Source: a virus
IMG/VR virus record: IMGVR_UViG_3300047095_000292
Coordinates: 27,908-91,907 of that record
Reading direction: 5' to 3' (one strand)
DNA length: 64,000 nucleotides
The position numbers were made by a program, and so were the translations under genes. This document shows, piece by piece, positions 1 through 64,000 of the stretch (position 1 is its first letter; each line of letters starts with the position of its first letter). A model generated the notes under the pieces. The model did no database searches and had not been told where the DNA came from. It saw nothing but the letters and a program-made list of their open reading frames with translations.

Positions 1-159
1 TTTTATTGTCTTCGTTACTGTACTAGTAGCTGTGACTGCATCAGTGCCAAAATTATATGCGGTATTATTCTTTTGTGTCAATGTAACATTAGAAGCAAGA
101 TCTTTAACAGCATTAAATGCTTTCTTAATCTGCGTCTTGATCATGCTATTGTAACCCAT
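1..159 (-). CDS. Virion connector-type protein, partial at window edge
   Basis: Only the first 53 codons lie in the window; the rest continues beyond position 1. The start ATG (159-157) shares one base with the stop of the upstream gene (TAATG), so translation is probably coupled. The visible N-terminus (MGYNSMIKTQIKKAFNAVKD) is basic and helical. It follows the capsid and adaptor genes, where head-closure or tail-completion proteins are expected. The family was not recognised; the role is inferred from position. Confidence 0.6.
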   Translation of the reverse strand, partial: MGYNSMIKTQIKKAFNAVKDLASNVTLTQKNNTAYNFGTDAVTATSTVTKTIK

Positions 160-638
160 TAGTTAGCCCTCCACCAGCTATTAGCGCCAGCGTTAACTAG
201 TAATGGTTTGATCAATCGGCGAACGTTTGCCGGAATCAGACTAGGTGGAATGATTGTTGTAAGAGCAACTGAGCCTACCTTAAGATCATTTACAACACCG
301 GTATCATCAAGCAAACCATCATTTAAAAGCATATGATGTGCAAGCTCAATATTAGCAGTTATAATACGACTTGGTACCTCAGTCTCTGACAGAGTAATAT
401 TAGTACCAAGACGTGGATCGAAGTAATAGGCAGAACGCGGAAAAGCTAAAGGTTGTGATTCACCTATGGCTGTGCCTGCCCAAGATTGATCATTCAATAC
501 ACTTGCAGCAGTGACCAATGCTTGAGCTTTGGTGGCAGCGTCTGCTGATGTCCATGCTGCTACATCAAGACGATCCGCAAAGTAAGTATCAGCTTCAGCC
601 ACAGTAGCGTATGAATTTGTTCCTTTGGATAGAGCCAT
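159..638 (-). CDS. Head-tail adaptor-like protein (DnaT-like family)
   Basis: A 159-residue protein whose N-terminus (GTNSYATVAEADTYFADR) and following helical region match the phage family often named putative DnaT-like ssDNA-binding protein. In virion operons this family sits right after the major capsid gene and is thought to be a head-tail connector (gp6-like adaptor), so a structural role is more likely than replication. The aromatic PRSAYYFDP stretch and the C-terminal IKPLL helix fit that family. It lies just downstream of the capsid gene and overlaps the next gene by one base. Confidence 0.65.
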   Translation of the reverse strand: MALSKGTNSYATVAEADTYFADRLDVAAWTSADAATKAQALVTAASVLNDQSWAGTAIGESQPLAFPRSAYYFDPRLGTNITLSETEVPSRIITANIELAHHMLLNDGLLDDTGVVNDLKVGSVALTTIIPPSLIPANVRRLIKPLLVNAGANSWWRAN

Positions 639-655
639 AGGTGTTTCCTTTAATC

Positions 656-1912
656 TTAGGAGTGGAACACTGGCAGAATGCCAAGACTTAGAGCAGAACT
701 GGCCTTACGCTTCCAAGTACCGGAAGTAGTGGTAGTCATTGCAGTCAGGTCAGTCAGCAGCTGAGGCATAGAAGCAGCGATAGCACCGGCAGTGTGCACA
801 TCGGTAGTTGCAGGAGTACCACCAGTACAGCCTGCGGTATCAACCACGTAACCATAATGTGCATCTGACGGGAACTGAGTCGTTAGACCGTTCCAATCGT
901 AACCGCCTGGATGTGCAACATAACCCCAACGATACCAGATGTCGGTAGTACCACCACCACCATATGCGCGAGCATCACGATAGATTTCAACTGGAGTAGG
1001 AACAGCCAGTGATTCCATAGCAATAGAGCCAGGCAGTACGATGAAGGAGGTCTTAGTACCAACGATATCAACACCAGCACCAGCATTAAGCTTAGCTAGT
1101 TGTGCAGTGCTAAAACTCTGAGCAGCACGAGTCTGGATCAGACGGAACTTACCACCGAAGATAGTGTCAAAAGTGACATTGGCTTCAGTTACTTTGGTCT
1201 CATCTACTAGATTAGCTGAACGCAATGATGCGAGCGTCTCTGGACTAACAACTAGATAAGCAAAGTCTGGCTCGTAGTCTTTCCATGCCATACCGACAGC
1301 ATTCAGGAAGCCTTCTGCACGAGCAGCACCTTGGATAGCAGTAGTAGCGGCAATAACAGGTTGAGCAGCACCGAGGTCCACGTAAAAGCCATACTTCATA
1401 TCAGTAGGATCATTGGTGAAGCTTTGACCACCTAGACCAGTTGCGGTAGAACCAGTAGCAGTACCATATAGAGCTTCGGAGGTTGCTACACCTTTCAGAA
1501 CAGCAAGAATAGCATTGTGCTCATCCTGTGAACGAGTCTCACCGAAGTCACGACCAATCTTGGCCAGACCATCAACCTGAGTAATAACTTGCTGCATATT
1601 TACTTGGTTAGCGCCATGCGTACGGACAGTCTTGACATAGGTCGAGAAATCTGACGTGTAGTTAGTAGCAACACCAGCAGTAGAGGCGGTCAGTGAAGCA
1701 ACGTTAATGGTAGGGTTAATTGGCTTGAACCAACGAACTTGTCCAATGAAGGTCTCAGTGGAAGTGTCAATGTTAGGGTTCGGGCCAACAATACCTGTGC
1801 CTGAAAGCTTCTTTGCATTGGTATAAGCCTCGTCACTATAAGCACCAATAGCTGCTTGTAGAGCATAGGTGTTATTACTAGGGGATGCTGCTTGGGTGTA
1901 AATTTGAGCCAT
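656..1912 (-). CDS. Probable major capsid protein
   Basis: A 418-residue protein with no signal peptide, rich in Ala, Thr and Gly. It lies immediately downstream of a scaffold-like coiled-coil gene and upstream of connector genes, the usual position of the major capsid gene in tailed phages. The length fits an HK97-fold capsid subunit, and the alternating beta and alpha segments (for example FGGKFRLIQTRAAQSF) are compatible. I saw no diagnostic short motif, so the call rests on order, size and composition. A strong ribosome site (AAGGAATTAAA) precedes the start. Confidence 0.75.
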   Translation of the reverse strand: MAQIYTQAASPSNNTYALQAAIGAYSDEAYTNAKKLSGTGIVGPNPNIDTSTETFIGQVRWFKPINPTINVASLTASTAGVATNYTSDFSTYVKTVRTHGANQVNMQQVITQVDGLAKIGRDFGETRSQDEHNAILAVLKGVATSEALYGTATGSTATGLGGQSFTNDPTDMKYGFYVDLGAAQPVIAATTAIQGAARAEGFLNAVGMAWKDYEPDFAYLVVSPETLASLRSANLVDETKVTEANVTFDTIFGGKFRLIQTRAAQSFSTAQLAKLNAGAGVDIVGTKTSFIVLPGSIAMESLAVPTPVEIYRDARAYGGGGTTDIWYRWGYVAHPGGYDWNGLTTQFPSDAHYGYVVDTAGCTGGTPATTDVHTAGAIAASMPQLLTDLTAMTTTTSGTWKRKASSALSLGILPVFHS

Positions 1913-1924
1913 TTTAATTCCTTG

Positions 1925-2647
1925 TTAGAGTTTGCCCTCCGCTGCGAGTTTTAGAACTTCAGCTTGGGACATATTAAATAGAGATTTCTTACCAGTAGGT
2001 GCTTCGCCAGTTCCAGCACCGGAACCTTGACTACCACCACCAGTATTTACCTTTGCTTTGAATAGAAATGACTGTTCATCGTCTCTTGAAAAGGCTTCAC
2101 AATAGTCCTTGATAGAGATGCCAGTACGATGTACCCACTGGCCTTGCTCATTCTGAACCAGGTTACTAACAATCTCCTTATATGCCATATCAGAAGCTTT
2201 ATCGTTTCTGAAGGTGTAACTCTTAAGTGCATCGCGCACAGCAACATCACGGCTTAGTTCCGTGTTTTGCTTTCTAAGAGCTTCATTTGTGGCTTTTTCT
2301 TCAGCAAGACGCATTTCAAAAGCTTCTTTGTGTTTGCCATCTTCCTCAAGTTTCTTTAGAGTTTGTTCCCTTTCCTTTGCTTCGAACTCTGCATTCTTTT
2401 TAAGTGCAGCATCTCGTGCAGCGTAAGCTTTATCGAGATTTGCCTTAATAGGTGCTAGTTCTTTCTCAAGTCGATCTTTGACCAGTTTAGAGATCATATC
2501 CTGATCACGCTCTTCCTGAGATAGACGCGACAAACGTGCTGTCTCTGCCTCTTGCTCTGCAGCAACTCGTGCGGCTTCCGCTTCTGCGTCCTTTACGGCT
2601 TGTGCAGCAGCTTCAGCTTCGGCAGCAATCTTTTCTTCTTCAGTCAT
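1925..2647 (-). CDS. Capsid scaffolding protein
   Basis: A 240-residue, highly charged protein. Residues 1-140 are an almost uninterrupted Ala/Glu/Lys/Arg coiled coil, followed by a globular stretch (about 140-195), a Gly-rich linker (GGGSQGSGAGTG) and a C-terminal helix (SLFNMSQAEVLKLAAEGKL). Coiled coil plus a C-terminal capsid-binding helix, encoded just ahead of the major capsid gene, is typical of phage scaffolds. It would direct procapsid assembly and then leave the head. No protease domain is visible. Confidence 0.8.
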   Translation of the reverse strand: MTEEEKIAAEAEAAAQAVKDAEAEAARVAAEQEAETARLSRLSQEERDQDMISKLVKDRLEKELAPIKANLDKAYAARDAALKKNAEFEAKEREQTLKKLEEDGKHKEAFEMRLAEEKATNEALRKQNTELSRDVAVRDALKSYTFRNDKASDMAYKEIVSNLVQNEQGQWVHRTGISIKDYCEAFSRDDEQSFLFKAKVNTGGGSQGSGAGTGEAPTGKKSLFNMSQAEVLKLAAEGKL

Positions 2648-2661
2648 TTTATTTTCCTTTA

Positions 2662-2700
2662 CGAGTACAACTCGCTTTAATTATAAGAGTTACAAACTCT
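2662..2700. promoter_or_regulatory. Twin small hairpins with three-base loops
   Basis: Two perfect inverted repeats follow each other between the virion polymerase gene and the scaffold gene: CGAGT-ACA-ACTCG at 2662-2674 and AGAGTT-ACA-AACTCT at 2686-2700. Both have 5-6 bp stems and the same ACA loop (TGT on the coding strand), with centres 25 bases apart. N4 virion RNA polymerase is known to use promoter hairpins with 5-7 bp stems and three-base loops. A promoter, an RNA processing site or a weak terminator are all possible. Confidence 0.35.
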
Positions 2701-2705
2701 AAGAT

Positions 2706-3018
2706 TTAACCGATTCCATACCAGTACCTGTTATCTTTAAACTGTCCAGGGACAGCTGCAAGGATATCTTCTCTGGTTAGAATATCTGCCTGCGTTAATA
2801 GCTTACCATCGATCCTTGACCTTCCAGCCACAGGTATCAGACCAATATCGATAGCTTCATTCATGTACTTTAGATATAACTCACGCGGCATTCCGCGAGC
2901 GTACATTTCATCTAGAGTAGCTTTTATTGATTCACTTTGTACTGCTCTTGCATAGATTTCTTTTAAGGCCTGACGAGATTCTAACATATCTGCTGCATTT
3001 GTAAAGAAGGCGTCGTGT
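2706..3018 (-). CDS. Virion RNA polymerase, exon 5 (motif C and C-terminus)
   Basis: The last exon encodes the third base of a Val codon and then 103 residues. It opens with HDAFFTNAAD, matching HDSFGT of T7 RNA polymerase, so D1438 would be the second catalytic metal-binding aspartate. The rest is a helical C-terminal tail ending NRYWYGIG. The ATG at 2987 makes it look like a separate 93-residue gene, but that reading omits the catalytic HD and leaves the upstream in-frame residues unexplained. Intron 4 ends immediately upstream. Confidence 0.8.
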
Positions 3019-3978
3019 CTTTGTGTTCAAAAATGTTCGTTAAACATTCTCAGTATTGTCGAGTTAGTTATTTAATAATTCTTCCAAGTGTTACCAATTC
3101 TTATTTGCCTAATAGTGCTAGGATGCGCATTGTAGCTAACTGCAATTTCAGCATCAGATATTCCATTCTTAATTTTAGATCTTATATCAGGAATGTTCTC
3201 TGCTGTTATCTTGCGGGTCCGCAACTTACCACCATAACGACCAATCACTTCAAGACCTAAATGTGTCCAGCTCTCGCCAAGGCGTATTGCGTTAATAGAT
3301 TGACGTGTGACACCATACATAGCAGCAATCGCGGTATCTTTATACCCTACTGACATATAGTATATAATATCAGGAATATCGTCCTCTACTAAAACAGATT
3401 CCGGTCTACCAGAACCATTTAGCATAAGACCTGTATCATACGCATGTTGGACGTTTTCACGAGGTGTTGCCCACGCTAGATTACCAACTACGTTATTATC
3501 TCTAATTCCGTCTAAATGATTTACTTGTGTTTTGTTTTCTGGATTAGGTATAAAAGCTTCTGCTACAAGTCTATGTACTTTCGCCCTGAATGGTTTACCA
3601 TCTACTTCTATTTTAAAATGTCTATAACCATTTTGCAATGAACCATACGTAAGCAAACCAGTGCTTTCGCGCCTTAATCGCCCCAAACTGCTTACAGCAT
3701 ATCTCTTATCTTTATTGCATATACACCAAAATTCTTCCATTACATTTACTCCTTGTGTCTCGACAACACATCTGCATATTACTGTGCAGAACAGACTATA
3801 TCTTCAACAGCCTTATTGCTAGCTGTTGCCCCGCGTTTCGAGCAGACTTCTGCCCTACTCTACTTGGTAGTTACACCGTTCGATAGTCGTTGCACCTTGC
3901 TCTTGCGAGCCTTGGCTCAGGATTGCCCTTATGAGGGTGTCCCCTGAATTAGCGGAGTTTTACTACGGCAAGTTATTC
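3019..3978 (-). ncRNA. Group I intron 4, with HNH ORF
   Basis: A 960-base intron inserted directly before motif C. The upstream exon ends TACGGT and pairs with the internal guide GCCGTA a few bases into the intron, with the expected U-G wobble at the splice site. The last intron base is G3019. Core strands read on the minus strand are CTAATTCAGGGG (P), CAATCCTGAGCCAAG (Q), GGTGCAACGACTAT (R) and GAAGATATAGTCTG (S). Splicing joins GT and A into a Val codon. The intron carries an HNH endonuclege gene in its 3' half. Confidence 0.85.
3072..3740 (-). CDS. Intron-encoded HNH homing endonuclease (NUMOD4 type)
   Basis: A 222-residue protein inside intron 4. It starts with a NUMOD4-like segment (EEFWCI...YAVSSLGRLRR). 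The HNH core follows as AKVHRLVAEAFIPNP then QVNHLDGIRDNN and NLAWATPREN. The C-terminal half holds two helix-turn-helix-like repeats (DIPDIIYYMSVGYKDTAIA and IPDIRSKIKNGISDAEIA), ending in NTWKNY. Such enzymes cut intronless alleles and so spread their intron. The homing site would be the sequence around motif C of the polymerase gene. Confidence 0.9.
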   Translation of the reverse strand: MEEFWCICNKDKRYAVSSLGRLRRESTGLLTYGSLQNGYRHFKIEVDGKPFRAKVHRLVAEAFIPNPENKTQVNHLDGIRDNNVVGNLAWATPRENVQHAYDTGLMLNGSGRPESVLVEDDIPDIIYYMSVGYKDTAIAAMYGVTRQSINAIRLGESWTHLGLEVIGRYGGKLRTRKITAENIPDIRSKIKNGISDAEIAVSYNAHPSTIRQIRIGNTWKNY

Positions 3979-4046
3979 ACCGTACCTGTTTGAATATTAT
4001 TCTTTTGTCCCCATAGATGAAATTGCTTTACGATAACCGCATCGTT
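3979..4046 (-). CDS. Virion RNA polymerase, exon 4 (68-base micro-exon)
   Basis: A very short exon between two group I introns. It encodes NDAVIVKQFHLWGQKNNIQTGT plus the first two bases of a Val codon. Joined to NGNHS of exon 3 and HDAFF of exon 5, it recreates the HS-x-D ... HD block of single-subunit RNA polymerases (VHSQDGSH ... IHDSFG in T7). Exon boundaries are fixed on one side by the G ending intron 3 (4047) and on the other by P1 pairing of intron 4. Confidence 0.8.
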
Positions 4047-4346
4047 CAGTTTGTTCAATAGTGTTCGTTAAACGCTATCGGTATTGCGCCAATTAGCATT
4101 TTACTTCCTTTAATGTTGCTTGGCGCGCAACACCTGCATGTCACCATGCAGCTCAGACTATCTCTTATACTATTACTAGTATCTCTACGTTTCGAGCAGA
4201 CTACTGCCCTATGGACTTCATCTTCTGTTCTAGAAGGTATGTCCTAGTCGTTGCACCTTCAAAACCATTCCTGGTTAAGCTTGGCTCAGGATTGACTCAT
4301 GGAGTGTTTCCCTGAATTAGTAGAGTTTATTCACAGCATTTTGTTT
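4047..4346 (-). ncRNA. Group I intron 3, without ORF
   Basis: A compact 300-base intron. Exon 3 ends CACAGT and pairs perfectly with the guide GCTGTG, again with a terminal U-G wobble. Core elements close to those of intron 4 are present (ATTCAGGGAAAC, CAATCCTGAGCCAAG, GGTGCAACGACTAG). No endonuclease is encoded; a ribosome site and ATG (AAGGAAGTAAAATG near 4097) open a frame of only 14 codons, possibly all that is left of a lost ORF. Its 3' end shares the TTTAACGAACA block with introns 1 and 4. Confidence 0.8.
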
Positions 4347-5360
4347 ACTGTGATTACCGTTTACGGCGTAAGCCGTTCTAGCCTTGCCAGTATCTACAAT
4401 ATCGTTAATAGTACCTTTCTTATTTAGGAAGTACTGTTCCCATGTTGTAGGCTCTGTCTTTTGCTGTACCTGAATAATATTATTTATCCATTTACCTTCA
4501 GCATTTTTGTATGCAAGCTTCTCTTCAAAGGTCTGCGTAAATACCTGTTCCAGAGTTTTACCATCAAAGTTTACCCATGGAATATTAGTCCAAGACTTTG
4601 GTAGCTTATTATCGTAACCAACCTCAATACCTTTGGTAACATCGATACCGGCTATATCAAACTTACCGATTGTAAAGCCAGTCTTTCGATCAACAGGAGA
4701 TTTATAACCCATGATAATATTAGAGACAGTACTGTCTGGCACATATCCGGGAATACGATTAAGTATCTTTTCTTTAATACTTTCATCCTTAATCCCAAGT
4801 GTACGGCTTAACCATTTAGGTAGTCTCTTACCTGCTTTATAATCACCGTATATTGCAGTCTTTAGAGTAGACACAGGGGCAATACTAGCTGCCTTTGGTT
4901 TAGCATGTAAGGCATAATCCTCAGCAAGTCTACCGAAGAACTTAGTAAAGTCCTTTAAGATAGGTACTTGTGATCTTAAATTCTCGGACATGATCATTGC
5001 AATCTGTTGAAAATCGTCAGGTGTCACGACCTTGCCATATTCCCTGCTAAGTTTCTCAACAAAGTCTCTTGTACGGGGTTCAAGGAAATATAGTTGTTCA
5101 AGCATATCATCACCAGGAGCTAAGCCCTTATTGAACATATCCTTCACATCTTGTCGCAATGCCTTCAGTTCTCGATACATATCTGGATCGAATTTTTCAT
5201 ATCGAGCCATCCTTGCACTGATCTCCGACATGACAGCATCACGCTCACTGGCCTTTACAACAAGAAAATTTTCCTGCTTCTCTAATACCTTAGCAAGTTT
5301 GTTTTCTACGTTCATAATGCCTGTACGCTCGCCTGCTCCGTAAAATGTTACCATATTTTG
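4347..5360 (-). CDS. Virion RNA polymerase, exon 3 (motif B to HS block)
   Basis: This exon supplies 338 residues (1076-1413). It starts QNMVTFYGAGERTG, the second half of motif B with Y1082 and G1083, the equivalents of T7 Y639 and G640 that select ribonucleotides. A long helical and mixed region follows, and it ends YAVNGNHS. Read as a stand-alone gene it would run to a stop at 4317 (KQNAVNKLY), but those residues come from intron 3. The central 200 residues are specific to this protein and resemble nothing I recognise. Confidence 0.8.
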
Positions 5361-5741
5361 CATTTATGTTTAGTATGATTCGTTAAGTCATACTGGTGTT
5401 ATTGTCAAGTTTGTTAATTAGTAATTAGTCCAAGTTTTCTTTGCTATTCTTAATACTACCCATATTACTTACGAAGTATGGTAAGTTGTCTATCTGTTTC
5501 CAAATCTCGTCCATTTTATACTTTCACATGTGTCTTGACAACACCCTGCATGTTACCATACAGATCAGACTATATCTTCAAAGTAGCATAGCTACGATGT
5601 CCCCCGTTTCGAACTCACTTGAGTCCTACGTCTTTCGACTAGTCGTTGAACCTTCAAAAGTGTTTCCACTTAAGCTTGGCTGCTGATTGTCCTGCAACAG
5701 GAGTTTCCAGCAATTAAAGGGATTTTACAAGACCAAAAATT
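5361..5741 (-). ncRNA. Group I intron 2, with HNH relic
   Basis: A 381-base intron splitting motif B between Lys-Ala and Gln-Asn. The exon 2 end CAAGGCT pairs with the guide GGTCTTG with a U-G pair at the splice site. Core strands are AATTGCTGGAAACTCC, CAATCAGCAGCCAAG, GGTTCAACGACTAG and GAAGATATAGTCTG, the same subfamily as intron 1. The last intron base is G5361. Only a broken endonuclease frame remains, so the intron is probably immobile on its own. Confidence 0.85.
5418..5514 (-). pseudogene. Relic of an HNH homing endonuclease in intron 2
   Basis: A start at 5514 gives MDEIWKQIDNLPYFVSNMGS, the NUMOD4 N-terminus of the HNH family next door (TEIWKQYKNTQYLISTLGN). About 20 codons later the frame stops at 5425. 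Another frame of the same bases reads KKTWTNY-stop, which matches the family C-terminus (GKTWKNY). The whole HNH core between them is missing. I infer a large internal deletion with a frameshift that kept both ends of the ORF. Confidence 0.8.
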
Positions 5742-6336
5742 AGCCTTGGAAGCCTTACGCAAATCTTTCTCTGTCAGACCTAGCTTCTTGTTAAGTTCTC
5801 TGAACCTTGGATCATTAAAGGTACTTGCTGCTATCTCGTCGTATAACCTCTGCTTCTGATTAGTAGGTACCACATTACTAAGTTGAGCTAATTGTTTATT
5901 CTTTGTGGCAAGTGCAATAATCTGTGCTCCAGAAGAGCTAGCATCTTGCTCTAGTGCGATGGCTATCTTATAGCTGTTAAGCCTCTTCAAGCTAGCCGCA
6001 GAATAATCACCTCCTAAGTATTCGTTTATCTTAGACATCTCTAAAGCAAACCGTAGGACTTTTCCCTGTTCCTCTCCGTCGATCTCCTGTAAAAATTTTG
6101 ATTCTAATATTTTGCGTATATCATTAGGCTTACCACGACGCATCTGATCACCAAGTTGTATCATGTCTTTGCGCCACAGTGTAGCAATCTGTTGTCTACC
6201 AAGTACTGATAGCGAGTTATACCTGTCTTCTAGATGATCAGATGCTCCACCTAGAAAGGCTCCTATCTGGTCCTGGAAGTTAGCAAACTCAATATCGCTA
6301 AAGTTCTTAGCCTGCGCCGTGTTTAAAAACGGTCTA
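5742..6336 (-). CDS. Virion RNA polymerase, exon 2 (motif A)
   Basis: Exon 2 completes F877 and adds 198 residues (878-1075). It begins RPFLNTAQAK, aligned with TKGLLTLA after the PQ element of T7 polymerase. Motif A appears as LEQDASSSGAQIIALA, where D1008 would be the first catalytic aspartate (T7 D537). It ends EKDLRKASKA with R1070 and K1074 of motif B. The apparent N-terminal residues upstream of 6336 (MLGKYWQYLTN...) are intron sequence, and so are the C-terminal ones below 5742. Confidence 0.8.
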
Positions 6337-7325
6337 CGTTTATGTTCAACAGTATTCGTTAGATACTGCCAGTACTTACCAAGCATTGTTATTGTTTAAT
6401 AGTTTTTCCAGGTCTTACCAGATATAATGCCAGAGATAGTGCCGCTATGCACATTATAATCTCTGCCAATAGAAGCTAAACTTTCTCCAAGTTCGTGTCT
6501 AGTTCGTATATCTGGAATATCCTTACCTGATAGTTTTTTCTCACATATGCTACTTTTAGGACTCTTAGCTGGAAACACTAAGTCTGGTCTAACTTGTTTC
6601 CATGTATCCAAGGTTCGTATCTTAGATATTGTTCCTTTATTAACACCAAACAGCAATCCTATTTCGGTATTATTTAACTCATATTCTACAAATAGCTTTT
6701 TAATATTTTCGACATTCTCTTCATTTAGAACAGCTATGTATGTATCCGAACCAGAAACGCACATATCATTTGACCAAGCGTGTTTCATATTATCTACATG
6801 CGAAAGCCATTCTAAGTTTTCTACTCGATTATCCGTTTTCACTCCATTGATATGATTAACTTCAAGTGATAGATCTTTATTTTCTATAAACGTTATTGCA
6901 ACCAGACGATGCACTGCAATCGTAATATCATCTATATTTACAGCTAGATAACCTTTGCAGTTATCTTTAACTTTTAGCAGTTTCTCACTTTTATTCGACC
7001 ATACATTTCCTAGAGTGCTAATTAAATACTGCGTATTCTTATACTGTTTCCAAATTTCTGTCATGTTAATCTTCCATGTCGTGCTTGGCAGCACTTCTGC
7101 AATTTCGTTTCCTTATATGCAGACCAGACTATATCATCACCGCTGTCATAACAGTACGGTGTTGCGCGCTTCCATCGGACTTCCGATGTACTCCCGTAGG
7201 ATAGTCGTTGAACCTTCAAATTCATTTCTGAATAAGCTTGGCTGCTGATTGTCCATTAACGTATGGAGTTTCCAGCAATTCACGCAATTTTCGATGTATA
7301 TTACTATACAAAGCTTCTGATAACA
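6337..7325 (-). ncRNA. Group I intron 1, with HNH ORF
   Basis: A 989-base intron placed after the PQSGETF element. Exon 1 ends AAACTTT and can pair with the guide GAAGCTTT if one C is bulged, leaving a U-G pair at the splice site. This is the weakest of the four P1 helices, but it is the only choice I found that keeps the frame and ends the intron in G (6337). Core strands (AATTGCTGGAAACTCC, CAATCAGCAGCCAAG, GGTTCAACGACTAT) match intron 2. Confidence 0.8.
6396..7064 (-). CDS. Intron-encoded HNH homing endonuclease (NUMOD4 type)
   Basis: A 222-residue endonuclease in intron 1. The start at 7064 (MTEIWKQYKN) is preferred because it opens the NUMOD4 domain; a longer frame to 7094 adds unrelated residues. 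The HNH core reads AVHRLVAITFIENK, EVNHINGVKTDN, NLEWLSHVDN. Two DNA-binding repeats follow, and the protein ends GKTWKNY. It is a close relative of the intron 4 enzyme, implying copying between sites in one gene. It would cut the intronless exon 1-exon 2 junction. Confidence 0.9.
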   Translation of the reverse strand: MTEIWKQYKNTQYLISTLGNVWSNKSEKLLKVKDNCKGYLAVNIDDITIAVHRLVAITFIENKDLSLEVNHINGVKTDNRVENLEWLSHVDNMKHAWSNDMCVSGSDTYIAVLNEENVENIKKLFVEYELNNTEIGLLFGVNKGTISKIRTLDTWKQVRPDLVFPAKSPKSSICEKKLSGKDIPDIRTRHELGESLASIGRDYNVHSGTISGIISGKTWKNY

Positions 7326-9955
7326 AAAGTTTCTCCGCTTTGAGGCCCAATAAAGCCTCGTTCATATATACGTGCGCGATGATCTAGGAAGGGATGATTG
7401 CTGAATGCAACATCCTTTGTCCTAAGCCATTTCATTGACTTAAGCCTCTCATATGCATCACCACGTTCAATCATATACTCACGATACTTGTTCAAATCAT
7501 TGTAATACTTAGCTGCACCCTTATCATCTTGAAAGTTTATAAGCTTCTCAATGAAATCATGAAAGTCTGGATCTACCTTGTATTTTGCTGACGCTGCCCA
7601 ATTAAGAGCCCTTGTCATATCTTTATCAATTAACTTGGCAGGGAAATCGCTAAAGGAACTTGTAGATGTAATAGGAATTCGAGTATCCATTAGTCCATAC
7701 ATACCCCTATCAACAAAGTATGTTTTATAGCCCTCACGTATCAAGAGTCTATTACTATCTACAGTAACACCAACACGAAGACCCACATCTACCTTTCGAG
7801 TAAGTCTAGCATACTCTTGAATCCTGGGATCTACAATTCGTAGATTCACTGAGAATGTATCATAGTATGGACCAAAATATGCTCCAAAGTTTCTACTCTT
7901 CATTCTACGTTTCTGTACGCCAAAGGTCTCTAATTCATAGAAGCCCTTACCATGCGCGTCATCTAACAGCTTTACTCCAAGATTATACCATTCGTTACGG
8001 CTACCACGATAGTTAGCCATATTATATAAGTCACGGCCTAGTGCAACTGCTAATTGGTCTCTATCAGGTGAGTCTGCTAGACTAAGACGCCTTGCAAACT
8101 TTAAATAGAAATTATCCAACTGTTCATCATCTAGCCTTATCTTTAATTTAGCGGGTAGCCTGAAGTCTAGTATGTTACGTAACTCTTTAGCGATCTTCGG
8201 AGCAGTGCGATCTTCCCATTTATTCTTAGCAATTATATTAGAAATAAAGTTATCATGTAGCTCTTGTAACTGAGTTGGACCAAGAACTGGATCAATATAA
8301 TTAGCTTGCTTTAATTTGAAAAGAAGATTAGCATCTTTTCTAATTTGAGTCTCGATATAATCAGATACGTTCATAATATCAAACTTAATCTGACCTTGTA
8401 AGACAGCCTTCATGTTAGTCCATGGCTCTTTGTTATCACGAAAACGCCCAAAAGTTATCCGGAGATTTTCAGTAATTACTGCCCTCTCGTTAACACCCAT
8501 GTGATCTTCAAGGCCATCTACAAAGTTCTTAATGAACTCTTTATCTCTAGGTAGAAGAGACTCACTCTCATCTACAAGTTTATACGTATTACGCAATGTA
8601 TCAGGACTTGGTTGGTACATACGGGAATCATCGTACCTGCCAGTGATCGGATTATATTTTAAATTCTCTTCTCTAGGTGGTGATCCAAGTACTCTTGCCT
8701 TAGTATTCTTTTTATTATGTAGTAAAGTGCCTCGATAATTCGTAAGAGAAAGCGTACCATCTAGCTCTCCTGATTGCAATATGTAATATTCTTTAAGAGC
8801 TTTCTGGAGTTCCTTATTGTCATAAAATTCATCAGGTCTTGCTGCACCTAACTTAATTACATCCAGTCTCTCCTTCGCCAACGCGAATCTTCGAGTGTCA
8901 CCTGGAATTCCATACCCAGAGTCAGTAAGACCTCTAAGCTCTCTAATCCCGACGCTATTGCCGCCTGCATTAGAGAACTTGTCCAAGGTAAGCTGTCCTG
9001 ATCTAAATAGCTCAAGCTTTGTTGTATCGCCAATGTGCTTGAATTGCACCTCAACGGGTTGTCGTTGTAGCCACGCATTATATGATTCCTTAAGAGGAGT
9101 TTGTCCATCGTATAAGGCAATCTGTTTAGCTGACAATCCTTCAAAATTCCTTTTGCGAATTTGTGCAATACCCTCTAACGAACCGAGTTGGTCATAGCTC
9201 TTAACTATTGGTATTGTCGTCGATCTGCAGTACCAGTGTGCTGGTGGCAGATGCTCATGGTCACTTATCGGGTAGATAGTTCCATCCCTTGACGCACATA
9301 AAGGGGTAGTCCTAGAATCTAATACGGCAACATATTGCCATCCTTGTAATGCCTTTTCATTAGCTTTGTAAACTTCATGGTCAGCCTGAGCATATACACT
9401 TGTCGTAGCTGTAACTGTAAGGCCTTTAGCCTGATTCTTTGTTATATTAAAGGTAGACTTAGATATAGACTTAGCAATTTCATTTTCATTAAGACCTTCT
9501 GCTATACCTTTTCTAATCAGCCCTTCAATACGTATCTTCTCATTCTTTCCAATCCCTGCCCAGCCCTGATCTAGTGTTTTATCAAGGTATATCGGCCTGT
9601 GCAATACAATATCCTCTGCAACACGCCTAGGCGGTTGTGATACTCGCCAGATACGTCCAATTGCATCATCCATATTTTGAACAGCATAGGAAGTCTGATC
9701 CTTGAACAAGTCTAAGAGAGAACGGCTAGACACATTGTGTGCATCTGCCATTGTCTTTATAATTTCTTTATCGAGACTTGCTTGAAAGCCTTTAAAGCCT
9801 GTTCCACGTAACTTTGATTCTTTGATAAGACTATCAACGCGCACTGCATGTCCATCAATAATTAACTCTACTTTATTAGAAGTACGTTGCTCATATAAGC
9901 GTATCATTGCTGCACGATTGATACTCTTATCATAAATCTGTGTATTAACATTCAT
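7326..9955 (-). CDS. MuF-type minor head domain and start of virion RNA polymerase, exon 1
   Basis: The exon encodes residues 1-876. Residues about 211-251 carry the MuF/SPP1-gp7 signature: LDSRTTPLCASRDGTIYPI, then HLPPAHWYCRS with paired Cys and His. SPP1 gp7 binds the portal and is involved in DNA ejection, and MuF domains are known to carry C-terminal effector domains. After a long unassigned region, residues 858-877 read LDHRARIYERGFIGPQSGET, matching the DxRGRxY element of T7-type RNA polymerases. The literal ORF ends at 7304 in intron sequence. Ribosome site AAGGATTATC precedes the ATG. Confidence 0.85.
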
Positions 9956-9963
9956 GATAATCC

Positions 9964-10440
9964 TTAGGACGGCTTATGAAATTCCCCATGATGTTCAGCC
10001 GTAACAGCATCACGAGCCTTGCTTGCTTCCTCTGCAGTATCGTATAGACCGATAGTATGGCGGTTTCCATCAACCACCACCCTCGCCCTCCACTTACCAC
10101 TAAATTTATCTATCCCTTTAAATCCTGACGTGTTAGTACTAGGTGCATTTCTATTCTGCATATTTTGTTCGGCAGTAGCAGGTCGCAAATTTTTTATACG
10201 GTTATTGAGACGATTAGTATCTCTATGATCAACTTTCTCAGGTATGTCGTCATGATGCAACATATAGATCAATCGATGGACCTTATATGTTTTACCACCA
10301 TATTTCACCTGCAGATAGCCTTCGCTATTCTTAGTGCCCACAGGAGAACCCTTAACTATTGAAGGGCCTCCATTAATATTCCAGAACAATTGACCGTCTT
10401 TATAGTAGAATGTTTCTTTAATCTGCTTCTGGGTCAGCAT
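9964..10440 (-). CDS. HNH endonuclease with AP2 DNA-binding domain
   Basis: A free-standing 158-residue homing-type endonuclease between the portal and MuF-polymerase genes. The start at 10440 (MLTQKQIKETFYYKDGQLFW) overlaps the portal stop by 23 bases; a longer frame would only copy portal sequence. The HNH core is YKVHRLIYMLH, KVDHRDTNRLNN, NLRPATAEQNMQN, followed by an AP2-like domain (SGFKGIDKFSGKWRARVVV ... IGLYDTAEEASKARD). No intron features flank it. Confidence 0.85.
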   Translation of the reverse strand: MLTQKQIKETFYYKDGQLFWNINGGPSIVKGSPVGTKNSEGYLQVKYGGKTYKVHRLIYMLHHDDIPEKVDHRDTNRLNNRIKNLRPATAEQNMQNRNAPSTNTSGFKGIDKFSGKWRARVVVDGNRHTIGLYDTAEEASKARDAVTAEHHGEFHKPS

Positions 10441-12076
10441 TAGGCTTAGCCTTCTTAAGTGGTGTCTTAGCTTTAGGTGTTGATATACCAGCCATGTCTG
10501 CAACCTTGCTAGCATAGCTGTCGGCATCAACTTGGCCCATCACCATATCATCTTCAGTAATCTCGATCTGACCCTCTTCGTCATTATAATCAGGACTAAT
10601 CATATCATTAACTTTGAGAATCTGTAGCCAAATAGAACGAGGAATGAGTCCACTCTGATACCATTCAGTAGCAAGACGTAGCCAATCAGCACCAAGTGGG
10701 GTTGGATTAAAGTCAGCAGACAACTCAAACTCAATATCAGTATTTTTAAGCTGTAAATCATAGCGCCAGTTAAGCATAAATGCAATAATAGACGCCATCT
10801 GATTACTTACTTTAATATTAAGAGTTCCTAATTGAGCAGTCTGAGCAGCATTACGAATGTCCAGTGCAACACCTGACTGTTGAGTTTCTGGTGTCAGCAT
10901 ACGAATACCCAGCTTAGCCATATCCTCAATAGCAGATGCAATAGCTCTATCCATGTCTGTAAGTGCAGCAGTAGGTGTATCAAGGACAGTAGCTGTAGCA
11001 CCTTCTGGGAGCTTAAGCCAGGTGCCTAAACCGGCATCTACAATTGCATCAAAAGCATCATCAGTTATATTTCCCGTCAATACAGGTGTATACGTAGACG
11101 CGCCATACAACAGATGATTACGTCGGCTCATTTTATTATATAGTGCAACTTCCTTATCAATAAAAGGAGATAGCATAGGTTCAATAACACGAATTGAACC
11201 ATTTAATGGCCATGCAGGAATCTGTGTAAGACGCTCGCCATTCATTAGAATAGTTTCAAGTGTCTCGACTAGCTCATAAGCTGACAATTTAGGATCAGCC
11301 CCAGCTGCATTCTGCGTATACTTCTGTTGTAGTTTGCCGTTAACAACAATCACCTGCGCATCTTCTACCTTCTTCTCATATCTACGGATACGATAGAAAC
11401 CTTCTACGATTTCATGTACGATAACAGTATCTATATAAGACGGATGAAATTCGTTTTCTTCAACGCGCTCTACGTAGTTTCTAACGATAATCTGTTCTAG
11501 AGACTGTACACCAGTATCCTCTCGAGTCGATACTCGCCAATTAATTATAGATTCAGCGTTCCATATTACAGGATAGGGTTTCAGTTCAGCATACTGTTCC
11601 CTAGTAAGATCTTCTGGGTTTAATATCTTAGGATAGTCTACATACACCCATGCTCTGCTTGTCTGAACTTCTTCCCATAGAATTTCATCAAGAAAAGAGA
11701 CCAGCGGTGAGCTATTATGGCTAAAGTGATTCATTATCCATTCATATGCTCCAGCTGGCACCTTACCTTCTGGAAGCTTAAGCTGAGGTTGTTTCCTTAA
11801 CAGACCACCAATAATAATGCGAGCATATTGAGAGACAATACCTGGGAGTTCTGCTTCTGCCTTGTAGAATTCATATTGCTTTGCATCCATTGAGGGCGAG
11901 AAAGGGATCAGCAAATTGCTAAATGTCAGTACATCAAGGTAGCCATCAAAGTCCTTAGCAAAACGCTCACCACCTATAATTGCTCTCGATTTTTCCCATA
12001 AACCTCTCATTGACTCGTATGAAGATGTTGGATCTGCTACTGAACGCTTGTGTTGAACTGCATTGACTACTGACAT
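10418..12076 (-). CDS. Portal protein
   Basis: A 552-residue protein of portal length. The N-terminal region includes YARIIIGGLLRKQPQL, PLVSFLDEILWEE and RAWVYVDYP, typical of the portal family with the DUF4055-like architecture. An acidic, Lys-rich tail ends KKAKPNADPEAD. The portal forms the dodecameric DNA channel at one vertex and is the docking site for MuF proteins, whose gene follows directly. The start at 12076 overlaps the stop of the HNH gene upstream by ten bases. Confidence 0.85.
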   Translation of the reverse strand: MSVVNAVQHKRSVADPTSSYESMRGLWEKSRAIIGGERFAKDFDGYLDVLTFSNLLIPFSPSMDAKQYEFYKAEAELPGIVSQYARIIIGGLLRKQPQLKLPEGKVPAGAYEWIMNHFSHNSSPLVSFLDEILWEEVQTSRAWVYVDYPKILNPEDLTREQYAELKPYPVIWNAESIINWRVSTREDTGVQSLEQIIVRNYVERVEENEFHPSYIDTVIVHEIVEGFYRIRRYEKKVEDAQVIVVNGKLQQKYTQNAAGADPKLSAYELVETLETILMNGERLTQIPAWPLNGSIRVIEPMLSPFIDKEVALYNKMSRRNHLLYGASTYTPVLTGNITDDAFDAIVDAGLGTWLKLPEGATATVLDTPTAALTDMDRAIASAIEDMAKLGIRMLTPETQQSGVALDIRNAAQTAQLGTLNIKVSNQMASIIAFMLNWRYDLQLKNTDIEFELSADFNPTPLGADWLRLATEWYQSGLIPRSIWLQILKVNDMISPDYNDEEGQIEITEDDMVMGQVDADSYASKVADMAGISTPKAKTPLKKAKPNADPEAD

Positions 12077-12588
12077 AATGTGGAGTCCCCTGTCTGCAAA
12101 CCTGGATTAAAAAACTCACCGTAATTAGAGATAGCCGCAAGGCAGTACGCTTTATAAGCTTCTTCAGGTGTTTCAAAAAATCCTATAAATTTTCGTTTAC
12201 CTTCTATCCCAATCTTAGCAACCCATTTGCTAAATTGAGAGTTCCACGATACTCCTTTATAACCTGAAGTATTATTAGATCTTAGACTCTGATTATGGTT
12301 ATTATCAGAAAAAGAAGCAGCTCTTAGGTTACAAATTCTATTATCGGTTCGTATGGTATTTACATGATCTATGTTTTCTGCAGGAAATTCGCCATACACA
12401 TATAGCCACGCTAATCTGTGAGCCTTATATGTAACATTTTGTACTCTTATACGTAAGTATCCTGTGTCTGTTAAGCTCCCAGCAATATCACCTGCCTTTA
12501 CACGATTACTTGAAGAAATTCTACGTGTAAACACACCTGTATTACTATCATATATTAGATATTCTTTTAACACAGCTTGTGTTAGCAT
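12067..12588 (-). CDS. HNH endonuclease with AP2 domain
   Basis: A 173-residue free-standing enzyme just upstream of the portal gene. The HNH core is YKAHRLAWLYVYGEFP, NIDHVNTIRTDN, NLRAASFSDNNHNQS; the AP2-like part is SGYKGVSWNSQFSKWVAKI through FETPEEAYKAY. It differs from its neighbour at 9964 but belongs to the same group. The pair brackets the portal gene, suggesting homing into that region. Confidence 0.85.
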   Translation of the reverse strand: MLTQAVLKEYLIYDSNTGVFTRRISSSNRVKAGDIAGSLTDTGYLRIRVQNVTYKAHRLAWLYVYGEFPAENIDHVNTIRTDNRICNLRAASFSDNNHNQSLRSNNTSGYKGVSWNSQFSKWVAKIGIEGKRKFIGFFETPEEAYKAYCLAAISNYGEFFNPGLQTGDSTLCQ

Positions 12589-12603
12589 TGTAATTATTCT
12601 CCG

Positions 12604-12879
12604 TTATTCACCACGTAGCATAGCACTGAATTCTTTATGTGTACCCTTAAAGACATTGCCTGTTATGTTATTAACAGCCTGTACCTTATCACCGTCCGGT
12701 GTAATGTTCCAGTTTGAGGGGATATTATCAGCACCACCAAGAGGTGTACTAGCTTGTCCTCGTACTTGTTGTAGCTTAGAAGTATCTACAGATACCGCAG
12801 CACCTGGAATATTAGGTGCTCGTGCTTGTGGTTCTTCCTGAAGTGTCTTCTTAGAGCCTGGAATATTTAATGCAGCCAT
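12604..12879 (-). CDS. Small virion-operon protein with a shared W-TG-F motif
   Basis: A 91-residue protein. The N-terminal half is Pro/Ala-rich and low in complexity (SKKTLQEEPQARAPNIPG). The C-terminal 36 residues, NWNITPDGDKVQAVNNITGN followed by VFKGTHKEFSAML, match a motif also found at the N-terminus of the proteins at 18333 and 18611. It may be an attachment or decoration module. The function is unknown. Confidence 0.7.
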   Translation of the reverse strand: MAALNIPGSKKTLQEEPQARAPNIPGAAVSVDTSKLQQVRGQASTPLGGADNIPSNWNITPDGDKVQAVNNITGNVFKGTHKEFSAMLRGE

Positions 12880-12881
12880 CT

Positions 12882-13043
12882 TTATCTCCTAAATCGATTT
12901 CTCATAATATACATTGAAGGCATTGCACCTGCAATACGTTTACCAATATTTATAGCAACAGCAACTACACCTGCCACCATTCCTCGCCAGCTACCTACAC
13001 GCCAGCAACCTGTGCGCCAACAGCCCTGTCTCCAAGTACTCAT
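12882..13043 (-). CDS. Trp-Arg repeat miniprotein with hydrophobic segment
   Basis: A 53-residue ORF with an ATGA overlap with the gene upstream, which supports the start. The N-terminus carries four five-residue repeats (TWRQG CWRTG CWRVG SWRGM), followed by a hydrophobic stretch (VAGVVAVAINIG) and a basic end (NRFRR). It is probably membrane-active or virion-associated. No family was recognised. Confidence 0.65.
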   Translation of the reverse strand: MSTWRQGCWRTGCWRVGSWRGMVAGVVAVAINIGKRIAGAMPSMYIMRNRFRR

Positions 13044-13759
13044 GGCACTTCCCTAAATGGATCTAAATCGGTACCTGTGCCATAGATAGTAGTGCCATTC
13101 ACTTGCTGAACATTAGCATTTACAATACCAGATGCTAGGCGTGAACTAATTGCTGCATCTAGGCGAGCTAATTCAGTAGCAAGCTCAGAGCGTACTGCTA
13201 GAGCGTTATCAATAGCAGAGGGTGCGTTAGACGATGCTATACTACTAATAGCAGCATCAATCCTTGCTAGTTCTACAGCTAGCTCTACTCTAACCTGAGC
13301 AGCAATAGCTGAGGCACTCGGTGCGGCACCAGAGGTTAGCGCACGTGTACTGTAACCCCATACCTCTGCAGCACTTGCGCCACTACCACCGCCTGTTGCA
13401 ACTGTAATAGCTTGCACAGGTTGTGAGTAGTTGATACGTACTATGTAGCTTCCAAGTGTATCTACAAATGGATCACCACCACCATCCACAAGAAGGATGC
13501 CATCACTAACATTAAGTGTATGACTGCTCTCCTGTGGTCTAACACGCCAGTCATTTATTAAGTAAATATACGGTGGAATAGATGTGCCAGCTGATAAGTC
13601 AATAGTATTACCACCTACTTGACTCATCGCCGGTAGCCATTTACTGTTAGTAGAAATAGCCATCCAATCACACCACCTGCTCCAAAGATCTTTCACTGAC
13701 AACGAACTAGTCGCTGACAATGAAATGATCTTTGTTGAACCGTCAAATGTGATTGTCAC
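13040..13759 (-). CDS. Virion appendage protein, tail fibre or whisker-like
   Basis: A 239-residue protein. The N-terminal 60 residues (VKDLWSRWCDWMAISTNSKW) resemble a domain common at the start of phage tail and fibre proteins, also seen in the next gene (WQALYSKLIQLWESATYNAY). The second half is heptad-like, with repeated AVELARIDAAISSIAS and ATELARLDAAISSRLAS segments, suggesting a trimeric coiled-coil stalk. The extreme C-terminus is DLDPFREVP. It is probably a peripheral tail or head fibre. Confidence 0.65.
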   Translation of the reverse strand: MTITFDGSTKIISLSATSSLSVKDLWSRWCDWMAISTNSKWLPAMSQVGGNTIDLSAGTSIPPYIYLINDWRVRPQESSHTLNVSDGILLVDGGGDPFVDTLGSYIVRINYSQPVQAITVATGGGSGASAAEVWGYSTRALTSGAAPSASAIAAQVRVELAVELARIDAAISSIASSNAPSAIDNALAVRSELATELARLDAAISSRLASGIVNANVQQVNGTTIYGTGTDLDPFREVP

Positions 13760-13768
13760 ATTAACTCC

Positions 13769-15430
13769 TTAGACGTAGGCACGATCCGTTTCTGCCGTAG
13801 CTGTAATCTTGATTGCCTTAGAAGCAGTTAGACCACTTGCTGCAACAACTGAGACTACAACTGGCTTAGCAGAGCCAGATTTACCTGCTACTAGCGTTAC
13901 AGCAGTATCAGTGCCACCTGTACGTTTACCACCTTCGGTCTGATTGGTGTAATCGTAGGTAAATGCAATAGATGCTGAGCCAACAGTACCAGAGATATTC
14001 ACATTATCTTTATCACGAACAACTACAGCTGTAGCAGTACCCCAGTCATTGGTAGTTGTAAGGTCTGTGTAATACAATACATACCAGCCACCTACTAAGT
14101 TAGCGGAGAACTCTAGTGTACCCGCACTTGCGTAGGGATATTCACGAAGAACAGCTGTATTGTCATAGAACTGGATAGTATTAATATCAGCAGCACTTAC
14201 ACCTTCTACAGCAACACCAGTACCACCACCTGCAGGGTTAGTTGGAGCATATACACCACAGACTAGTTTAGCAGTCCAATTCATTAACAGTGAAGCTGTC
14301 TTACCAATTACGCTAGTGGCTTGACTGTTAATAGAGGTAGCTTGCAATAGCTTTGCCTGCACATATGAGTAGATCTGGCGCAGAGTAGCAGTAGATGCAA
14401 CAGTTGGATACAGCGTGAATGATGCACCTGATGCAGCAGGAATCGTAGCAGTCGTAGTAACAGTACCGGCGGCAGGGCTACCAGAGATAGTGTAAGTGCC
14501 AGCACCTGCGCCACTATGAACAACTAGGGTACCGCCTGTAAAGTTAGCACCAGTAATGCCAGCAGCAGCAGTGGTGAAGGAGGTAGTACCATTAGATACG
14601 CCATCTACACCTGAGTGTGTGCCTACGTCGACTACAATACCGTAATGATTAACTGAACCCGCCACACCTGCACCATCTACGTTCTTGATAAATGCAGAGG
14701 CAAAGTAGTTAATACGCATCTTGTCATATGGAGCAACAGGAGTCGTAATAATATCAGCATATACACCAGTAGCATCAAGGTCGTCTGAGTTAGACAATAG
14801 CAAGTTGATCAAGTACGAGCCAGTTGCACTCTTACCTGTATCTGCCAAGACTGACTCAGTGTACTTCTTGCCATATACGCGACAGAAGCCTTTTAGATAA
14901 TTTGCATTACTAAGGCTACCATGTGTTGCATCACCATACACCTGTACGCCTAAGTTAGCAGCGTCAGTGTAGGTAAAGTCAATAGCAGTACCAGCAGAGA
15001 TCTTCTGATAGTATAGCTGAGCTGAAGCTGATACAGTGCCTAGTGACACAACACCTGCATAGGTTGAATTAACGGTACCCGCAGTGGCAGTACCATCTGC
15101 TCCAGGCGTAGTAGCGGTATACTCATTCCAGCCACCATCACGCAAGTACAGCCGCGAACTACCCGCAAATGTCCATGTATTGTATCGGGTGCCATCGAAG
15201 CCAATATTAAACTGACCTGACAGGGCGTCGATTGTATAGAACGGAAAGGGATATGCGTTGTATGTTGCAGATTCCCATAGCTGAATCAGCTTAGAGTATA
15301 ATGCTTGCCATTGAACGCCATCTTTAGCTACTAAATTGCCTGCTACGTTTAGTGTAATCTCGCGTGTCGTTGTATTGACTGTCAGCTCAGTACCTATATT
15401 TAATGACGACTTATTTGTAATTTTTGCCAT
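13769..15430 (-). CDS. Tail fibre or appendage protein, beta-rich
   Basis: A 553-residue protein rich in Thr, Ala, Gly and Ser with repeated beta-strand patterns (TATAGTVNSTYAGVVSLGTV). The N-terminus shares the VKDG-WQALYSKLIQLWES element with the neighbouring virion protein. The last residues, TAETDRAYV, resemble the end of the next fibre upstream (QRIDRAYV). This points to an extended fibre, perhaps with a common C-terminal dock. No enzyme motif is visible. Confidence 0.65.
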   Translation of the reverse strand: MAKITNKSSLNIGTELTVNTTTREITLNVAGNLVAKDGVQWQALYSKLIQLWESATYNAYPFPFYTIDALSGQFNIGFDGTRYNTWTFAGSSRLYLRDGGWNEYTATTPGADGTATAGTVNSTYAGVVSLGTVSASAQLYYQKISAGTAIDFTYTDAANLGVQVYGDATHGSLSNANYLKGFCRVYGKKYTESVLADTGKSATGSYLINLLLSNSDDLDATGVYADIITTPVAPYDKMRINYFASAFIKNVDGAGVAGSVNHYGIVVDVGTHSGVDGVSNGTTSFTTAAAGITGANFTGGTLVVHSGAGAGTYTISGSPAAGTVTTTATIPAASGASFTLYPTVASTATLRQIYSYVQAKLLQATSINSQATSVIGKTASLLMNWTAKLVCGVYAPTNPAGGGTGVAVEGVSAADINTIQFYDNTAVLREYPYASAGTLEFSANLVGGWYVLYYTDLTTTNDWGTATAVVVRDKDNVNISGTVGSASIAFTYDYTNQTEGGKRTGGTDTAVTLVAGKSGSAKPVVVSVVAASGLTASKAIKITATAETDRAYV

Positions 15431-15610
15431 TTAAATCTCCTGTGCGTCTATGATATAAGAGCTGCTGATAAACCGAAGTCCATCGCTCATTGTGAGTACA
15501 CGCTCAACGTTTACATTTACATCGTTATCTAGCACGATAGGATTGTCGTCTGAGTCAAATATATGACCGAGATATTGGCGATCGGTCGTCGCTGTTATTT
15601 GCATTTTCAT
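15431..15610 (-). CDS. Small protein between fibre genes
   Basis: A 59-residue ORF with an ATGA overlap with the upstream fibre gene (ATG 15610-15608). It reads MKMQITATTDRQYLGHIFDS and continues with an Asp/Asn/Val-rich stretch, probably one small beta domain. A second ATG at 15604 is also possible. Position suggests a chaperone or connector for the fibres. No family was recognised. Confidence 0.6.
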   Translation of the reverse strand: MKMQITATTDRQYLGHIFDSDDNPIVLDNDVNVNVERVLTMSDGLRFISSSYIIDAQEI

Positions 15611-18234
15611 ACGTAAGCCCTATCTATCCGTTGCGCAATTGGTAAGCTTGAGTCTGTTGTAGTTAATGCAAGGTCATAAACTGTATAAACCTCGTAACCA
15701 GCCTTGATAATTTTAATATCGACTGTTTGCGCACCTGAATAGACGTAAGCCCAGCTTGTTGGTGTCGTCTGAGCAATACTACCTACTACAGTATTAGTAT
15801 CACTGGTTGTTATTGTTACATCTGAACCCGTTACTAACCCAGTAAGCGTCAGCGTATTAACATCAAGGGGATACTGTAAGCCCTGCGCTGTACTATTACT
15901 GTCTGTCAGGCAGGAGATACGTGTGAGTAAGTTTGCAGCATTAGTTGCATTGGCTGAACATTTGATCTTAAAGTAGAATCCAGCAACTTCATCTACGGTT
16001 TCAGTATTCAGATTAGCTCCTGTAAATGCTGTCCATGCCCCATACCCTGACCCAGTGTTGATTGCGTATTCAATGGTCATATTGGTGCTTGTTGTGATGG
16101 TCACGGCACCAGAATTGAACGTATCAATACCAATGATCTTCCAAGGGAACTCACAAATTATATAATCGCCGGAATTAATCAGTGCAACACCACCGCCTGA
16201 GTTAAAGCCAGAAGTACCAGTAGCAGATGTGGTAAAGTTCTTTGTAATGTAGGCTGCGTTAGCTGCACTGTCCTCATTGAAGAGTAATTGCAAACGTCCA
16301 GCAGTAGCTGATGTAAAAATATGTGCAAACATACTACCGTAGATGGATAGTAAAGATGCTGGTACTACACCGAAGCCTGTTCCTAGTATGCCGCAGTTCT
16401 TTACTTCCATGTCAAGCGCGCCAGCAACTAGAGCCTTATATGCTGTCACGTTACCTTCACAATTGGCAATCTCAACCTTCTTTGTAGAGTTCACGCAGTT
16501 AAAGAAAGTTGTTGCAATCAAGTCCATATAGATGCGCTTGAACTGTAAGTTATACGAGTTACCTGCGTCGTTACAGAAGTAAAGCATTGCATTAGAAGAA
16601 CCGGCAGTAAGTTTACTAGCATTAGTACCGATATTACGCATCTTACAGTTCTGTGTAAATGATGTATACACAATGCAGGTATCAGGATGCTGGTTTGCAG
16701 TAGATGTGTACCACGAGAAACCATCTATCAAGATGCCATTCGAGTTAGTCAGAATGAGTGCGCCTACAGGAGCATTAGTTACACTAGAGATACCTGCATA
16801 GTTATCAGCGTATTGAGTATCGTTCAAGATCGTATTCGTACAGTTCTGGATAATAATACCTGAACCTACAATTACACAATCGTTAAATGTCAAGCCGTCA
16901 CAGTATTGGAAGTTAGCAGGGTATGCAGCCGCATTAGTGCGCAATGTACGATTTTGAAAATGGCATCCGCTAAATGTGATGTTATTACAGTAAGTTACAC
17001 TTGTACCGTAGTCATTGGCGGCAATAGTACCTGTTCTGCCTAGCTTGCAATTAGCAATCGTGCCACCTGCGTAATTGTTAGCTAACACAAATGTGGCAGC
17101 GTCTTGGGCAATAATATAATTACCTACATGGACATTATCAAAGTCAAGTGCAGTAGCAGTCTCAGATATGTTGTAGATATCAAATAAAGCGAGATTCTTT
17201 AACGTCAATGCGTACGCCTGACTTGACACAATATTCCAATGGCCTATAGCTCCATTAATTCTAATGGAACCTGCATTAGTCATTGCAAAGTCTGGGCGTG
17301 ATGTAGTTGTTGCATGCGGTACAGAATCAGATGCGCGTGACGCTGTTGCTGCAGATTTGAGAAATACGTTAGGTACTCTAAACTTAGCACCTGATGTAGG
17401 TATCTTTCCCCAAGCAGTAGTACCATTCCCACCGAACCTGATAATGCCACCTGCTAGACACTCGCAAAATTTATTCTTAGTCTCCGTAAGCATATTGGCT
17501 GCTGACCAGAAAGTACCTGTGCCTGTAATACAGGCAGGCCAGAACTCCCATGTGCCATTAGCTGCCTCATCTACCCAACATCCAGGAAGAAAGAAACCTG
17601 CGCCACCGTAGTTAGGAAATTGTACTTGCTGATGTGCAGCACCACTGCCAGTAGTCTCTGATTCGAACCAATATGTTGTGTTATCATTATTGATTACAAA
17701 CTCTTGCGCACGACCTATAGTGAATGCAGCGGCATCATCCACTACTATCTCAAGCCAACCAGTTTGTATTGTACCATTTGCTAGGCATAAGTCAAGGCCA
17801 CCTGATTGAACTTCAATCGTCTCATTATCCTGCCACGTGCCTGTTATCGACTTAAACTTGATAATACCAGTAGCTGGCATAGCCGCACCAGCAGCTGTAG
17901 GCACTGCACTAATAGCTGAGGATATACTCATCAGTTCACCAGTAGCGCCAGATGTGACGCCTTGCAGAATAGCGCCTATAGTAGGAACGTTAGGGGTTCC
18001 TGTTAGAGTATCATACTTTATATATTTAACCTTACTACTATCTACAACTACCTTACCGCCAGTAGCAGCAGTCATTGTAAATGAACTCATTGAGCCAGCC
18101 CTAGCTGCTGCTGAGTTCTTACCGTCACGAGTATCAGAATCTATGGTAAATACCGCACCGGAGTTAATAGTAAATGCTTCACCCGCAGTTCTTGCAGCTG
18201 AATCAAATGTCTGACTTGTACTAATAGTCGCCAT
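15607..18234 (-). CDS. Tail spike or fibre with right-handed beta-helix
   Basis: An 875-residue protein. Residues about 300-620 show periodic short beta strands with stacked Asn, Cys and hydrophobics (NCKLGRTG, YCNNITFSGCHFQN, YCDGLTFNDCVIVG, NCTNTILNDTQ), the pattern of a parallel beta-helix. That fold is common in receptor-binding spikes. The C-terminus is a small beta domain ending LPIAQRIDRAYV. No hydrolase active site can be assigned by eye. It is likely a major host-recognition protein. Confidence 0.75.
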   Translation of the reverse strand: MATISTSQTFDSAARTAGEAFTINSGAVFTIDSDTRDGKNSAAARAGSMSSFTMTAATGGKVVVDSSKVKYIKYDTLTGTPNVPTIGAILQGVTSGATGELMSISSAISAVPTAAGAAMPATGIIKFKSITGTWQDNETIEVQSGGLDLCLANGTIQTGWLEIVVDDAAAFTIGRAQEFVINNDNTTYWFESETTGSGAAHQQVQFPNYGGAGFFLPGCWVDEAANGTWEFWPACITGTGTFWSAANMLTETKNKFCECLAGGIIRFGGNGTTAWGKIPTSGAKFRVPNVFLKSAATASRASDSVPHATTTSRPDFAMTNAGSIRINGAIGHWNIVSSQAYALTLKNLALFDIYNISETATALDFDNVHVGNYIIAQDAATFVLANNYAGGTIANCKLGRTGTIAANDYGTSVTYCNNITFSGCHFQNRTLRTNAAAYPANFQYCDGLTFNDCVIVGSGIIIQNCTNTILNDTQYADNYAGISSVTNAPVGALILTNSNGILIDGFSWYTSTANQHPDTCIVYTSFTQNCKMRNIGTNASKLTAGSSNAMLYFCNDAGNSYNLQFKRIYMDLIATTFFNCVNSTKKVEIANCEGNVTAYKALVAGALDMEVKNCGILGTGFGVVPASLLSIYGSMFAHIFTSATAGRLQLLFNEDSAANAAYITKNFTTSATGTSGFNSGGGVALINSGDYIICEFPWKIIGIDTFNSGAVTITTSTNMTIEYAINTGSGYGAWTAFTGANLNTETVDEVAGFYFKIKCSANATNAANLLTRISCLTDSNSTAQGLQYPLDVNTLTLTGLVTGSDVTITTSDTNTVVGSIAQTTPTSWAYVYSGAQTVDIKIIKAGYEVYTVYDLALTTTDSSLPIAQRIDRAYV

Positions 18235-18297
18235 ACTTGTTCTCCTTTAGAGGAATCTATGTTCCTCCGTAGAGGTTTGTTTAAATACACTTTCAAC

Positions 18298-18319
18298 AAA
18301 AGTCTCGAAAGAGACCTTT
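18298..18319 (-). terminator. Hairpin, probable terminator after the 91-residue gene
   Basis: On the minus strand AAAGGTCTC, loop TTTC and GAGACTTTT form a 9-bp stem with one G-U pair, its 3' arm ending in a short U run. It lies between two virion genes. On the plus strand the loop is GAAA. A second hairpin (GAGGAA-TCTATG-TTCCTC) sits at about 18251-18268. Termination is likely partial because the fibre genes downstream need expression. Confidence 0.45.
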
Positions 18320-18332
18320 GCAGGGAGCATAT

Positions 18333-18608
18333 TTAGCCGCCGAATTTTTCTCTTACAGTTGTCTTATCTGCAACATTCAGTGAAAGACTGTTACCACGAG
18401 ACAATGTTACTGTCTCTATACTTACCACAGCCTCAGGCTTAATTACAGGAGCAGGTTCCGTAGGACTAACTACTACTGGAACTGCAGCAGGTGTAGCCTG
18501 TTTAGCCACCATAGCCTTGTAATCATAACCTCTACCACGAAACTTTTCACCAGTTTCAGTATTCTCAGCAAGGATCTCTTCTTGAACCTGTCCTGTAATC
18601 TTCCACAT
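18333..18608 (-). CDS. Small virion protein with shared W-TG-F motif
   Basis: A 91-residue protein starting MWKITGQVQEEILAENTETG and continuing EKFRGRGYDYKAMVAKQ. This opening matches the motif of the proteins at 18611 and 12604. A Pro/Val-rich linker (TPAAVPVVVSPTEPAPVIKP) follows and then a short beta end (VADKTTVREKFGG). It lies two bases from the larger relative at 18611. Its role is unknown, probably virion surface or fibre attachment. Confidence 0.65.
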   Translation of the reverse strand: MWKITGQVQEEILAENTETGEKFRGRGYDYKAMVAKQATPAAVPVVVSPTEPAPVIKPEAVVSIETVTLSRGNSLSLNVADKTTVREKFGG

Positions 18609-18610
18609 GA

Positions 18611-19453
18611 TTAGCTCAATGCAATCTTAACACGGTCAAGAACACAATGTGCAGTAGTTGCACCTGAGGCTAGTTCTACAGTAACAGCTACATCAGCATT
18701 AGTGTCAATGGCCATGTAGACATTAGCAGGTACTAGGCTTTGTGCAACCTGACGACCAGTGGAACCACGGTTGGATACAGCAGCACCAGTCTTTGACAGG
18801 GTAGTAGTAGTCTGCGAAGAGCTACATACAGAAGTACCGCCAAACTTAGTAGTAGTAGTCTTGGTAGCGCCAGTACCGTCATTGCTTGAACATACTAAGA
18901 TATCGGCATTACCAAAGGCACCCATTGCAGAACCTGGGATAGTTGCACGGAATGCTGCAATAGCAGTAGTAACAGCGGTGTACTGTGAGCCAGTACCGAT
19001 AGTAGTTACCAGAGCACCTGTAGGCTTAGCACCAGTGAACTCAGCAGAGGTAGCTGGATCGAAATAATTAGTGTATACAGTACCAACAGTGGTAGTTGAC
19101 ATTACACAATAATAGAATCCAGCAGCAGTTGACGGATTGAACGCCGCTGCAGGAAAGTACATCCAACAGCCACCATCATAAATCTGCGGAAGAGCTACAG
19201 TAAGAGTCAATGCACCACCAGCAGTAATAGTACCTGCATTAGGCATAATGATTGGCAGTGATGTATCTACTAACGTACCTTCACTAAGACCGGCTGCATT
19301 CTGTTTCACTGCAAAGATCGCGTTGAAGTTAGCGATAGTATCGTTGAATGACTCACCGGTAACATTGTTCTTTGCTACCACAGTGCCATTGTTTGAGACT
19401 ACGTTCCAGTTACCTGGGGAGGTACGTGCTGCTTTACGTTGACTAATATCCAT
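18611..19453 (-). CDS. Virion surface protein, decoration or fibre candidate
   Basis: A 280-residue Thr/Ala/Gly-rich beta protein. Residues about 15-50 (NWNVVSNNGTVVAKNNVTGE then SFNDTIANFNAIF) carry the W-TG-F motif shared with two neighbours. The body looks like a beta-sandwich with few charges and paired Cys (SSNDGTGATK, GGTSVCSSSQ). It resembles phage decoration or fibre-tip proteins in composition only. The function is inferred from the operon. Confidence 0.6.
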   Translation of the reverse strand: MDISQRKAARTSPGNWNVVSNNGTVVAKNNVTGESFNDTIANFNAIFAVKQNAAGLSEGTLVDTSLPIIMPNAGTITAGGALTLTVALPQIYDGGCWMYFPAAAFNPSTAAGFYYCVMSTTTVGTVYTNYFDPATSAEFTGAKPTGALVTTIGTGSQYTAVTTAIAAFRATIPGSAMGAFGNADILVCSSNDGTGATKTTTTKFGGTSVCSSSQTTTTLSKTGAAVSNRGSTGRQVAQSLVPANVYMAIDTNADVAVTVELASGATTAHCVLDRVKIALS

Positions 19454-19529
19454 GCTAGTTGTTCCTTTAATTATTAGTTTACTTCAAAAATGCTGTAATG
19501 AGCGTTGTACTAGATCATATCTAGCGATA

Positions 19530-19670
19530 TCATTTACCCTGTTCTCTGGCTAATTGTTGGATCTGCCGAAGGATATTGTCATATTCTGTTTTTAAAGCTG
19601 TTGTAGGATTCTTGCGTAGTTTTACCTCTATCTCTAGCTTAGCTTTAAGTAAGTCTTTCAGTGTCTTCAT
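19530..19670 (-). CDS. Short helical protein
   Basis: A 46-residue ORF, MKTLKDLLKAKLEIEVKLRK..., predicted to be two amphipathic helices (coiled coil). The start is fixed by an ATGA overlap with the zinc-ribbon gene. No function can be assigned. About 75 bases without features separate it from the next gene. Confidence 0.6.
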   Translation of the reverse strand: MKTLKDLLKAKLEIEVKLRKNPTTALKTEYDNILRQIQQLAREQGK

Positions 19671-19873
19671 GATTTACGATCATACAAATGTTTATACTTA
19701 GACATAAACGCAGGATTATCTACTACACCCATTACAGGAGTAAGTATCCTGTCCATCTCCACATCAACGCATTTTTGTTTATTGCATAAAGGTGTGTTGT
19801 CACGTTCTGCAATACGTGCAGAGTATTCTTCAATACTACCACATACGGAACATTTGGCTGTGTATAGAGGCAT
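19667..19873 (-). CDS. Small zinc-ribbon protein
   Basis: A 68-residue protein with CSVCG (residues about 8-12) and LCNKQKC further on, a four-cysteine zinc ribbon resembling FmdB-type putative regulatory domains. The start overlaps nothing but abuts the upstream gene. It lies between terminase and fibre genes. Its role is unknown. Confidence 0.65.
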   Translation of the reverse strand: MPLYTAKCSVCGSIEEYSARIAERDNTPLCNKQKCVDVEMDRILTPVMGVVDNPAFMSKYKHLYDRKS

Positions 19874-20164
19874 TTACTTAGCCTTCGGTTTCTTCTTAGG
19901 AAATCCCTTTGTTACAAAATCACCTATAATTGGAAGATCTGCCTTTAGACATCTTTTTATAAGCTTACGTGTAAGGTATCCTGGACGACCGATAGTCAAT
20001 ACAATATCCTCATGCCTGTCAGTAGTCTTAGGATACTTCCAAGACTTAAATCTACGAGTAGCCTTGACTGTGAACTTAGCATCCCTGATGTATTCAATAG
20101 TCTTAATTGTAGGATCATTTTGTATAGCAAATAACAATTCGCCAAGTTTCATTGCTGTAATCAA
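19874..20164 (-). CDS. Hypothetical protein with basic tail
   Basis: A 96-residue protein with a strongly basic C-terminus (FVTKGFPKKKPKAK). M1 and M5 (MKLGELLFAI) are both possible starts. It lies directly downstream of the large terminase and could bind nucleic acid. The family was not recognised. Confidence 0.6.
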   Translation of the reverse strand: MITAMKLGELLFAIQNDPTIKTIEYIRDAKFTVKATRRFKSWKYPKTTDRHEDIVLTIGRPGYLTRKLIKRCLKADLPIIGDFVTKGFPKKKPKAK

Positions 20165-20219
20165 GTCATACTCCTTTAATTAGGGGCTTCTGTAAATGTC
20201 ATATAATACTTCTTACCTG

Positions 20220-21584
20220 TTAAAACGCAAATCCTCTCTTAGTTACTTTCGTCCCAGTCCTGATAGGAAACATATACTCAGTAAAATAGCGTACGCCGTC
20301 AGTATAGTGTTCAATACCTTCTTTTTTATCAATAACAGCTGTATCTGCATTATTATCCACCCATGATGTACGCTCAAGGCTCGTTATTACACCTTGGCAT
20401 TTACTTGATATATACATATTAGTCTCACCCGCAGCAGTCTTAAACATACGATTAACGCATGCTACACTGTCTACTATGGAAGGAGCCTTAGAATGAGCGC
20501 AAAGTTCAAAACCATTATTACGAAGAATAGAAAAGTCAGTAGTTCCAACGACAGCAGAAGTCTTTCTACTGTTTCCAGACGGATCCGGGTAGACAAATAT
20601 CTTACAATTCTTTTGACCATTTGGCCAGTACCTTCCCTTAATCGCATCACATAATTGCTGTGTGTCTGCTGCACCTTTAAATTCATCTAGACAATGTGCT
20701 TGTCCTCCACGTATAGCCCATGCGCTAGAAGCTTGGATCATAACGTTAAAGTCAATTGCTATATGTATATTCTCAGTGATCTGTCCATTACTATTCCGCT
20801 CCCACTCAGGCAAATCATTCTTTACATGTTCTTTGCGTTTGAAGCAATAGAAGACTGTATTGCCTGATTCTTCAAATGAGGCCAGATATTCCCTTGCCCA
20901 CCTGAGGGGGTCAATTGTGTGTCTAATCGCTTCTGTCTCTTCAATGTCAAGGAGAGGGGATCGTGTGTAATCGAAGTGGTATGACTTCCAGGCAGGATCT
21001 TGTTCTTGCTTATTATACATATCATATAAGTAATCATAGCCTTTCGGTGTGGATATTGTCAAGGATCTACCTTGAGAAGGAGCACCTAGCTGTTTAGCTC
21101 TCTTTGCACCCCATCGTGTAGTAATACAAGGTTGAATAATACCTTCCCAAGCCTCCTTAAATCCGATTCCTTTAGTCCAGTCGCGTACTTCATCATTAAC
21201 AACGAAATAAGCTCCTTTGCCGCGTAACCTTGCGACAGCCTCATAAGAAACCAGTCTAAGATTGACATCCTTTGGGAACCACAAAGCTCCACCGTCTCTG
21301 CTATGTTTGACGACATAGTGTTCCATCCCTAATTGATACATTAACAGTGGATAATAAATATCTGTTACTTGATCATAAGTAGGTGCTATGATATAGACAT
21401 TCTTATTAGGAACTTCTTCCCTTAGCTGGATAAGTTCAAAGACTGCCTGTATCGCAGCAACTGCCCCTAAGTGACTCTTACCAAAGCCTCGACTGCATAC
21501 AGCTACACTATTAACAACTGATTTGTTTACAAACAAGTCTGAGAATATTTGGCTCTGACCATGGTGTAGCTTGATTGTTGTCAT
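20220..21584 (-). CDS. Terminase large subunit
   Basis: A 454-residue packaging ATPase-nuclease. The Walker A motif is AVCSRGFGKSHLG at residues 28-40, Walker B is AYFVVNDEVRDW (about 130-141), and the nuclease domain includes IAIDFNVM and YPDPSGN, with conserved Asp residues. It would dock on the portal, translocate DNA and cut concatemers. The start has an ATGA overlap with the 48-residue gene upstream. Length fits the compact terminases of podovirus-like phages. Confidence 0.9.
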   Translation of the reverse strand: MTTIKLHHGQSQIFSDLFVNKSVVNSVAVCSRGFGKSHLGAVAAIQAVFELIQLREEVPNKNVYIIAPTYDQVTDIYYPLLMYQLGMEHYVVKHSRDGGALWFPKDVNLRLVSYEAVARLRGKGAYFVVNDEVRDWTKGIGFKEAWEGIIQPCITTRWGAKRAKQLGAPSQGRSLTISTPKGYDYLYDMYNKQEQDPAWKSYHFDYTRSPLLDIEETEAIRHTIDPLRWAREYLASFEESGNTVFYCFKRKEHVKNDLPEWERNSNGQITENIHIAIDFNVMIQASSAWAIRGGQAHCLDEFKGAADTQQLCDAIKGRYWPNGQKNCKIFVYPDPSGNSRKTSAVVGTTDFSILRNNGFELCAHSKAPSIVDSVACVNRMFKTAAGETNMYISSKCQGVITSLERTSWVDNNADTAVIDKKEGIEHYTDGVRYFTEYMFPIRTGTKVTKRGFAF

Positions 21585-21727
21585 CTAGTATTATCCCACA
21601 CTGCTCTTACAGCAATGCGAGCCTCCTGTAGTGTTTTAAATTTACCAAGATCAGTCCGTACTGATTTCAAATAGAAATGTACACTATATTCATTACTGCG
21701 GACCATAAGGTATATAATTGGTTTCAT
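21581..21727 (-). CDS. Small protein between terminase genes
   Basis: A 48-residue ORF, ATGA-overlapped at both ends, which strongly supports translation. It reads MKPIIYLMVRSNEYSVHFYL and ends in a helix (TLQEARIAVRAVWDNTR). The three-strand-plus-helix pattern is like the small AP2 or integrase-N DNA-binding fold. It could assist DNA recognition in packaging, but this is speculative. Confidence 0.6.
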   Translation of the reverse strand: MKPIIYLMVRSNEYSVHFYLKSVRTDLGKFKTLQEARIAVRAVWDNTR

Positions 21728-21915
21728 GCACTTAATCCTTCCGGTACACTAAATTTATACTTTTCTTTTCTAGGAACAATGACAAGAGCACGTGTTGCAC
21801 CAAGGACTTCTTTCTTAACAAGTGCAATGATCTTATCATACCCTTCAGAAGGATGAAGATCAATATCATACTTTCTAAAGGAGCCATCCTGCATACGTAC
21901 GCCTACTGTTAACAT
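21724..21915 (-). CDS. Hypothetical small protein in the terminase operon
   Basis: A 63-residue protein of mixed beta and alpha pattern (MLTVGVRMQDGSFRKYDIDL). It is ATGA-coupled to the downstream gene and two bases from the small terminase upstream. No motif was recognised. Confidence 0.6.
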   Translation of the reverse strand: MLTVGVRMQDGSFRKYDIDLHPSEGYDKIIALVKKEVLGATRALVIVPRKEKYKFSVPEGLSA

Positions 21916-21917
21916 GG

Positions 21918-22373
21918 CTATTCCTCCGGTCCCTTGAAGGACATATTATCTTCCTCATTACGGTCTACACCTAGAACACTTGTGTCAAAATCTACGGGTG
22001 ATCCAGCTAATTGAATTGTTACAGGAGCTAGTGCTTGTGTGGTAACTTCAACACCTTCAGTTACGCGTGCATAGCCATAACGCATTAGTTCTGTAATACA
22101 GCGTTGCTGTGTGGCAGTTAATTGTGCATGTGCCATTGTCGAGTATTTTGTTCTAGGTAGGTCAAACTCGTCATGTGTCATGTTATATAGTTGCCTAGTA
22201 ACTTCCTTATATAACTTTACCATTTCTGCAATAGGGTCAAAGCCTAGTTCCTCTAGCTTTTTAGCTGCTCTACGTGATGCAATATTAACACTACCGACTG
22301 GCCTACCAATGCCTGTCTTAGAATTCTCACCGCCTGGGAGGTTGAATCTGGGCTTATCAGTCTTTTCTTCCAT
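21918..22373 (-). CDS. Probable terminase small subunit
   Basis: A 151-residue protein with the N-terminal pattern GIGRPVGSVNIASRRAAKKL followed by EELGFDPIAEM, common in phage small terminases. A central helical region probably forms the ring, and the C-terminus is acidic (DRNEEDNMSFKGPEE). It would recognise the packaging site and recruit the large subunit encoded two genes downstream. A good ribosome site (AGGAGG) lies before the ATG. Confidence 0.75.
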   Translation of the reverse strand: MEEKTDKPRFNLPGGENSKTGIGRPVGSVNIASRRAAKKLEELGFDPIAEMVKLYKEVTRQLYNMTHDEFDLPRTKYSTMAHAQLTATQQRCITELMRYGYARVTEGVEVTTQALAPVTIQLAGSPVDFDTSVLGVDRNEEDNMSFKGPEE

Positions 22374-22466
22374 TATTTACCTCCTTCTTTATATAAGTTA
22401 GATATTTCGTTATAGACTTCTAAACTGCACGTTGTCTCGTGAGTATAGGTTTGTAGAAGTTTCACC

Positions 22467-22661
22467 CTACGGGCATCCGCTCGTCCTTCTGCTACAATCT
22501 CTTACTGCCATTCTCAAGGCCTCTATCTCTTTAACCAACTCAGCTTCTCGCTCAAGTAACTCCTCAAGAGTCCTATCATGTGCAGTTGGTGGCTTCACTC
22601 TCATTGAAAATAGAAAGGCTAATGCGGTCAGTATAGCTCCTAGAGCAAGATCGTAACTCAT
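22467..22661 (-). CDS. Membrane-anchored coiled-coil protein, spanin-like candidate
   Basis: A 64-residue protein. The start at 22661 is set by an ATGA overlap; an upstream frame adds Cys-rich residues of doubtful meaning. Residues 5-19 are a transmembrane segment (LALGAILTALAFLFS), followed by a charged coiled coil (RTLEELLEREAELVKEIEAL). This is the layout of short inner-membrane spanins, but no partner lipoprotein is evident, so lysis is only a suggestion. Confidence 0.6.
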   Translation of the reverse strand: MSYDLALGAILTALAFLFSMRVKPPTAHDRTLEELLEREAELVKEIEALRMAVRDCSRRTSGCP

Positions 22662-23113
22662 TTCTTGCCCCCTACAGAGTATCGCATCAGAACAGCAAAG
22701 CATCCTAATGTAAGTGTAAGCTCACCGGACATTGCAGCAGGCGGTGGGTATGCCGCTAATGCCTCCAGAAAGGTCTCCTTCTGTGGCCAGTGTGCTGCAA
22801 AACAGGCAATCGTAGAGGTGCTCCATAGGAGGCTACCTAGTATGCTTTCGAAGACTAGCGTAATATAGTTTCTGATATTCATAACGACACTATACATACC
22901 TACGGATCCACTTATAAGAAAAGCAATAGCCCATAGATTCTCGTTTGCAATAGCTGCCATCAATGTGTATGTAGTACGACTCGGTGTAAACAATACAACT
23001 GGCAGTAATAGTTGAAATGCCCAGAAAAGTGAACTAAGAGCGATAAGATATCGCACTGCAATAAAGTCAGCTTTCCAGAAGATACATGCATTTTTTCTAA
23101 GTAATGCTCTCAT
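22658..23113 (-). CDS. Polytopic membrane protein
   Basis: A 151-residue protein with about four hydrophobic segments (VRYLIALSSLFWAFQLLLPV, ENLWAIAFLISGSVGMYSVV, YITLVFESILGSLLW, LTLTLGCFAVLM). The ATG at 23113 overlaps the upstream stop (ATGA). It might be a holin-like or other membrane component in the lysis area upstream of the terminase genes. No family was recognised. Confidence 0.65.
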   Translation of the reverse strand: MRALLRKNACIFWKADFIAVRYLIALSSLFWAFQLLLPVVLFTPSRTTYTLMAAIANENLWAIAFLISGSVGMYSVVMNIRNYITLVFESILGSLLWSTSTIACFAAHWPQKETFLEALAAYPPPAAMSGELTLTLGCFAVLMRYSVGGKK

Positions 23114-23511
23114 AGATCTACACACCTTTCCTTGAGACGTACATTATGCTCTCTCAGACTGAATCTATATTTGTAACTTACAGTAGCTACCACACACCAC
23201 TTTCCTGATAGACCTGGAGGAATTGGATGTACCTTTGTGTAATTAGTAGATCTGAGCGTTATTTCGGATAGGCTTATAACTCTACCATTTCCATTAATAA
23301 GATCAGTTGTTATCTTGACAGTGTTATTATTAATATGCGTAAACTGCCTGGTAATAACAAGATGACCAGATGCTGTTGCTATTGTAACATTAGTTTCCTG
23401 CTCAACCAAAGGTGCCTCTAGATAGACAGTATCAACACCAGTCAGGAGAATACAAAATGTTAATACAAATACAATTATACCTATTCCTTTGGCGATTAGA
23501 TTAGTGCTCAT
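23110..23511 (-). CDS. Single-span membrane protein with extracytoplasmic beta domain
   Basis: A 133-residue protein. Residues 8-25 (KGIGIIVFVLTFCILLTG) are a signal anchor and the rest is a beta-rich domain with two Cys (GKWCVVATVSY, ERCVDL) that might form a disulfide outside the cytoplasm. It is ATGA-coupled on both sides within the membrane-protein cluster. The function is unknown. Confidence 0.65.
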   Translation of the reverse strand: MSTNLIAKGIGIIVFVLTFCILLTGVDTVYLEAPLVEQETNVTIATASGHLVITRQFTHINNNTVKITTDLINGNGRVISLSEITLRSTNYTKVHPIPPGLSGKWCVVATVSYKYRFSLREHNVRLKERCVDL

Positions 23512-23957
23512 AATGCCACCTGTATCTTAAAGTATGACCATATAGCTAGCCCAGTAACTACTATGGCAGCCCATACAATACTCTTTACAACAAATGTTGT
23601 AACTTCTATAATTAATTTCTTTCTATCAGCCTTAGAGTCTATGATGTCGACATGATAGTCATGATGACGAATAGGATCTTTCTGAGGAAATCCTGAGAGT
23701 ACCTTCTCCTCTACATTATTCACGGCAGATAATAAAGTATCCTTAATAATCTTTATCTCCTTGTCTTCTTCATACATATGTCTATCTAATGTATCCACTA
23801 CTGACCTTAATTGGTGAGACATATCATCGAACTTTGCATCCATCGTTTCAAATTTCTGAAGCATTACCTGATGGTGTCCCTTAATTTCAGTGACAAATAA
23901 TTGTAATTCGTTAGTCTCATGATCATTGTCATGATTACCTTTATCTCGGATAACCAT
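23508..23957 (-). CDS. C-terminally anchored coiled-coil membrane protein
   Basis: A 149-residue protein that starts with a hydrophilic, His/Asp-rich N-terminus and a coiled coil (QVMLQKFETMDAKFDDMSHQ). It ends in a transmembrane segment (VVKSIVWAAIVVTGLAIWSY). This tail-anchored layout occurs in holin or spanin-associated and injection proteins. It is the first gene of the leftward virion operon after the 460-base non-coding block. Confidence 0.65.
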   Translation of the reverse strand: MVIRDKGNHDNDHETNELQLFVTEIKGHHQVMLQKFETMDAKFDDMSHQLRSVVDTLDRHMYEEDKEIKIIKDTLLSAVNNVEEKVLSGFPQKDPIRHHDYHVDIIDSKADRKKLIIEVTTFVVKSIVWAAIVVTGLAIWSYFKIQVAL

Positions 23958-24035
23958 GGTATTTCCCTTGAATGTTAATGTAATTGTCTATTGAAAAATA
24001 ATTATAATTACTATAATGATTATTTGTTATAATGA

Positions 24036-24111
24036 TTATATTTGTAATGATTATAATAATTAGTTATTATTAGTATTATATTTGTAATGATTATAATAAT
24101 TAGTTATTATT
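24036..24111. repeat. AT-only 40-base tandem repeat
   Basis: A 36-base stretch beginning TTATATTTGTAATGATTATA occurs twice with a 40-base period (24036-24071 and 24076-24111). The surrounding 200 bases are almost pure A and T and contain further TAATGATTAT copies. The location, between a strong hairpin and the virion operon, suits a DNA-unwinding or origin element. No iteron-binding protein can be named. Confidence 0.6.
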
Positions 24112-24160
24112 GTTCTTATTTGTAATAATGATTATTTAGATAACTTAGGTTGGTATAGCT

Positions 24161-24196
24161 ATTGACAGTAATATTGATAGTATTACTGATAGTATA
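24161..24196. repeat. Three 12-base tandem repeats
   Basis: ATTGACAGTAAT, ATTGATAGTATT and ACTGATAGTATA follow each other without gaps. They differ at a few positions and end in TATAATTATA. They could be protein-binding iterons or part of a promoter. They belong to the same non-coding block as the AT-rich repeat. Confidence 0.55.
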
Positions 24197-24248
24197 ATTA
24201 TACCCTTTACTCTTATATAGCTGCTGGTAATAAAGGGGGGACAGGCTT

Positions 24249-24269
24249 ATCATTAATTTAGCGGGTTCG
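24249..24269 (-). promoter_or_regulatory. Candidate phage promoter, copy 1
   Basis: ATCATTAATTTAGCGGGTTC on the plus strand; on the coding strand it reads GAACCCGCTAAATTAATGAT. Nearly the same sequence occurs at 58900 and 33411, in intergenic regions upstream of leftward genes. It shares AACCC and CTAAA with the T3 promoter, though the spacing differs. It sits between the 25-bp hairpin terminator and the virion operon, where a late promoter is expected. Inference only. Confidence 0.4.
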
Positions 24270-24324
24270 TGTAAGGAAATCTTTGACTATTTGTTACTAA
24301 AATCCCCCGTAGGAACTTGAAAAC

Positions 24325-24412
24325 AAAAAAAAAAAAAAAATAAAGGAGACCCTCTAACTAACACTATACCTACCCAATTAAGGGCAAGTATAGTGTTAGT
24401 TAGAGGGTCTCC
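24325..24412. terminator. Perfect 25-bp inverted repeat with T16 tract
   Basis: Arms 24345-24369 and 24388-24412 are exact reverse complements, starting GGAGACCCTC, around an 18-base loop. On the minus strand the hairpin is followed by 16 consecutive T (24340-24325) and then GTTTTC. On the plus strand it is followed by ATTTTTATTTTTTT. It should stop leftward transcription from the GC-rich cassette, and possibly rightward transcription too. The remaining non-coding bases (24113-24330) hold only the repeats and candidate promoter listed separately. Confidence 0.8.
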
Positions 24413-24460
24413 AATTTTTATTTTTTTAATAGCTTCAAGACAGACCGAGTTGCGCCTCCA

Positions 24461-24874
24461 TCACCTTTCCCGTTCCTGTGCCAGTCGCGCATCAAGCGCA
24501 GAAGTGTCTTGTGGGAGGGCGAGGGCGTCAACTGCCGCGTCAAGTATGTGATCCAGTGCATCATACGCAGCAAGATCATTCCTATTTCCGCACCAATGTT
24601 CGCTAATATGCAGCAACGCCGCCCGCAGCCTCGCATTGTCGGCCTGTGCTTCTGTACGCAGCCTATACTCGTTCTCCCATAGTTTCGTCATGGCGGCGAG
24701 TTGTTCTTGCAACGTATCGTTCCAGTTGTCCAGCTTCACGCCATACTGCGTCAGGTCATCCACCTGTCGGCGCAGGGTTTCGTATTCCTCGACCGGGATC
24801 ATCACTGTGTTGCAGACTCGGTTACTCATGTCCTGCTCGTACTGGGTCTGGCCTTGATCTGTGTCCTTGAACAT
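24461..24874 (-). CDS. Coiled-coil hypothetical protein, GC-rich cassette
   Basis: A 137-residue protein with a central coiled coil (VEEYETLRRQVDDLTQYG through LRTEAQADNARLRAAL) and an HWCGN element. The start at 24874 is set by TGATG overlap with the gene upstream. Codon use is much richer in G and C than in the genes on either side, which suggests recent acquisition. It resembles small accessory proteins of enterobacterial or pseudomonad phages in style only. Confidence 0.65.
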   Translation of the reverse strand: MFKDTDQGQTQYEQDMSNRVCNTVMIPVEEYETLRRQVDDLTQYGVKLDNWNDTLQEQLAAMTKLWENEYRLRTEAQADNARLRAALLHISEHWCGNRNDLAAYDALDHILDAAVDALALPQDTSALDARLAQERER

Positions 24875-25110
24875 CACACTTCTCCTTCTGGTAGGCGGTA
24901 GAGGGGTTCTGCTTCGTACCACATCAACGGGCCATTCCTCTTAATCTCCGCAATCAGCGCGGCGCGGGAGGCTTGCCATGCTTCCCAATCGGTTTGCAGT
25001 GCTGAGAATTCGGTGTAGCGTTGCTCATCCTCATGCCATTTGCCATACATCTCAAGCGGTAACTTTGCCCGAGATACGAACCACTTCTCAAACGCTTCTC
25101 GGCTAGTCAT
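24874..25110 (-). CDS. Hypothetical phage protein, GC-rich cassette
   Basis: A 78-residue protein of the pattern REAFEKWFVSRAKLPLE ... WEAWQASRAALIAEI, a conserved helical unit seen in accessory genes of many phages. Its function is not known. It overlaps both neighbours by a few bases and shares the high GC content. Confidence 0.65.
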   Translation of the reverse strand: MTSREAFEKWFVSRAKLPLEMYGKWHEDEQRYTEFSALQTDWEAWQASRAALIAEIKRNGPLMWYEAEPLYRLPEGEV

Positions 25111-25363
25111 CGTTCAACTCCTTTCTTGCCTTGTTCCAATGCTCGTAGGCGGCACCACTTGCGCCGCTAGGAAATGCGGCCTTGAGTGCCGCTTCGTAGT
25201 GTTCTATTGCTGCGATCAGCTTAAGGATGGTGGCGGGGTTGGCTAACCGACGGAACCTAGCTCCACACATAAGATCATTAGCAATAGCTTCATCGTCATC
25301 GCCATTGGTCTTTGCATCTATCGCCGCCTCCGCAGCGGCCTTCAGTTCAGCGAGCTTGTTCAT
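25103..25363 (-). CDS. Hypothetical helical protein, GC-rich cassette
   Basis: An 86-residue Ala-rich protein. I chose the start at 25363 (MNKLAELKAAAEAAIDAKTN) because it overlaps the upstream gene by only 17 bases and has a good ribosome site (GGAGAACACG). A longer frame would run deep into the upstream gene. Function unknown. Confidence 0.6.
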   Translation of the reverse strand: MNKLAELKAAAEAAIDAKTNGDDDEAIANDLMCGARFRRLANPATILKLIAAIEHYEAALKAAFPSGASGAAYEHWNKARKELNDD

Positions 25364-26078
25364 CGTGTTCTCCCATTGCTGCGTCGATGGCGTCACGCAG
25401 TTTGACCAACTCCGCGCAACTGATTCCGTAAAACACGCAGTCGGTGGCTCTACTTTCAATCAGAATCTGAGCGTGGCGTGGATTTGATTCAAGCCAATCC
25501 AACCGTGCAGCATCCTTCCGCAGTTCGGCGTTCTCAGCTCTCATATTTCCAATCTGTGTTAGCAGTAATTCCTCTCGCCTGATGGAGGCCATTAGATCGG
25601 CTTCCAGTTTAGCAATGCGCTCCTCGTAGAACGCTGTACTTCTACTGTGTAAGGTGTTCATCACTTCCCCTCCTTGCGCGGCGTCGATCATATAGCGCCA
25701 CGCTTTCTTAGCGTCGTGTCTCATGCCTTTAACTTGAACAGGCTCCCACGAATCGGGCCAGACACTGTTCTCTTGAAATGAAGCCATACCCATAGCGCCT
25801 TGCTCAATCATCGCCTCAGTCGGCTCCCTCGGCACAAGCACCATGCCTTCAGGTATCGCGGCTGCGAGCGGGAAGGTGTACAAGTACATATCCTCCTCGT
25901 CATCCTTCGGTTCTTTTGAGGCAATCCAATACAACTCGCGCCCTTCTGCTATTGCCACCGGCTCCTGCGCTTCCTGTACTGCTGCGATCAGGCGGTGTGC
26001 GAAGTCGAGCATCTGTAGTTCAGGGGCTATGTTCAATTCCCTAACCACGCGCAGCGCAATCTCGTCAATGTTCATCAT
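25347..26078 (-). CDS. Composite accessory phage protein (Ead/Ea22-like style)
   Basis: A 243-residue protein. The middle holds IPEGMVLVPREPTEAMIEQG, a segment repeated across many phage accessory proteins. The C-terminal part is a coiled coil followed by AARLDWLESNPRHAQILIES and ...LRDAIDAAM, typical of lambdoid Ead/Ea22-like composites. These are non-essential, mosaic genes of unknown function. It is the largest gene of the GC-rich cassette. Confidence 0.65.
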   Translation of the reverse strand: MMNIDEIALRVVRELNIAPELQMLDFAHRLIAAVQEAQEPVAIAEGRELYWIASKEPKDDEEDMYLYTFPLAAAIPEGMVLVPREPTEAMIEQGAMGMASFQENSVWPDSWEPVQVKGMRHDAKKAWRYMIDAAQGGEVMNTLHSRSTAFYEERIAKLEADLMASIRREELLLTQIGNMRAENAELRKDAARLDWLESNPRHAQILIESRATDCVFYGISCAELVKLRDAIDAAMGEHDEQAR

Positions 26079-26136
26079 TTCTCCTTGGTGTATAACTCAG
26101 TGGACGCACCATCTAGGGTACACATCGCGTTAGCCG

Positions 26137-26355
26137 TCATCTGTATGTTGCGGGCGGTATCACCCAAAAGTGTTTCACGTCACCGTCCAGCCGGACCGCC
26201 AAGCCGTCACAAATGTGCTTTTGGCCCGTCGCTTCACTTTCATCCTCGACATAGAGGAAATAGTTAAGGGATCGGTCTGCGAGTTTCTTTATCTCGCCGC
26301 CTGTAAGTGCGGTTTGGTCAGTTTCGTAAGCAACCGCATCAACGGTATTCCACAC
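26137..26355 (-). CDS. Hypothetical protein, cassette edge
   Basis: A 72-residue protein with a GTG start (MWNTVDAVAYETDQTALTGG). It is compositionally intermediate between the GC-rich cassette and the AT-rich genes to its right. No motif was recognised. Confidence 0.5.
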   Translation of the reverse strand: MWNTVDAVAYETDQTALTGGEIKKLADRSLNYFLYVEDESEATGQKHICDGLAVRLDGDVKHFWVIPPATYR

Positions 26356-26365
26356 AGAGTTATCC

Positions 26366-26524
26366 TTAAAAGTTCATTTCAAGAAAGTCCAGCAGATCTT
26401 CCATCTTTTCAAATGTCTTGCTCTGAGGACGATCTTCTGCTTGGAACCATTTAATCATAATCTTACCGGATGCTGTAGGAACAACTGTGAAATTCGTCCA
26501 ATCAAATACTGGAAGGTCAGACAT
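26366..26524 (-). CDS. Small acidic protein
   Basis: A 52-residue ORF, MSDLPVFDWTNFTVVPTASG and continuing through a strand-strand-helix pattern to LLDFLEMNF. The start overlaps the upstream gene by eight bases and has AGGAAATTAAAA before the ATG. No family recognised. Confidence 0.6.
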   Translation of the reverse strand: MSDLPVFDWTNFTVVPTASGKIMIKWFQAEDRPQSKTFEKMEDLLDFLEMNF

Positions 26525-26687
26525 TTTTAATTTCCTTTTGTTTGCTCTTCAATAGTGCTTTAGAAAAAGCGATAAGTTCATCATTATTGCTCATGAATGT
26601 ATGCAGCCTTAAAACATTATTGCGTCTATCTACAATGTGCTTGTCAGCTATCTTTAATATTGCCTTGCGAAGTTTACTTTCATCCAT
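26517..26687 (-). CDS. Small basic protein
   Basis: A 56-residue Lys-rich helical protein (MDESKLRKAILKIADKHIVD). Preceded by AGGAGAAGAAAAG. It is coupled to the gene at 26366. No family recognised. Confidence 0.6.
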   Translation of the reverse strand: MDESKLRKAILKIADKHIVDRRNNVLRLHTFMSNNDELIAFSKALLKSKQKEIKNV

Positions 26688-26779
26688 CTTTTCTTCTCCT
26701 GTTTACTACGTAAAATCCTTATAGATAACTACGGTATTCTATAGTTATACTAAAGACTCTCCTAGTCTGCTAAGCTCTA

Positions 26780-27790
26780 CTAGTATCGCCCAGCGATCAC
26801 TGTCTTAATATCCTTCAGGTGACGATAGAATCCGCCTCCAGTTATCTTAAACTTATTCTGGATACGACCACTAATCCATTTAGCAAGTTCGTCTGCATCA
26901 TTGTTTGACATATCTTTTGGATACTCAATACGAATACTTGCGCCTTGTTGAATTTTACTAAGCAGCTCTTCAACTTCTAACTGATAAGGTGTCCATGTAC
27001 TTGGTCCCCTAGATTTCTTATAAGGAGCATCTGTTGTTTCCATCTTAGGTTCCTTACGTAGCTCTGCCAAGATTTCCTTCAACAACTGTGTTTGTTCTTC
27101 TACCATAGCCTTCCATATAGGATGCACTTCTGCATTTGAAGCAATATCTTTTAATAGCCTGTCAGTAGCTTTCTTAAGATCCTCTTTATCAGCCGTAACA
27201 TTCATTGTTTTCATTCCTTTGTTTTGATTAGGGATATGTGGTATTTTTAATTCACTAGGCAATTTATATAGTAAATTCGGAAATGTACCAGACTCTACAA
27301 TATCACCTGTCTTAATTAAATACTGTACCCATTCTTTAACAGTTGCATCTGGCATATGCAATGCTTGGATACTTGAGTCTCTTGCTAATTTCTTTACGCT
27401 TTTAGGACCTACTGCAAGCGCAGCTTTAAATGTCTTCGCTACAATATCAGCTCTAAATTTCTCAGACTCTGGTAGAGCTTCGTAAAATTTCATACAAGCG
27501 AAGCAAAAGCTGCTTCCATCCTCATATTCTTGTCTTGAGTCTTTATTACCACACTTACAGGGTAAATTGCGTTTTACTATTAATCCCATTTGGGATTCCC
27601 ATTTTGTAATGCGGCGAATATCTCGTCTGACACTTAGCAGGAATTGTTTATCGCTAGAGGTACCTGCGATAGATATGACCTGTCCTTTGGGTGATTTTAG
27701 CTTGTAATGCTTGCCTCCATTTGTAAGTTCCCAACCTGTTTTAAGTAGTGGCGCGAGTAGCTCATCTAGCTCTTTAGACTGTGTCTGCAT
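26780..27790 (-). CDS. HicA-like domain fused to a primase-type zinc-binding domain
   Basis: A 336-residue fusion. Residues 8-62 (LLKTGWELTNGGKHYKLKSP ... SSDKQFLLSVRRDIRRI) fit the HicA/YcfA small double-strand RNA-binding-like fold, including the GKHYK-His position. Residues 68-102 (MGLIVKRNLPCKCG ... YEDGSSFCFACMKFY) are clearly paralogous to the zinc domain of the phage primase-helicase (MGIVVHKNQPC ... YEDGTSFCFSCNSFF), but with CxC in place of Cx4C. A winged-helix-like stretch (about 130-185) and a basic C-terminal domain follow. It may modulate priming or bind nucleic acid; the role is inference. Confidence 0.7.
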   Translation of the reverse strand: MQTQSKELDELLAPLLKTGWELTNGGKHYKLKSPKGQVISIAGTSSDKQFLLSVRRDIRRITKWESQMGLIVKRNLPCKCGNKDSRQEYEDGSSFCFACMKFYEALPESEKFRADIVAKTFKAALAVGPKSVKKLARDSSIQALHMPDATVKEWVQYLIKTGDIVESGTFPNLLYKLPSELKIPHIPNQNKGMKTMNVTADKEDLKKATDRLLKDIASNAEVHPIWKAMVEEQTQLLKEILAELRKEPKMETTDAPYKKSRGPSTWTPYQLEVEELLSKIQQGASIRIEYPKDMSNNDADELAKWISGRIQNKFKITGGGFYRHLKDIKTVIAGRY

Positions 27791-27844
27791 GATATTCCTT
27801 TAAATAAGAGAAGGTTTATAGTATAAAGCATATCACTATTTTCC

Positions 27845-28726
27845 TTAATCACTCGGTCGTAGTCTGTAAGTCTTTTCTACTTTATATCCAACACCTGCAT
27901 TAACTATCGTATCCTGTATCCAGTATGTGACATACCCATCTTTGGTTTTAAAGCGATGGTCATGTCCCATGCGAATATGTTCTCCTGGTCGATATCTTTC
28001 AACTATATCAGTCTCATCTGGAGCTTCAGCGTTGCTGCTGCTAATCTTGTTCTTAACCTCTATGACTAGCTCCTTATAATGTGTACCAATCCGTTCCTTC
28101 AGCTTACAACCCTTCTTAAGTCTAGGGGTAGAATCCCTCACTGTCACATTCTTACAAGCAAGCAGCATCATCATTTGTAGCACACTGGTAAATACCCAGT
28201 TCATTCTGCCGACATAAACTTCACTACCTTTAAATTGGTACAGGCCTACCTTTTGTCCACCTAAGTTTTTAGGGCGATAGTAACCAACTATGCGGCCATC
28301 TTCCATTGGAACTGTAGGATTTCCTTCTACAACAATTTCAACCTCATCTTCTTTTAGAACAAAAGTCGCAAGAATTGGAGCAAATAGCCAGCTAGCACCT
28401 ATGGTACGGGTAATATAGAGCATCTGTATTGCTTCACCAGGTCCGGTTTGCGAGAGCATAAGAATATCACACAGATCACCTTTTTCAAAGCCCTCTTGAA
28501 ACTCAAGTACCATATGTCTATACGGAAGACAGAAGCGTCTCACTGTAAACTTCTTTGAACTAATCAATACACCGTTATTAGGCAACTTAAATACTGGAGC
28601 CTTTTTATATACACGCAGTGCATTTTCAAGTATATCACTAGCTTGCATAAAGGCAGTATCAGCCCCTGCAGGCTCTTTAGGAAGGTAGACATCATCCTTC
28701 TTGATCTGACTAATAAACGTCTTCAT
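27845..28726 (-). CDS. Conserved-type phage protein of unknown function
   Basis: A 293-residue soluble protein with many hydrophobic beta stretches (ASWLFAPILATFVLKEDEVE). The C-terminal element RYRPGEHIRMGHDHRFKTKD and the end KVEKTYRLRPSD resemble a conserved end of phage proteins of unknown function. No catalytic residues stand out. It follows a 430-base non-coding region and heads a transcription unit, so it may be well expressed. Confidence 0.6.
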   Translation of the reverse strand: MKTFISQIKKDDVYLPKEPAGADTAFMQASDILENALRVYKKAPVFKLPNNGVLISSKKFTVRRFCLPYRHMVLEFQEGFEKGDLCDILMLSQTGPGEAIQMLYITRTIGASWLFAPILATFVLKEDEVEIVVEGNPTVPMEDGRIVGYYRPKNLGGQKVGLYQFKGSEVYVGRMNWVFTSVLQMMMLLACKNVTVRDSTPRLKKGCKLKERIGTHYKELVIEVKNKISSSNAEAPDETDIVERYRPGEHIRMGHDHRFKTKDGYVTYWIQDTIVNAGVGYKVEKTYRLRPSD

Positions 28727-29157
28727 TTCTCTTTTCTCCTTTTATTGTACTCGAGAAGAACTCTAGAAAGGTGCACTCCCAAACGATCTGAAATGCTAAC
28801 GTAGAGTCTTCCGACCCCGATCATATCTCACGTAACAGGGCATTCTAAAGTTCAACCGGCTACAAGCTAGAGAGCGACTCTAACATGACGCTAGGGTTAC
28901 TTGCTTCCCTTTGTCCCTTCTATGACTCCCCAAATTTCCCATCTCTAGGTCTTTGAAAAGGCGGACAGGTTAGACTCTAGGAATCTCTTATATAACCCGA
29001 TCCATGCCTAGAACATGGACTTTTTTGCGCGTTCTCTCGCTAAAGAGAACATCTCAATTAAACTTCCTTTTCAGGTTAGTCAGGGTATCTTTAAGCGTAG
29101 CAAACACTGTTAAGTGTCTGACCCTGACTTTCACAGGGTTGTACCTAGCAGATCTTG
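28727..29157. other. Structured non-coding region
   Basis: No credible ORF is present. The block has several inverted repeats: CCATG/CATGG (29002-29018) followed on the plus strand by TTTTTT, GTTCTCT/AGAGAAC (29031-29050), and an 8-bp pair GTCAGGGT/ACCCTGAC (29079-29086 and 29121-29128) enclosing an inner hairpin (29101-29120). GC content is higher than in nearby genes. A leader RNA, small RNA or promoter region for the gene at 27845 are all possible. I found no tRNA cloverleaf. Confidence 0.5.
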
Positions 29158-29406
29158 TTACCTTGCTACACAGAGTACATGCATTAAATCTGAGTGATCA
29201 TTATCAGCATTGAATAGCAATTTGAAACGTTGACCAGTCTTGCTATTAACCATGATAATATAAGCAGGGTCTACATCACCTATATGCTTATCATACATTG
29301 CAGTCCAGGCACCACTAACTTGTACACCCATGTTATATGCATCATGATTGAATGGGTTAGCACCTACTGGAATTGGGTCCATTTGAACTATTTGCGGTAG
29401 TTTCAT
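29158..29406 (-). CDS. Small hypothetical protein
   Basis: An 82-residue protein starting MKLPQIVQMDPIPVGANPFN. The start at 29406 follows AAAGGAGAAACAAA; a longer frame would translate the T26 tract into poly-Phe and is rejected. The fold appears mixed alpha and beta. The gene lies only 20 bases after the T26 tract. Function unknown. Confidence 0.65.
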   Translation of the reverse strand: MKLPQIVQMDPIPVGANPFNHDAYNMGVQVSGAWTAMYDKHIGDVDPAYIIMVNSKTGQRFKLLFNADNDHSDLMHVLCVAR

Positions 29407-29426
29407 TTTGTTTCTCCTTTGTAAAC

Positions 29427-29483
29427 AAAAAAAAAAAAAAAAAAAAAAAAAATAATGGACAGGTACTGTTTCCAATCCCTGTC
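29427..29483 (-). terminator. Hairpin followed by a T26 tract
   Basis: On the minus strand GACAGG and CCTGTC (29483-29478 and 29463-29458) form a 6-bp hairpin. After CATTA come 26 consecutive T (29452-29427) and GTTTAC. This is the same arrangement as at 24325 and 63875. The next ribosome site follows within 20 bases, so readthrough must occur if no promoter lies inside the tract. Confidence 0.55.
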
Positions 29484-29494
29484 TATATTCCCTT

Positions 29495-29626
29495 TTAAAG
29501 AATCGTCCACTCAGCATCTTCGCGTTTAAAGCCAAGGTCATCTACAAGACCTTCAATCAGTTCATTTCGGTTCATATAGGAATGTTCCTTGATGTACTGT
29601 ACAACTTGCCAGTCGCGTTCACTCAT
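29495..29626 (-). CDS. Small helical protein, HTH-like
   Basis: A 43-residue ORF (MSERDWQVVQYIKEHSYMNR then NELIEGLVDDLGFK) whose helix pattern resembles half of a winged-helix domain. Preceded by AAAGGAGAGCACC. No family assigned. Confidence 0.6.
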   Translation of the reverse strand: MSERDWQVVQYIKEHSYMNRNELIEGLVDDLGFKREDAEWTIL

Positions 29627-29712
29627 GGTGCTCTCCTTTGGTTATGAAACAAAGTATTCATGGTAAGCCCTAGCTCCCAGTATTGCGCTAGGATTTACAC
29701 TAAAGCTTTTCT

Positions 29713-29820
29713 TTACAGGTCAAACAGCTTCATGGCTTCTTCGCGTGATGCGAAGATTCCCATTACAACGTGGTCTGCGGACATGACCAGGAAACCGTGA
29801 TGTGTTTTGCGGATTGCCAT
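29713..29820 (-). CDS. 35-residue miniprotein
   Basis: Start at 29820 after AAAGGAGCTTTAAA. It reads MAIRKTHHGFLVMSADHVVM and ends SREEAMKLFDL, a strand-strand-helix pattern. A GGTATCTTATATG element, also found before the gene at 32649, lies upstream (29856-29868) and may be a host-type promoter. Function unknown. Confidence 0.55.
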   Translation of the reverse strand: MAIRKTHHGFLVMSADHVVMGIFASREEAMKLFDL

Positions 29821-29879
29821 TTTAAAGCTCCTTTTGTGGTGGTGGTTGTATTCATATAAGATACCACAAAAGCCGCAGT

Positions 29880-30587
29880 TTAAAGAGGCCGACAAATGAT
29901 ATTAAATGACACTATATTTTCTTTCCAGATACTCTTCTCATTCTTGAAGAAATTATTTGGTCTGAATAAAGGAGGTTGATGCAGCTTTGTACGGTATCCC
30001 AGATCCCAAATATACTTTCGAAGCATTGGGCTATTTTCCTTTCGGTCATCCTCAAGGTAAATAATAGGACGACAACGTTTAATTGTCTCAGTTGCTCCTT
30101 TTAGGACTTCTAACTCAAATCCCTCAACGTCAATTTTCATAAAGCCAACATCAGGGTATTCAAGTGCATCAATTGCGACTACAGGTACCTTGATACTTCC
30201 AAGTTCTCCCATCTTTCCTACAGATACGCCACCATGATTTACCTTTGTATCCGTAGCAAGTAGAGGCATAATTGTTTCACCAAGGCAACTACCCACTGCT
30301 GCATTATGAATTACGCCTTTGACATTCATTGCAGTAACTTTTACAATATTAGGTTGTGGCTCAAATGCCTCACAGGTAAAGCCAGCTACTTCTAGAGCCT
30401 GACTAATGCATCCGAAGTTAGAGCCAATGTCCAGACACAGACGATTCTTACCAGCCTCTGTAGCAAGACTAATAATCATCTCTGTTTCTTCTGGACTGAA
30501 CTCTCCGTAATTTTCAAGGCTAGGCGCAATGTAAATATCATTCTCTAGATAGTAGGTTGTTCCCCAACGGCCCTCAATACTCTTCAT
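29880..30587 (-). CDS. FkbM-family methyltransferase
   Basis: A SAM-dependent methyltransferase of about 235 residues. The SAM-binding region is CLDIGSNFGCISQALEVAGF, and the FkbM element is VGFMKIDVEGFELEVLKGA. Family members methylate sugar or other hydroxyl groups. The start at 30587 (MKSIEGRWG) overlaps the deaminase gene by 14 bases; an alternative Met lies 21 bases upstream. It could modify a phage or host glycan, or work with the sugar transferase near 61 kb. The substrate is unknown. Confidence 0.85.
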   Translation of the reverse strand: MKSIEGRWGTTYYLENDIYIAPSLENYGEFSPEETEMIISLATEAGKNRLCLDIGSNFGCISQALEVAGFTCEAFEPQPNIVKVTAMNVKGVIHNAAVGSCLGETIMPLLATDTKVNHGGVSVGKMGELGSIKVPVVAIDALEYPDVGFMKIDVEGFELEVLKGATETIKRCRPIIYLEDDRKENSPMLRKYIWDLGYRTKLHQPPLFRPNNFFKNEKSIWKENIVSFNIICRPL

Positions 30588-30918
30588 GTACCATTTCTCC
30601 TCTTGCATTACTATAAATTACATTCCTAATTCCAAATGCCTTGATAGCAGCCATACAGATAGGGCATGGCTTAGCATTACGAAGATACTGATCTTTATTA
30701 TAACGAGTAACCCAGATAGTATGTATCTGCTTAGTCTTACATTTAAGAATGGCTGCGATCTCTGCATGCAGGTTGATCTTATTAGGCAACCCTACTTTAC
30801 GTGCAAAGTGAGCTTGCAAGGGATGCGACTTACTATAATTGTTTACAGCTGTTGCTATCATTTGATTGCCACGATTAAAGCATGCTGCATGTATTTTGTA
30901 CAGTGTTTTCTTTCGCAT
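30574..30918 (-). CDS. Cytidine/deoxycytidylate deaminase-like protein
   Basis: A 114-residue zinc deaminase. The catalytic HAE is in NLHAEIAAIL (about residue 51-53), and the second zinc site is KPCPICMAAIKAFG with PCxxC. It is short for dCMP deaminases and lacks an obvious allosteric region. Substrate may be dCMP, cytidine or another base. TAATG coupling links it to the membrane gene upstream. Confidence 0.8.
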   Translation of the reverse strand: MRKKTLYKIHAACFNRGNQMIATAVNNYSKSHPLQAHFARKVGLPNKINLHAEIAAILKCKTKQIHTIWVTRYNKDQYLRNAKPCPICMAAIKAFGIRNVIYSNARGEMVHEEY

Positions 30919-31049
30919 TATATAATCTTAAGCCCATTTAAGACAGCACCTAGTAAAAATAGAATACCTAAAGTAAGAGCTACGGGTGGTCTAAGATGCG
31001 GTGCAATGTAGATAACTCCAATTATTACTAAGAACTGTCCGTTTGTCAT
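30918..31049 (-). CDS. 43-residue membrane protein
   Basis: Two hydrophobic segments (FLVIIGVIYIA and VALTLGILFLLGAVL) separated by a short basic turn (HLRPP). The stop and the next start share one base (TAATG). Size and layout fit a small membrane hairpin, possibly a holin-like or superinfection protein. No evidence selects between these. Confidence 0.6.
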   Translation of the reverse strand: MTNGQFLVIIGVIYIAPHLRPPVALTLGILFLLGAVLNGLKII

Positions 31050-31601
31050 TTATCGCTTTCGTAGTATAAATTCAATAGCACATTCAGGGCCGTCTATTGG
31101 CATCGTTTGGTCATTGAAGTTATTATGATCATAGCCAGCTTCCAAACGTAGAACACTAATAACATCTACAAGTTCACCTACGTTCTTTAACATAGATAAG
31201 ACGGCTATGGTGTGCTTAGTTGGGGTACGCTCCATCCTGAATGACCATTTGTGATCTGAGTTGAATCTACTAGGCCATGCATTGTGCTCATACATCTCTT
31301 CATCAGGAATAGTGACAACAATATAGCCACCAGGTTTACATATACGGATCCAGTTCCTAAGTGCAATATGTGGATCCTTCATATGTTCCAGGCAATGACT
31401 GCTATGCACGAATGAATATTGATTATCCTTTGCAGCCTTCATATATTGCGCATCACCATCCTTTAGATCCCAATTGTATGCGTCATAACCATGCTGAGAT
31501 ATACAGTCAGGACCAGCGCCAATATCAACGCCCTCCCCTGTAAAATACCTATCATTGTCAGCCTTGTATCTGCGTCTGATTGCCTTGGAAGCCTCATACA
31601 T
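31050..31601 (-). CDS. Class I SAM-dependent methyltransferase
   Basis: A 183-residue methyltransferase. It has GVDIGAGPDCISQHGYDAYN (motif I), SFVHSSHCLEHMKDP (motif IV region) and WIRICKPGGYIVVTIPD (post-motif strand), as in the methyltransferase-11 type. Such enzymes often act on small molecules or sugars. It lies one gene away from the FkbM methyltransferase. Confidence 0.85.
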   Translation of the reverse strand: MYEASKAIRRRYKADNDRYFTGEGVDIGAGPDCISQHGYDAYNWDLKDGDAQYMKAAKDNQYSFVHSSHCLEHMKDPHIALRNWIRICKPGGYIVVTIPDEEMYEHNAWPSRFNSDHKWSFRMERTPTKHTIAVLSMLKNVGELVDVISVLRLEAGYDHNNFNDQTMPIDGPECAIEFILRKR

Positions 31602-31773
31602 CTCTTTTATCCTTTATAAATCCGATAGCCCTTAAATAGTTTTGACGAAGCTTTTCAAATTCCTCTAAGTCCTTTTTACTAGCAAGACATATTTCTTCAT
31701 CACAGAAAGGGCCATCATCTCCTAGCTGAGATGCATGATAGATACAGCGATCATAATAACATTCAGTTGTCAT
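31594..31773 (-). CDS. Small Cys-rich protein
   Basis: A 59-residue protein with two Cys pairs (ECYYDRC and FCDEEIC), which suggest a small zinc-binding unit followed by a helix (KDLEEFEKLRQNYLRAI). It overlaps the methyltransferase start by eight bases. Function unknown. Confidence 0.6.
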   Translation of the reverse strand: MTTECYYDRCIYHASQLGDDGPFCDEEICLASKKDLEEFEKLRQNYLRAIGFIKDKRDV

Positions 31774-31936
31774 TTCGCATACTTTCTATTGCATCAGAAA
31801 GTCTGATAAGAAATTCAGAATGTGACATTTGATTTAATTGATTATCAATTTCAGTATCATACCATACAGGGCGTTCCTCATATCCTTGCCCTTGCCATTC
31901 TTCAAACTGATAGCGTACGGTTGCCTCTAGACTCAT
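31763..31936 (-). CDS. Small hypothetical protein
   Basis: A 57-residue acidic ORF (MSLEATVRYQFEEWQGQGYE) with an ATGA overlap with the upstream gene and 11 bases with the next. No motif recognised. Confidence 0.6.
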   Translation of the reverse strand: MSLEATVRYQFEEWQGQGYEERPVWYDTEIDNQLNQMSHSEFLIRLSDAIESMRNDN

Positions 31937-32211
31937 TTTATCACCTTAAGGTTTGCACTGCTAACAGGGCGTACTATTTCAGTACCTTCAATAAAGTAAC
32001 AAGTACCCTCATTAAGATTCAGGATAAGTGGCTTAGCTTTATTTACATTCTCTTGTACTGTCTTAGAGTTCAATAAGTAGCTAGTAGGACTGATCCTCAT
32101 AAAGTAACCTGGTCTACGATTTCGAGTAAAGATCTGTCTTACAGATAAATCAGATGCTAGAATTTCTGTCTTGCCTTTTGGTTCGTTCTTTTTGATTGTC
32201 AGTACGCTCAT
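31933..32211 (-). CDS. Small basic beta-type protein
   Basis: A 92-residue protein starting MSVLTIKKNEPKGKTEILAS. The start at 32211 is chosen because the longer frame overlaps the zinc-finger ORF completely. It still overlaps that ORF by 62 bases. Function unknown. Confidence 0.6.
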   Translation of the reverse strand: MSVLTIKKNEPKGKTEILASDLSVRQIFTRNRRPGYFMRISPTSYLLNSKTVQENVNKAKPLILNLNEGTCYFIEGTEIVRPVSSANLKVIK

Positions 32212-32323
32212 TTTGCTGTATCCCTTTGGTTGCTTGCTTACGTTTAACAGAGCACAGGCTATGATTAGCTGCGCTGCGATGCTTTCCACAGTACTCACAG
32301 AGTGTTGTTGTATTGAACTTCAT
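32150..32323 (-). CDS. Small zinc-finger-like protein
   Basis: A 57-residue ORF with a strong ribosome site (AAAGGAGGTAGCA). It carries LCEYCGKHRSAANHSLC, a CxxC...H...C zinc-finger-like unit, and then a very basic, Gln-rich tail. It overlaps the next gene in another frame; both starts look usable. Possibly a nucleic-acid-binding regulator. Confidence 0.55.
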   Translation of the reverse strand: MKFNTTTLCEYCGKHRSAANHSLCSVKRKQATKGIQQNERTDNQKERTKRQDRNSSI

Positions 32324-32381
32324 TGCTACCTCCTTTAAGTGACATCACTAGATTCACGACGTCTAATGATGTCAATTAAAG

Positions 32382-32412
32382 GCCCTACAACACTCTTTAG
32401 AATGTGTAGGGC
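32382..32412 (-). terminator. Hairpin terminator after the gene at 32649
   Basis: GCCCTACA and TGTAGGGC form a perfect 8-bp stem around 15 bases, followed on the minus strand by CTTTAATT. The U run is weak. It separates the 203-residue gene from the small-gene operon to its left. A second inverted repeat (TGACATCA/TGATGTCA, about 32340-32374) lies between it and the next start. The gap 32413-32648 otherwise holds two more hairpins and no gene. Confidence 0.55.
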
Positions 32413-32483
32413 AATTAATCCATAATCTTTTAAACTTATTCCCTTGCGGGTGTAAAGTCTAATAGTCATTATGATAACTATGT

Positions 32484-32500
32484 GCTAACGTTGCGTTAGC
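32484..32500. promoter_or_regulatory. 7-bp hairpin with three-base loop
   Basis: GCTAACG-TTG-CGTTAGC is a perfect 7-bp stem with a three-base loop (CAA on the minus strand). Its inner stem AACG...CGTT resembles published N4 virion polymerase promoter hairpins as I remember them. A terminator-like hairpin lies 80 bases downstream, which argues against a simple promoter for the left-hand genes. Uncertain. Confidence 0.3.
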
Positions 32501-32648
32501 GAAAGGTGAGTGTTTTCTATAAAGCTTCAGAAGGGAGGAGACTTCAGCAATATATGGATTACACACAACCAATAAGGAAAGCCTATATCATGCTTGTTTA
32601 TCAAAGATAGCTTAAGCATGACACAGGACTTATATCCTTAGTGGTTTC

Positions 32649-33260
32649 TTAAGCAGCCTTCTTAGCAGCAGCTTTCGCATCGGCCTTAGCTTTTGCACGC
32701 TTAGCTTGGTAAGCCTCAAATACAGCACCGCCAGCCTTCTTAGCAGCTTGATACTCTTCCAGACCACCACCGGCAGGAGCTTGACGCTTCTCAACGCCAG
32801 CCTCGTAAGCCTCTTCAATCTTTTCACGATTGGCAATGATCCACTTAGCTGCATTAGCATCAGCCAGAGCAGTTAGTGCAGCCATCGTAGCAGCAGCCTT
32901 TTCTTCATCCTTCATACGCTTGACAGAAGGCCAACGGAAGGAATCAAGAACTGCAGCAGCATTGTCTTGAATGAAACGCAGCTTGTTATCAGTGATAGTA
33001 GCAAGATGTGCAAGTGCCTTCTCTAGCTTGTTCTTTTCAGCCTTAGTTACACGAGCAACAGTACCAACTTCGAAACTCTTCATGATCTCATCTTCGTTCT
33101 CATACAGGAACGTAGCAAGATTAGCATCACCACCAGCAACCTTCTTCAGAGCGGCCTCGACCATTGGCTTACGCAGATAGTCACGAGCTTCCGTAACAGT
33201 GCTGAACCATTTGCCATCAGGAGTCATAACGCCTTTTTGAAGTTGAAGATTGTTTGACAT
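32649..33260 (-). CDS. Ala/Lys-rich protein, probably highly expressed
   Basis: A 203-residue helical protein. The N-terminal 165 residues look like a folded domain (TVTEARDYLRKPMVEAALKK, FRWPSVKRMKDEEKAAATMA). The C-terminus is a basic Ala/Lys tail (KRAKAKADAKAAAKKAA), as in histone-like proteins. It has its own leader with a hairpin (GGTACAC/GTGTACC, about 33293-33312), a candidate promoter and a downstream terminator, so it is likely made in quantity. DNA binding is inferred. Confidence 0.65.
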   Translation of the reverse strand: MSNNLQLQKGVMTPDGKWFSTVTEARDYLRKPMVEAALKKVAGGDANLATFLYENEDEIMKSFEVGTVARVTKAEKNKLEKALAHLATITDNKLRFIQDNAAAVLDSFRWPSVKRMKDEEKAAATMAALTALADANAAKWIIANREKIEEAYEAGVEKRQAPAGGGLEEYQAAKKAGGAVFEAYQAKRAKAKADAKAAAKKAA

Positions 33261-33410
33261 AGCTTTTATTTCCTTTTAATATAATTAAATACGGTACACG
33301 ATGTTGTGTACCATATAAGATACCCCGTATTGCACAATTGCAGTACTAGGGTTAAAACGCCAACCGTCCTCCAGTTGGATTACAAACGGCCTTTTCAGAC
33401 CAATTTTTAT

Positions 33411-33430
33411 ATCATTAATTTTGCTAGGTG
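33411..33430 (-). promoter_or_regulatory. Candidate phage promoter, copy 3
   Basis: ATCATTAATTTTGCTAGGTG shares ATCATTAATTT-x-GC with the copies at 24249 and 58900. It lies 150 bases upstream of the 203-residue gene and just after the HNH gene end. A GGTATCTTATATG element, also present before the gene at 29713, is in the same leader (33312-33324). Confidence 0.35.
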
Positions 33431-33434
33431 TATT

Positions 33435-33938
33435 TTAATTACAACGCAGAAACTCACCCTGCACCTTTTCAGCAGCGGATACCCAGGCTTTATATGCCTC
33501 AACCTCATCAGTAAATACTCCTAAATATTTAGTAGTACCTCCTATCGAAATAGATGCCTGCCATTTCTTAATATCCTTTCTCCAATATATTCCTTTCAGC
33601 TTGCTAGAACAGTCTTTAAACTTTCCGCGATTTCGCAAGTTCTCAGAGCGTGTAGCCAACCTCAGATTTTCTATTCGGTTGTCGGATAAGTCATTATTTA
33701 TATGATCTATATCACCTTCATACTGCCCATTATGATATAGCCAGATAAATCTATGTAGGGCTGCTTTAACACCTTTAAAGTTCATTGCTTTATATCCGTT
33801 GCCCATGACATACGTACCGCCACAGACTTCGCCTATCTTGCAAGTTGCCTTATCTTTTATCCAAAAAAGAACACCGTTATCATATCTGGTGTATTCTCTT
33901 AACTCTTCCTTGGTGATATCTTTAAATTTTTTCTTCAA
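33435..33938 (-). CDS. HNH endonuclease with AP2 domain
   Basis: A 167-residue enzyme using a TTG start at 33938, placed five bases after AAAGGAG; the ATG frame further upstream crosses a GC-rich spacer with unlikely protein sequence. The core is AALHRFIWLYHNGQYEG, DIDHINNDLSDN, NLRLATRSENLRN, then SKLKGIYWRKDIKKWQASIS (AP2). Free-standing, no intron signatures nearby. Confidence 0.85.
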   Translation of the reverse strand: MKKKFKDITKEELREYTRYDNGVLFWIKDKATCKIGEVCGGTYVMGNGYKAMNFKGVKAALHRFIWLYHNGQYEGDIDHINNDLSDNRIENLRLATRSENLRNRGKFKDCSSKLKGIYWRKDIKKWQASISIGGTTKYLGVFTDEVEAYKAWVSAAEKVQGEFLRCN

Positions 33939-34095
33939 AGTATCTCCTTTAATTGTGCGCCACGGTTCCAGCTTTTGCGTTTCTGGGCTTCCACTTTTGT
34001 AGGACACTTGCCCCTGCCTGACCGCCAGTTGCCTCACCTTGCCCCAACCTGCTACCCTGCCGGTGCACGCCTGTCGCACCCGCCAGACCTCCGGA
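33939..34095. other. GC-rich spacer beside an HNH gene
   Basis: About 150 bases, clearly richer in G and C than the surroundings, with a pyrimidine-rich plus strand (CCTGCCTGACCGCCAGTTGC). It separates the gene at 34096 from the HNH gene. A similar GC-rich spacer flanks the HNH gene at 50475. Perhaps it is part of the mobile unit. No gene is visible. Confidence 0.5.
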
Positions 34096-34494
34096 CTAAC
34101 CAAATACGATATTCATTTGATTATCTTTTGCAGCCTTAAGCATCATTATCAATGTATCAAGCCTTCGTAAAACATATTGCGAATCCCTACCACAATCAAT
34201 AAAGTTTCCAACACGAGTTGTTGCCTTTTCGAAATGATCCTTCTCTCGTGTATTGCGTATTTTAGTTACTTTACGCAGAACCTTACTGATCTTATCCTGC
34301 TCCCACTTACCATATAGCTCATTTGCTTCCTTATACTGCCCTAGAAGGATGAGTAAATCTGCTGCATTTACATTTGAAAGATTCATTTCATAGAATCCCT
34401 CGCATGGTCTTGTATCCCACCACTCAGGCTCATTATTTGGATCAGGTTGATAACGTTCCGTTGGTGCACCTTCAATGTGAAACGTTATGCTCAT
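34096..34494 (-). CDS. Hypothetical protein
   Basis: A 132-residue soluble protein (MSITFHIEGAPTERYQPDPN) with a helical C-terminal half. It is ATGA-coupled to the HAD gene upstream. No family recognised. Confidence 0.6.
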   Translation of the reverse strand: MSITFHIEGAPTERYQPDPNNEPEWWDTRPCEGFYEMNLSNVNAADLLILLGQYKEANELYGKWEQDKISKVLRKVTKIRNTREKDHFEKATTRVGNFIDCGRDSQYVLRRLDTLIMMLKAAKDNQMNIVFG

Positions 34495-34838
34495 CGTACC
34501 TCCGTTGCGTTACGGGAATCTAGCTGACCCTCTGGTAGTACATTATGTGCACCCCAAATAGTTTCAGCATCCATAAATACAGACTGTGGATGGTCATCGA
34601 TCCAGATGCTAGGGTGAATACCTAAATTAGCCATGAAAGGCTTCTTAGCCATGCGACCTGTAAAGAACACATTTTCTTCACCAATGAAACTGAGAAACTT
34701 AGGATCAATTCCTTCTGATTGGTAACGCATTGTAACTGCTACAATACGATGATCCCGCATCTCAGCTGTAAAGATGAAGCGTTCCCATAGAGCCGGATCT
34801 TCTGTAAATGTACCATCATAATCAAGTGCTATGATCAT
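34491..34838 (-). CDS. HAD-like hydrolase
   Basis: A 115-residue protein starting MIIALDYDGTFTEDP, the HAD nucleophile motif DxDGT. Later it has KKPFMANLGIHPSIWIDDHP, with the conserved Lys and the Asp pair (IDDH). This minimal HAD fold is common in phages and probably hydrolyses a phosphate ester. The substrate is unknown; polynucleotide or nucleotide 3'-phosphates are options. Confidence 0.8.
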   Translation of the reverse strand: MIIALDYDGTFTEDPALWERFIFTAEMRDHRIVAVTMRYQSEGIDPKFLSFIGEENVFFTGRMAKKPFMANLGIHPSIWIDDHPQSVFMDAETIWGAHNVLPEGQLDSRNATEVR

Positions 34839-35419
34839 GCAGCTTCTCCAAATGATAAAATTGTTGCATGCATTGTAGGTACTCTTTCTTGCCTTTGTTT
34901 AGCCCGAATAGAGGCCTGTGCGGGTGATTGCAAGCGTATAATCTGTTCAAGCAATGTTGCTACCTCTTGCGGTTCAACGATTAATTCCTTTGCTGGAGGC
35001 TTTTCAAGGGCAGTGAATAGTGGCAATTCAGATAGCCTCATTTCATGCATACTAAATTCCATCATAGTCGGTCTAGTGTCTGCCCACGCATTGAAGGTGG
35101 GCATTAACCCTGGATCGCTAACTCTGAACATGATATCACTAGCTGCTTGTATTACAGTGAAGTCAGGACCATTCCAACGTTGCTCGTACTTGTCTCGAAA
35201 GTCATTGAAACGATCTCGTTCCATGTACCTATAGTACTCTTTACTAATAGCAAGCATCTTCAGATTTGATGCGGGATGATACAGGAGCAGACGCTTCTCT
35301 TCCCTGTAAATATCATCTTCCAAGGATATTTTCCAACCACTGCGCCCTAAGGCAACAGTGGTGGTCTCCCATCCTGCAAAGTAGACAGGGCAGGGCGGAT
35401 TAACCTGTAGGAGCGCCAT
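34835..35419 (-). CDS. Hypothetical protein
   Basis: A 194-residue protein of mixed fold (MALLQVNPPCPVYFAGWETT) coupled to the HAD gene by ATGA. I did not recognise a family. It follows directly an inserted HNH gene. Confidence 0.6.
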   Translation of the reverse strand: MALLQVNPPCPVYFAGWETTTVALGRSGWKISLEDDIYREEKRLLLYHPASNLKMLAISKEYYRYMERDRFNDFRDKYEQRWNGPDFTVIQAASDIMFRVSDPGLMPTFNAWADTRPTMMEFSMHEMRLSELPLFTALEKPPAKELIVEPQEVATLLEQIIRLQSPAQASIRAKQRQERVPTMHATILSFGEAA

Positions 35420-35953
35420 TTATTGCGGCCATTCTATATGTTGCCATGTCCGTCCTTTCTGTATTTGGTAAATAGCACCCCGATGTACTCCAAACTCTCT
35501 TGCAATATCGGGAATATGCTCTCCGGCCGCAATTAGACCTTTTATGATCCTTACGCTTGCATCAGTTAGTTTCGCTGTTGCGTTTTGCTCACCGACTCCA
35601 TGTAGACCGCTTTCAATAGCATGTGTCCTGTTCTCCTCGCCTGTCATCCAGACTAATGAGCAAGCCCGATTATCAGACTTGTCTATTCGTCCTTCAGAGT
35701 CAACACCAATATGACCTACCTCAGGTTTGTTACCAGGGTTAGGAATAAATGCAATCGCTACTAATCTGTTCACACGGTGCGTTGCATGATTCTCGCCTAA
35801 GCCAATACCTACATTTAAGTAGCCTTCATTATTTGCGATTAGCTTAAGTATGCGACTCTTTTTAAACTTTGTATCAGGACTCTTGACTCTACCGAGGGTT
35901 GAGACGAAATAACCGTCTATTATATGGCGCCACTCTTCTGTTAGCTCTGCCAT
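35420..35953 (-). CDS. HNH endonuclease, NUMOD4 type
   Basis: A 177-residue free-standing enzyme. The start at 35953 opens the NUMOD4 segment (EEWRHIIDGYFVSTLGRVKS). The core is ATHRVNRLVAIAFIPNP, EVGHIGVDSEGR, SLVWMTGEENRTH; the usual central Asn-His motif is altered (GH in place of NH), so activity may be reduced. A C-terminal helix-turn-helix (IPDIAREFGVHRGAIYQI) ends in RTWQHIEWPQ. Confidence 0.85.
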   Translation of the reverse strand: MAELTEEWRHIIDGYFVSTLGRVKSPDTKFKKSRILKLIANNEGYLNVGIGLGENHATHRVNRLVAIAFIPNPGNKPEVGHIGVDSEGRIDKSDNRACSLVWMTGEENRTHAIESGLHGVGEQNATAKLTDASVRIIKGLIAAGEHIPDIAREFGVHRGAIYQIQKGRTWQHIEWPQ

Positions 35954-35957
35954 AATA

Positions 35958-36146
35958 TTAACCTGCGAATGAACCGTCGGAGATACTCTGCTGTAGGTCC
36001 TCGATTTCACGCTCAATGTTACGTACGATACTCTTCGCAGCATCAAGTTCGCGAAGTTTCTTTACAAGTGCAGTTGTAGCCTTCTTTGCCTTTTCTTCAG
36101 CGATTTCTTTATTAGCAGTTTCAATTACAGCTTTGATATCAAACAT
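35958..36146 (-). CDS. Short coiled-coil protein
   Basis: A 62-residue, Lys/Glu/Ala-rich coiled coil (MFDIKAVIETANKEIAEEKA). It shares a base with the stop of the gene upstream. Function unknown. Confidence 0.6.
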   Translation of the reverse strand: MFDIKAVIETANKEIAEEKAKKATTALVKKLRELDAAKSIVRNIEREIEDLQQSISDGSFAG

Positions 36147-36340
36147 TATTTACGCCTTTCGATTTTGATTGTGAATGGAAACAGCTTGTGCCACCACTTT
36201 GCATTGTGTTGTCTTGCAATCAGCTTCTCTTTCAGCTCTTGCACTTTCAGTAGATGTAACTCTTTATGATACTCGTGTACAGCCTGATCGATTATATCCT
36301 GCGTGTACTCTGAGACATCCTCATACTTTGGCAAGTTCAT
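36146..36340 (-). CDS. Small basic helical protein
   Basis: A 64-residue protein; start at 36340 (MNLPKYEDVSEYTQDIIDQA) overlaps the phosphoesterase gene by 20 bases. The C-terminus is basic (HKLFPFTIKIERRK). No family recognised. Confidence 0.55.
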   Translation of the reverse strand: MNLPKYEDVSEYTQDIIDQAVHEYHKELHLLKVQELKEKLIARQHNAKWWHKLFPFTIKIERRK

Positions 36341-37178
36341 GGTCACGCGGTACCTTGAAGCCTGAAGCATTGAAATGGCCACCACCACCGTAAATAGCAG
36401 CGATAATGCTTACATCCATTGACTGAGAGTTGTTCTTATTAGACCTTAAGGAGAAACATCTATTATCCCTGTTATCATAATAGGTCGCAGCAAATGGAGC
36501 ATCTTCAGACATGATCATACCTGCATCTGAAGCCATTGTATACGGCACATTTACAACAGGAACCATTTTATAGTCCCCAATGTCAATAAAACGCTTAGCA
36601 GTTCTGATTAGCTCATTTACATCCTTCAGATGTTTCTTCTCAAGGATACTGCCAAGCTTAATATAAGTATCAATATCACGCTTAGACGCTTTCATGAACT
36701 TATCCCACACCTTAAAGTCATACTCGTGCGAGAACAGAAACATTGACACTTCTTTACTACCAGGTAACTCGAACTTCCAGAGATCCCTGTCCTGGATATA
36801 CGCAATCATACGCGGCATTACTTCCTTTTTGCTCCGCATAGTCTGCATAAATTCCCAGGCTAACACTGCACCCGACCTCTCATTAGAGCTGAACTGCATA
36901 TTAAGCCCCTTTTCTTGAAGCGGCCAAAGATCTTCTAGTGCACTCTTATGATGATCAATTAAGGTTACGGACTTTGCGAATTTTAGCATTTCCAGGACTT
37001 GATCATACTTATAACTAAAGTCAACTAAATATACGTCGCGGTCTACGATATCTGGCACAGGCGCCTGATATGTACCTGCGAAATATTTTGCGCCGTCCCC
37101 AAAGTGCCTCCAAAATGACCAACATGCACCATAGCCATCTGCACAGTCTTTATGATAAATTACAATAGGCCGCTTCAT
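36321..37178 (-). CDS. DHH-family phosphoesterase
   Basis: A 285-residue protein starting at 37178 by ATGA overlap. Motifs are IVIYHKDCADGYGACW (DxDG-type site), LVDFSY, TLIDHHKS (the DHH motif) and the C-terminal DHHA1 element YGGGGHFNASGF. Related enzymes are nanoRNases or cyclic-dinucleotide phosphodiesterases. In a phage it could recycle short oligonucleotides, or remove cyclic nucleotide signals used by host defences. The substrate is inferred only. Confidence 0.85.
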   Translation of the reverse strand: MKRPIVIYHKDCADGYGACWSFWRHFGDGAKYFAGTYQAPVPDIVDRDVYLVDFSYKYDQVLEMLKFAKSVTLIDHHKSALEDLWPLQEKGLNMQFSSNERSGAVLAWEFMQTMRSKKEVMPRMIAYIQDRDLWKFELPGSKEVSMFLFSHEYDFKVWDKFMKASKRDIDTYIKLGSILEKKHLKDVNELIRTAKRFIDIGDYKMVPVVNVPYTMASDAGMIMSEDAPFAATYYDNRDNRCFSLRSNKNNSQSMDVSIIAAIYGGGGHFNASGFKVPRDHELAKV

Positions 37179-37705
37179 TCCACATGTCTCCAAGTCTTTC
37201 TATGATGTATTTGAGATATCGTACTACTATCTACACCGTACATTTTACCAACACTGCACATAGAACTGCCGTCCCTTATCAGTTTTCTTATCGTCACGAT
37301 ATCGCTCTCTTTTAACTTTGAATTAGTGTTCTTGCTACCTAGAAGTAATGCTAAACTGCCATGCAGCATATTTTCCTCATGTGTCATCCATTCAAGGTTC
37401 GTACTATTATTGTTCAGTTTATCAAGATCCTTATGATTAACCTCGGGCTTACCATCCGCATTTTCTACGAAGGCTCTGGCAACTAGAATATGGACAGCTA
37501 TCGTTATGTACGTGCCATTTTTGTATAGCTTTATTATTCTATAACCATTGCTGTTGATAGCTTGATTTAGCACGCGGCCTTTTAGTACGCATTCAGAGTC
37601 GTTTAGTCTAACTCCGGCCCTATCAATACTTCGTATATTACCAAGATTTGAAACTTCATAAAACTCATGACAACTACGCCACTCTTCTATTTCAGGTGAC
37701 TCCAT
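37175..37705 (-). CDS. HNH endonuclease, NUMOD4 type
   Basis: A 176-residue free-standing enzyme: EEWRSCHEFYEVSNLGNIRS (NUMOD4), IAVHILVARAFVENAD, EVNHKDLDKLNN, NLEWMTHEENMLHGS (HNH), then a C-terminal helix-turn-helix (SMCSVGKMYGVDSSTISQIH). Its stop overlaps the phosphoesterase start in ATGA, so insertion created translational coupling. Confidence 0.9.
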   Translation of the reverse strand: MESPEIEEWRSCHEFYEVSNLGNIRSIDRAGVRLNDSECVLKGRVLNQAINSNGYRIIKLYKNGTYITIAVHILVARAFVENADGKPEVNHKDLDKLNNNSTNLEWMTHEENMLHGSLALLLGSKNTNSKLKESDIVTIRKLIRDGSSMCSVGKMYGVDSSTISQIHHRKTWRHVE

Positions 37706-37720
37706 CTTATATCTCCTATC

Positions 37721-38035
37721 TTAAAACCCCGCTAGTTGACCACGATCGGATTGTGGCTCTTCCTTGAATCTAGCATTCCAAGCAATCATCTTTTCTTTGC
37801 TACCCCAACATGCGCATGGAGCATTATTATACAGATACGCAATGTATACAGGAAGGACCCACATATTGTTACTGTCTGCACGACTGCATGCCTCCTTCAG
37901 ATCATTACTAATTACTGCACGTAGAAAGTCTCCAGGTAAGATACCGTAATCAATATAGCGTATAAGACCATCATGCATATAATCAGGTATTGTCTGTCCT
38001 TGAAATAAAAATTCTGCAATCTTATGCTTTTCCAC
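37721..38035 (-). CDS. Conserved-type small phage protein
   Basis: A 104-residue protein. A GTG start at 38035, six bases after GGAGGG, fits better than the longer ATG frame. The body (PDYMHDGLIRYIDYGILPGD, FLRAVISNDLKEACSRAD, YIAYLYNNAPCACWGS) matches a widespread phage protein of unknown function. It overlaps the previous gene by 14 bases. Confidence 0.7.
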   Translation of the reverse strand: MEKHKIAEFLFQGQTIPDYMHDGLIRYIDYGILPGDFLRAVISNDLKEACSRADSNNMWVLPVYIAYLYNNAPCACWGSKEKMIAWNARFKEEPQSDRGQLAGF

Positions 38036-38279
38036 GTGGATCCCTCCAGTAAGATTCAGGGAAAGGTGTATCACAGAGCATGTTAATTAGAACCTCTCCT
38101 TTAGGTGTGACATTATAAGAAGATCCATAATTCGTACGATTAGCCTCACTACGTGTCTCTAGAATTCCCTCAGCTCTGAATCGAGCTATCGTCTCCCTAA
38201 CAGTCGGTGCAGTGATTCTATCATGCTCTTCAGGAGATACATAGTAGTGCAGCAGTACATCAATGTCATTCGGTGTCAA
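38022..38279 (-). CDS. Winged-helix-like small protein
   Basis: An 85-residue protein. The TTG start at 38279 is supported by AGGAGGT upstream and a TTGA overlap with the previous stop. The sequence TVRETIARFRAEGILETRSE then YNVTPKGEVLINMLC has the helix and wing pattern of a DNA-binding winged helix. Possibly a transcription regulator. Confidence 0.65.
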   Translation of the reverse strand: MTPNDIDVLLHYYVSPEEHDRITAPTVRETIARFRAEGILETRSEANRTNYGSSYNVTPKGEVLINMLCDTPFPESYWRDPRGKA

Positions 38280-38473
38280 AATGTACCTCCTAAGTATGCC
38301 AGTAGAGCAGCGGCAAGTATCTGCGGATTGGTGTTTTTCCAGACTCTTCCATCGGGCGCTATCAGAAACCAATATCCCTCTGCGGTGTCTTTTTCAATAA
38401 CCTTTAGAAAATCTTTTACATCAACTGGCACTGTTTCCTTCGGAATTGTGCTCGTCTGAAAATCATTTCTCAT
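38276..38473 (-). CDS. Small hypothetical protein
   Basis: A 65-residue protein (MRNDFQTSTIPKETVPVDVK) with a middle strand YWFLIAPDGRVWKNTN and a C-terminal helix. It overlaps both neighbours by a few bases. Unknown. Confidence 0.6.
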   Translation of the reverse strand: MRNDFQTSTIPKETVPVDVKDFLKVIEKDTAEGYWFLIAPDGRVWKNTNPQILAAALLAYLGGTF

Positions 38474-38753
38474 AATGTAACCTTATATAGCAACCGGAAG
38501 AATCTACTCTTCTCTCAAAGGCCTTATACTCCATCCTTTCAATAATATGACATATCATATTAAACAGGTGGCGATTAGCCATATCTGTATCATGATGATC
38601 AACTACCTTGATCCATTTTCCAGGCCTACGGTATATAGATGCGAGTGTATCAAATGCAATCGCAGTAGATCTACCTGTACATCTTGTTGGGTCTTCGATA
38701 AAAAATCTATTGAACCCCTCTGGCGCTATCGCTTGTATCGGATGTTGTCTCAT
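38463..38753 (-). CDS. Small hypothetical protein
   Basis: A 96-residue protein with several His and Cys (VVDHHDTDMANRHLFNMICH). The start at 38753 overlaps the upstream gene by 47 bases, so a later start is possible. No family recognised. Confidence 0.55.
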   Translation of the reverse strand: MRQHPIQAIAPEGFNRFFIEDPTRCTGRSTAIAFDTLASIYRRPGKWIKVVDHHDTDMANRHLFNMICHIIERMEYKAFERRVDSSGCYIRLHYEK

Positions 38754-38997
38754 AATTGGCCTTCATTTTAGCAAGCACTTCCTCTGCAATATTATGCCAA
38801 GCAACTGGACTAATTACTGCATTTCCATGCTCATTTGGTTTTGGTGTAGATGCTACTTGTTCTGCATAGTATCGAATTGCTTCAATTACAAAGGATTGCA
38901 CTAGTGCACCATGCGAAGACTGTGTCATTAGATACGAAACAAACTCAAGATTAGTCGGACGCTTAGGTTTGCTGTGTCGACTTAGAATTAAACTCAT
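38707..38997 (-). CDS. Small hypothetical phage protein
   Basis: A 96-residue protein. The start at 38997 (MSLILSRHSKPKRPTNLEFV) follows AAGGAAATATTTA; the longer frame runs into the gene upstream. The middle is helical (LVQSFVIEAIRYYAEQV) and the end acidic. It resembles small phage proteins of unknown role. Confidence 0.6.
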   Translation of the reverse strand: MSLILSRHSKPKRPTNLEFVSYLMTQSSHGALVQSFVIEAIRYYAEQVASTPKPNEHGNAVISPVAWHNIAEEVLAKMKANYETTSDTSDSARGVQ

Positions 38998-39247
38998 TAA
39001 ATATTTCCTTAAAGTGATGACAGATATTATATGTCTTAATTTGCTTATTTTTAGGAATACAATGAAGCATCCCATGTCGAAGTGTTTTCTTATGAGCACA
39101 CTTACCGCAACAGCCACCTGCATTTCTATTATCAACTAGCTTAAGATAGTTACGTCCTTGTTCATCCTGCTCATGCATTCGCGTATTTGTTGCCTGTACG
39201 GACGTCATCCCTTGCAAAAAGTTTCTGTATACTTTATTAAGATCCAT
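38963..39247 (-). CDS. Small Cys/His-rich protein
   Basis: A 94-residue protein with GGCCGKCAHKKTLRHGMLHC and NICHHF, a probable zinc-binding cluster. It overlaps the next gene by 35 bases in another frame. Function unknown. Confidence 0.6.
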   Translation of the reverse strand: MDLNKVYRNFLQGMTSVQATNTRMHEQDEQGRNYLKLVDNRNAGGCCGKCAHKKTLRHGMLHCIPKNKQIKTYNICHHFKEIFNEFNSKSTQQT

Positions 39248-39398
39248 AGGTTACCTCATCAAGGTATTTCTCTTCAATTCGAATTGTTATACCCTGATCT
39301 TCAAGGACCGCCTTTTGTCTACAGGCAAGGTGATAACTGCTAAATACACCAACAAATATTTTTTGATAGTAGTCAGTAACAAGATATACCTTAGGCAT
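39237..39398 (-). CDS. Small hypothetical protein
   Basis: A 53-residue protein, start at 39398 (MPKVYLVTDYYQKIFVGVFS). Strand-strand-helix-strand pattern. The longer frame overlaps the nucleotidyltransferase gene and is rejected. Unknown. Confidence 0.55.
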   Translation of the reverse strand: MPKVYLVTDYYQKIFVGVFSSYHLACRQKAVLEDQGITIRIEEKYLDEVTYGS

Positions 39399-39408
39399 AT
39401 CTATTGCC

Positions 39409-40248
39409 TTACGCAGTAGCGCTGAAATCCCCGGATTCAAAGTCGTCTGCATTGTGTTCTACTCCATCGAATTTTTGGAAGGCATCAACAAGAAACTGTC
39501 CATAGTCTACAGGTAATTCATCCATTCCTTTCTCGGAATAACTGTCCAGCAATCCTTGCAAATAACAGGTATCTACACCTGATAGTTGCTCTTTCAACTC
39601 ACGGTAATTCTTTATTTCCAACCTTACGATACTCAATGCAATATGCATCAACGTACTACCTGGCACTTTGTAACCACGCTCTTGATATTTCTTAGTACGA
39701 TACAGGGCACAGATAGGATAATGAGATGCACCTTGGTATACTAGCTTCTTAGCAGAGAGATCTTGAAAGAAACGATCACCGAATACAAATTCGCCTGTCT
39801 CGAAATCAAAGGCTCCTGTGGTGATAGTAAAGTCGAAGTTCTTGAAGATCTCTTGTGGTGTACCTGAGAAGCGAGTAATAAGCTGTGCAGTCCAGACCTT
39901 CCTTGATTTTGTAGATTTACGCTTATATGTCAGTGCATTGTTCGATACAAATACATTCTCAGGAAACCACTTCATTAAAAAGGCTTTACATTCTGTAAGC
40001 TTTCTAATATCCTTCATGTAGAAGTCAAGGTCATTGACTATTGTACCTGAGAAAATACTATTAACTGCACCACCACATACCATAAGCTTAAGATCATGCA
40101 TTTCCTGTAGGATATCACCTAAATTGGCAGGACGCGTTCCTTTGATCCAATCTACGAACTTCTCAAAGTTGTTTGCAGGGTCAGGATTAGGATTAAAGTA
40201 AGTCCTAATTGTTTCCATTAGACGATACTGTTCAATCTCATTATTCAT
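39409..40248 (-). CDS. Nucleotidyltransferase (polymerase beta-like fold)
   Basis: A 279-residue protein with the signature MVCGGAVNSIFSG (GG...S) followed by NDLDFYM, a DxD metal site, and a third Asp in NFDFTITTGAF. This matches a phage family of polymerase-beta-type nucleotidyltransferases. They may add nucleotides to RNA, protein or small molecules; the target is not known. The C-terminal 100 residues are helical and acidic. Confidence 0.8.
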   Translation of the reverse strand: MNNEIEQYRLMETIRTYFNPNPDPANNFEKFVDWIKGTRPANLGDILQEMHDLKLMVCGGAVNSIFSGTIVNDLDFYMKDIRKLTECKAFLMKWFPENVFVSNNALTYKRKSTKSRKVWTAQLITRFSGTPQEIFKNFDFTITTGAFDFETGEFVFGDRFFQDLSAKKLVYQGASHYPICALYRTKKYQERGYKVPGSTLMHIALSIVRLEIKNYRELKEQLSGVDTCYLQGLLDSYSEKGMDELPVDYGQFLVDAFQKFDGVEHNADDFESGDFSATA

Positions 40249-40606
40249 TTACTTTGTCCTCACATTTAGGAGCTCTATATGTTGTGTCAACACTTTTCAT
40301 TGATTCTAGTATGTTTGCGCGAAGAGCCTGATTATCTACCTCAGCGTATTCATCAACAATTTCCCAGAATGTTCTATTCACGCTCGGTACTTGAAAGAGT
40401 CTTGAGCGTTGCCCATTTAGTAACTTAAAATGACCTCTATTTGTTTTACCATAGCGTACACTACGAATCAACTTAGAATTAGGATCGGCACCATTTGGCA
40501 TGATTTCTAATACGATATTAATAAAATCACCAGTAGCATCACTACGAATAAGGTCACCGACACGGATCTCACGTTGTGGCTTAATTGCCTTGAATATGTG
40601 CCTCAT
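40241..40606 (-). CDS. Hypothetical protein, beta-rich
   Basis: A 121-residue protein that opens with MRHIFKAIKPQREIRVGDLI and is beta-rich in its first half. It overlaps its neighbours by eight and four bases. No family recognised. Confidence 0.6.
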   Translation of the reverse strand: MRHIFKAIKPQREIRVGDLIRSDATGDFINIVLEIMPNGADPNSKLIRSVRYGKTNRGHFKLLNGQRSRLFQVPSVNRTFWEIVDEYAEVDNQALRANILESMKSVDTTYRAPKCEDKVNE

Positions 40607-40854
40607 TGATGTTTCCCTTGTTTCATTTCATTAAACTTTAGCATATCAACCCATGCTCCTATTGCCTCAAGCGAAGGATTTTCATATATAACTTTATTGT
40701 CTCTTGTCAAGACTCTTGTCTTAATTCCGTTAGGGTATTCGATTACCCATGCCATTAGTCCTTCAACTACACTGGCATACTCTGTTGCAGACTTATCTAG
40801 CCACCACTTTACGCCTAGTTCATTAACATGATCGGGAGTTTTGCTAATGTCCAA
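40603..40854 (-). CDS. Small hypothetical protein
   Basis: An 83-residue protein with a strand region (MAWVIEYPNGIKTRVLTRDN) and a helical end. ATGA-coupled. Unknown. Confidence 0.6.
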   Translation of the reverse strand: MDISKTPDHVNELGVKWWLDKSATEYASVVEGLMAWVIEYPNGIKTRVLTRDNKVIYENPSLEAIGAWVDMLKFNEMKQGKHQ

Positions 40855-41083
40855 GATCTAACTCCTGTTGTTTTAGTTTAAAGATATACTCTTCAAATTG
40901 TTCAAGTACACGTTGCTTGTTACCTTTAAATCCAAACTCCTTTTTTATAATAGTATATGCTGAGGGAGGGTGACTACGATGCATACCTATTATTTCAAGC
41001 TTAAGCATCCCTTTCAATGAGAGTAGTCTAAACATTGATATTTGATTTGGTTTATCTAATACTAGTAACTCATCAGTACTCAT
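40844..41083 (-). CDS. Small hypothetical protein
   Basis: A 79-residue protein, start at 41083 (MSTDELLVLDKPNQISMFRL); a TTG one codon earlier is possible. Predicted helical (NKQRVLEQFEEYIFKLKQQE). Unknown. Confidence 0.6.
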   Translation of the reverse strand: MSTDELLVLDKPNQISMFRLLSLKGMLKLEIIGMHRSHPPSAYTIIKKEFGFKGNKQRVLEQFEEYIFKLKQQELDLGH

Positions 41084-41231
41084 CAATTTGCCTCTTTATT
41101 TCCTTAATAGATGCCTCATAGCCTAGCGCAGTCCATGAATCGTCTCTACGCCATGCCATTTCCATTAGCGCTTCAGTAAACCATAACTTAATATATAAAT
41201 ATAATAGTCTCAAAATGGAACTCCTCTCCAT
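41073..41231 (-). CDS. Small hydrophobic-start protein
   Basis: A 52-residue protein (MERSSILRLLYLYIKLWFTE) whose first 20 residues are hydrophobic and may touch the membrane. It overlaps the upstream gene by 22 bases. Unknown. Confidence 0.5.
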   Translation of the reverse strand: MERSSILRLLYLYIKLWFTEALMEMAWRRDDSWTALGYEASIKEIKRQIDEY

Positions 41232-41440
41232 TGAGTATCTTGAGTAATAGCGCGCCATTTCTTAAACTCTAGCGCAACGCTAATAGTATCACCACCGGAT
41301 CCCCAATATACACCACTCCAGTATGAATATAAAATTACACCATTATGGTATCGCTGATATACTCCTACTCTAACTGGTCTAGTCTCCCTTGGATACCATG
41401 TTGTATACATTTGTGAGTCATGCCATTCAAGTTCTTTCAT
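41210..41440 (-). CDS. Trp/Tyr-rich small protein
   Basis: A 76-residue protein (MKELEWHDSQMYTTWYPRET). A beta core GVYQRYHNGVILYSYWSGVY is followed by EFKKWRAITQDTQWRGVPF, a layout like small phage proteins of unknown role. It overlaps the upstream stop by 14 bases. Confidence 0.6.
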   Translation of the reverse strand: MKELEWHDSQMYTTWYPRETRPVRVGVYQRYHNGVILYSYWSGVYWGSGGDTISVALEFKKWRAITQDTQWRGVPF

Positions 41441-41618
41441 AGATCTCACCTTTGCCTGTCTTTACATAATACCTAGCAATAACTCTTTCTCGTTTATTGC
41501 CACTTTCATCGACGCCATTAGGAATACTAAACGATACAGTAATTGGTCCCATGTGTGTCAATCTGGCTTCTGGATATCTTTGCAGTACTGCCTGTTTGAA
41601 TGCATCTGGATATTTCAT
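41427..41618 (-). CDS. Small hypothetical protein
   Basis: A 63-residue protein (MKYPDAFKQAVLQRYPEARL), with a helix and then strands. ATGA-coupled to the ligase gene. Unknown. Confidence 0.6.
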   Translation of the reverse strand: MKYPDAFKQAVLQRYPEARLTHMGPITVSFSIPNGVDESGNKRERVIARYYVKTGKGEIYERT

Positions 41619-42586
41619 AAGTCTATCCTACTACGCCATGCTGCGAATTTAGCCTGTCTAAAAGTATCTTTAGCGCCATGAGGGAAGTGTCTAAAAGTAA
41701 GGGGTCTACCAATATACTCTTTAGGGTTTTCTAGCATATGCTTGCGTTCATCATGTTTTAAAGCACCAGGAGCAACTCGCGCAAGTACACCATCTACATC
41801 GACAATAAGAGCACCAGCCATACCTGATAGTACCATTCCGTCCTTCTCGTATGACCTTTTTGCAAATCCCATATTATCTCGCATTTCTATATTCATATTA
41901 GTTTGACCCTCTTCGATATCTACTAATATCCCTTCTGTATCTTCAAAGCGTTTCAGCTTACCAATATAACCTTCACGCCAAGTGCCACGACCATGTTTAT
42001 ACGGTCCAAAGGGAGACCGCCACATAATTCCTTCATAACCCTTCTTAAGTTGTATTTCTTCGTACTCAAGAAGCTCTTCTAAGGATTCAAGCCACTGATG
42101 CTCAATTAGAGATACCTTTGCGTGAGGGTGTATCTGTTTATACTGCTCAATCATATCTCCTGCTATCTCTAAACGTACTTCAAAATCTTTATTAGCATGT
42201 TCTATAGCACAGCAGTCGAATACTCTGAAGTGTAAGTTATCAGACTCTTTGTCAATTGACATTGCGTATGATTGTGTACGGTTACAGAGATCATTATCGG
42301 TTTCATTACCCTCTGCAAGTTCACCGTCGAGATCAAGAAATGCACTGAAGTCACGTTGCACCTGCTTACTAGGCAGGTCTGTCATTGTACGACTCTTGCA
42401 TACTGCATATTGCCCAGTAACAGTTGGCACAAGATCACTACTATACTCTACCGCATCAGCAATAACAGGTAGACATCTAATGCCATCTATCTTAGGTGAA
42501 CCTAGCAGTGGATACTTTAATTCTTCAAAGTACTTAAGGTAGGTCTTAGGACTTTCCCTCGGTGAGAACATTGGTTGTTTTATCAT
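41615..42586 (-). CDS. ATP-dependent DNA ligase
   Basis: A 323-residue ligase of T7-like size. The adenylation motif is GSPKIDGIR with Lys32, motif III is FRVFDCC, motif IV is YEGIMWRS, and motif V is YIGKLKRF. A short C-terminal OB domain follows. It seals nicks in phage DNA replication with the exonuclease and polymerase encoded nearby. The start overlaps the next upstream gene by about 40 bases, so a slightly later Met (MFSPRES) is possible. Confidence 0.9.
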   Translation of the reverse strand: MIKQPMFSPRESPKTYLKYFEELKYPLLGSPKIDGIRCLPVIADAVEYSSDLVPTVTGQYAVCKSRTMTDLPSKQVQRDFSAFLDLDGELAEGNETDNDLCNRTQSYAMSIDKESDNLHFRVFDCCAIEHANKDFEVRLEIAGDMIEQYKQIHPHAKVSLIEHQWLESLEELLEYEEIQLKKGYEGIMWRSPFGPYKHGRGTWREGYIGKLKRFEDTEGILVDIEEGQTNMNIEMRDNMGFAKRSYEKDGMVLSGMAGALIVDVDGVLARVAPGALKHDERKHMLENPKEYIGRPLTFRHFPHGAKDTFRQAKFAAWRSRIDL

Positions 42587-42827
42587 TGTATTCCTCTCGC
42601 CAACTGTAACATAGTTTATTCGCAGGCTGTTCTTTGAACATATAACAATGCTCAGATGTCTCAGGATTTATAGAACGACTTTGGCAGTTATTACAACTAG
42701 CGCCTAACTCCCGTAATTCCTTGCGTTTGATATCTGCAAGCTCATACATGCGTTCAGTATATCCTGCTCGCTTATATTGCGATAGAGCATCTTCATCATT
42801 ACTCCAACTATGATCAGGTATATACAT
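42546..42827 (-). CDS. Small Cys-containing protein
   Basis: A 93-residue protein with GASCNNCQSR and HCYMFKEQPANKLCYSW, four Cys that could bind zinc. It shares one base with the previous stop. Unknown function. Confidence 0.6.
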   Translation of the reverse strand: MYIPDHSWSNDEDALSQYKRAGYTERMYELADIKRKELRELGASCNNCQSRSINPETSEHCYMFKEQPANKLCYSWREEYNDKTTNVLTEGKS

Positions 42828-43078
42828 TAATCACACTCCTCATCAAGGGCTATACCATCTAATCCTGATTTCTCAAGTAGTCTATTGTGCAGCTTTGCAA
42901 TCTGTCGTCTTACTAGTGTCTTCTGATACGGTGTATGACAGTAGGAATTCTGACCTTTGTTAGCATACTCACTGAGATCATCTGTACGCTCCTGATATGC
43001 TAGATTCAGCCAGGCAATTGCGATATCATAGGCTGCCTCTTTTGGGGTATAACTAGGTTTAGAAACGCTCACAGCCAT
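42827..43078 (-). CDS. Small hypothetical protein
   Basis: An 83-residue helical protein, start at 43078 (MAVSVSKPSYTPKEAAYDIA). It ends DGIALDEECD. It overlaps the upstream gene by 20 bases. Unknown. Confidence 0.6.
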   Translation of the reverse strand: MAVSVSKPSYTPKEAAYDIAIAWLNLAYQERTDDLSEYANKGQNSYCHTPYQKTLVRRQIAKLHNRLLEKSGLDGIALDEECD

Positions 43079-43358
43079 CACCGCCTCCATAGTCCTCATC
43101 TGTGCCCATCCCTGCACTACGTAGTGTGTCTGCATCAGCTTCTACATCTGTCATACCATCGCCAATTTCATCGTCACCATTAGGGTACTCGATACAGATC
43201 TCAGGGAATTGCTCTACAAGTTCATCAATCGTAGCTTGAATTGCATCTGCATCAATATCTGCAATATTGTAACTTCCATTGATAATTTGAATGATACCTT
43301 GCAGGTCTGCAAAGGCACATGCGATAGCTGTTTCTTGTGGTGCTGTTAGATTAATCAT
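43059..43358 (-). CDS. Acidic hypothetical protein
   Basis: A 99-residue, very acidic protein (start MINLTAPQETAIACAFADLQ at 43358). Its last third, DDEIGDGMTDVEADADTL, could mimic nucleic acid. No evidence for a specific target. Confidence 0.6.
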   Translation of the reverse strand: MINLTAPQETAIACAFADLQGIIQIINGSYNIADIDADAIQATIDELVEQFPEICIEYPNGDDEIGDGMTDVEADADTLRSAGMGTDEDYGGGDGCERF

Positions 43359-43542
43359 CGAAACCCTCATTAGTAGCAGGCATAAGTGGTGATACCCAAT
43401 TCTCAACAGACTCCATTACAATTGCATTACGCTCAGGAGCCTCTTCTGCTAATTCGCGAGCACGGTTAGTTGCTTCAGCTTTTGTTGAGTATCTAATATC
43501 GGCAGTATGTCCATCTATATATATCATCCAGAATCTTTCCAT
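43351..43542 (-). CDS. Small hypothetical protein
   Basis: A 63-residue protein (MERFWMIYIDGHTADIRYST) with strand and helix order like a small AP2-type or ferredoxin-like unit. Preceded by AAGGAGATATA. Unknown. Confidence 0.6.
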   Translation of the reverse strand: MERFWMIYIDGHTADIRYSTKAEATNRARELAEEAPERNAIVMESVENWVSPLMPATNEGFDD

Positions 43543-43551
43543 TATATCTCC

Positions 43552-43701
43552 TTATCTATTGAAACACCCACATTCTTCGGCATACTTCTTACCTAAACGT
43601 ATACAATCTTCTAATTCAACTAAACGCTGCTGTGTATCTAGAGAGTTGTCTTGCATTATAAATTCAAGGTCTGCAAAGAAACCTTCAAGACTGAATCCCA
43701 T
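43552..43701 (-). CDS. 49-residue protein, duplicated gene copy A
   Basis: It reads MGFSLEGFFADLEFIMQDNS ... and ends YAEECGCFNR. A near-identical copy lies at 44241 with two changed residues in the middle and a different last residue. Both are preceded by the same ATGGGATTCAG start. The duplication is recent. Function unknown. Confidence 0.65.
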   Translation of the reverse strand: MGFSLEGFFADLEFIMQDNSLDTQQRLVELEDCIRLGKKYAEECGCFNR

Positions 43702-43908
43702 CTACTTACCCTCCAATAGTAGCATTAACTCGCGAGAACGCATACGCTTACCTTCTTCAAGAGCAAATTCTATCAATCTCAGTGTCTCTTCAGTAACATC
43801 ATCTTGACAGCCAAAATCTAATCCACCATTACAATTATGCAATATTTGTGGATCGCCTATTGCCGATTTGTCTTTATAAATTCTAAAATATGGTTTATAT
43901 AGACTCAT
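43702..43908 (-). CDS. Small hypothetical protein
   Basis: A 68-residue protein (MSLYKPYFRIYKDKSAIGDP) with one CxxG-like region (HNCNGGLDFGCQ) and a C-terminal helix. Directly abuts copy A of the duplicated gene. Unknown. Confidence 0.6.
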   Translation of the reverse strand: MSLYKPYFRIYKDKSAIGDPQILHNCNGGLDFGCQDDVTEETLRLIEFALEEGKRMRSRELMLLLEGK

Positions 43909-44075
43909 TTCTTTTCCAATAGATAAAGAGTGTAATTTACGATTGACTTTTCAATGATTGCAGCTTGTTTGTGATCCACATTATTTATTGAGAATATGAC
44001 ACCATGCGCCATATTAATTGCACTTACATATGCTTCTGGATCTAACTGTTTAAGCTTAGAGTATGAGTTTTCCAT
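43905..44075 (-). CDS. Small hypothetical protein
   Basis: A 56-residue helical protein (MENSYSKLKQLDPEAYVSAI) with an ATGA overlap with the next gene. Unknown. Confidence 0.6.
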   Translation of the reverse strand: MENSYSKLKQLDPEAYVSAINMAHGVIFSINNVDHKQAAIIEKSIVNYTLYLLEKK

Positions 44076-44077
44076 AA

Positions 44078-44248
44078 TTATTTACAAAGATAAAGTGCTT
44101 GCTCATTAGTAAAACCAGCATTAATAAATCCATTGTATGCCAGCATTTTCTCCTTAGCAACTGCATTGCATAGCTCTTCAAAATATTGCAGTCGTTCTTT
44201 TGATTCATTAATAGCCGCTGTCCATTTAAGTGCATCTTCCTTAGTCAT
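44078..44248 (-). CDS. Small hypothetical protein
   Basis: A 56-residue protein; start at 44248 (MTKEDALKWTAAINESKERL) overlaps copy B of the duplicated gene by eight bases. Helical. The longer frame copies that gene's sequence in another frame and is rejected. Confidence 0.55.
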   Translation of the reverse strand: MTKEDALKWTAAINESKERLQYFEELCNAVAKEKMLAYNGFINAGFTNEQALYLCK

Positions 44249-44390
44249 TAAAGCACCCACACTCTTCAGCATACTTCTTGCCTGCACGTATACAATCTTC
44301 CAATGAAACTAAACGCTGTTGTGTATCTAGAGAGTTATCTTGCATTATAAATTCAAGGTCTGCAAAGAAACCTTCAAGACTGAATCCCAT
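44241..44390 (-). CDS. 49-residue protein, duplicated gene copy B
   Basis: Nearly identical to the protein at 43552: same first 27 residues (MGFSLEGFFADLEFIMQDNS...), then VSLEDCIRAGKKYAEECGCF. The DNA is also highly similar (including the plus-strand TGCATTATAAATTCAAGGTC). The two copies bracket three unrelated small genes, so the duplication was not a simple tandem step, or the genes between were inserted later. Confidence 0.65.
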   Translation of the reverse strand: MGFSLEGFFADLEFIMQDNSLDTQQRLVSLEDCIRAGKKYAEECGCFND

Positions 44391-44447
44391 ATTATCTCCA
44401 TTAATTAAAAGGCGGATACCTAATTCTAACGGTACCCGCCTTATTTA

Positions 44448-46379
44448 TCACCGTATTGGACAAGCTCCATTAGCACATTCATCTGAACCCTCAAATTCAG
44501 CAGAGGAGATTGATGTGATTAGTTTTGTCTTCTTTACTAGTGCATTATATTGCTTTTCAGTTACCTCTTCATATGGTGCCTGCAGAAAGCCATGATCCGA
44601 ATGTTGTAAGAATGATAGTGTCTTATGATTGCTACGATAATGCTTAGCAAGATAATCCTTAATTTCAGGAAGCTCTTCTTTCTTGTAATAGATTGTACAA
44701 GATACCGCATTATCAGACCACTGTTCTTGCATTAGTTTGACAGCCTTTAATTGTTCAAGTGCTGTTGTATCTTTTGCTAACTTAGTACCCTCTGGATATG
44801 CAAAGGGAAATGTTACTACGACTGTATTATAGTCTTCTGACCCATCAAAGTTCTTCTGAAACTCTGTAGGGTAACCGTTTGCTTTACACAGTTTTACTAA
44901 CTCGTGATCACTTGCAATACGAATCCTACGATACATATATTGAGCATATCCGGGGTGTATCCCAGGTGTTACTCCAGGCAACAATGACAAGGTACCAGAT
45001 GGTTGAATAGTTGTTAACTTAATAGATTTATTAAAGCCATGAAGCTGAGAATAACGATGGTCATAATCGCGAAGATGTTCATAACATGCGTTTAACCATG
45101 ATATTTGTTCCTTTGTAGACTGCAGTACGCCTGTTAGCGAGATGCCCATTCGCTGATTCTTCTTTACAACAGCATCTGTTTCAGGATGATGCGCAGGTAA
45201 CTGCAAAGAGTGCTTATTAATACGATATAGCAATGAGCTTAAATCTATAAGCTCTTCTTTAGATGTAATATTTGGAAGAAAGATTGTAGCAAGACAGCAT
45301 GTCTCGTAAGGTTCCAAACTCTGTTCAGCACAAGGGTTATAACCTGCTATATCAGGGTCAGGATATTGCGTTTCACCAATCCGTCCACATTTCTTTGACA
45401 AACGGAGATTGATAAGCCCGTACGGTTCTCCTTTTTGTTCATAGCCTGTCCAGAAGTATTCGTGCAAGTCTCTAATATCGTCGCAAGCCACGCTGTTGTT
45501 CGACATGCTTCTCCATGAAGGAATATTTCCAAGTGACCAGGTTTTAGCGAGCAGAAACTCAACATCATCAGGATCTCCAATAGCAATTTGAGCAGACCTA
45601 CGGACATTTCCTGCCACGATGATGTGGCCAATGATATTCATAATATCTAAACAATCAATTGGACGAACCTTCTTACCACTTCTCTTAATTAAGATTTCCG
45701 ATATTTTTCCAATTCCCCAACAAAGGTCTTCAGGTCCGCTGGCAACGCCACCAAACCCCTTGATTGGAGTACCTTTTCCACGAATGACTTGAGTGCTATA
45801 AGTGAAGCTCCCCTTCTCCTTGCGCTCCGATAAGAATGCCGCCTTGAGAGTCTTCGCCAAGAAACGGACCCATCCTTCCCTAGAATCAGGTATAATGAAG
45901 TCTGCTCCTCCTGTATCGACGCGTGTAGGCGCTCGAAACCATTCACGAACTTCTGGAATTTTGTCAACGTACTTTCTCTGGATATTGTATCCAACACCTG
46001 CTCCTAGGGCTAGCATATCCATGCACCATGTGAATGGTACAATTGGATTGTCTACTACAGTGAATGCACAATTCTGTAGACTAGCTAACCCAATACGATC
46101 TACGGTGCTTGTGCCCAATTGCCACTTGAAACGTCCTGCTACACTTCCCTTAAGTTGTAGAAAATACTTACGTAACCTCTCATTTTCCTCTTCAGAAAAA
46201 CCACAGTGTAGTTGTGTTTCAAATGCTTTTATTTCACGTTCAATTGTTTCAGGAAATTCTTCAGTACGATCTGTACCTTCAATTTTTCTTGAGTATGTAC
46301 GTTTATACGTAAGGTAACCCACTGAGCTAAATGGTGTTACAATGGGTTCTGCCTTTACGGTCTTATTAGTTTTCTTCAT
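44448..46379 (-). CDS. nrdJ: Class II (B12-dependent) ribonucleoside-triphosphate reductase
   Basis: A 643-residue monomeric reductase. It has the radical-loop region NPCAEQ (about 346-351), the first active Cys in LASLQNCAFTVVD, the glycine-rich loop LALGAGVGYN, and the C-terminal redox pair in ECANGACPIR. No R2-type radical subunit is encoded nearby, as expected for an adenosylcobalamin enzyme. It makes dNTPs for phage replication and works with or without oxygen, but needs host B12. Length fits the Lactobacillus leichmannii-type monomers, slightly shortened. Confidence 0.9.
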   Translation of the reverse strand: MKKTNKTVKAEPIVTPFSSVGYLTYKRTYSRKIEGTDRTEEFPETIEREIKAFETQLHCGFSEEENERLRKYFLQLKGSVAGRFKWQLGTSTVDRIGLASLQNCAFTVVDNPIVPFTWCMDMLALGAGVGYNIQRKYVDKIPEVREWFRAPTRVDTGGADFIIPDSREGWVRFLAKTLKAAFLSERKEKGSFTYSTQVIRGKGTPIKGFGGVASGPEDLCWGIGKISEILIKRSGKKVRPIDCLDIMNIIGHIIVAGNVRRSAQIAIGDPDDVEFLLAKTWSLGNIPSWRSMSNNSVACDDIRDLHEYFWTGYEQKGEPYGLINLRLSKKCGRIGETQYPDPDIAGYNPCAEQSLEPYETCCLATIFLPNITSKEELIDLSSLLYRINKHSLQLPAHHPETDAVVKKNQRMGISLTGVLQSTKEQISWLNACYEHLRDYDHRYSQLHGFNKSIKLTTIQPSGTLSLLPGVTPGIHPGYAQYMYRRIRIASDHELVKLCKANGYPTEFQKNFDGSEDYNTVVVTFPFAYPEGTKLAKDTTALEQLKAVKLMQEQWSDNAVSCTIYYKKEELPEIKDYLAKHYRSNHKTLSFLQHSDHGFLQAPYEEVTEKQYNALVKKTKLITSISSAEFEGSDECANGACPIR

Positions 46380-46385
46380 ACTCCC

Positions 46386-46583
46386 TTAATCCTCAAAAAA
46401 TATACTTCTACGTGATACTCTCTTCAGAACTTTGTCCTTCTTTTGAATACGCGGTGGTGGTTCAATATCAAAGACCTTAACAGTGCCATTACAACAAACA
46501 AAGCATGTATATGGTTTACCGTCCTCGTCAAGATCTTCATGCCATAACCCGCCACACTCGGGACATACATTAGTTGTAGCCAT
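46386..46583 (-). CDS. Small zinc-ribbon protein
   Basis: A 65-residue protein with NVCPECGGLW and YTCFVCCNG, a double CxxC zinc ribbon, and a basic tail (KKDKVLKRVSRRSIFFED). TAATG coupling to the upstream gene. It may bind nucleic acid or deliver electrons; unknown. Confidence 0.65.
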   Translation of the reverse strand: MATTNVCPECGGLWHEDLDEDGKPYTCFVCCNGTVKVFDIEPPPRIQKKDKVLKRVSRRSIFFED

Positions 46584-46753
46584 TATTCTTCCGTTGATAA
46601 CATTTCATTCACCAACCTATCGAGTGTCCAGACTACAAGAGGTATAAGTTCATCACCTACACGTTTAAATAACCTGATTTTTCCATGCTCTTGATCTATT
46701 AAAAAGCGATACTTCCCATTGTTAAGATTTGCACCATATAGCATGCCTTCCAT
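46583..46753 (-). CDS. Small hypothetical protein
   Basis: A 56-residue ORF (MEGMLYGANLNNGKYRFLID) linked by one-base TAATG overlaps on both sides. Beta strands then a helix. Unknown. Confidence 0.6.
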   Translation of the reverse strand: MEGMLYGANLNNGKYRFLIDQEHGKIRLFKRVGDELIPLVVWTLDRLVNEMLSTEE

Positions 46754-46944
46754 TATTTATCCTCAGTAAGTAAATATAATGTAACCTTAAGTGCTTCCTG
46801 TAGTTCACTCTTTGTAAGTGTCAAGCCTAAACTATTTAATTGATACAAATTATTATTACCAATTAATACAAAGGGAACCACATATTCATTCTCCCCTTGT
46901 ATTTCTGCTTTAGTTCTTAATACACCAATCTTTTGATTAATCAT
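46753..46944 (-). CDS. Small hypothetical protein
   Basis: A 63-residue protein (MINQKIGVLRTKAEIQGENE). ATGA-coupled to the primase-helicase. Unknown. Confidence 0.6.
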   Translation of the reverse strand: MINQKIGVLRTKAEIQGENEYVVPFVLIGNNNLYQLNSLGLTLTKSELQEALKVTLYLLTEDK

Positions 46945-48581
46945 AAATCCTCAAAAACTTCATCTCCAAGATACTCTGAATGAGTAAGACGGCCAGTTGC
47001 TTGATCATAGAAGGCACCAGATATTGGTCCAGTAAGTCCAATGGTACGTGATTTCAATACAGACATGATAATTGAGTTCCTGATTATTTCATCAGGTGAT
47101 GTCATGTCTCTAGCAAATGCAAGGATATCAAAGGACACTTGCTTGATAGAGCCTGATCCACGAATGTCATCCATTGTTGGTAACTTACCTTGTTCGAATG
47201 ACTTCTTACCAGATGCAACCTTGCGTAAGTGACTTACTAACCCAATCCAAATCGGATGTCGTTTGACAAGCCTGAGTAGATGATTCATTACAAGATCGAT
47301 TGCAGCATTACCTTCCTTGCCATCTGCACCTTCACTAGTAAGAATTGTGATATGGTCAATGAACAGGTACTCACAACCCATCAATGCCATATACTCTAAT
47401 TGTTCAACAATACTTGCATCATTGATAGAGCCTTGGTGGTCTAGTACAATTACACGATCATCTTTGAATACCTTATCAAATCCAACTTTCAGATCTTCAT
47501 TTGAGATCTCTTCATTTGATGGATTACGATTAATTGCCATCCCTGCTAGTTTCATCCCTGTTTCACCAGGGGATTCTTCAAGAGATATAATGCCAATCTT
47601 AGATTTAGTAGTCTCAAGCAGATGCAACATGATTTCTCGCATTAGGCTCGACTTGCCACTGCCTGTTCCTGAAATGAACAATGCAATCTCACCGAAACGC
47701 ATACCCTTAATCTTCGTATTAACACCCTTCATACAGTCAGGATAAGGTACACAAGGAATAGTATTACGTTCAGCGATTTGTTTCCAGATTGCTTCTTTAG
47801 AAACTATTCCAGCAGGAGACCATTTCGCTGCATCCCATATGAACTGATAAAGCTTCTCACCGCCTATCTTACATAGGAGTTCATTAGCATCCTTGCCACC
47901 AACAGGCTTCCAGACCTTTGCTTTATCCAGTCCAATGATATGCAATGCTTTCTGCGTGGCTATTTCACCAGCCTCATCTGCATCTAGGCATAGTACTACT
48001 TCCTGAAAACTACGTATCCATTCTCGATTTGCTAGGAGTTCTTTCGTACCTGACGCTGACGGTATGGAGACGACAGGATAGAACTTTCCATACTTGTCAT
48101 ACGTGGCCTGAGCGACTGAGAGAGCATCGATTTCCCCCTCTGTGATAATAAGTCGTTTTCCACCGCCGTTGAAACAATCCTTTCCAAATAGTCCCCCCGA
48201 AGTCCCTGCCCATGTAAATACCTTCGGAAGCTTTCTACACTTATACCCCCCGTTTGAGTAGGGATAGTAGTGTGTATCGATTTCTCCTTTGTCATTGTAA
48301 CTTACCTTTACATTGAAGAACTCACAGACCATCTTTGTAATTTGTCTATCTTGAAACCCTCGGCTTTTTAATGCTTTAATTTCATCAATAGGTGTCTCTT
48401 TTAATACCTGAATTGCCTTCTTCTCAGAAGACGTGTGTCCTTTTTCGGGATCATAGTCAGCCTTAAAGAAGCTATTACAACTGAAACAAAATGAGGTTCC
48501 ATCCTCATATACCTGCCGTGCATCCGAGCTTTTACACTTCGGGTTTATGCACGGTTGGTTCTTGTGTACTACTATTCCCAT
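46941..48581 (-). CDS. Primase-helicase (T7 gp4-like)
   Basis: A 546-residue fusion. The start at 48581 opens the zinc-binding domain (C11, C16, C32, C35 in NQPCINPKCKSS...SFCFSC). The Toprim primase domain has ITEGEIDALS (E149) and CLDADEAG (D200, D202). The RecA-type helicase has Walker A SGTGSGKSSL (304-313) and Walker B YLFIDHI. As in T7 it would prime lagging-strand synthesis and unwind DNA with the family A polymerase. The start lies inside the small membrane gene upstream (50-base overlap). Confidence 0.9.
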   Translation of the reverse strand: MGIVVHKNQPCINPKCKSSDARQVYEDGTSFCFSCNSFFKADYDPEKGHTSSEKKAIQVLKETPIDEIKALKSRGFQDRQITKMVCEFFNVKVSYNDKGEIDTHYYPYSNGGYKCRKLPKVFTWAGTSGGLFGKDCFNGGGKRLIITEGEIDALSVAQATYDKYGKFYPVVSIPSASGTKELLANREWIRSFQEVVLCLDADEAGEIATQKALHIIGLDKAKVWKPVGGKDANELLCKIGGEKLYQFIWDAAKWSPAGIVSKEAIWKQIAERNTIPCVPYPDCMKGVNTKIKGMRFGEIALFISGTGSGKSSLMREIMLHLLETTKSKIGIISLEESPGETGMKLAGMAINRNPSNEEISNEDLKVGFDKVFKDDRVIVLDHQGSINDASIVEQLEYMALMGCEYLFIDHITILTSEGADGKEGNAAIDLVMNHLLRLVKRHPIWIGLVSHLRKVASGKKSFEQGKLPTMDDIRGSGSIKQVSFDILAFARDMTSPDEIIRNSIIMSVLKSRTIGLTGPISGAFYDQATGRLTHSEYLGDEVFEDL

Positions 48582-48744
48582 GATTGTGAATGCCTGTGAA
48601 TATTTGAGAGACAAACATCAGTGCAATTCCCATAAGGAGAATGTCTGATGACTCTGGGTTTGTTTTTGCATATGCTACAATTGCACCTGATATTAGAAAA
48701 TATACTGCAATAAGTCCTGTGACAATTCCTAGTGCTTTAAACAT
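48532..48744 (-). CDS. Small two-span membrane protein
   Basis: A 70-residue protein with segments ALGIVTGLIAVYFLISGAIV and DILLMGIALMFVSQIF, then a hydrophilic tail. It overlaps the primase start by 50 bases in another frame. Function unknown. Confidence 0.6.
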   Translation of the reverse strand: MFKALGIVTGLIAVYFLISGAIVAYAKTNPESSDILLMGIALMFVSQIFTGIHNHGNSSTQEPTVHKPEV

Positions 48745-48758
48745 CTATAATTTCCTCT

Positions 48759-49280
48759 CTATAACACATGTTTCCATGTTGCATTTCTTTTTATCTGACT
48801 TATTGTACCGTGATCTACACCGTAGTCACTTGCAATTTGCCTAACGGCCTCTGTTTTACAACGTAGCCTTATAGTTGGAATATCGCTCTCATGTAACACT
48901 GCATTTCCAGAATTACTACCTTTTCTTATTAGCCCTAATTCTTTAGCATGTCGTGTGTTTTCCTCTCTAGACACCCAGTTTAGATTAGAGGCCTCGTTGT
49001 TATACTTATTACCATCGATATGATTTACAAACGGTAAATTACGTGGATTTTCAACAAACGTTTCACAAACTAAACGGTGTACCTTACAAAAGTGTGACTT
49101 GCCATTTATTGTTACATTTACTTTAAGATACCCTAGCTGATTATCCGACTGTTTTAATAACTTTCCTGCGCGCAATGCATATGTTCCATGCGATGTTTGT
49201 ACCATCCTGTCAATACTTCTGACATTTCCTAAGTTAGATACTTCACAGACATCTTTATAATTCTTCCAAATCTCTAACAT
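48759..49280 (-). CDS. HNH endonuclease, NUMOD4 type
   Basis: A 173-residue free-standing enzyme: EIWKNYKDVCEVSNLGNVRS (NUMOD4), CKVHRLVCETFVENPRN, FVNHIDGNKYNN, NLNWVSREENTRHAKE (HNH) and a C-terminal HTH (AVRQIASDYGVDHGTISQI). It sits directly upstream of the primase-helicase unit, overlapping the GIY-YIG-like gene by 26 bases. Confidence 0.9.
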   Translation of the reverse strand: MLEIWKNYKDVCEVSNLGNVRSIDRMVQTSHGTYALRAGKLLKQSDNQLGYLKVNVTINGKSHFCKVHRLVCETFVENPRNLPFVNHIDGNKYNNEASNLNWVSREENTRHAKELGLIRKGSNSGNAVLHESDIPTIRLRCKTEAVRQIASDYGVDHGTISQIKRNATWKHVL

Positions 49281-49902
49281 TCTTAGTCTCCATGATTTTG
49301 ATTATCCTAGATAATCTACTCTTATGCCTTTCAGTTACCGGTTCTTTTACAACCCATGACACTTTATTAACTAGCCTATTATACCATAAATGTTGATTTG
49401 AGGGTGTCTCAGCAAACATTAACGACCAAGTTTCAGAATAACTCAAAGCGCCTTTAGATTTATATTGCTCGATACATATAAATCTAAAATCTTCTTTTCC
49501 GAAATTCTTAACAGTTGCTGCTAACTCCTTTGAAGATGATATGTACCATCTCCAATTCATATCTACTTTTTGACGTCTAGTCGTACCTTCTATTAATTTT
49601 AAAGTTGTGTAGTTCTTTTTACCCAAGTAAAGCTTATGATTATTAAGATCTACAATTACATATATAAAACCTATATAACCATCACTTCCCATTTCCTCTA
49701 CAAATCGCCAGTGTCCTGATCCGCGATAATCAGCAGGATCCACGCGGGAGCCTACTTTACCTTCTAGAGAGATTCTGCGAGGCTTGACAATAGCAGGTAC
49801 AGTAGCGACAGTATCGTCAAGAATACCAGTGAAGACGTTACCAATAAGGTTATCAGGTAGCTTAAACTTTGGTCTTTCTGGAGGAATATTAGTCTCATCC
49901 AT
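49255..49902 (-). CDS. GIY-YIG-like endonuclease domain protein
   Basis: A 215-residue protein. The core GYIGFIYVIVDLNNHKLYLG then KKNYTT... matches a GIY-YIG variant; later YISSSKELAATVKNFGKEDF and SYSETWSLMF supply the conserved helix and the catalytic Glu. Similar proteins are found in many phages as predicted endonucleases. It might be a homing or a DNA-processing nuclease. The N-terminal 60 residues are Pro-rich and specific. Confidence 0.65.
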   Translation of the reverse strand: MDETNIPPERPKFKLPDNLIGNVFTGILDDTVATVPAIVKPRRISLEGKVGSRVDPADYRGSGHWRFVEEMGSDGYIGFIYVIVDLNNHKLYLGKKNYTTLKLIEGTTRRQKVDMNWRWYISSSKELAATVKNFGKEDFRFICIEQYKSKGALSYSETWSLMFAETPSNQHLWYNRLVNKVSWVVKEPVTERHKSRLSRIIKIMETKNVRDLEEL

Positions 49903-49910
49903 AGTGCTCC

Positions 49911-50360
49911 TTAATCACATACCATTTTGTAAACAGGTGTACGTACCTCTTCTACAATCTCATCTATCATTACACGATGGCATGTGGAAGACTCTTCCTT
50001 TACGTACGCGTTTATTACAACTCGACCCCAATCAAATGTAAATTTATAGTCCACATTGAAGTAATTCGGGTACTCACTTGAACTGGTGTCTTCTGGTTTC
50101 TCATCTATAAAGAAACCTAACAGTTCCATCAGCTCTTCACATTTAAAGCTATCAAGATTTGATCTACTCATGTAGATCCCAAATGACCCGCCTTGCCTAG
50201 ATGTTTCTAATTTCTGGCCAGGGAAAGCCCTTTCGAATCTGAGAACAACTGTTGTAACCTTAGCAAGGTTTACTAGAGCTGTCTCATATTCCTTATTAAG
50301 TCTTTCAATATATTTATTTTTAATCTTCTTCTTAAGATTTTTCTTGCTATACGCTCTCAC
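49911..50360 (-). CDS. Hypothetical protein
   Basis: A 149-residue protein with a GTG start at 50360 and a very basic N-terminus (RAYSKKNLKKKIKNKYIERL). The rest is mixed alpha and beta. No family recognised. Confidence 0.55.
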   Translation of the reverse strand: MRAYSKKNLKKKIKNKYIERLNKEYETALVNLAKVTTVVLRFERAFPGQKLETSRQGGSFGIYMSRSNLDSFKCEELMELLGFFIDEKPEDTSSSEYPNYFNVDYKFTFDWGRVVINAYVKEESSTCHRVMIDEIVEEVRTPVYKMVCD

Positions 50361-50474
50361 GCTATCACCTCGGCGTTGATGGAAAGTTTCAGTTCAGAAA
50401 CGCAAACGGCATTGTCAGGTTTGACGCGGGTGAGGCAATTGGGGGGGTGCTGACCCTGACCCCATGCCGATCTT
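50361..50474. other. GC-rich spacer beside an HNH gene
   Basis: This spacer between the HNH gene and the gene at 49911 is rich in G and C (for example CAATTGGGGGGGTGCTGACC). A similar spacer lies next to the HNH gene at 33435. Both contain a TTGCCTCACC-like word on one strand. No gene is supported in it. Confidence 0.5.
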
Positions 50475-50996
50475 TCATGCCTCACTATGTACGCCACTTT
50501 GGAAAAGTAAGTGTTTTGGCACAATACTCTTTTGGTATTCCAACTTAGCATTATTGAGCTTATTATAGGCTTCTGCTGCTTCTTCTTTTGTGTCAAAAGT
50601 GCCTAAATGCAGATAATGCAATCCTGTAGTTATTCTGGCAACCCATTTTCCTGTCTTTGTCTTAGAGACTCCTCTTATACCACTTTTACTAGTGTTACGA
50701 ACGCTTGAATTAGCTACATTTTGGGCATGCGTAACTACGCGAAGATTCTCTATGTTGTTATTAGATCTGTTTCTATCGATATGATCTATCTCAAGGCCTT
50801 CTGGAATCTCACCAAAATGCAAAATCCATATAAGTCTATGCTCTCTATAGCTTTTACCTTTCAAACGTATAGCGCGATACCCTCTTGCGCCACTTGTACT
50901 TGCTGGCATTCCTGCTTTATAGAACTGATTTGGAGACTTTATCCAAAAAAGTCTACCTCGTTTATATTCAAACCATTCATTTATTAGATCTTTCAT
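50475..50996 (-). CDS. HNH endonuclease with AP2 domain
   Basis: A 173-residue free-standing enzyme. Core: YREHRLIWILHFGEIPEGL, EIDHIDRNRSNN, NLRVVTHAQNVANS; AP2: SGIRGVSKTKTGKWVARI and LGTFDTKEEAAEAYNKL. It has an ATGA overlap with the exonuclease gene upstream, as if inserted right at its stop codon. Confidence 0.9.
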   Translation of the reverse strand: MKDLINEWFEYKRGRLFWIKSPNQFYKAGMPASTSGARGYRAIRLKGKSYREHRLIWILHFGEIPEGLEIDHIDRNRSNNNIENLRVVTHAQNVANSSVRNTSKSGIRGVSKTKTGKWVARITTGLHYLHLGTFDTKEEAAEAYNKLNNAKLEYQKSIVPKHLLFQSGVHSEA

Positions 50997-52039
50997 ATCT
51001 TCTTCTTACCCCAACTTGCACTGAATACAGGTAGTGTAACTTCTTCAGTAACTTTCGGAAATACAGGCGTTGCCTCATTTACTTCATTAATACCAATAGC
51101 ATCAACAGTACCATATTCCTTTTTATGAGCCTCAATTTGTTCCGAGGTCCAGTTACCAAGCTCCTGCCATGTCTTGACAGGTTCTGCAGCTTTATCAGGT
51201 ATATCATGATACAGCGGTTTATCACATTCTACTAGCTCTACAGGTTCTTTTTCAGGTATATACTCACAGATATTCCAGCCATCTAGGTTGAAATGATCCT
51301 CTGGATGCTTCTTTAAGTACAGCAGCATTCCATTCAGCAACAACTCCTTTTCCCAGTCATTTCCAAATGCGCCTTGGTATGCCTCTGTTACAGTATGCTG
51401 AAACTCTGCCTCGGTGTTTAGTGCTGCAAGGTATTTCTTAGCGCGCACTTCACCTACCTTTGGGATACCCTTGATATTATCAGTAGGATCGCCTTTAAGT
51501 AACTGCTCGTAATAAAATCTAGTAGATGCTTCCTCAGACATTTCAAGAAACTCGTTCTTATGCATAAGGTAGTGCCTGCCAGGAATACAACGCAGATCCT
51601 TATCAATACTACAGATTACATAGTTCTCACCATTAGCCACACATTCCTGTTGCCAATACCGCAGCAGATCATCAGCCTCTACACCATGCGCTGCAATCGC
51701 CATACCTGCATCTACTGCCATCTGTCTTAGTTGTGGTACGAATGGGTTACGTTTCTTAGGATCTGCATGACGATTAGCTTTGTACTCTGGGTAGATCTCA
51801 TTGCGGAAGTTATTTTCACCCTTTACTGCCATTTTGTATTGGTCAGTGAAGCATATTTCACACATGTCTTGTACAATTTCCTGAAAACGTAGCCATGCCT
51901 TAGTCAGATAAGCAGCGTCCTCTTCAGGGGTAAATACTACTTCTTCAAGTTGATATATAGTGTAGCCTTGGCCATTCTTAAACCTATTCTCGCAGGCCAT
52001 GTATGCAACAACATCTCCATCTATGATCGCGACTGTCAT
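50993..52039 (-). CDS. 5'-3' exonuclease (T7 gp6-like, FEN family)
   Basis: A 348-residue nuclease. Conserved acidic sites include AIIDGDVVAYMA at the N-terminus, YPEYKANR (the arch Lys/Arg), GVEADDLL, CSIDKDLRCIPG and the helix-hairpin-helix KGDPTDNIKGIPKVGEVRAK. It would remove RNA primers and make recombination ends. The C-terminal 80 residues are a longer tail than in T7 gp6. Confidence 0.85.
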   Translation of the reverse strand: MTVAIIDGDVVAYMACENRFKNGQGYTIYQLEEVVFTPEEDAAYLTKAWLRFQEIVQDMCEICFTDQYKMAVKGENNFRNEIYPEYKANRHADPKKRNPFVPQLRQMAVDAGMAIAAHGVEADDLLRYWQQECVANGENYVICSIDKDLRCIPGRHYLMHKNEFLEMSEEASTRFYYEQLLKGDPTDNIKGIPKVGEVRAKKYLAALNTEAEFQHTVTEAYQGAFGNDWEKELLLNGMLLYLKKHPEDHFNLDGWNICEYIPEKEPVELVECDKPLYHDIPDKAAEPVKTWQELGNWTSEQIEAHKKEYGTVDAIGINEVNEATPVFPKVTEEVTLPVFSASWGKKKI

Positions 52040-52305
52040 TTTCGTGTATCCAGAAATTGCATATAATCGAACTTGTATATGCTATCAAATGTTGGCACTT
52101 GACGCCCTACCATAAATACAGCAAGAGTCTCGTGTTGGTCTTCAGGGATGTCCTTGATCAATACATTTTCCTTATTAACCAGGTCATCCCATTCATTCAT
52201 TGCCTTCTTACCCTGCTTAAATATTTTATCGAAGTTGTCTCGATATTTATTAGATGCATGCTTTGTCTTAATCTCAGCACCTGTATGTTCATTTTTACTT
52301 ACCAT
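52036..52305 (-). CDS. Small hypothetical protein
   Basis: An 89-residue Lys-rich protein (MVSKNEHTGAEIKTKHASNK). ATGA-coupled to the exonuclease and overlapping the gene upstream by 11 bases. Unknown. Confidence 0.6.
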   Translation of the reverse strand: MVSKNEHTGAEIKTKHASNKYRDNFDKIFKQGKKAMNEWDDLVNKENVLIKDIPEDQHETLAVFMVGRQVPTFDSIYKFDYMQFLDTRK

Positions 52306-52582
52306 TCAGCGCCCCTACTGACTTTGAATAGTCCATAAAGTGTGCCATCTTTTCTAACTTAGCCTGACTCACGCTAATGTCAAACTCACACTTTATTTCT
52401 TCTTCAAGCATGTGTATAATTGTGAAGAGATCCTTTAGTTCCATCTCAAGATCTTCTAGATTTGTTGTGTTCTTGCTATGATGTCTGTCATCTGGCAGGA
52501 AGCGTGCACACTTAGATGCAGCATGCGCGACTTCACAGCATTCTTCAGCTAAACAAACTAATAAATATTCTTGCCTATTCAT
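52295..52582 (-). CDS. MazG-like nucleotide pyrophosphohydrolase
   Basis: A 95-residue helical protein with LAEECCEVAHAASKCARFLP and LEDLEMELKDLFTIIHML, matching the EExxE...ExxD metal pattern of MazG-like enzymes. Members hydrolyse NTPs or dNTPs to monophosphates, and in phages may alter host nucleotide or alarmone pools. Single-domain length. Confidence 0.75.
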   Translation of the reverse strand: MNRQEYLLVCLAEECCEVAHAASKCARFLPDDRHHSKNTTNLEDLEMELKDLFTIIHMLEEEIKCEFDISVSQAKLEKMAHFMDYSKSVGALNGK

Positions 52583-52848
52583 ACTTCTACCTTGTTAACA
52601 TACCACGGTCCAGACACACGCTTAGCATTAAAGAATGTAGCGCCTTTAAAGATTGACCAAGCTATGAATCCACGTTTTTTACATTCTTTGGCAGCTAATT
52701 CACCATTAGATTTACTTGAGTATCTGTTATCAAGACGAATCAAGGCGCGATCCCCACTAGCTTCAATCAATCTAGGCTTGCCAAATTGTGGCGGTATTGT
52801 GCCTTCAATATAACCTGTTGACATTTTATAAAATTGGGCATATAGCAT
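52579..52848 (-). CDS. Small hypothetical protein
   Basis: An 89-residue protein (MLYAQFYKMSTGYIEGTIPP) with SSKSNGELAAKECKKRGFIA and FNAKRVSGPWYVNKVEV. Preceded by GGAGGAGTT. Unknown; phage-style. Confidence 0.6.
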   Translation of the reverse strand: MLYAQFYKMSTGYIEGTIPPQFGKPRLIEASGDRALIRLDNRYSSKSNGELAAKECKKRGFIAWSIFKGATFFNAKRVSGPWYVNKVEV

Positions 52849-52859
52849 AACTCCTCCAA

Positions 52860-53001
52860 TTAATTGTTAGTGCAGGGCTTCCACCTGCTGCGGATTCAAA
52901 TTTCGACTTGCGTCTCCATGATACCTCTGCCTGGTATTTGAAGTTCCAGGACTTTAATAAGTGCAGGACTCACACCTGCTGTGGCCGCAGCCTCTCAACC
53001 T
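52860..53001. other. Hairpin-bearing stretch next to the tRNA
   Basis: Two related hairpins lie here: GCAGGTGTGAGTCCTGC followed by ACTTATTA, and GCAGGTGGAAGCCCTGC followed by ACTAACAA (minus strand). They look like T-arm shapes with non-canonical loops. A CCTGG...CCAGG hairpin lies between them. No full cloverleaf could be drawn, so tRNA remnants or processing structures are the options. Confidence 0.45.
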
Positions 53002-53078
53002 TGGTGCGTCCACTTGGATTTGAACCAAGGATCCATCGATTATGAGTCGATTGCTTTGACCAACTAAGCTATAGACGC
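53002..53078 (-). tRNA. tRNA-Met (anticodon CAT)
   Basis: A full cloverleaf of 77 bases: acceptor GCGTCTA/TGGACGC, D stem GCTT/AAGC, anticodon stem ATCGA/TCGAT with loop CTCATAA, T stem CTTGG/CCAAG with loop TTCAAAT, and encoded CCA. The anticodon CAT means elongator Met, or Ile if the C is modified to lysidine. Initiator features were not evident, and the A-T closing acceptor pair is ordinary. Confidence 0.9.
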
Positions 53079-53085
53079 AAAGTAA

Positions 53086-53274
53086 TTACAATGGTACAGC
53101 AGCGTGCCCTATTCCCCAAGGGGCATACTTATTACGCTCAAGAGCACGCCAGTCAACACGCTTATGCGGTACAGTTCCACCCTTGCGTGTCTGGATAAAG
53201 GGAGGATCCATATCTACCAATGCACGTACAAAGCGTGATGGTTTAATTGCAGGTGTTCCAGCTGGAAAGCTCAT
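53086..53274 (-). CDS. Small hypothetical protein
   Basis: A 62-residue basic protein (MSFPAGTPAIKPSRFVRALV). ATGA-coupled to the gene upstream and eight bases from the tRNA. Unknown. Confidence 0.6.
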   Translation of the reverse strand: MSFPAGTPAIKPSRFVRALVDMDPPFIQTRKGGTVPHKRVDWRALERNKYAPWGIGHAAVPL

Positions 53275-53393
53275 TTACGTTCCTTTTTATAAGTGTTTTG
53301 TTTCTTCTTGCTCTTACGAATCTGACCATCCTTTAACTGGAATGGCTGATTTGCAGGATTATTTGGATGACTACGTGCAGGCTGTTCACTCAT
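53271..53393 (-). CDS. 40-residue basic miniprotein
   Basis: MSEQPARSHPNNPANQPFQL then a Lys-rich tail (IRKSKKKQNTYKKERK). Disordered composition. Linked by overlaps on both sides, which supports translation. Possibly nucleic-acid binding. Confidence 0.55.
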   Translation of the reverse strand: MSEQPARSHPNNPANQPFQLKDGQIRKSKKKQNTYKKERK

Positions 53394-53499
53394 GTTGTCC
53401 AGTTAACCTTTTAATTAGTTTATTGAGTCTCCACCAGTATAGCATTGGAAACATTCTTCGCTTCCATTCAGTAATATGTCTTGAGAAATCTACCGTCAT
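53386..53499 (-). CDS. 37-residue basic miniprotein
   Basis: Start at 53499 after GAAGGAGTTTT. It reads MTVDFSRHITEWKRRMFPML and ends NKLIKRLTGQHE, a short basic amphipathic helix. It overlaps the upstream gene by 32 bases. Unknown. Confidence 0.5.
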   Translation of the reverse strand: MTVDFSRHITEWKRRMFPMLYWWRLNKLIKRLTGQHE

Positions 53500-53695
53500 A
53501 AAACTCCTTCTTCGGACGAACCCAAACTTTACCATTTGGAAGCGCACCATTCTTATTTGCCTCGACATACACTACAACATCCTCTTTAGTAGCCTCTAGA
53601 ATGCCATAGGCAAAGACCATGTAGTAGCTGCCTGTTTTAAGATGTTCTACTACATCGCCTAAACCAAACTCTAAACGTTCAGCGGCGATGGCCAT
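53468..53695 (-). CDS. DUF1653-like small protein
   Basis: A 75-residue protein: LGDVVEHLKTGSYYMVFAYG, then DVVVYVEANKNG and VWVRPKKEFYDGRF. This is the pattern of the DUF1653 fold (G...H.K...Y.V ... VVY ... WVRP..EF), common in phages and bacteria, with unknown role. Confidence 0.65.
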   Translation of the reverse strand: MAIAAERLEFGLGDVVEHLKTGSYYMVFAYGILEATKEDVVVYVEANKNGALPNGKVWVRPKKEFYDGRFLKTYY

Positions 53696-54147
53696 TATGT
53701 CTCCGTATGGACTTCTGTAGTGCTTATTGAGCCTGTTAGTGGAGTTGCACAGCTGTTATATTGACTTGGCTGCTGGACGCCTGCTGGCAGGTAACCATCT
53801 ATTTTCTTTGTAACTACAGGATTACGAAAGATTGTAGTTACAAGGCTGAGCACCATATCAGCGCGTTTATTAGCCTCCTCAAGACCCTTCTCTAGAAGCT
53901 TCACACGCAACTCACGTTCACGCAGTTCGATATCCGCTATCTTTTTATTAATTTCTACTTGTGAATCAAGTCGTGTATTAGCAAGATCTAGCTGATGTTT
54001 AAGATTTTGAGCGTCAGTGTATTGAGATTTCCACTTACTCTCAATATCTTTCAAACGCTTCAACTCTTCAAGCTCACTTAGAATCATTTCACCCGCGATT
54101 GCAGGGAGATTCTTTTTAATTGTATCAAGGATGTCTTGATTTATCAT
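53695..54147 (-). CDS. Coiled-coil protein
   Basis: A 150-residue protein, mostly coiled coil (LKDIESKWKSQYTDAQNLKH ... LRVKLLEKGLEEANKRADMV), with a flexible C-terminus (GVQQPSQYNSCATPLTGS). One base shared with the next gene. Function unknown. Confidence 0.6.
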   Translation of the reverse strand: MINQDILDTIKKNLPAIAGEMILSELEELKRLKDIESKWKSQYTDAQNLKHQLDLANTRLDSQVEINKKIADIELRERELRVKLLEKGLEEANKRADMVLSLVTTIFRNPVVTKKIDGYLPAGVQQPSQYNSCATPLTGSISTTEVHTET

Positions 54148-54305
54148 TTATATACCTCATGTCTTTGCGTAGGATCGAACTTAGAAGTCAATTCGTGTAA
54201 TTGTTTAGAACTGATTAATTGTCTACTATAAGCATTACATAGGATTCGACTAATCTCTCTGTTCCAAATACGATGCGTAAGTTTTAAAATAAATATCTTA
54301 ATCAT
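54144..54305 (-). CDS. Small basic protein
   Basis: A 53-residue ORF (MIKIFILKLTHRIWNREISR) with ATGA overlaps at both ends, including with the HNH stop upstream. Amphipathic helices. Unknown. Confidence 0.6.
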   Translation of the reverse strand: MIKIFILKLTHRIWNREISRILCNAYSRQLISSKQLHELTSKFDPTQRHEVYK

Positions 54306-54790
54306 ACTCTGAAAAATTCTCCATGAAGCTCCTTTGCAGCGGCGTCATATGCTTCTTTAGCAAGTGAGGCTGTCTCAAACACGCCTAGCGCAATTTCTTT
54401 ACCGGCTACCATTATTCTAGCGCGCCATTTATTACGCTTCTTAGACACCCCCTTAAAGCCTGAAGTATTGTCGGCATGCATTTTCATATTACACATGTTT
54501 TGCATGTGTGTTGCAAGACGAAGATTCTCAATCGCATTGTGCCCGCGATCACCATCTATGTGATCTATTTCAGTCGCATCGCTAATCTCTCCAAAGTGCA
54601 TCTCATAAATAATTCGATGTGCACCGTAAGAGCGATCACCGACATCTACTCTGATGTAGCCATTATTCATTAGACCGCCTGCAAGCTCACCATTAAGAGC
54701 TCTACTTGACTTGCAGTCAGTCCAATATAAATAACCGTCTTTATATTCAAATATTGAGTTCCAATATTCTTTTCTATCAGTGTACATCAT
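54302..54790 (-). CDS. HNH endonuclease with AP2 domain
   Basis: A 162-residue free-standing enzyme right after the DNA polymerase gene (14-base overlap). Core: YGAHRIIYEMHFGEISDAT, EIDHIDGDRGHN, NLRLATHMQNMCN; AP2: SGFKGVSKKRNKWRARIMV. It is ATGA-coupled to the small gene downstream. Confidence 0.9.
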   Translation of the reverse strand: MMYTDRKEYWNSIFEYKDGYLYWTDCKSSRALNGELAGGLMNNGYIRVDVGDRSYGAHRIIYEMHFGEISDATEIDHIDGDRGHNAIENLRLATHMQNMCNMKMHADNTSGFKGVSKKRNKWRARIMVAGKEIALGVFETASLAKEAYDAAAKELHGEFFRV

Positions 54791-56747
54791 ACCACGAATT
54801 TCCTATTTTTGCTTCTCCATCCATAATCTCTACTCCAAATAAACGAGGACCTTCTTTAAATGCCTCTTTTGAGAGCCTTGCAGCTTCCTCTGCGAATTCT
54901 TCAGGTACTATAAAGTCAATTTCGTCGTGCATGAATATACAAGGTTGATAAGGTATTTTAGCTTTATCAAGACCTTCGACAGTTAACATCAGGGCAGCAG
55001 AACACGTAGCTTTCTCTGCGGCCTGTAAGAGATAAACCAATAGCTTATGAAAACTATCGCAATAGATTCTATTACCCGCCAAACCAGGTATATAGCCATC
55101 TCCATACTGCTTTGTCTTTCCGTAGATATTGTCCAACTTAGTGAGTAAAGCATCAAAGCCAGGCACAGCTTTAGTAAATCCCAGCTTGAATTTCTTACCT
55201 TTCGTATCATCAATTTTGTCAAAGAGATAACTCCATAGTTTACCACCGGAGGCTCCAAATAGGAATGCGTATAGGATACGCTTAGCTCTGCCTCGCATTG
55301 CCTTAGCAATTGCCTGCTCAAGTGTAAGCAACTTCTTATCTGGCTCATTCGGATCGAATTCATCAGCCTTAACACCTGTTGTCAACAAATACTGAGACCA
55401 GCTTACTCCCATGTTTAAAAGGACTTTGTCAATAGCAATTGCATTGAAAGTATGAATATCACCATTAAGAAGTGTATGCGTAAATTCCTCTGATTTTAAA
55501 TAATGTGCAAGACCTCGTGCTTGATTACCAGCACTATCTGCGCCTATCAGTTTCCAGCCAGGCTTTGTGATAAACAACTTACGCATCTCTGGACCCCAAA
55601 CAGAATCTGCAGAGGGGACATTAACAATAATACTATGCCTTGCACGCATTGATGGTGTACCGATTGTCATACAGTCGCCATGTAGATTTCCATTAGCGTC
55701 TACATTTTCTAGCCATGTCTTAAGGATACCATGCCTGGATCTTGTAGTAAGAAAGTCACAATACATCTTTCCATCGCCGTGCATACATTCTAAAGAGTCC
55801 AGAGTGATTTTAGGTGAAGTCTGTACTTTGATAAATCTGCCAGGCTTCTTAGGATCTGGTTCATGCCTTACATTGTACTCAGTAGGCTGCCAATCATTCC
55901 TAAACAGAAACACTTTCATGTCAGCCACACTATCAATATCAAGGTCCTTAATTTCTACCCGAGAATATGATCCCTCTATAATTCTGTCTTCATCTTGACC
56001 TGAGAACTCGTCAATGCCAAACCAATTGGCGGTATGTGCAGCATATGCACCACTTTTTACCCACTTAGGTTCTTTAGGTAGTACAATTCCATTTTCTTTA
56101 TCTTTTGGTACAGCCTTCTTTCCAAGCACAGGCATGATCTTTGCCCTAGCAAGATTCAGCTCTACCTCCATTTTTTCAAATAATTCTTTTGCAGCAGGTA
56201 CATCAAATGGCCACCCATAGAGGCTTGCATCTGCACACCACTTAGCTACTGCATTTTCTGCTCGTAGATAATGCTTGATCTTTGGAGAAGTCTCTGATAG
56301 TTTTTTAAACTCTCGCATTACAACATCATGCACTTTATCTGTAACTTCTAAGTCTTGTTTCCAGTACTCAAGCATTGCTTCAGAGTACTTTGTCCAATCA
56401 CTAAATTGTCCTTTCGGACAGTTAAGGTACTCGCCCCACCTATCTAGTGAATGCCCTTCATTTCCGAATCTACGATAGTTTAATACTTGTGACAGTATTA
56501 GTGTATCATGCATACGTTGATCTGGTCTTGGACTATAGTTGAATAGCTTTTTTAATACTGCAAAGTCATAGCTGATCTCGTTATGGCCAATAAATACCGT
56601 CACCTTCTCGAACTCTTCCTTCCAACCAAGATCACCATTTAGCCAGTATTTCACCTCACCTGTATCCTTGTTCTTAAATCCAATGATCCAGCAGGTTGTC
56701 ACTGTTGCTAGTAATCCATCTGATTCTATGTCGAAGACTGCTCTCAT
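54777..56747 (-). CDS. DNA polymerase, family A (T7-like)
   Basis: A 656-residue polymerase with proofreading. Exonuclease motifs: FDIESDGLLATV (D, E), IGHNEISYDFAVL, and YWKQDLEVT. Polymerase motifs: A is KLIGADSAGNQARGLAHYL, B is RAKRILYAFLFGASGG, with Tyr in place of the Phe of many Pol I enzymes, and C is CIFMHDEIDFIV. It is slightly shorter than T7 gp5 (704). It has an ATGA overlap with the gene upstream. Thioredoxin-loop presence could not be judged. Confidence 0.95.
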   Translation of the reverse strand: MRAVFDIESDGLLATVTTCWIIGFKNKDTGEVKYWLNGDLGWKEEFEKVTVFIGHNEISYDFAVLKKLFNYSPRPDQRMHDTLILSQVLNYRRFGNEGHSLDRWGEYLNCPKGQFSDWTKYSEAMLEYWKQDLEVTDKVHDVVMREFKKLSETSPKIKHYLRAENAVAKWCADASLYGWPFDVPAAKELFEKMEVELNLARAKIMPVLGKKAVPKDKENGIVLPKEPKWVKSGAYAAHTANWFGIDEFSGQDEDRIIEGSYSRVEIKDLDIDSVADMKVFLFRNDWQPTEYNVRHEPDPKKPGRFIKVQTSPKITLDSLECMHGDGKMYCDFLTTRSRHGILKTWLENVDANGNLHGDCMTIGTPSMRARHSIIVNVPSADSVWGPEMRKLFITKPGWKLIGADSAGNQARGLAHYLKSEEFTHTLLNGDIHTFNAIAIDKVLLNMGVSWSQYLLTTGVKADEFDPNEPDKKLLTLEQAIAKAMRGRAKRILYAFLFGASGGKLWSYLFDKIDDTKGKKFKLGFTKAVPGFDALLTKLDNIYGKTKQYGDGYIPGLAGNRIYCDSFHKLLVYLLQAAEKATCSAALMLTVEGLDKAKIPYQPCIFMHDEIDFIVPEEFAEEAARLSKEAFKEGPRLFGVEIMDGEAKIGNSWYDVH

Positions 56748-57256
56748 AGCGGCCTCACTATTTCAGGCATTGGCTGTTCTGTAAAATCAACACAAAGACC
56801 ATACGGCTTATTTGACCATAGAAAAATATTATCAATCTCACAAGGTGCTCTGTCATATACAACACGCGGTAATACTGGAACTGTCCTTGGTACGTTACTC
56901 AGCCCTTCTAAAGTCCCAGTTGCTGCGATATGATTTACCGGTTTGCCCTTATAAATCGAATTATTAATTTGTGTATTATTCTTCAAATGTCCACCATAGA
57001 TAAACACATAAAAATCTAATGGAGTCTTAAAGTCTAAACCATAACTAACCCAGGGATACCACTTCCCATTTACAAAGTCTCGTATCTTGTAGACCTCTGT
57101 AACATTATTAGTTTCAAAGTGTTCTGCATTAACCTTCAGCACACGTTTTCCATCTGAGTATAACCTACACCATATCCGATCCTCTGTGATATTATATATA
57201 GTAGAGGATCTTGTAAATCTAAAATCTATGGATTTTTCACCTACTAAGAATTGCAT
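56744..57256 (-). CDS. Hypothetical protein
   Basis: A 170-residue protein with NUMOD-like or HNH-like hints only in GKPVNHIAATGTLEGLSN, not enough for a call. The N-terminus is beta-rich (MQFLVGEKSIDFRFTRSSTI). It is ATGA-coupled to the DNA polymerase. Confidence 0.55.
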   Translation of the reverse strand: MQFLVGEKSIDFRFTRSSTIYNITEDRIWCRLYSDGKRVLKVNAEHFETNNVTEVYKIRDFVNGKWYPWVSYGLDFKTPLDFYVFIYGGHLKNNTQINNSIYKGKPVNHIAATGTLEGLSNVPRTVPVLPRVVYDRAPCEIDNIFLWSNKPYGLCVDFTEQPMPEIVRPL

Positions 57257-57268
57257 CTAATCCTCCTT

Positions 57269-57292
57269 AGGGGATAGCCAATGCCATCCCCT
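57269..57292 (-). promoter_or_regulatory. Intergenic hairpin before the gene at 56744
   Basis: AGGGGAT and ATCCCCT form a 7-bp stem around AGCCAATGCC, in the short gap between two genes. There is no U run, so an RNA-processing (RNase III-like) site or a pause is more likely than a terminator. Confidence 0.4.
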
Positions 57293-57306
57293 TATTCTCC
57301 TGCCGC

Positions 57307-58044
57307 CTATACTTGAGAATGTATTAATTTAACCATGTCATCTAACAGCTTTGTATGCGCCTTATCACGATCATCATTCAACTTACCGTGCAGCTCAGTA
57401 TCTAAGATAATCGCACAGCCAGCCATTAGATGCGCCAGATGATGCACCTTACTATCACTTGCGTAATCTTCACCACAGTACCAATCAATCAGATGCCGCA
57501 GCATGGCATTGAAGAATACTGAGCTAGTAGAACCGGCTTCACGCCAGTTATATCGCTCATACTTATCTTCACCATTCTGCATTGCCTTACCAAGGGCTAC
57601 CAGAGCAACCATTGGAATAGCCTGAAATGTAGGCTTACCTGCCGCTGCTGCTGTTTTTAGATTCTTATCAGCAAGCTTATACGCAGCTTCCTTGCTAGTA
57701 ACGGCATGAAGTCCTTCTGTATGCATATGAATACCGGTCTCTTTTTCGTTAAAAGGATCCCAGGATTGCTTACATACAGGACAACCCTTTTCAGTGATTA
57801 CTTTACGAATGATACCTTTTGTTTCAGCATCTGACCACTGTGAGGTACGACATGCGGTCTCATACCATTCCTCAAGGTCTAACCTATCACGTGCTACATG
57901 ACAGACCTTATGGGTCATATTATCAGTGATGTAGACAATCCACATAGCATCTGTATCGTTAAGCTGTGCAAATACTTCTTCAATACGTGTACAGATATCC
58001 TTACGTTTTCCTGTACGATCATGTATCTCATATGTATATCTCAT
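57307..58044 (-). CDS. dATP/dGTP diphosphohydrolase-domain protein
   Basis: A 245-residue protein. The C-terminal half (PTFQAIPMVALVALGKAMQN, EDKYERYNWREAGSTSSVFF, LRHLIDWYCGED ... HHLAHLMAGCAIILDTE) matches the DUF5664/dATP-dGTP diphosphohydrolase N-terminal domain family. The N-terminal half has a CPVCKQSWDPF zinc-like pair. Related proteins remove dATP or dGTP, sometimes in phages with modified bases, but no purine-modifying synthase is seen in this window. Confidence 0.75.
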   Translation of the reverse strand: MRYTYEIHDRTGKRKDICTRIEEVFAQLNDTDAMWIVYITDNMTHKVCHVARDRLDLEEWYETACRTSQWSDAETKGIIRKVITEKGCPVCKQSWDPFNEKETGIHMHTEGLHAVTSKEAAYKLADKNLKTAAAAGKPTFQAIPMVALVALGKAMQNGEDKYERYNWREAGSTSSVFFNAMLRHLIDWYCGEDYASDSKVHHLAHLMAGCAIILDTELHGKLNDDRDKAHTKLLDDMVKLIHSQV

Positions 58045-58286
58045 TCAATACTCCCATGATCAAACTCAGCTTGAGCAGTTGCAGGGTTTACATACTTACG
58101 ATATACTTCATGTTTCACAGATTCCAATGTACCAATAGCCTCCTGTAATTTCTTAGGGTCATTCCTAGAATACTGCAAGACTAGCTGAATGACAGCGTAA
58201 GCTAACTCACGGCTGTCATCCAACTTACAGTTCCCTATAGGACTAGATTCAATCGTAGCCCTTGTATTTTTAGGGACGTATGGCAT
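58041..58286 (-). CDS. Small hypothetical protein
   Basis: An 81-residue helical protein (MPYVPKNTRATIESSPIGNC ... ELAYAVIQLVLQYSRND). ATGA-coupled. Pattern resembles small regulators of unknown role. Confidence 0.6.
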   Translation of the reverse strand: MPYVPKNTRATIESSPIGNCKLDDSRELAYAVIQLVLQYSRNDPKKLQEAIGTLESVKHEVYRKYVNPATAQAEFDHGSIE

Positions 58287-58847
58287 TTAAAACTCGTCAT
58301 CACCATGCGTTGTGGGGGGAGTACTCTCTTCTTCGGGAAGGATTGTTTCAGTGTCGAACTCTTCTTCAAAGTCCTCCATTGGGCTTGCAGTATACACTAC
58401 ATGCTTGACTACCTGTAAGGCCATAAGCGTATTAGCAGTCTTCTTGATACCCTTCAGTTCATACTCACGCTGATAGATACGGATATTACAGACTGTACCA
58501 TTACCTAGTGTAGTAGGGTCAACAGGCTCACCCCTACCGTTGGTAACAGCAGGTGCTTCATTTGGAACATCAGGCTTTCCAGGCTCACGCTTAACAGCCT
58601 TACGACTCAGATTAGTCTTATAATAAAGGATCTTGCTTTCTTCATCATCTTTATCTTCACGTACAGCCTTCAGGACAACGCCAATGTTGGCAAGCTCTGC
58701 CTTCTGTTCCTTAGATGTAGTACGGATTTGTACTTCCCACTGTTTAGGCTTAGGTGTGCCGTCATCGTTTGTTGGAGTAACAGGTTTAACAGGATGTGCT
58801 GGATCAAGCTTTGCCCACCATACTTCAACATTTTTAATAATTGCCAT
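58287..58847 (-). CDS. Single-stranded-DNA-binding-like protein
   Basis: A 186-residue beta-rich protein (NVEVWWAKLDPAHPVKP, NGTVCNIRIYQREYELKG) ending in a highly acidic tail (EEEFDTETILPEEESTPP then GDDEF). An OB-like body with an acidic C-terminal tail, next to replication genes, is typical of phage SSBs such as T7 gp2.5. The fold is inferred. It has its own candidate promoter and a terminator upstream, which suggests high expression. Confidence 0.7.
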   Translation of the reverse strand: MAIIKNVEVWWAKLDPAHPVKPVTPTNDDGTPKPKQWEVQIRTTSKEQKAELANIGVVLKAVREDKDDEESKILYYKTNLSRKAVKREPGKPDVPNEAPAVTNGRGEPVDPTTLGNGTVCNIRIYQREYELKGIKKTANTLMALQVVKHVVYTASPMEDFEEEFDTETILPEEESTPPTTHGDDEF

Positions 58848-58860
58848 TTATAGTCTCTCT

Positions 58861-58890
58861 ATTTAAAAATAAAACCCTCAGTGAAGAGGG
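58861..58890 (-). terminator. Rho-independent terminator
   Basis: On the minus strand GCCCTC-TTCACT-GAGGG is followed by TTTTATTTTTAAA, a classic hairpin and U tract. It ends transcription of the genes at 58929 and beyond. It lies between the candidate promoter at 58900 and the SSB start, so some transcription must read through it or it attenuates. Confidence 0.75.
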
Positions 58891-58899
58891 CAGTGATGA

Positions 58900-58920
58900 A
58901 TCATTAATTTAGCAGGGTCG
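58900..58920 (-). promoter_or_regulatory. Candidate phage promoter, copy 2
   Basis: ATCATTAATTTAGCAGGGTC differs from the copy at 24249 at only two positions over 20 bases. It lies 53 bases upstream of the SSB-like gene. Sharing of a 20-base intergenic sequence over 34 kb suggests a binding site for a phage polymerase. Confidence 0.4.
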
Positions 58921-58928
58921 CCCCTTTA

Positions 58929-59315
58929 CTAGATCTTATTAATTTGAGCCTCGATACTGTTAAGTTCTTCTTGCAGTTTCGCCTTATGGTGCTCTAATGA
59001 TGCTAGAAGTACTGTTGGGTCAGGGTCTGCTGACTTGATAGCGTCATAGTCAATAACACGAATATCTAAGGGCCGCTTAATAAACTTAAGAGTATCATTA
59101 TAGACCTCACCCTGAACCATCTCAAACTGATACAGCGATTCTAGCAGCTCAATTGGAAGAATAAATCCCGTATTATAATCTGCCTTAATATATAGACACT
59201 TCATTTTATTTCCTGTGTTAGAAATCTGAGTAATAAGATCGTAGTAGGACATTCCTTCACATTCAAAGAATTTCTTATAACTTTCCTGAGTAGTGGCTGC
59301 GCAAGTATAGGGCAT
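58929..59315 (-). CDS. Hypothetical protein
   Basis: A 128-residue protein (MPYTCAATTQESYKKFFECE) with a C-terminal coiled coil (LASLEHHKAKLQEELNSIEA). It shares one base with the stop upstream. No family recognised. Confidence 0.6.
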   Translation of the reverse strand: MPYTCAATTQESYKKFFECEGMSYYDLITQISNTGNKMKCLYIKADYNTGFILPIELLESLYQFEMVQGEVYNDTLKFIKRPLDIRVIDYDAIKSADPDPTVLLASLEHHKAKLQEELNSIEAQINKI

Positions 59316-59515
59316 TAGTTATTTTCCCTAAAGGTGTCATCCCATTCTTTCCCAGTGATGCCAGTCATAATAAACTCACGCTCATCTGCTGTCAAATTAG
59401 GCATAGCCCTCTGGATCAGTGTACCACTTTGCCAATCCTCCAATTGCGCATCGCTAACATCAATTTCCATTGTGTTAGTTTTACCGCTGAAAGGGCTCTT
59501 TCGTGTAATAAGCAT
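59315..59515 (-). CDS. Conserved-type small phage protein
   Basis: A 66-residue protein, MLITRKSPFSGKTNTMEIDV ... then RAMPNLTADEREFIMTGITG. This is a widespread phage protein of unknown function. The next gene upstream (59515) has the same length and layout and may be a diverged paralogue. Confidence 0.7.
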   Translation of the reverse strand: MLITRKSPFSGKTNTMEIDVSDAQLEDWQSGTLIQRAMPNLTADEREFIMTGITGKEWDDTFRENN

Positions 59516-59715
59516 TATATAATTCCTTTAGGTGAGATTACACTTCCATTAATAAGAAATGCTATGTCTTGATTAGTAGCTCTTGGGAGGCAAAGCGCAG
59601 CATCTTTAGAGGCTAAATAAAACTTATTTAATTCCTCATGAGTAACATCAACAGAGCGTGTGTGTATATCCCAATCAAAACTACTAGGATTAAAGAATTG
59701 GCGTCTAATAAGCAT
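59515..59715 (-). CDS. Small phage protein, paralogue of the gene at 59315
   Basis: A 66-residue protein, MLIRRQFFNPSSFDWDIHTR ... LPRATNQDIAFLINGSVISP. The MLI-x-R start, equal length, and the shared xFxxxG end resemble its neighbour, so an old duplication is likely. Single-base overlaps with both neighbours. Confidence 0.65.
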   Translation of the reverse strand: MLIRRQFFNPSSFDWDIHTRSVDVTHEELNKFYLASKDAALCLPRATNQDIAFLINGSVISPKGII

Positions 59716-59834
59716 TAGAAACCTCCTGTTAACGTAATAGTTAAGTTCTCATAATCAGCCCTAAACTTCAAAGACCGCATCACCATTTCCATTATACCAT
59801 CGTAGAAGTCTTTTTCATTTCGATAGGTGATCAT
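59715..59834 (-). CDS. 39-residue miniprotein
   Basis: Start at 59834 (MITYRNEKDFYDGIMEMVMR); ends LTITLTGGF. It overlaps the upstream gene by 20 bases and the next by one base (TAATG). Helix then strand. Unknown. Confidence 0.55.
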   Translation of the reverse strand: MITYRNEKDFYDGIMEMVMRSLKFRADYENLTITLTGGF

Positions 59835-60315
59835 TGCAATGTTCCCAGAAGTGTTCCGTCTGTTGTACCGACGCTATTACATTATCAGTCCAAAGATTCT
59901 GAGGGATATAATATACAGGGCCACCTGCGTTATTCCAACACAGAAGAAACATAATAAACCTAGGCTCTCCTTGAATATAACAGCAAGAGTCACCCTCCAA
60001 TGGCATATCTGTCATATTAGGCCAACGCCCATCATGTGTATCTGGAAAGGTCATATCACAGCCTTCTACTTGCTTTAGATCTTCCAATGTTTCACAGACA
60101 TAAACATTACCACCTAAATAACTACTGTAGTCAATTACACTAGTCTCTGGATGACTATATAGAACATCTATTGCTGATACAGTGATATCTACTGCTTCTT
60201 CGTAGTCATCCATATTACTGAGCAGCACAGATGCCTGTTCTTGCAAAAGATTTAAAGGAAGTTTACCTGCCTTAAACATATCATACGCTTGCTTAAAGTT
60301 CCTTATTTCTATCAT
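59815..60315 (-). CDS. SMI1/KNR4-like hypothetical protein
   Basis: A 166-residue protein (MIEIRNFKQAYDMFKAGKLP). It has an acidic centre and many Trp, Tyr and Cys residues (GDSCCYIQGEPRFIMFLLCW, GGPVYYIPQNLW). The layout hints at a small binding domain (perhaps SMI1-like) but I am not sure. It follows the glycosyltransferase with a 23-base overlap. Confidence 0.5.
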   Translation of the reverse strand: MIEIRNFKQAYDMFKAGKLPLNLLQEQASVLLSNMDDYEEAVDITVSAIDVLYSHPETSVIDYSSYLGGNVYVCETLEDLKQVEGCDMTFPDTHDGRWPNMTDMPLEGDSCCYIQGEPRFIMFLLCWNNAGGPVYYIPQNLWTDNVIASVQQTEHFWEHCNDHLSK

Positions 60316-61411
60316 TAAAAAACTCCATAACCTTTCTCTTTAGCTCAGGATCCCTTGTAGATACTACAAGAGGTTTCTTGTAGATACCAATCTTAAATCG
60401 CCAATCTAAATACCGATCGTATAATAACACAGTAGGCTTATCAAGTGCAAGCGCAAGATGTGCAAAAGCTGTATCTACCGTTATTACACCATCCATTGGT
60501 CCCAGATAACTAGCAGTATCAAGGAAGCATGTAATACCCTTTGTTACATCAGTGCCTATCTTCTCTTTACCACCCATTTGGAAGTTATACATCTCATACA
60601 CATCAAGAAATTTCTTAAACGCAGAAATTGGGACTAATCGTTCTTTATGTGCATTACCTTTGCCACTTGTGCTATATACGAAAGCGATATTAGGCCTCTT
60701 AGAGAACTGAATCTCTGCAGGTACGTCTCCTGTGTACTTAGATAGCTCAGGAAATTTCCCAAACTTTTCTACATACATACAGAATAAGTCACCTGTAGAT
60801 GTTACGTAATCATAGTGTTCCTGTAGATACACATCCGAGTTATCATAATTTAGTTCATCCTCAATGTACATTTCAAATTCTGGAGGATAATTGTGCCTGA
60901 ACAACAGACCAAGCTCACCTCTAGAGTATATGAAGATACGTTTACAGCCAGCCTCTGGTAAGTACTTATAGACATGTGAGAACATCAGGTCGTCCCCAAA
61001 GCCTTGCTCACCTATTACAAAGACCCTCTTATCTTTAAGCTGATCCCATGATTTTAGATAAGCAATAGCCCTGTGCATACCTGTATATTGATCAAATGCC
61101 GGTTCGCTCGTGTACCACCGATAGTCATACTCCTTAAAACCGGAGATGTCACCTTTATTAAGTTTGTTAATACCTAACAGATTTCTTAGTTTAAAGTCCT
61201 CCTTAAACTTTAGGTATTGAGTAGCATACTCGGTAGATTCGTCATACTCACCCACTAGATAATAATTATTAGCTAGATGTTTTATACAGTCAAGCGTTGT
61301 ACTCTCCCCAAGGTTCTGGGAAAGTGCAATCTTTAAGTATTTAATTGCCTCACGAAGATTACCCTTCTTTTCTAATTTAAATATTTTTACAAGTATTGGA
61401 ATTTTGTTCAT
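60293..61411 (-). CDS. TPR protein with GT9/GT41-like glycosyltransferase domain
   Basis: A 372-residue protein. Residues 1-110 are TPR-like helices (EKKGNLREAIKYLKIALSQN, YYLVGEYDESTEYATQYLKF). The C-terminal part has GEQGFGDDLMFSHVYKYLPE and DGVITVDTAFAHLALALDKP, the signatures of GT9 heptosyltransferase and related O-GlcNAc transferase-like folds. Such phage enzymes may glycosylate DNA, virion or host glycans. It is ATGA-coupled to the RNA polymerase gene, so it is likely made early. Confidence 0.8.
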   Translation of the reverse strand: MNKIPILVKIFKLEKKGNLREAIKYLKIALSQNLGESTTLDCIKHLANNYYLVGEYDESTEYATQYLKFKEDFKLRNLLGINKLNKGDISGFKEYDYRWYTSEPAFDQYTGMHRAIAYLKSWDQLKDKRVFVIGEQGFGDDLMFSHVYKYLPEAGCKRIFIYSRGELGLLFRHNYPPEFEMYIEDELNYDNSDVYLQEHYDYVTSTGDLFCMYVEKFGKFPELSKYTGDVPAEIQFSKRPNIAFVYSTSGKGNAHKERLVPISAFKKFLDVYEMYNFQMGGKEKIGTDVTKGITCFLDTASYLGPMDGVITVDTAFAHLALALDKPTVLLYDRYLDWRFKIGIYKKPLVVSTRDPELKRKVMEFFNDRNKEL

Positions 61412-63672
61412 GCAAATGCATACTCCGAATCTAGAATTAGTGTTATGTCAAGACTACCAAGCTCTACATTGCTAATATCGCCCTCGATATCTATCATAAT
61501 TGAACTCAAAGGATCTGCCTTGTATAGCTCTACAAATGTCTCTCGAATGATGATGAAGAGGTCAGCCATATCTCCAAGCAAGCACCCAAATGAATCATGA
61601 ATGGTGGTAACAGGGAAATCGGCTCTATGAACAGCAAGCATTAGGTGTGCAGCGTCAAGACTATGAATAGCATTTGGTGAAGCTCCCTGAGATTGTTTCT
61701 TTTTGCTATGCTTTGTATGTTCTAGAAAACATATCTTTAGTTGCAATGTGTTCTCAAAACACCCATGACTGTTTCGTTCACCAATAGGTGGTCCGTACTG
61801 TACATTAAGCATCTTTACAATGCCCTCTGTATAATGTTGGACTACAGGAAAATCTGTGATTGGGACAGTCCATGCAAGAAACTCATCACGCGCCTCCGCC
61901 TTCTTTCCAGCTTCCTCGAATACTGAAAGTAGCTGCATAGGCCTACGTAATGAGACACGACAGTCATCATATACTTCACGACCCATGTATGAACCCCAGG
62001 CATGCTCCATAGAGAACAGTTGATCAATGCCATGTTTACGTGCATCATCAATAACTTGCTGTCCAAGGCCATATGCAGTACCGCCATAGGGCAATGTCAT
62101 TACATTTCTCTTACAGATCTTTCTCTTATGTTTTGCATCAGTGATACGATTCCAATATACACATGCTGACTTCTTAAGAAGGCCCTCATGATGTTTCTTG
62201 TAATCGATAATTTCAGATATTAACTCTTTACGTCTGTCTGATTTTAGAGGTGCCTCATTGATTTGATGCTTTAGATCTGAAATATTGTCAATGAACTTTT
62301 CACATTCTTTTATCTCATTCTTAGATAGCTTAGATACTTCTTCTTCGATCCTGAGCCAGACATGGTCAGCAACATACTTATATAAATCGCCAGGAAGATC
62401 AAGTGGTACCAGATTGACGTGTGGCGCAGTAATCTCATCGCGAGTTAATGCTGATAAGTGTTGGGAACCATTGTTTGAGCCATCAATATAACATTCAATA
62501 CTGCTCTGATAATCGTACTCATTCAGCTGTCCGTCATTTATTGCAATACTGTAGATCAATTGCCAATCACGCAATTTCTTTAATTCAAAGCATGCAGCTA
62601 GAAATTGCCATGGTTTATCAGCATGCATCCATCCCTGATTAATCTTCGGAGATAACGCATAGGACAAGATGATTTCCTCATTATCTAGAACCCAATAGAC
62701 CCTGTCATTGAGAGGGATCTTATCTGTCTTATAACCATCATCTCGCCCTGCATCTCCGGCCCAATTAGAGGCAATGGAGATAAGCAACCAAAAATAACCC
62801 TGTTCTCCGATAGATTTTTTATCTGCACGTAGCAGTAATCCTTTTGCAAGATCAGTTCCCTGCTCATTAAGATATGCTGTTGATGGGTACTTCCTTCCCC
62901 TAAAGTCGTACGTGTATAAGTGATAAAAGGTCTTTCCAATAAATCTTTTGGCGATTGATCCAATTGCCTTAGCCTCTCTTATCTTACTTTGTTTTGCTTC
63001 AGGATTGTGCATCTCCCAGATGTCAGCAAAGGCCTCTGTTTTGTTCCGCAATGCCCATGTGTAGATAGGATAAATATCCTCGTTAATCTGCCATCCAACA
63101 GCTTGTGCCTTATTCAGACAGTCGAATACAATAGGATGTGTTTCAGGTGTAAGCTTACGTAAAACCTCTTTGTTAGATGTCTTTACCATGGCTCGCCCAC
63201 TGTCACTATGAGATGATGTCCAGGGGCTGTATGGAGTTTCGCTTGGAAGTTTCTCAGTCTTATCATTCGAGATACTATCCCACAATAGACTAAGCTTATC
63301 TTCCTCTAAGATCTCCACAGTATATGTTGCATGATGATTGGTAGCCTTGCCTAATACTACATGGAGTAACCCTACTACCTCGAAAGTGTAAAGTATGAAT
63401 GCCCCCGCCTTTGCTGCAGCACCACTATCACGCTTTAGCTTATGTACGTTACGAATACCATGACCTATGGCTGAAATTACCTCAGTCATGAGTGTTATCT
63501 TCTTTGATGCCCCTCTGCCTGCCCTGGTGTATAAGTAGATTACTGAGATTGCTAAATCAATCATCTCAGCACAATCAAGATCCTTTATAAACTTAACTGG
63601 ATTTTGTGGTGCAATGTCAGAGGCAATACGTTGTGTTAAGGAAGCAATTAATTTTTGTTTTGTGCTTTCCAT
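61408..63672 (-). CDS. DNA-directed RNA polymerase, single-subunit (T7-like)
   Basis: A 754-residue polymerase. Motifs: YDFRGRKYPS (255-264), motif A ECYIDGSNNGSQHLSAL (D397), motif B with R517, K521, Y529 and G530 in KRKICKRNVMTLPYG, HSLDAAH (670-676), motif C TIHDSFG (D693), and C-terminus DSEYAFA, as in T7 (ESDFAFA). It is about 130 residues shorter than T7 RNA polymerase, mainly at the N-terminal domain. It should transcribe middle or late genes from phage-specific promoters. It is uninterrupted, unlike the virion polymerase gene. Confidence 0.95.
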   Translation of the reverse strand: MESTKQKLIASLTQRIASDIAPQNPVKFIKDLDCAEMIDLAISVIYLYTRAGRGASKKITLMTEVISAIGHGIRNVHKLKRDSGAAAKAGAFILYTFEVVGLLHVVLGKATNHHATYTVEILEEDKLSLLWDSISNDKTEKLPSETPYSPWTSSHSDSGRAMVKTSNKEVLRKLTPETHPIVFDCLNKAQAVGWQINEDIYPIYTWALRNKTEAFADIWEMHNPEAKQSKIREAKAIGSIAKRFIGKTFYHLYTYDFRGRKYPSTAYLNEQGTDLAKGLLLRADKKSIGEQGYFWLLISIASNWAGDAGRDDGYKTDKIPLNDRVYWVLDNEEIILSYALSPKINQGWMHADKPWQFLAACFELKKLRDWQLIYSIAINDGQLNEYDYQSSIECYIDGSNNGSQHLSALTRDEITAPHVNLVPLDLPGDLYKYVADHVWLRIEEEVSKLSKNEIKECEKFIDNISDLKHQINEAPLKSDRRKELISEIIDYKKHHEGLLKKSACVYWNRITDAKHKRKICKRNVMTLPYGGTAYGLGQQVIDDARKHGIDQLFSMEHAWGSYMGREVYDDCRVSLRRPMQLLSVFEEAGKKAEARDEFLAWTVPITDFPVVQHYTEGIVKMLNVQYGPPIGERNSHGCFENTLQLKICFLEHTKHSKKKQSQGASPNAIHSLDAAHLMLAVHRADFPVTTIHDSFGCLLGDMADLFIIIRETFVELYKADPLSSIMIDIEGDISNVELGSLDITLILDSEYAFA

Positions 63673-63847
63673 GTGTGACCTTTTAAAGTATAAATAATTT
63701 AAAAATTAAAACAGGTATCAGTATAACTGACATAAAAACAAGGATTGACAAAAATACTGTTACAGATAAAGATACACATCTTATTACGGATACTGTTATT
63801 ATTGTTATAATATCCTGTAGCATTTGTTATTCTTATATTTAGTTCTG

Positions 63848-63936
63848 CTAGGCTAAATGCCTAGATAGTAAAACAAAAAAAAAAAAAAAAAAAAAAAAGA
63901 AAGGAAATCAATATAGGAAGCACCCGAAGGTGCCTC
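63848..63936 (-). terminator. UUCG hairpin and T24 tract upstream of RNA polymerase
   Basis: On the minus strand GCACC-TTCG-GGTGC (63933-63920) is a stable tetraloop hairpin. After 20 bases a run of 24 T follows (63898-63875), then GTTTTAC and a second perfect hairpin, CTAGGC-ATTTA-GCCTAG (63864-63848). It resembles the hairpin plus T-tract blocks at 24325 and 29427. The rest of the gap down to 63673 is AT-rich with no gene; a promoter for the polymerase should lie there but none is recognisable. Confidence 0.6.
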
Positions 63937-63941
63937 CTGTA

Positions 63942-64000
63942 TTAATCAAATGGCCTTTCATAAAACTTCTTCTGTTCAGGTGTCATTGTTTTCATAATCT
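63942..64000 (-). CDS. C-terminal end of a gene cut by the window
   Basis: An open frame enters from the right and ends IMKTMTPEQKKFYERPFD-stop. It may also start at the ATG at 63995, giving 17 residues. No function can be assigned. Confidence 0.5.
   Translation of the reverse strand, partial: IMKTMTPEQKKFYERPFD

Follow-up and report, generated by a model that had tools for sequence, protein, structure and literature searches.

A minus-strand gene of a bacterial virus, spanning positions 9955-2706 of the 64-kb window (the whole stretch of DNA analysed), encodes a 1539-amino-acid fusion of a MuF head protein with a T7-type single-subunit RNA polymerase, and its coding sequence is interrupted by four group I introns. 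The features of the gene and of the same phage genome are as follows (^ marks a splice junction; intron scores are for Rfam model RF00028).

61408..63672, minus strand: second single-subunit RNA polymerase of the same phage (PF00940 214 bits, phrog_414 389 bits)
9964..10530, minus strand: free-standing HNH/AP2 endonuclease ORF, upstream of the gene and outside the introns (PF13392 50 bits)
7326..9955, minus strand: exon 1, MuF domain and N-terminal polymerase, to DHRAR and PQSGET (PF04233, PHROG, gap-free junction)
6337..7325, minus strand: intron 1, 989 nt, GET^F, after codon 876.67 (81.8 bits)
6396..7064, minus strand: HNH homing endonuclease of intron 1, with NUMOD4, HNH_3 and HTH (PF13392 34 bits, PF07463 27 bits)
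5742..6336, minus strand: exon 2, RPFL to motif A (QDASSSG, residue 1008) and the first half of motif B (RKASKA)
5361..5741, minus strand: intron 2, 381 nt, in motif B, KA^QNMVTFYG, codon 1075.00 (89.4 bits)
5425..5514, minus strand: NUMOD4/HNH endonuclease remnant of 29 codons in intron 2, aligning with the N-terminus of the intron 1 endonuclease
4347..5360, minus strand: exon 3, remainder of motif B, up to NGNHS
4047..4346, minus strand: intron 3, 300 nt, without endonuclease, in the HSxD block, NHS^ND, codon 1413.00 (71.9 bits)
3979..4046, minus strand: exon 4, 68 nt
3019..3978, minus strand: intron 4, 960 nt, codon 1435.67, directly before the catalytic HD of motif C (78.7 bits)
3072..3740, minus strand: HNH homing endonuclease of intron 4 (PF13392 39.6 bits)
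2706..3018, minus strand: exon 5, motif C (VHDAF) through the stop

Joining of the five exons yields 4620 nt in frame with a single terminal stop. The MuF domain lies in exon 1 (PF04233, 61 bits; PHROG annotation head morphogenesis). Profile comparison with the PDB identified the gene as T7 RNA polymerase, and for an AlphaFold model of the polymerase (pLDDT 84.8) the top PDB fold matches listed were all T7 and mitochondrial RNA polymerases, with E about 1e-16. PF00940 scored 45 bits, above its cut-off, on the copy of the MuF-polymerase in relative L008. The product contains the polymerase motifs T/DxxGR (DHRAR, 858), A (DASSSG, 1008), B (K1074 to Y1082) and C (VHD, 1436), and its exons are under purifying selection (pN 0.10 versus pS 0.73 in the comparison of the window with L082). 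On sequence and modelling grounds, the gene product is a T7-type single-subunit RNA polymerase. Its MuF domain and the position of its gene, between portal and capsid-region genes, make packaging in the virion and injection probable. The second polymerase gave no match to RF00028 and is to that extent intron-free.

A search of the window using cmscan with RF00028 (gathering score 50 bits) returned exactly four matches, all on the minus strand and all inside the MuF-polymerase gene, at 7336-7097, 5752-5546, 4380-4134 and 4026-3772 for introns 1 to 4, respectively; no further match was found in the whole 91.9-kb viral record. An earlier note, made from the letters alone, had proposed four group I introns in one gene and an Infernal search as a check; the scores, which range from 71.9 to 89.4 bits and exceed the gathering score throughout, bear this out. 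Every match spans the full model (1-253), with the catalytic core P3-P9 and P7 intact. Between P7 and the 3' P3 strand, all four introns have an insertion of at least 31 nt, in which stems were discerned by eye, and the introns apparently belong to the IA type. The splice sites predicted in the note restored the open 1539-amino-acid frame, and all four junctions (GET^FRPFL, KA^QNMVTFYG, NGNHS^NDAV and GT^VHDAF) aligned without a gap to 13 homologues uninterrupted there, the nearest uninterrupted homologue showing 86% identity. As also predicted, the last base of each intron is G.

The pairing of exon ends with intron guides was in agreement with these junctions. P1 helices with a terminal U-G pair were found for all four introns: uninterrupted in introns 3 and 4 (7 and 6 pairs, respectively), with one internal G-U among 7 pairs in intron 2, and with 7 pairs and one bulge in intron 1, the weakest of them and barely above shuffles (p 0.09). 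These helices match those described in the earlier note. The exon ends of the window pair with the guides much better than empty alleles do. Empty alleles pairing with the guides as well as the window exon ends do were 2/93, 3/95, 8/96 and 10/91 for introns 1 to 4, and the product of these fractions is about 6e-6, a value uncorrected for shared ancestry. Compensatory P1 changes were observed at site 876, with AAACTTT/GAAG(C)TTT in the window versus AAACGTT/GACG(C)TTT in L140, and at site 1435, with TACGGT/GCCGTA in the window versus CACGGT/GCTGTG in L151.

The claim that all four introns lie inside catalytic motifs stood in part. Introns 2 and 3 fit it fully, in motif B and the HSxD block, respectively, and intron 4, inserted directly before the HD of motif C, very nearly does. 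Intron 1, by contrast, is located about 19 residues past the point where T/DxxGR starts; the block that it interrupts is conserved but is not a catalytic motif. A location of intron 1 within motif A (around T7 D537) was rejected, the profile alignment placing it after T/DxxGR; motif A is free of introns in the window phage. Insertion sites concentrate in the most conserved segments of the protein (0/200000 random draws).

Relatives of the gene, of which IMG/VR contains several hundred, were surveyed using a sample in which 80 of 546 candidate stretches were kept, a survey biased towards uninterrupted genes, and about 123 of the 142 loci were uninterrupted. L008 and L082 have empty sites, and a cultured relative, roseophage DSS3_VP1, has a minor head protein-like gene lacking any intron. 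Fourteen insertion sites were resolved, of which six fall no more than 12 codons from motif B, where neighbouring introns of relatives are 18-26 nt apart. Copies with four or five introns exist, one of them containing five introns plus an intein-like element, and four is not the family maximum. The site of intron 1 is also occupied in L027, L140 and L145, that of intron 2 in L137 and L146, that of intron 3 in L027, L140, L151 and L155, and that of intron 4 in L151. In a tree of intron cores, introns of the same site form clades. An identical multi-intron layout was found in two metagenome records (L140 and L141). In EBPR siphovirus 1, a GenBank phage, the gene is annotated as split genes gp47/gp49, the annotation having missed an intron that scores below the RF00028 gathering threshold and was recovered at 40.5 bits (E 3e-7). 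A DNA pattern search for site 3 matched seven contigs, five of which carry the MuF-polymerase gene; a loose search for site 4 matched mostly unrelated stretches. Taken together, these sequences indicate that the MuF-polymerase gene is a repeated target of mobile elements.

Two further groups of insertions were rejected as introns. Those at residue 984 in L130 and L145 are in-frame coding sequence without a group I match, and the insert at Cys243 in L027, L140 and L146 keeps the reading frame and resembles an intein, matching HINT and LAGLIDADG weakly. The only clue to a host came from two contigs of one MAG, labelled Gammaproteobacteria.

The endonuclease ORF of intron 1 can be read from 7094, with the ATG at 7064 as its likely start, and an endonuclease gene is absent from intron 3. 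The intron 4 endonuclease shares 65% identity with the same-site enzyme of L151, compared with only 34% between the latter and the intron 1 enzyme; by this measure, the two site-4 enzymes are orthologous. Homologues of the free-standing ORF, sought by tblastn, occur upstream or downstream of the gene and also within introns at site 1410 of L084 and L126. Loss of endonucleases from introns is frequent.

Comparison of L151 with L027 bears on mobility. Exon 3 is 99.2% identical between them, the core of the intron at site 1413 is identical (220/220) and the downstream sequence nearly so (716/717). L151 contains an HNH intron at site 4 that is absent from the otherwise near-identical L027, and the exon tracts bordering this intron are only 79% and about 90% identical; their divergence is synonymous, exon 4 encoding the same protein in both. 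Near-identical flanks combined with an intron whose borders have diverged synonymously constitute a footprint of homing with co-conversion, and the difference between these loci therefore appears to reflect one recent jump. With this pair and the HNH genes of introns 1 and 4, the homing interpretation of the earlier note survived.

We consider it highly probable that four mobile group I introns, expected to be spliced out and to have been spread by homing endonucleases, invaded the MuF-polymerase gene. Core structures, splice frame, exon pairing, same-site introns in relatives and the site-4 co-conversion footprint were observed, and splicing in the cell, endonuclease activity and injection of the protein are inferred. 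The internal guide of each intron pairs with the final 6-7 bases of the exon, and the introns would leave by guanosine-initiated transesterification to generate an mRNA with one 1539-amino-acid frame. During mixed infection, the HNH enzymes of introns 1 and 4 would cleave or nick alleles that lack the intron at the corresponding site, and repair would copy the intron together with adjoining exon sequence into the recipient; in introns 2 and 3, the endonuclease has been mostly or wholly lost. The placement of sites at invariant codons is attributed to the conservation of the DNA target across strains and to the destruction of the enzyme that imprecise loss would cause.

Intact endonucleases are missing from introns 2 and 3, the P1 of intron 1 is weak and the EBPR siphovirus 1 gene is annotated as split, all of which could mean that some introns are splicing-dead and that the gene is either translated as separate pieces or decaying into a pseudogene. 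This is very improbable: that annotation merely missed an intron, the exons are under strong purifying selection without frameshift or stop, catalytic cores and P7 are intact in all four introns, exon ends still match the intron guides, and exons 4 and 5 by themselves are insufficient for a polymerase. Even an assembly chimera might be suspected, since the virus record behind the window belongs to a collection derived from metagenomes and represents no named isolate, but it is scarcely credible when reading frame and junctions are perfect, independent contigs hold related multi-intron genes, the L140/L141 layout is repeated and a GenBank phage has the same kind of intron.

Invasion by mobile introns leaves room for a benefit to the phage, with introns and endonucleases being retained to cut the polymerase gene of competitors or to delay polymerase synthesis. 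PhiPA3 gp210, which nicks a PhiKZ gene and cripples PhiKZ (PMC11620839), is a precedent, and introns 1 and 4 have intact endonuclease genes and interrupt a predicted virion polymerase gene. However, most surveyed loci are uninterrupted, albeit in a survey favouring such genes, and the introns are therefore not required; endonucleases are also often lost. We regard such a benefit as possible but rather unlikely. A broader version of the invasion by mobile introns is proposed tentatively: the gene may be a standing battleground, in which competing intron-endonuclease families and an intein target catalytic-motif codons and displace or co-convert each other between co-infecting phages, and the closely spaced motif-B introns of relatives may splice around micro-exons, with possible exon skipping tuning polymerase dosage.

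The MuF-fused T7-type polymerase joins the known host genes targeted by introns. The 14 sites and the near-identical co-conversion pair constitute a natural data set on endonuclease site choice, which also bears on the movement of introns between sites and on splicing around micro-exons, and, as with EBPR siphovirus 1, the annotation of viral metagenomes presents some MuF-polymerase genes as broken fragments. No literature was found on introns in single-subunit phage polymerase genes, which is weak evidence from a search that was thin for subscription journals.

A phage gene with several introns is of a known kind, and the earlier description of this one as exceptional holds against the phage literature searched, with at most three group I introns per gene, but not against relatives with four or five. 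Intron density, host gene and site clustering appear to exceed the published cases found. As described in PMC10136302, the tail-tube gene orf142 of Staphylococcus phage Twort (Landthaler and Shub 1999) contains three group I introns, of which two are IA2, with a 23-nt exon between two introns and known exon skipping. Several introns in one gene and a short internal exon are common to both, but here there are four, in conserved catalytic segments of a polymerase, and relatives reach five plus an intein-like element. DNA polymerase and terminase genes of Bastillevirinae contain up to three group I introns each with HNH/NUMOD4 endonucleases, splicing having been demonstrated by sequencing and one internal exon being skipped in SIOphi (PMC11878797); the endonuclease type is shared with the window gene, whereas the host genes differ and the introns are fewer. 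PhiPA3 gp210 is an HNH enzyme of a group I intron at a conserved aspartate motif of the virion RNA polymerase beta-subunit gene (PMC11620839), and beta' genes of virion polymerases contain group I and II introns (PMC12350094). As in the window gene, whose virion location is predicted, endonuclease-bearing mobile introns lie beside conserved catalytic residues. Those polymerases are multisubunit, with fewer introns per gene, whereas this one is MuF-fused and single-subunit, a type unrelated to the multisubunit enzymes, and the PhiPA3 case is therefore a parallel and not a relative. A further comparison is with the N4 virion RNA polymerase of the T7 family, likewise a single-subunit enzyme in a genome with a second polymerase gene; that enzyme is giant, with about 3500 residues (PMC12633501), whereas the polymerase described here is a MuF fusion for which a place in the virion is predicted.

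The window spans 27908-91907 of a 91.9-kb viral record. Rfam searches of the whole record identified group I introns only in the minus-strand gene at 9955-2706 of the window, which has four. Joining the exons at the junctions that the earlier note had proposed (7326/6336, 5742/5360, 4347/4046 and 3979/3018) yielded a frame of 4620 nt with one stop, at its end, and the spliced protein aligned without gaps at all four junctions with 13 homologues uninterrupted there. The nearest relatives, designated here by L-numbered loci, were all uninterrupted: L082 (86%, residues 551-1539), L103/L144 (85% over 964-1539) and L008 (77%, full-length protein). Substitutions between these exons and L082 were strongly synonymous (pN 0.10, pS 0.73), indicating that selection acts on the exons as a single protein.

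Exon 1 starts with a MuF domain, and the remainder of the protein is a T7-type single-subunit RNA polymerase. The T7 RNA polymerase profile matched at T/DxxGR and motif C, L008, a homologue without introns, matched PF00940 at 45 bits, and when its residues 351-1550 were modelled with AlphaFold (pLDDT 84.8, pTM 0.80), the PDB matches listed for the model were all T7 or mitochondrial RNA polymerases, with E about 1e-16. Positions in window numbering were as follows.

Residue 858: DHRAR (T/DxxGR)
Codon 877: entered by intron 1, downstream of T/DxxGR
Residue 1008: motif A, DASSSG
Around K1074-Y1082: motif B
Directly after A1075: intron 2, within motif B
Residue 1409: NGNHS
Directly after S1413: intron 3, within HSxD
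Codon 1436: entered by intron 4, one codon ahead of HD
Residue 1436: motif C, VHDAF
63672-61408, minus strand: second single-subunit RNA polymerase, 754 aa, intron-free

The claim that all introns interrupt catalytic motifs stood for introns 2-4 (motif B, HSxD and before the HD of motif C), while intron 1 follows T/DxxGR and was reassigned to its neighbourhood; with this change, both the observation and its interpretation hold. We infer that the introns are spliced, that their endonucleases are active and that the protein is located in the virion, from which the MuF fusion would be injected into the host. Phage N4 has virion and non-virion RNA polymerases, and the two polymerase genes of the present phage form a similar arrangement.

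All four intron cores covered the RF00028 model with intact P7 strands. HNH/NUMOD4 endonuclease genes were present in introns 1 and 4, 29 codons of such a gene were left in intron 2 (5514-5425), and no endonuclease gene was found in intron 3. Window guides paired far better with window exon ends than with those of empty alleles, which paired as well in 10 of 91, 8 of 96, 2 of 93 and 3 of 95 cases at sites 1 to 4, respectively. At site 1 in L140 and at site 4 in L151, P1 pairs differed from those of the window on both sides of the helix. At site 3, the serine codon was AGT, in CACAGT, in the occupied alleles of the window, L027 and L140 versus 2 of 93 empty ones, most of which have TCN. This two-step synonymous difference tracking occupancy is what would be expected if intron and flank were transferred together, or if target choice were strict.

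In a survey of 142 loci, 123 were uninterrupted, in a set that includes some contigs fetched twice and a search biased to uninterrupted genes. Fourteen group I insertion positions were resolved in the window and its relatives (window codons).

Before motif B: 694.00; 876.67; motif A, right after QDA; QKRRL/YDEI (about 1041.67)
In or beside motif B: 1072.00; 1074.67; 1075.00; 1078.67; 1080.67; 1083.00
HSxD and motif C region: 1410.00; 1413.00; 1435.67; 1438.00

At resolved sites U ends the 5' exon and G the intron; in L024 the exact position of site 1072 is uncertain by one base, and it gave no guide match. Motif B accounts for six of the 14 positions, all within 12 codons (a clustering reached in 1 of 20,000 random draws). 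With one site taken per cluster, the flanking segments rank with the best-conserved stretches of the protein (0 of 200,000 draws), a preference that has been reported for group I introns generally (PMC2814812). Four loci (L027, L129, L024 and L140) carry two motif B introns each, with an exon of 18-26 nt between them. The shortest exon of the set is an 18-nt micro-exon between two motif B group I introns of L140 (8570-8960).

Five introns were found in L140/L141, four in L027 and three in L146, each together with an in-frame, intein-like insert of about 341-343 aa at Cys243 of the MuF domain. The insert, which begins CYLEDTEIL in L027 and ends SN/C, matched HINT and LAGLIDADG weakly in two of the loci, L027 and L140. 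Separately, L130 and L145 each have about 150 extra residues encoded in frame at residue 984, just ahead of motif A; these two insertions are apparently unrelated to each other.

L027, about 7712-8740: Cys243 insert
L140, about 3725-4753: Cys243 insert
L146, about 3535-4558: Cys243 insert
L130, about 7283-7737: residue 984 insertion
L145, about 1961-2439: residue 984 insertion
Window, 9964-10530, minus strand: free-standing HNH/AP2 endonuclease ORF beside the polymerase gene

The HNH/AP2 ORF overlaps the 3' end of a portal-like gene, and its homologues (L140, L022, L136, L011, L027, L084 and L126) lie upstream or downstream of the polymerase gene or inside 1410-site introns. In EBPR siphovirus 1 (JF412302.1), an unannotated group I intron at 6179-6405 (RF00028, 40.5 bits) separates gp47 and gp49, deposited as two genes, with the HNH gene gp48 within.

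In a tree of 29 short intron cores, with weak deeper nodes, same-site introns often clustered, as homing predicts: 1413 (window and L140), 1078 (L005, which is EBPR siphovirus 1, L115 and L126) and 1080 (L027 and L140). By contrast, L146 has its three introns at separate sites, yet they grouped as a single clade (support 0.995), as expected if introns move from site to site inside one gene; window introns 3 and 4 fell in a larger clade with 1410, 1413 and 1078 introns. The clearest case of mobility is the pair of phage contigs L151 and L027, which match at 993/1001 positions of exon 3, at 220/220 of the intron-1413 core and at 716/717 further downstream. Window site 4, empty in L027, is occupied in L151 by an additional HNH intron. 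The endonuclease of this intron shares 65% identity with the intron 4 enzyme of the window and 34% with that of intron 1. Around the intron, exon 4 upstream matches L027 at 54/68 positions, with the protein unchanged, and exon 5 downstream shows about 90% identity in its first 180 nt. Such local divergence around a new intron, in sequence otherwise 99% identical, is the mark left by homing with co-conversion. Two genes of L027 are also missing from this tract in L151: the endonuclease gene inside the 1413 intron and the downstream free-standing HNH gene.

Multiple introns per phage gene are known from Twort orf142, with three introns, a 23-nt exon and exon skipping (PMC10136302), and from polymerase and terminase genes of Bastillevirinae, with up to three (PMC11878797). 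Giant phages carry introns in multisubunit virion polymerase genes (PMC11620839; PMC12350094), and one such intron endonuclease, PhiPA3 gp210, harms a competing phage (PMC11620839). A literature search of limited coverage found no paper on a MuF-polymerase gene as intron host. In themselves, these elements are ordinary group I introns; what is new is the host gene, the number of introns per gene and their clustering in motif B.

Follow-up and report, generated by a model that had tools for sequence, protein, structure and literature searches.

The window analysed here is a stretch of 64,000 nucleotides, bases 27908-91907 of a virus record of 91,907 bases, which is metagenome-derived. With ten open HNH_3 endonuclease genes, the 92-kb record (G000) bears a high load of them. 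Four group I introns were detected by Rfam within 4.3 kb on the minus strand, all in one gene, and the features concerned are as follows.

2706-9955, minus strand: host gene, a fusion of MuF head protein and T7-type RNA polymerase, 1539 aa when spliced; exons 9955-7326, 6336-5742, 5360-4347, 4046-3979 and 3018-2706
6337-7325, minus strand: intron 1, 989 nt, with an intact NUMOD4-HNH_3 endonuclease (RF00028, 81.8 bits; splice product)
6396-7061, minus strand: HNH endonuclease of intron 1, intact, 221 aa as scanned, ending GKTWKNY (HNH_3 34.2 bits, NUMOD4 27.2 bits)
5361-5741, minus strand: group I intron 2, 381 nt, within KASKA^QNMVTFYG (RF00028; splice product)
5729-5747, minus strand: P1 of intron 2, 5' exon AAGGCU (5747-5742) paired with the intron guide GGUCUU (5734-5729), as read from the sequence
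5395-5545, minus strand: predicted stem-loop between P9 and the terminal hairpin, its loop filled by the remnant (RNA folding, 12 introns); arms GGUGUUGUCAAG (5545-5534) and CUUGACAAUAACACC (5409-5395)
5425-5514, minus strand: truncated ORF of 29 aa, remnant endonuclease N-terminus (first half of NUMOD4, PF07463)
5418-5441, minus strand: remnant C-terminus KKTWTNY-stop, shifted to the +1 frame with respect to the N-terminal part (PSSM, simulation)
5372-5394, minus strand: terminal 3' hairpin with UAACGAA in its loop, a layout common to the introns of the set
4047-4346, minus strand: intron 3, 300 nt, without an ORF (RF00028, 71.9 bits; splice product); its loop (4134-4080) keeps AAGGA (4110-4106) and ATG (4099-4097)
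3019-3978, minus strand: intron 4, 960 nt, with an intact HNH endonuclease (RF00028, 78.7 bits; splice product)
3072-3740, minus strand: HNH endonuclease of intron 4, intact, 222 aa, ending GNTWKNY (HNH_3 39.6 bits)

When the introns (7325..6337, 5741..5361, 4346..4047 and 3978..3019) were excised in silico, 1539 stop-free codons were obtained, and all spliced junctions read like the uninterrupted protein of relatives such as L006. All four introns have U at -1 and a terminal G. Intron 1 is inserted after DHRARIYERGFIGPQSGET and intron 3 in NGNHS^NDA; intron 2 lies in what we take to be polymerase motif B (KASKA^QNMVTFYG) and intron 4 immediately before what is presumably motif C (HDAF), both by comparison with the T7 motifs. 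Directly upstream of the polymerase gene stands a further HNH_3 gene (9964-10530, minus strand), which overlaps the 3' end of the preceding ORF (10418-12076).

Exon 1 of the host gene contains a MuF head-morphogenesis domain (61 bits), and the intronless relatives match RNA_pol (PF00940) with 41-49 bits against a cut-off of 22. Because Pfam was weak on the split exons, the T7-type polymerase fold was also checked, and it held. For L006 the C-terminal 765 residues were modelled (pLDDT 74.6, pTM 0.71); the model matched T7 RNA polymerase with Z 23.7 over 454 aligned residues (rmsd 5.1), and N4 virion RNA polymerase was a weaker match. A PDB sequence search for the polymerase part gave no match. 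From the Pfam and fold matches together, the host protein is a head protein fused to a T7-type single-subunit polymerase. The fusion was seen in the window (9955-2706, minus strand) and also in L006, L010 and L028, which suggests that the polymerase is packaged in the virion and released together with the DNA. The virion polymerase of N4 is delivered with the DNA likewise, although its protein context differs from the MuF fusion described here.

Intron 2 gave the best Rfam match of the four introns (RF00028, 5752-5546, 89.4 bits against a gathering cut-off of 50, E 1.6e-21) and covers the full model (1-253). Its exact ends come from the splice product KASKA^QNMVTFYG, which is identical to the uninterrupted gene of L005 and L006, and the interval 5361-5741 given in the initial annotation was thereby confirmed. 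The intron has U at -1 and ends in ...AAATG, with a U.G pair in P1 at the 5' splice site. As far as can be read from the sequence, its ribozyme core, its P1 pairing and the stem that encloses the endonuclease are intact; splicing, of which it should still be capable, would restore the frame of the polymerase. We further folded twelve introns in their 3' portions, leaving out any gene they contain, and obtained a common layout of a P9 hairpin, a long gene-enclosing stem and a terminal hairpin. The endonuclease genes and the intron 2 remnant occupy the same stem-loop. A deletion inside the gene would be tolerated because the gene forms the loop of the predicted stem.

The ORF at 5514..5425, MDEIWKQIDNLPYFVSNMGSIKNSKENLD, starts with ATG and matches NUMOD4 (PF07463) with 25.1 bits (cut-off 23.4, E 2.1e-5), residues 3-25 corresponding to profile positions 1-25 of 49 only; the NUMOD4 start reported for this intron is therefore real by the Pfam threshold. 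That the ORF is more than debris, namely a working mini-protein whose half NUMOD4 was retained to bind DNA or RNA, is highly improbable, even though it is open, has an ATG and sits at the usual place of the gene: just 25/49 profile positions are retained, the AAGGA ribosome-binding site seen before several intact genes is not recognisable here, and no conserved copy of the mini-ORF was found in searches with DNA and with the degenerate N-terminal pattern. We regard the ORF as the remnant of a NUMOD4-HNH_3 endonuclease and not as a working member.

WKNY-stop ends all seven intact intron-borne endonucleases of this gene family (those of introns 1 and 4, L048, L035, L058 and two from L067); an eighth, at site 4 of L024, is shorter and has a different C-terminal end. 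In a matrix built from these seven C-termini, KKTWTNY-stop of intron 2, which has one substitution relative to WKNY, was the third-best match in the 64-kb window, behind two real genes (19.5 versus 12.2 for the next). This score was reached once in 4 Mb of simulated sequence, or about 2.5e-7 per base. The C-terminal evidence comprises these 7 residues plus flanking DNA: over the 48 nt around the remnant stop, from KKTW through the post-stop segment, 33/48 are identical to intron 4, which 0/5000 shuffles reached. On the NUMOD4 match and the matrix and shuffle results, both ends of the remnant are judged to be real and to come from the same kind of gene. The initial annotation was thus right that the family C-terminus follows the NUMOD4 start in another frame, and each of the two ends matches the HNH family represented in introns 1 and 4 far beyond chance; its spacing of about 20 codons needs a small correction, the C-terminal motif beginning about 4-5 codons past ...NMGS, at 24 codons from the ATG.

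Between these ends the nuclease core is gone, as had been proposed. No match to the HNH catalytic core was found in intron 2, and 97 nt are left where the intact genes have about 650-680 nt (~670), so that ~570 nt are missing, the entire HNH core among them. The break falls in a stretch of about 20 nt around 5455-5437 and was not placed to the base because a full-length allele with the same N-terminus was not found. By comparison, the intron 4 endonuclease is 69% identical to its L048 counterpart, with dN 0.23 and dS about 2.5 (near saturation), which therefore indicates strong constraint on the intact genes, unlike intron 2.

Two further explanations concern how such a short remnant arose. 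The gene-less introns of the set (L024, L058) make gene capture possible, and one might think of gain instead of loss, that is, a failed or partial insertion of an endonuclease gene into intron 2. We consider this improbable in the extreme, however, as a partial insertion would not give both gene ends, and here both termini are found, correctly ordered and placed in the expected loop, with the expected spacing to the 3' hairpin and the post-stop sequence of the family. It is also very unlikely that the remnant is an artefact of short-read assembly, in which two similar stretches caused a full-length endonuclease to be collapsed. A metagenome-derived record with ten HNH_3 genes can confuse assembly, but the entire remnant, with its junction within ~100 nt, is shorter than a usual read, its N-terminus is no close copy of a known gene (best identity 52%), introns 1 and 4 came out intact in the same assembly, and introns lacking a gene at or adjoining site 2 occur in other records (L024, L058, L067). 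An internal deletion within a real intron remains our preferred reading.

We searched for the parent allele with the intact endonucleases, the family alignment, two exact DNA patterns and a degenerate pattern for the N-terminus, but IMG/VR yielded no allele of full length that begins in the same way. The degenerate pattern had matches in the two L058/L059 contigs and nowhere else; their site-1 endonuclease has the N-terminus closest to the remnant (52% over 23 aa). A tblastn search of phages with the 29-aa peptide returned nothing with E lower than about 0.5, and many of its weak matches fall in genes annotated as HNH endonucleases. The top DNA matches were Klebsiella phage Asterion and Escherichia phage JEP1; the HNH gene of Asterion was rejected as a comparable case, the match being split by ~430 bp that hold this gene elsewhere in the intron. 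The full-length version expected in related phages does exist for the same family at the same site, in L035, where site 2 holds an intron of 959 nt with a full endonuclease gene; the exact parent allele, with the same N-terminus, is the part that was not recovered. By identity, the nearest core to that of intron 2 is also L035 site 2 (73%). L035 was rejected as a proven ortholog all the same: a tree of 24 intron cores had poor support and did not group the introns by insertion site, the site-2 introns not falling together. We claim no descent of intron 2 from any particular relative on these sequences, and L035 is not taken as established to be the direct ancestor type.

Other relatives show further states at this position. 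Site 2 is empty in L005, L006 and most others. Introns without a gene are present at site 2 or within one base of it in L024 (275 nt), L058 (295 nt, one base away) and L067 (314 nt), and L030 has, at or next to site 2, an intron of 878 nt with a different HNH-like gene. The loop of L067 reads ...GAGGTGTGTTATGGAAATCTATTAATACAAAC..., in which a start (ATGGAAATC) may be joined to the usual end (CTATTAA) as a start/stop scar, a reading that is no more than suggestive. The stem GTTGCGCGCCAAGCAA/TTGGCGCAATACCGATAG is common to intron 3 of the window and its counterpart in L058, which is nearly identical; unlike the L058 counterpart, the intron 3 loop contains CATTAAAGGAAGTAAAATGC, a ribosome-binding site plus ATG. 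This loop is probably the scar of a fully eroded endonuclease, and intron 3 seems to represent a later stage of decay than intron 2, with only the ribosome-binding site and ATG left. The same pair was found in 4/8 gene-less loops (P about 0.0006 by shuffling, in a post hoc test). The possible scars in L067, intron 3 and the gene-less loops suggest repeated collapse without proving it. As a separate observation, motif B is an intron hot-spot, where the relatives together have about four separate insertion sites in a stretch of roughly 50 nt (noted in L035 4500-5800, L018, L032, L016 and L058), and in L035 two introns are only about 20 nt of exon apart.

Since the ends match, the middle is missing, the ribozyme reads as intact and L035 holds a full gene, the "homing element in decay" of the initial annotation is the best reading: intron 2 is a group I intron that very probably carries an internally deleted NUMOD4-HNH endonuclease, and it would have kept splicing and lost homing. 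It would once have held a NUMOD4-HNH homing endonuclease gene of ~220 residues in a peripheral stem loop just 3' of P9. An internal deletion of ~570 nt would then have taken out the HNH core and the DNA-binding repeats and left ~25 N-terminal and ~7 C-terminal codons in different frames. Such a deletion would lie wholly inside the loop, so that the ribozyme core and the enclosing stem would be untouched. Intron 2 would make no homing nuclease of its own and would persist by vertical inheritance, or by co-conversion when the nucleases of introns 1 or 4 initiate homing; these intact endonucleases may carry intron 2 along. It is possible, and we offer it tentatively as a doubtful extension, that the motif-B hot-spot displays the whole homing cycle: sites without an intron, introns whose complete endonuclease belongs to one or the other of two HNH types, introns with a collapsed gene, introns reduced to a scar of the ribosome-binding site and ATG, and introns with no trace of a gene. 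The gene ends would repeatedly survive such a collapse because the ribozyme needs closure of the gene-enclosing stem, and the collapsed introns would go on moving through co-conversion with the intact nucleases of their neighbours in the gene.

The decay of intron endonucleases is already well known in principle, and intron 2 is a clear, ordinary example. The closest precedent is the T4 nrdB intron, whose HNH endonuclease I-TevIII is inactive by a large deletion and functional in RB3, and which is trans-mobilised in its defunct state by MobE (PMC2988022). In both cases a group I intron interrupts an essential phage gene for a nucleic-acid enzyme, a deleted HNH gene lies in the retained intron, and a relative has the functional version or, for intron 2, a full gene of the same family at L035 site 2. 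However, the window differs in having a NUMOD4-HNH_3 endonuclease with HTH repeats, a MuF-RNA polymerase host gene, both gene ends left, and a pair of intact nucleases in other introns of the gene, no more than about 2.5 kb away. The Porphyra S1506 introns, with degenerated His-Cys box HEGs, ORFs down to 8 aa and splicing retained in vitro (PMC2585584), likewise display graded HEG degeneration inside a peripheral paired element, but they belong to eukaryotic nuclear rDNA and concern another family, a P1 extension and a population cline. In phage PhiPA3, a conserved site of an RNA polymerase gene is occupied by a putative group I intron that carries the HNH endonuclease gp210 (PMC11620839); that polymerase gene encodes a multi-subunit virion RNAP beta subunit, and the nuclease is intact and used against a co-infecting phage. 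The crAss-like Zeta/Delta phages have a core gene split by several group I introns and inteins in others (PMC7886860), but this is another phage group with other genes (MCP, PolB, TerL). What the present locus adds is a series of states in one gene, with two intact endonucleases, one collapsed and one probably fully eroded, the relatives being empty or full, and with nearby intact nucleases that possibly carry the decayed introns. It offers a compact natural series in which the route of collapse and the carriage of collapsed introns by their neighbours can be tested.

Other insertions were seen in the same gene of relatives. L036 (6275-6745) and L066 (1955-2445) have an in-frame insertion of ~125-140 aa at polymerase residue 983-987, without a Pfam match. 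In-frame insertions of ~330-340 aa occur at residue 243 in the MuF domain of L058 (1720-2760) and L067 (1535-2565), with matches to LAGLIDADG_3 (L058 and L067) and HINT (L058), all below cut-off; they are probable inteins in an intron-holding gene. In EBPR siphovirus 1 (L176, JF412302.1 25771-31144), where Rfam found no intron above its cut-off in the gp47-gp49 region, the three genes are listed as head protein, HNH endonuclease and hypothetical protein. Together they appear to make up a single MuF-RNA polymerase gene, interrupted after QNMV by an intron that bears the HNH gene, and the listing illustrates how annotation fails for intron-split polymerase genes of this kind.
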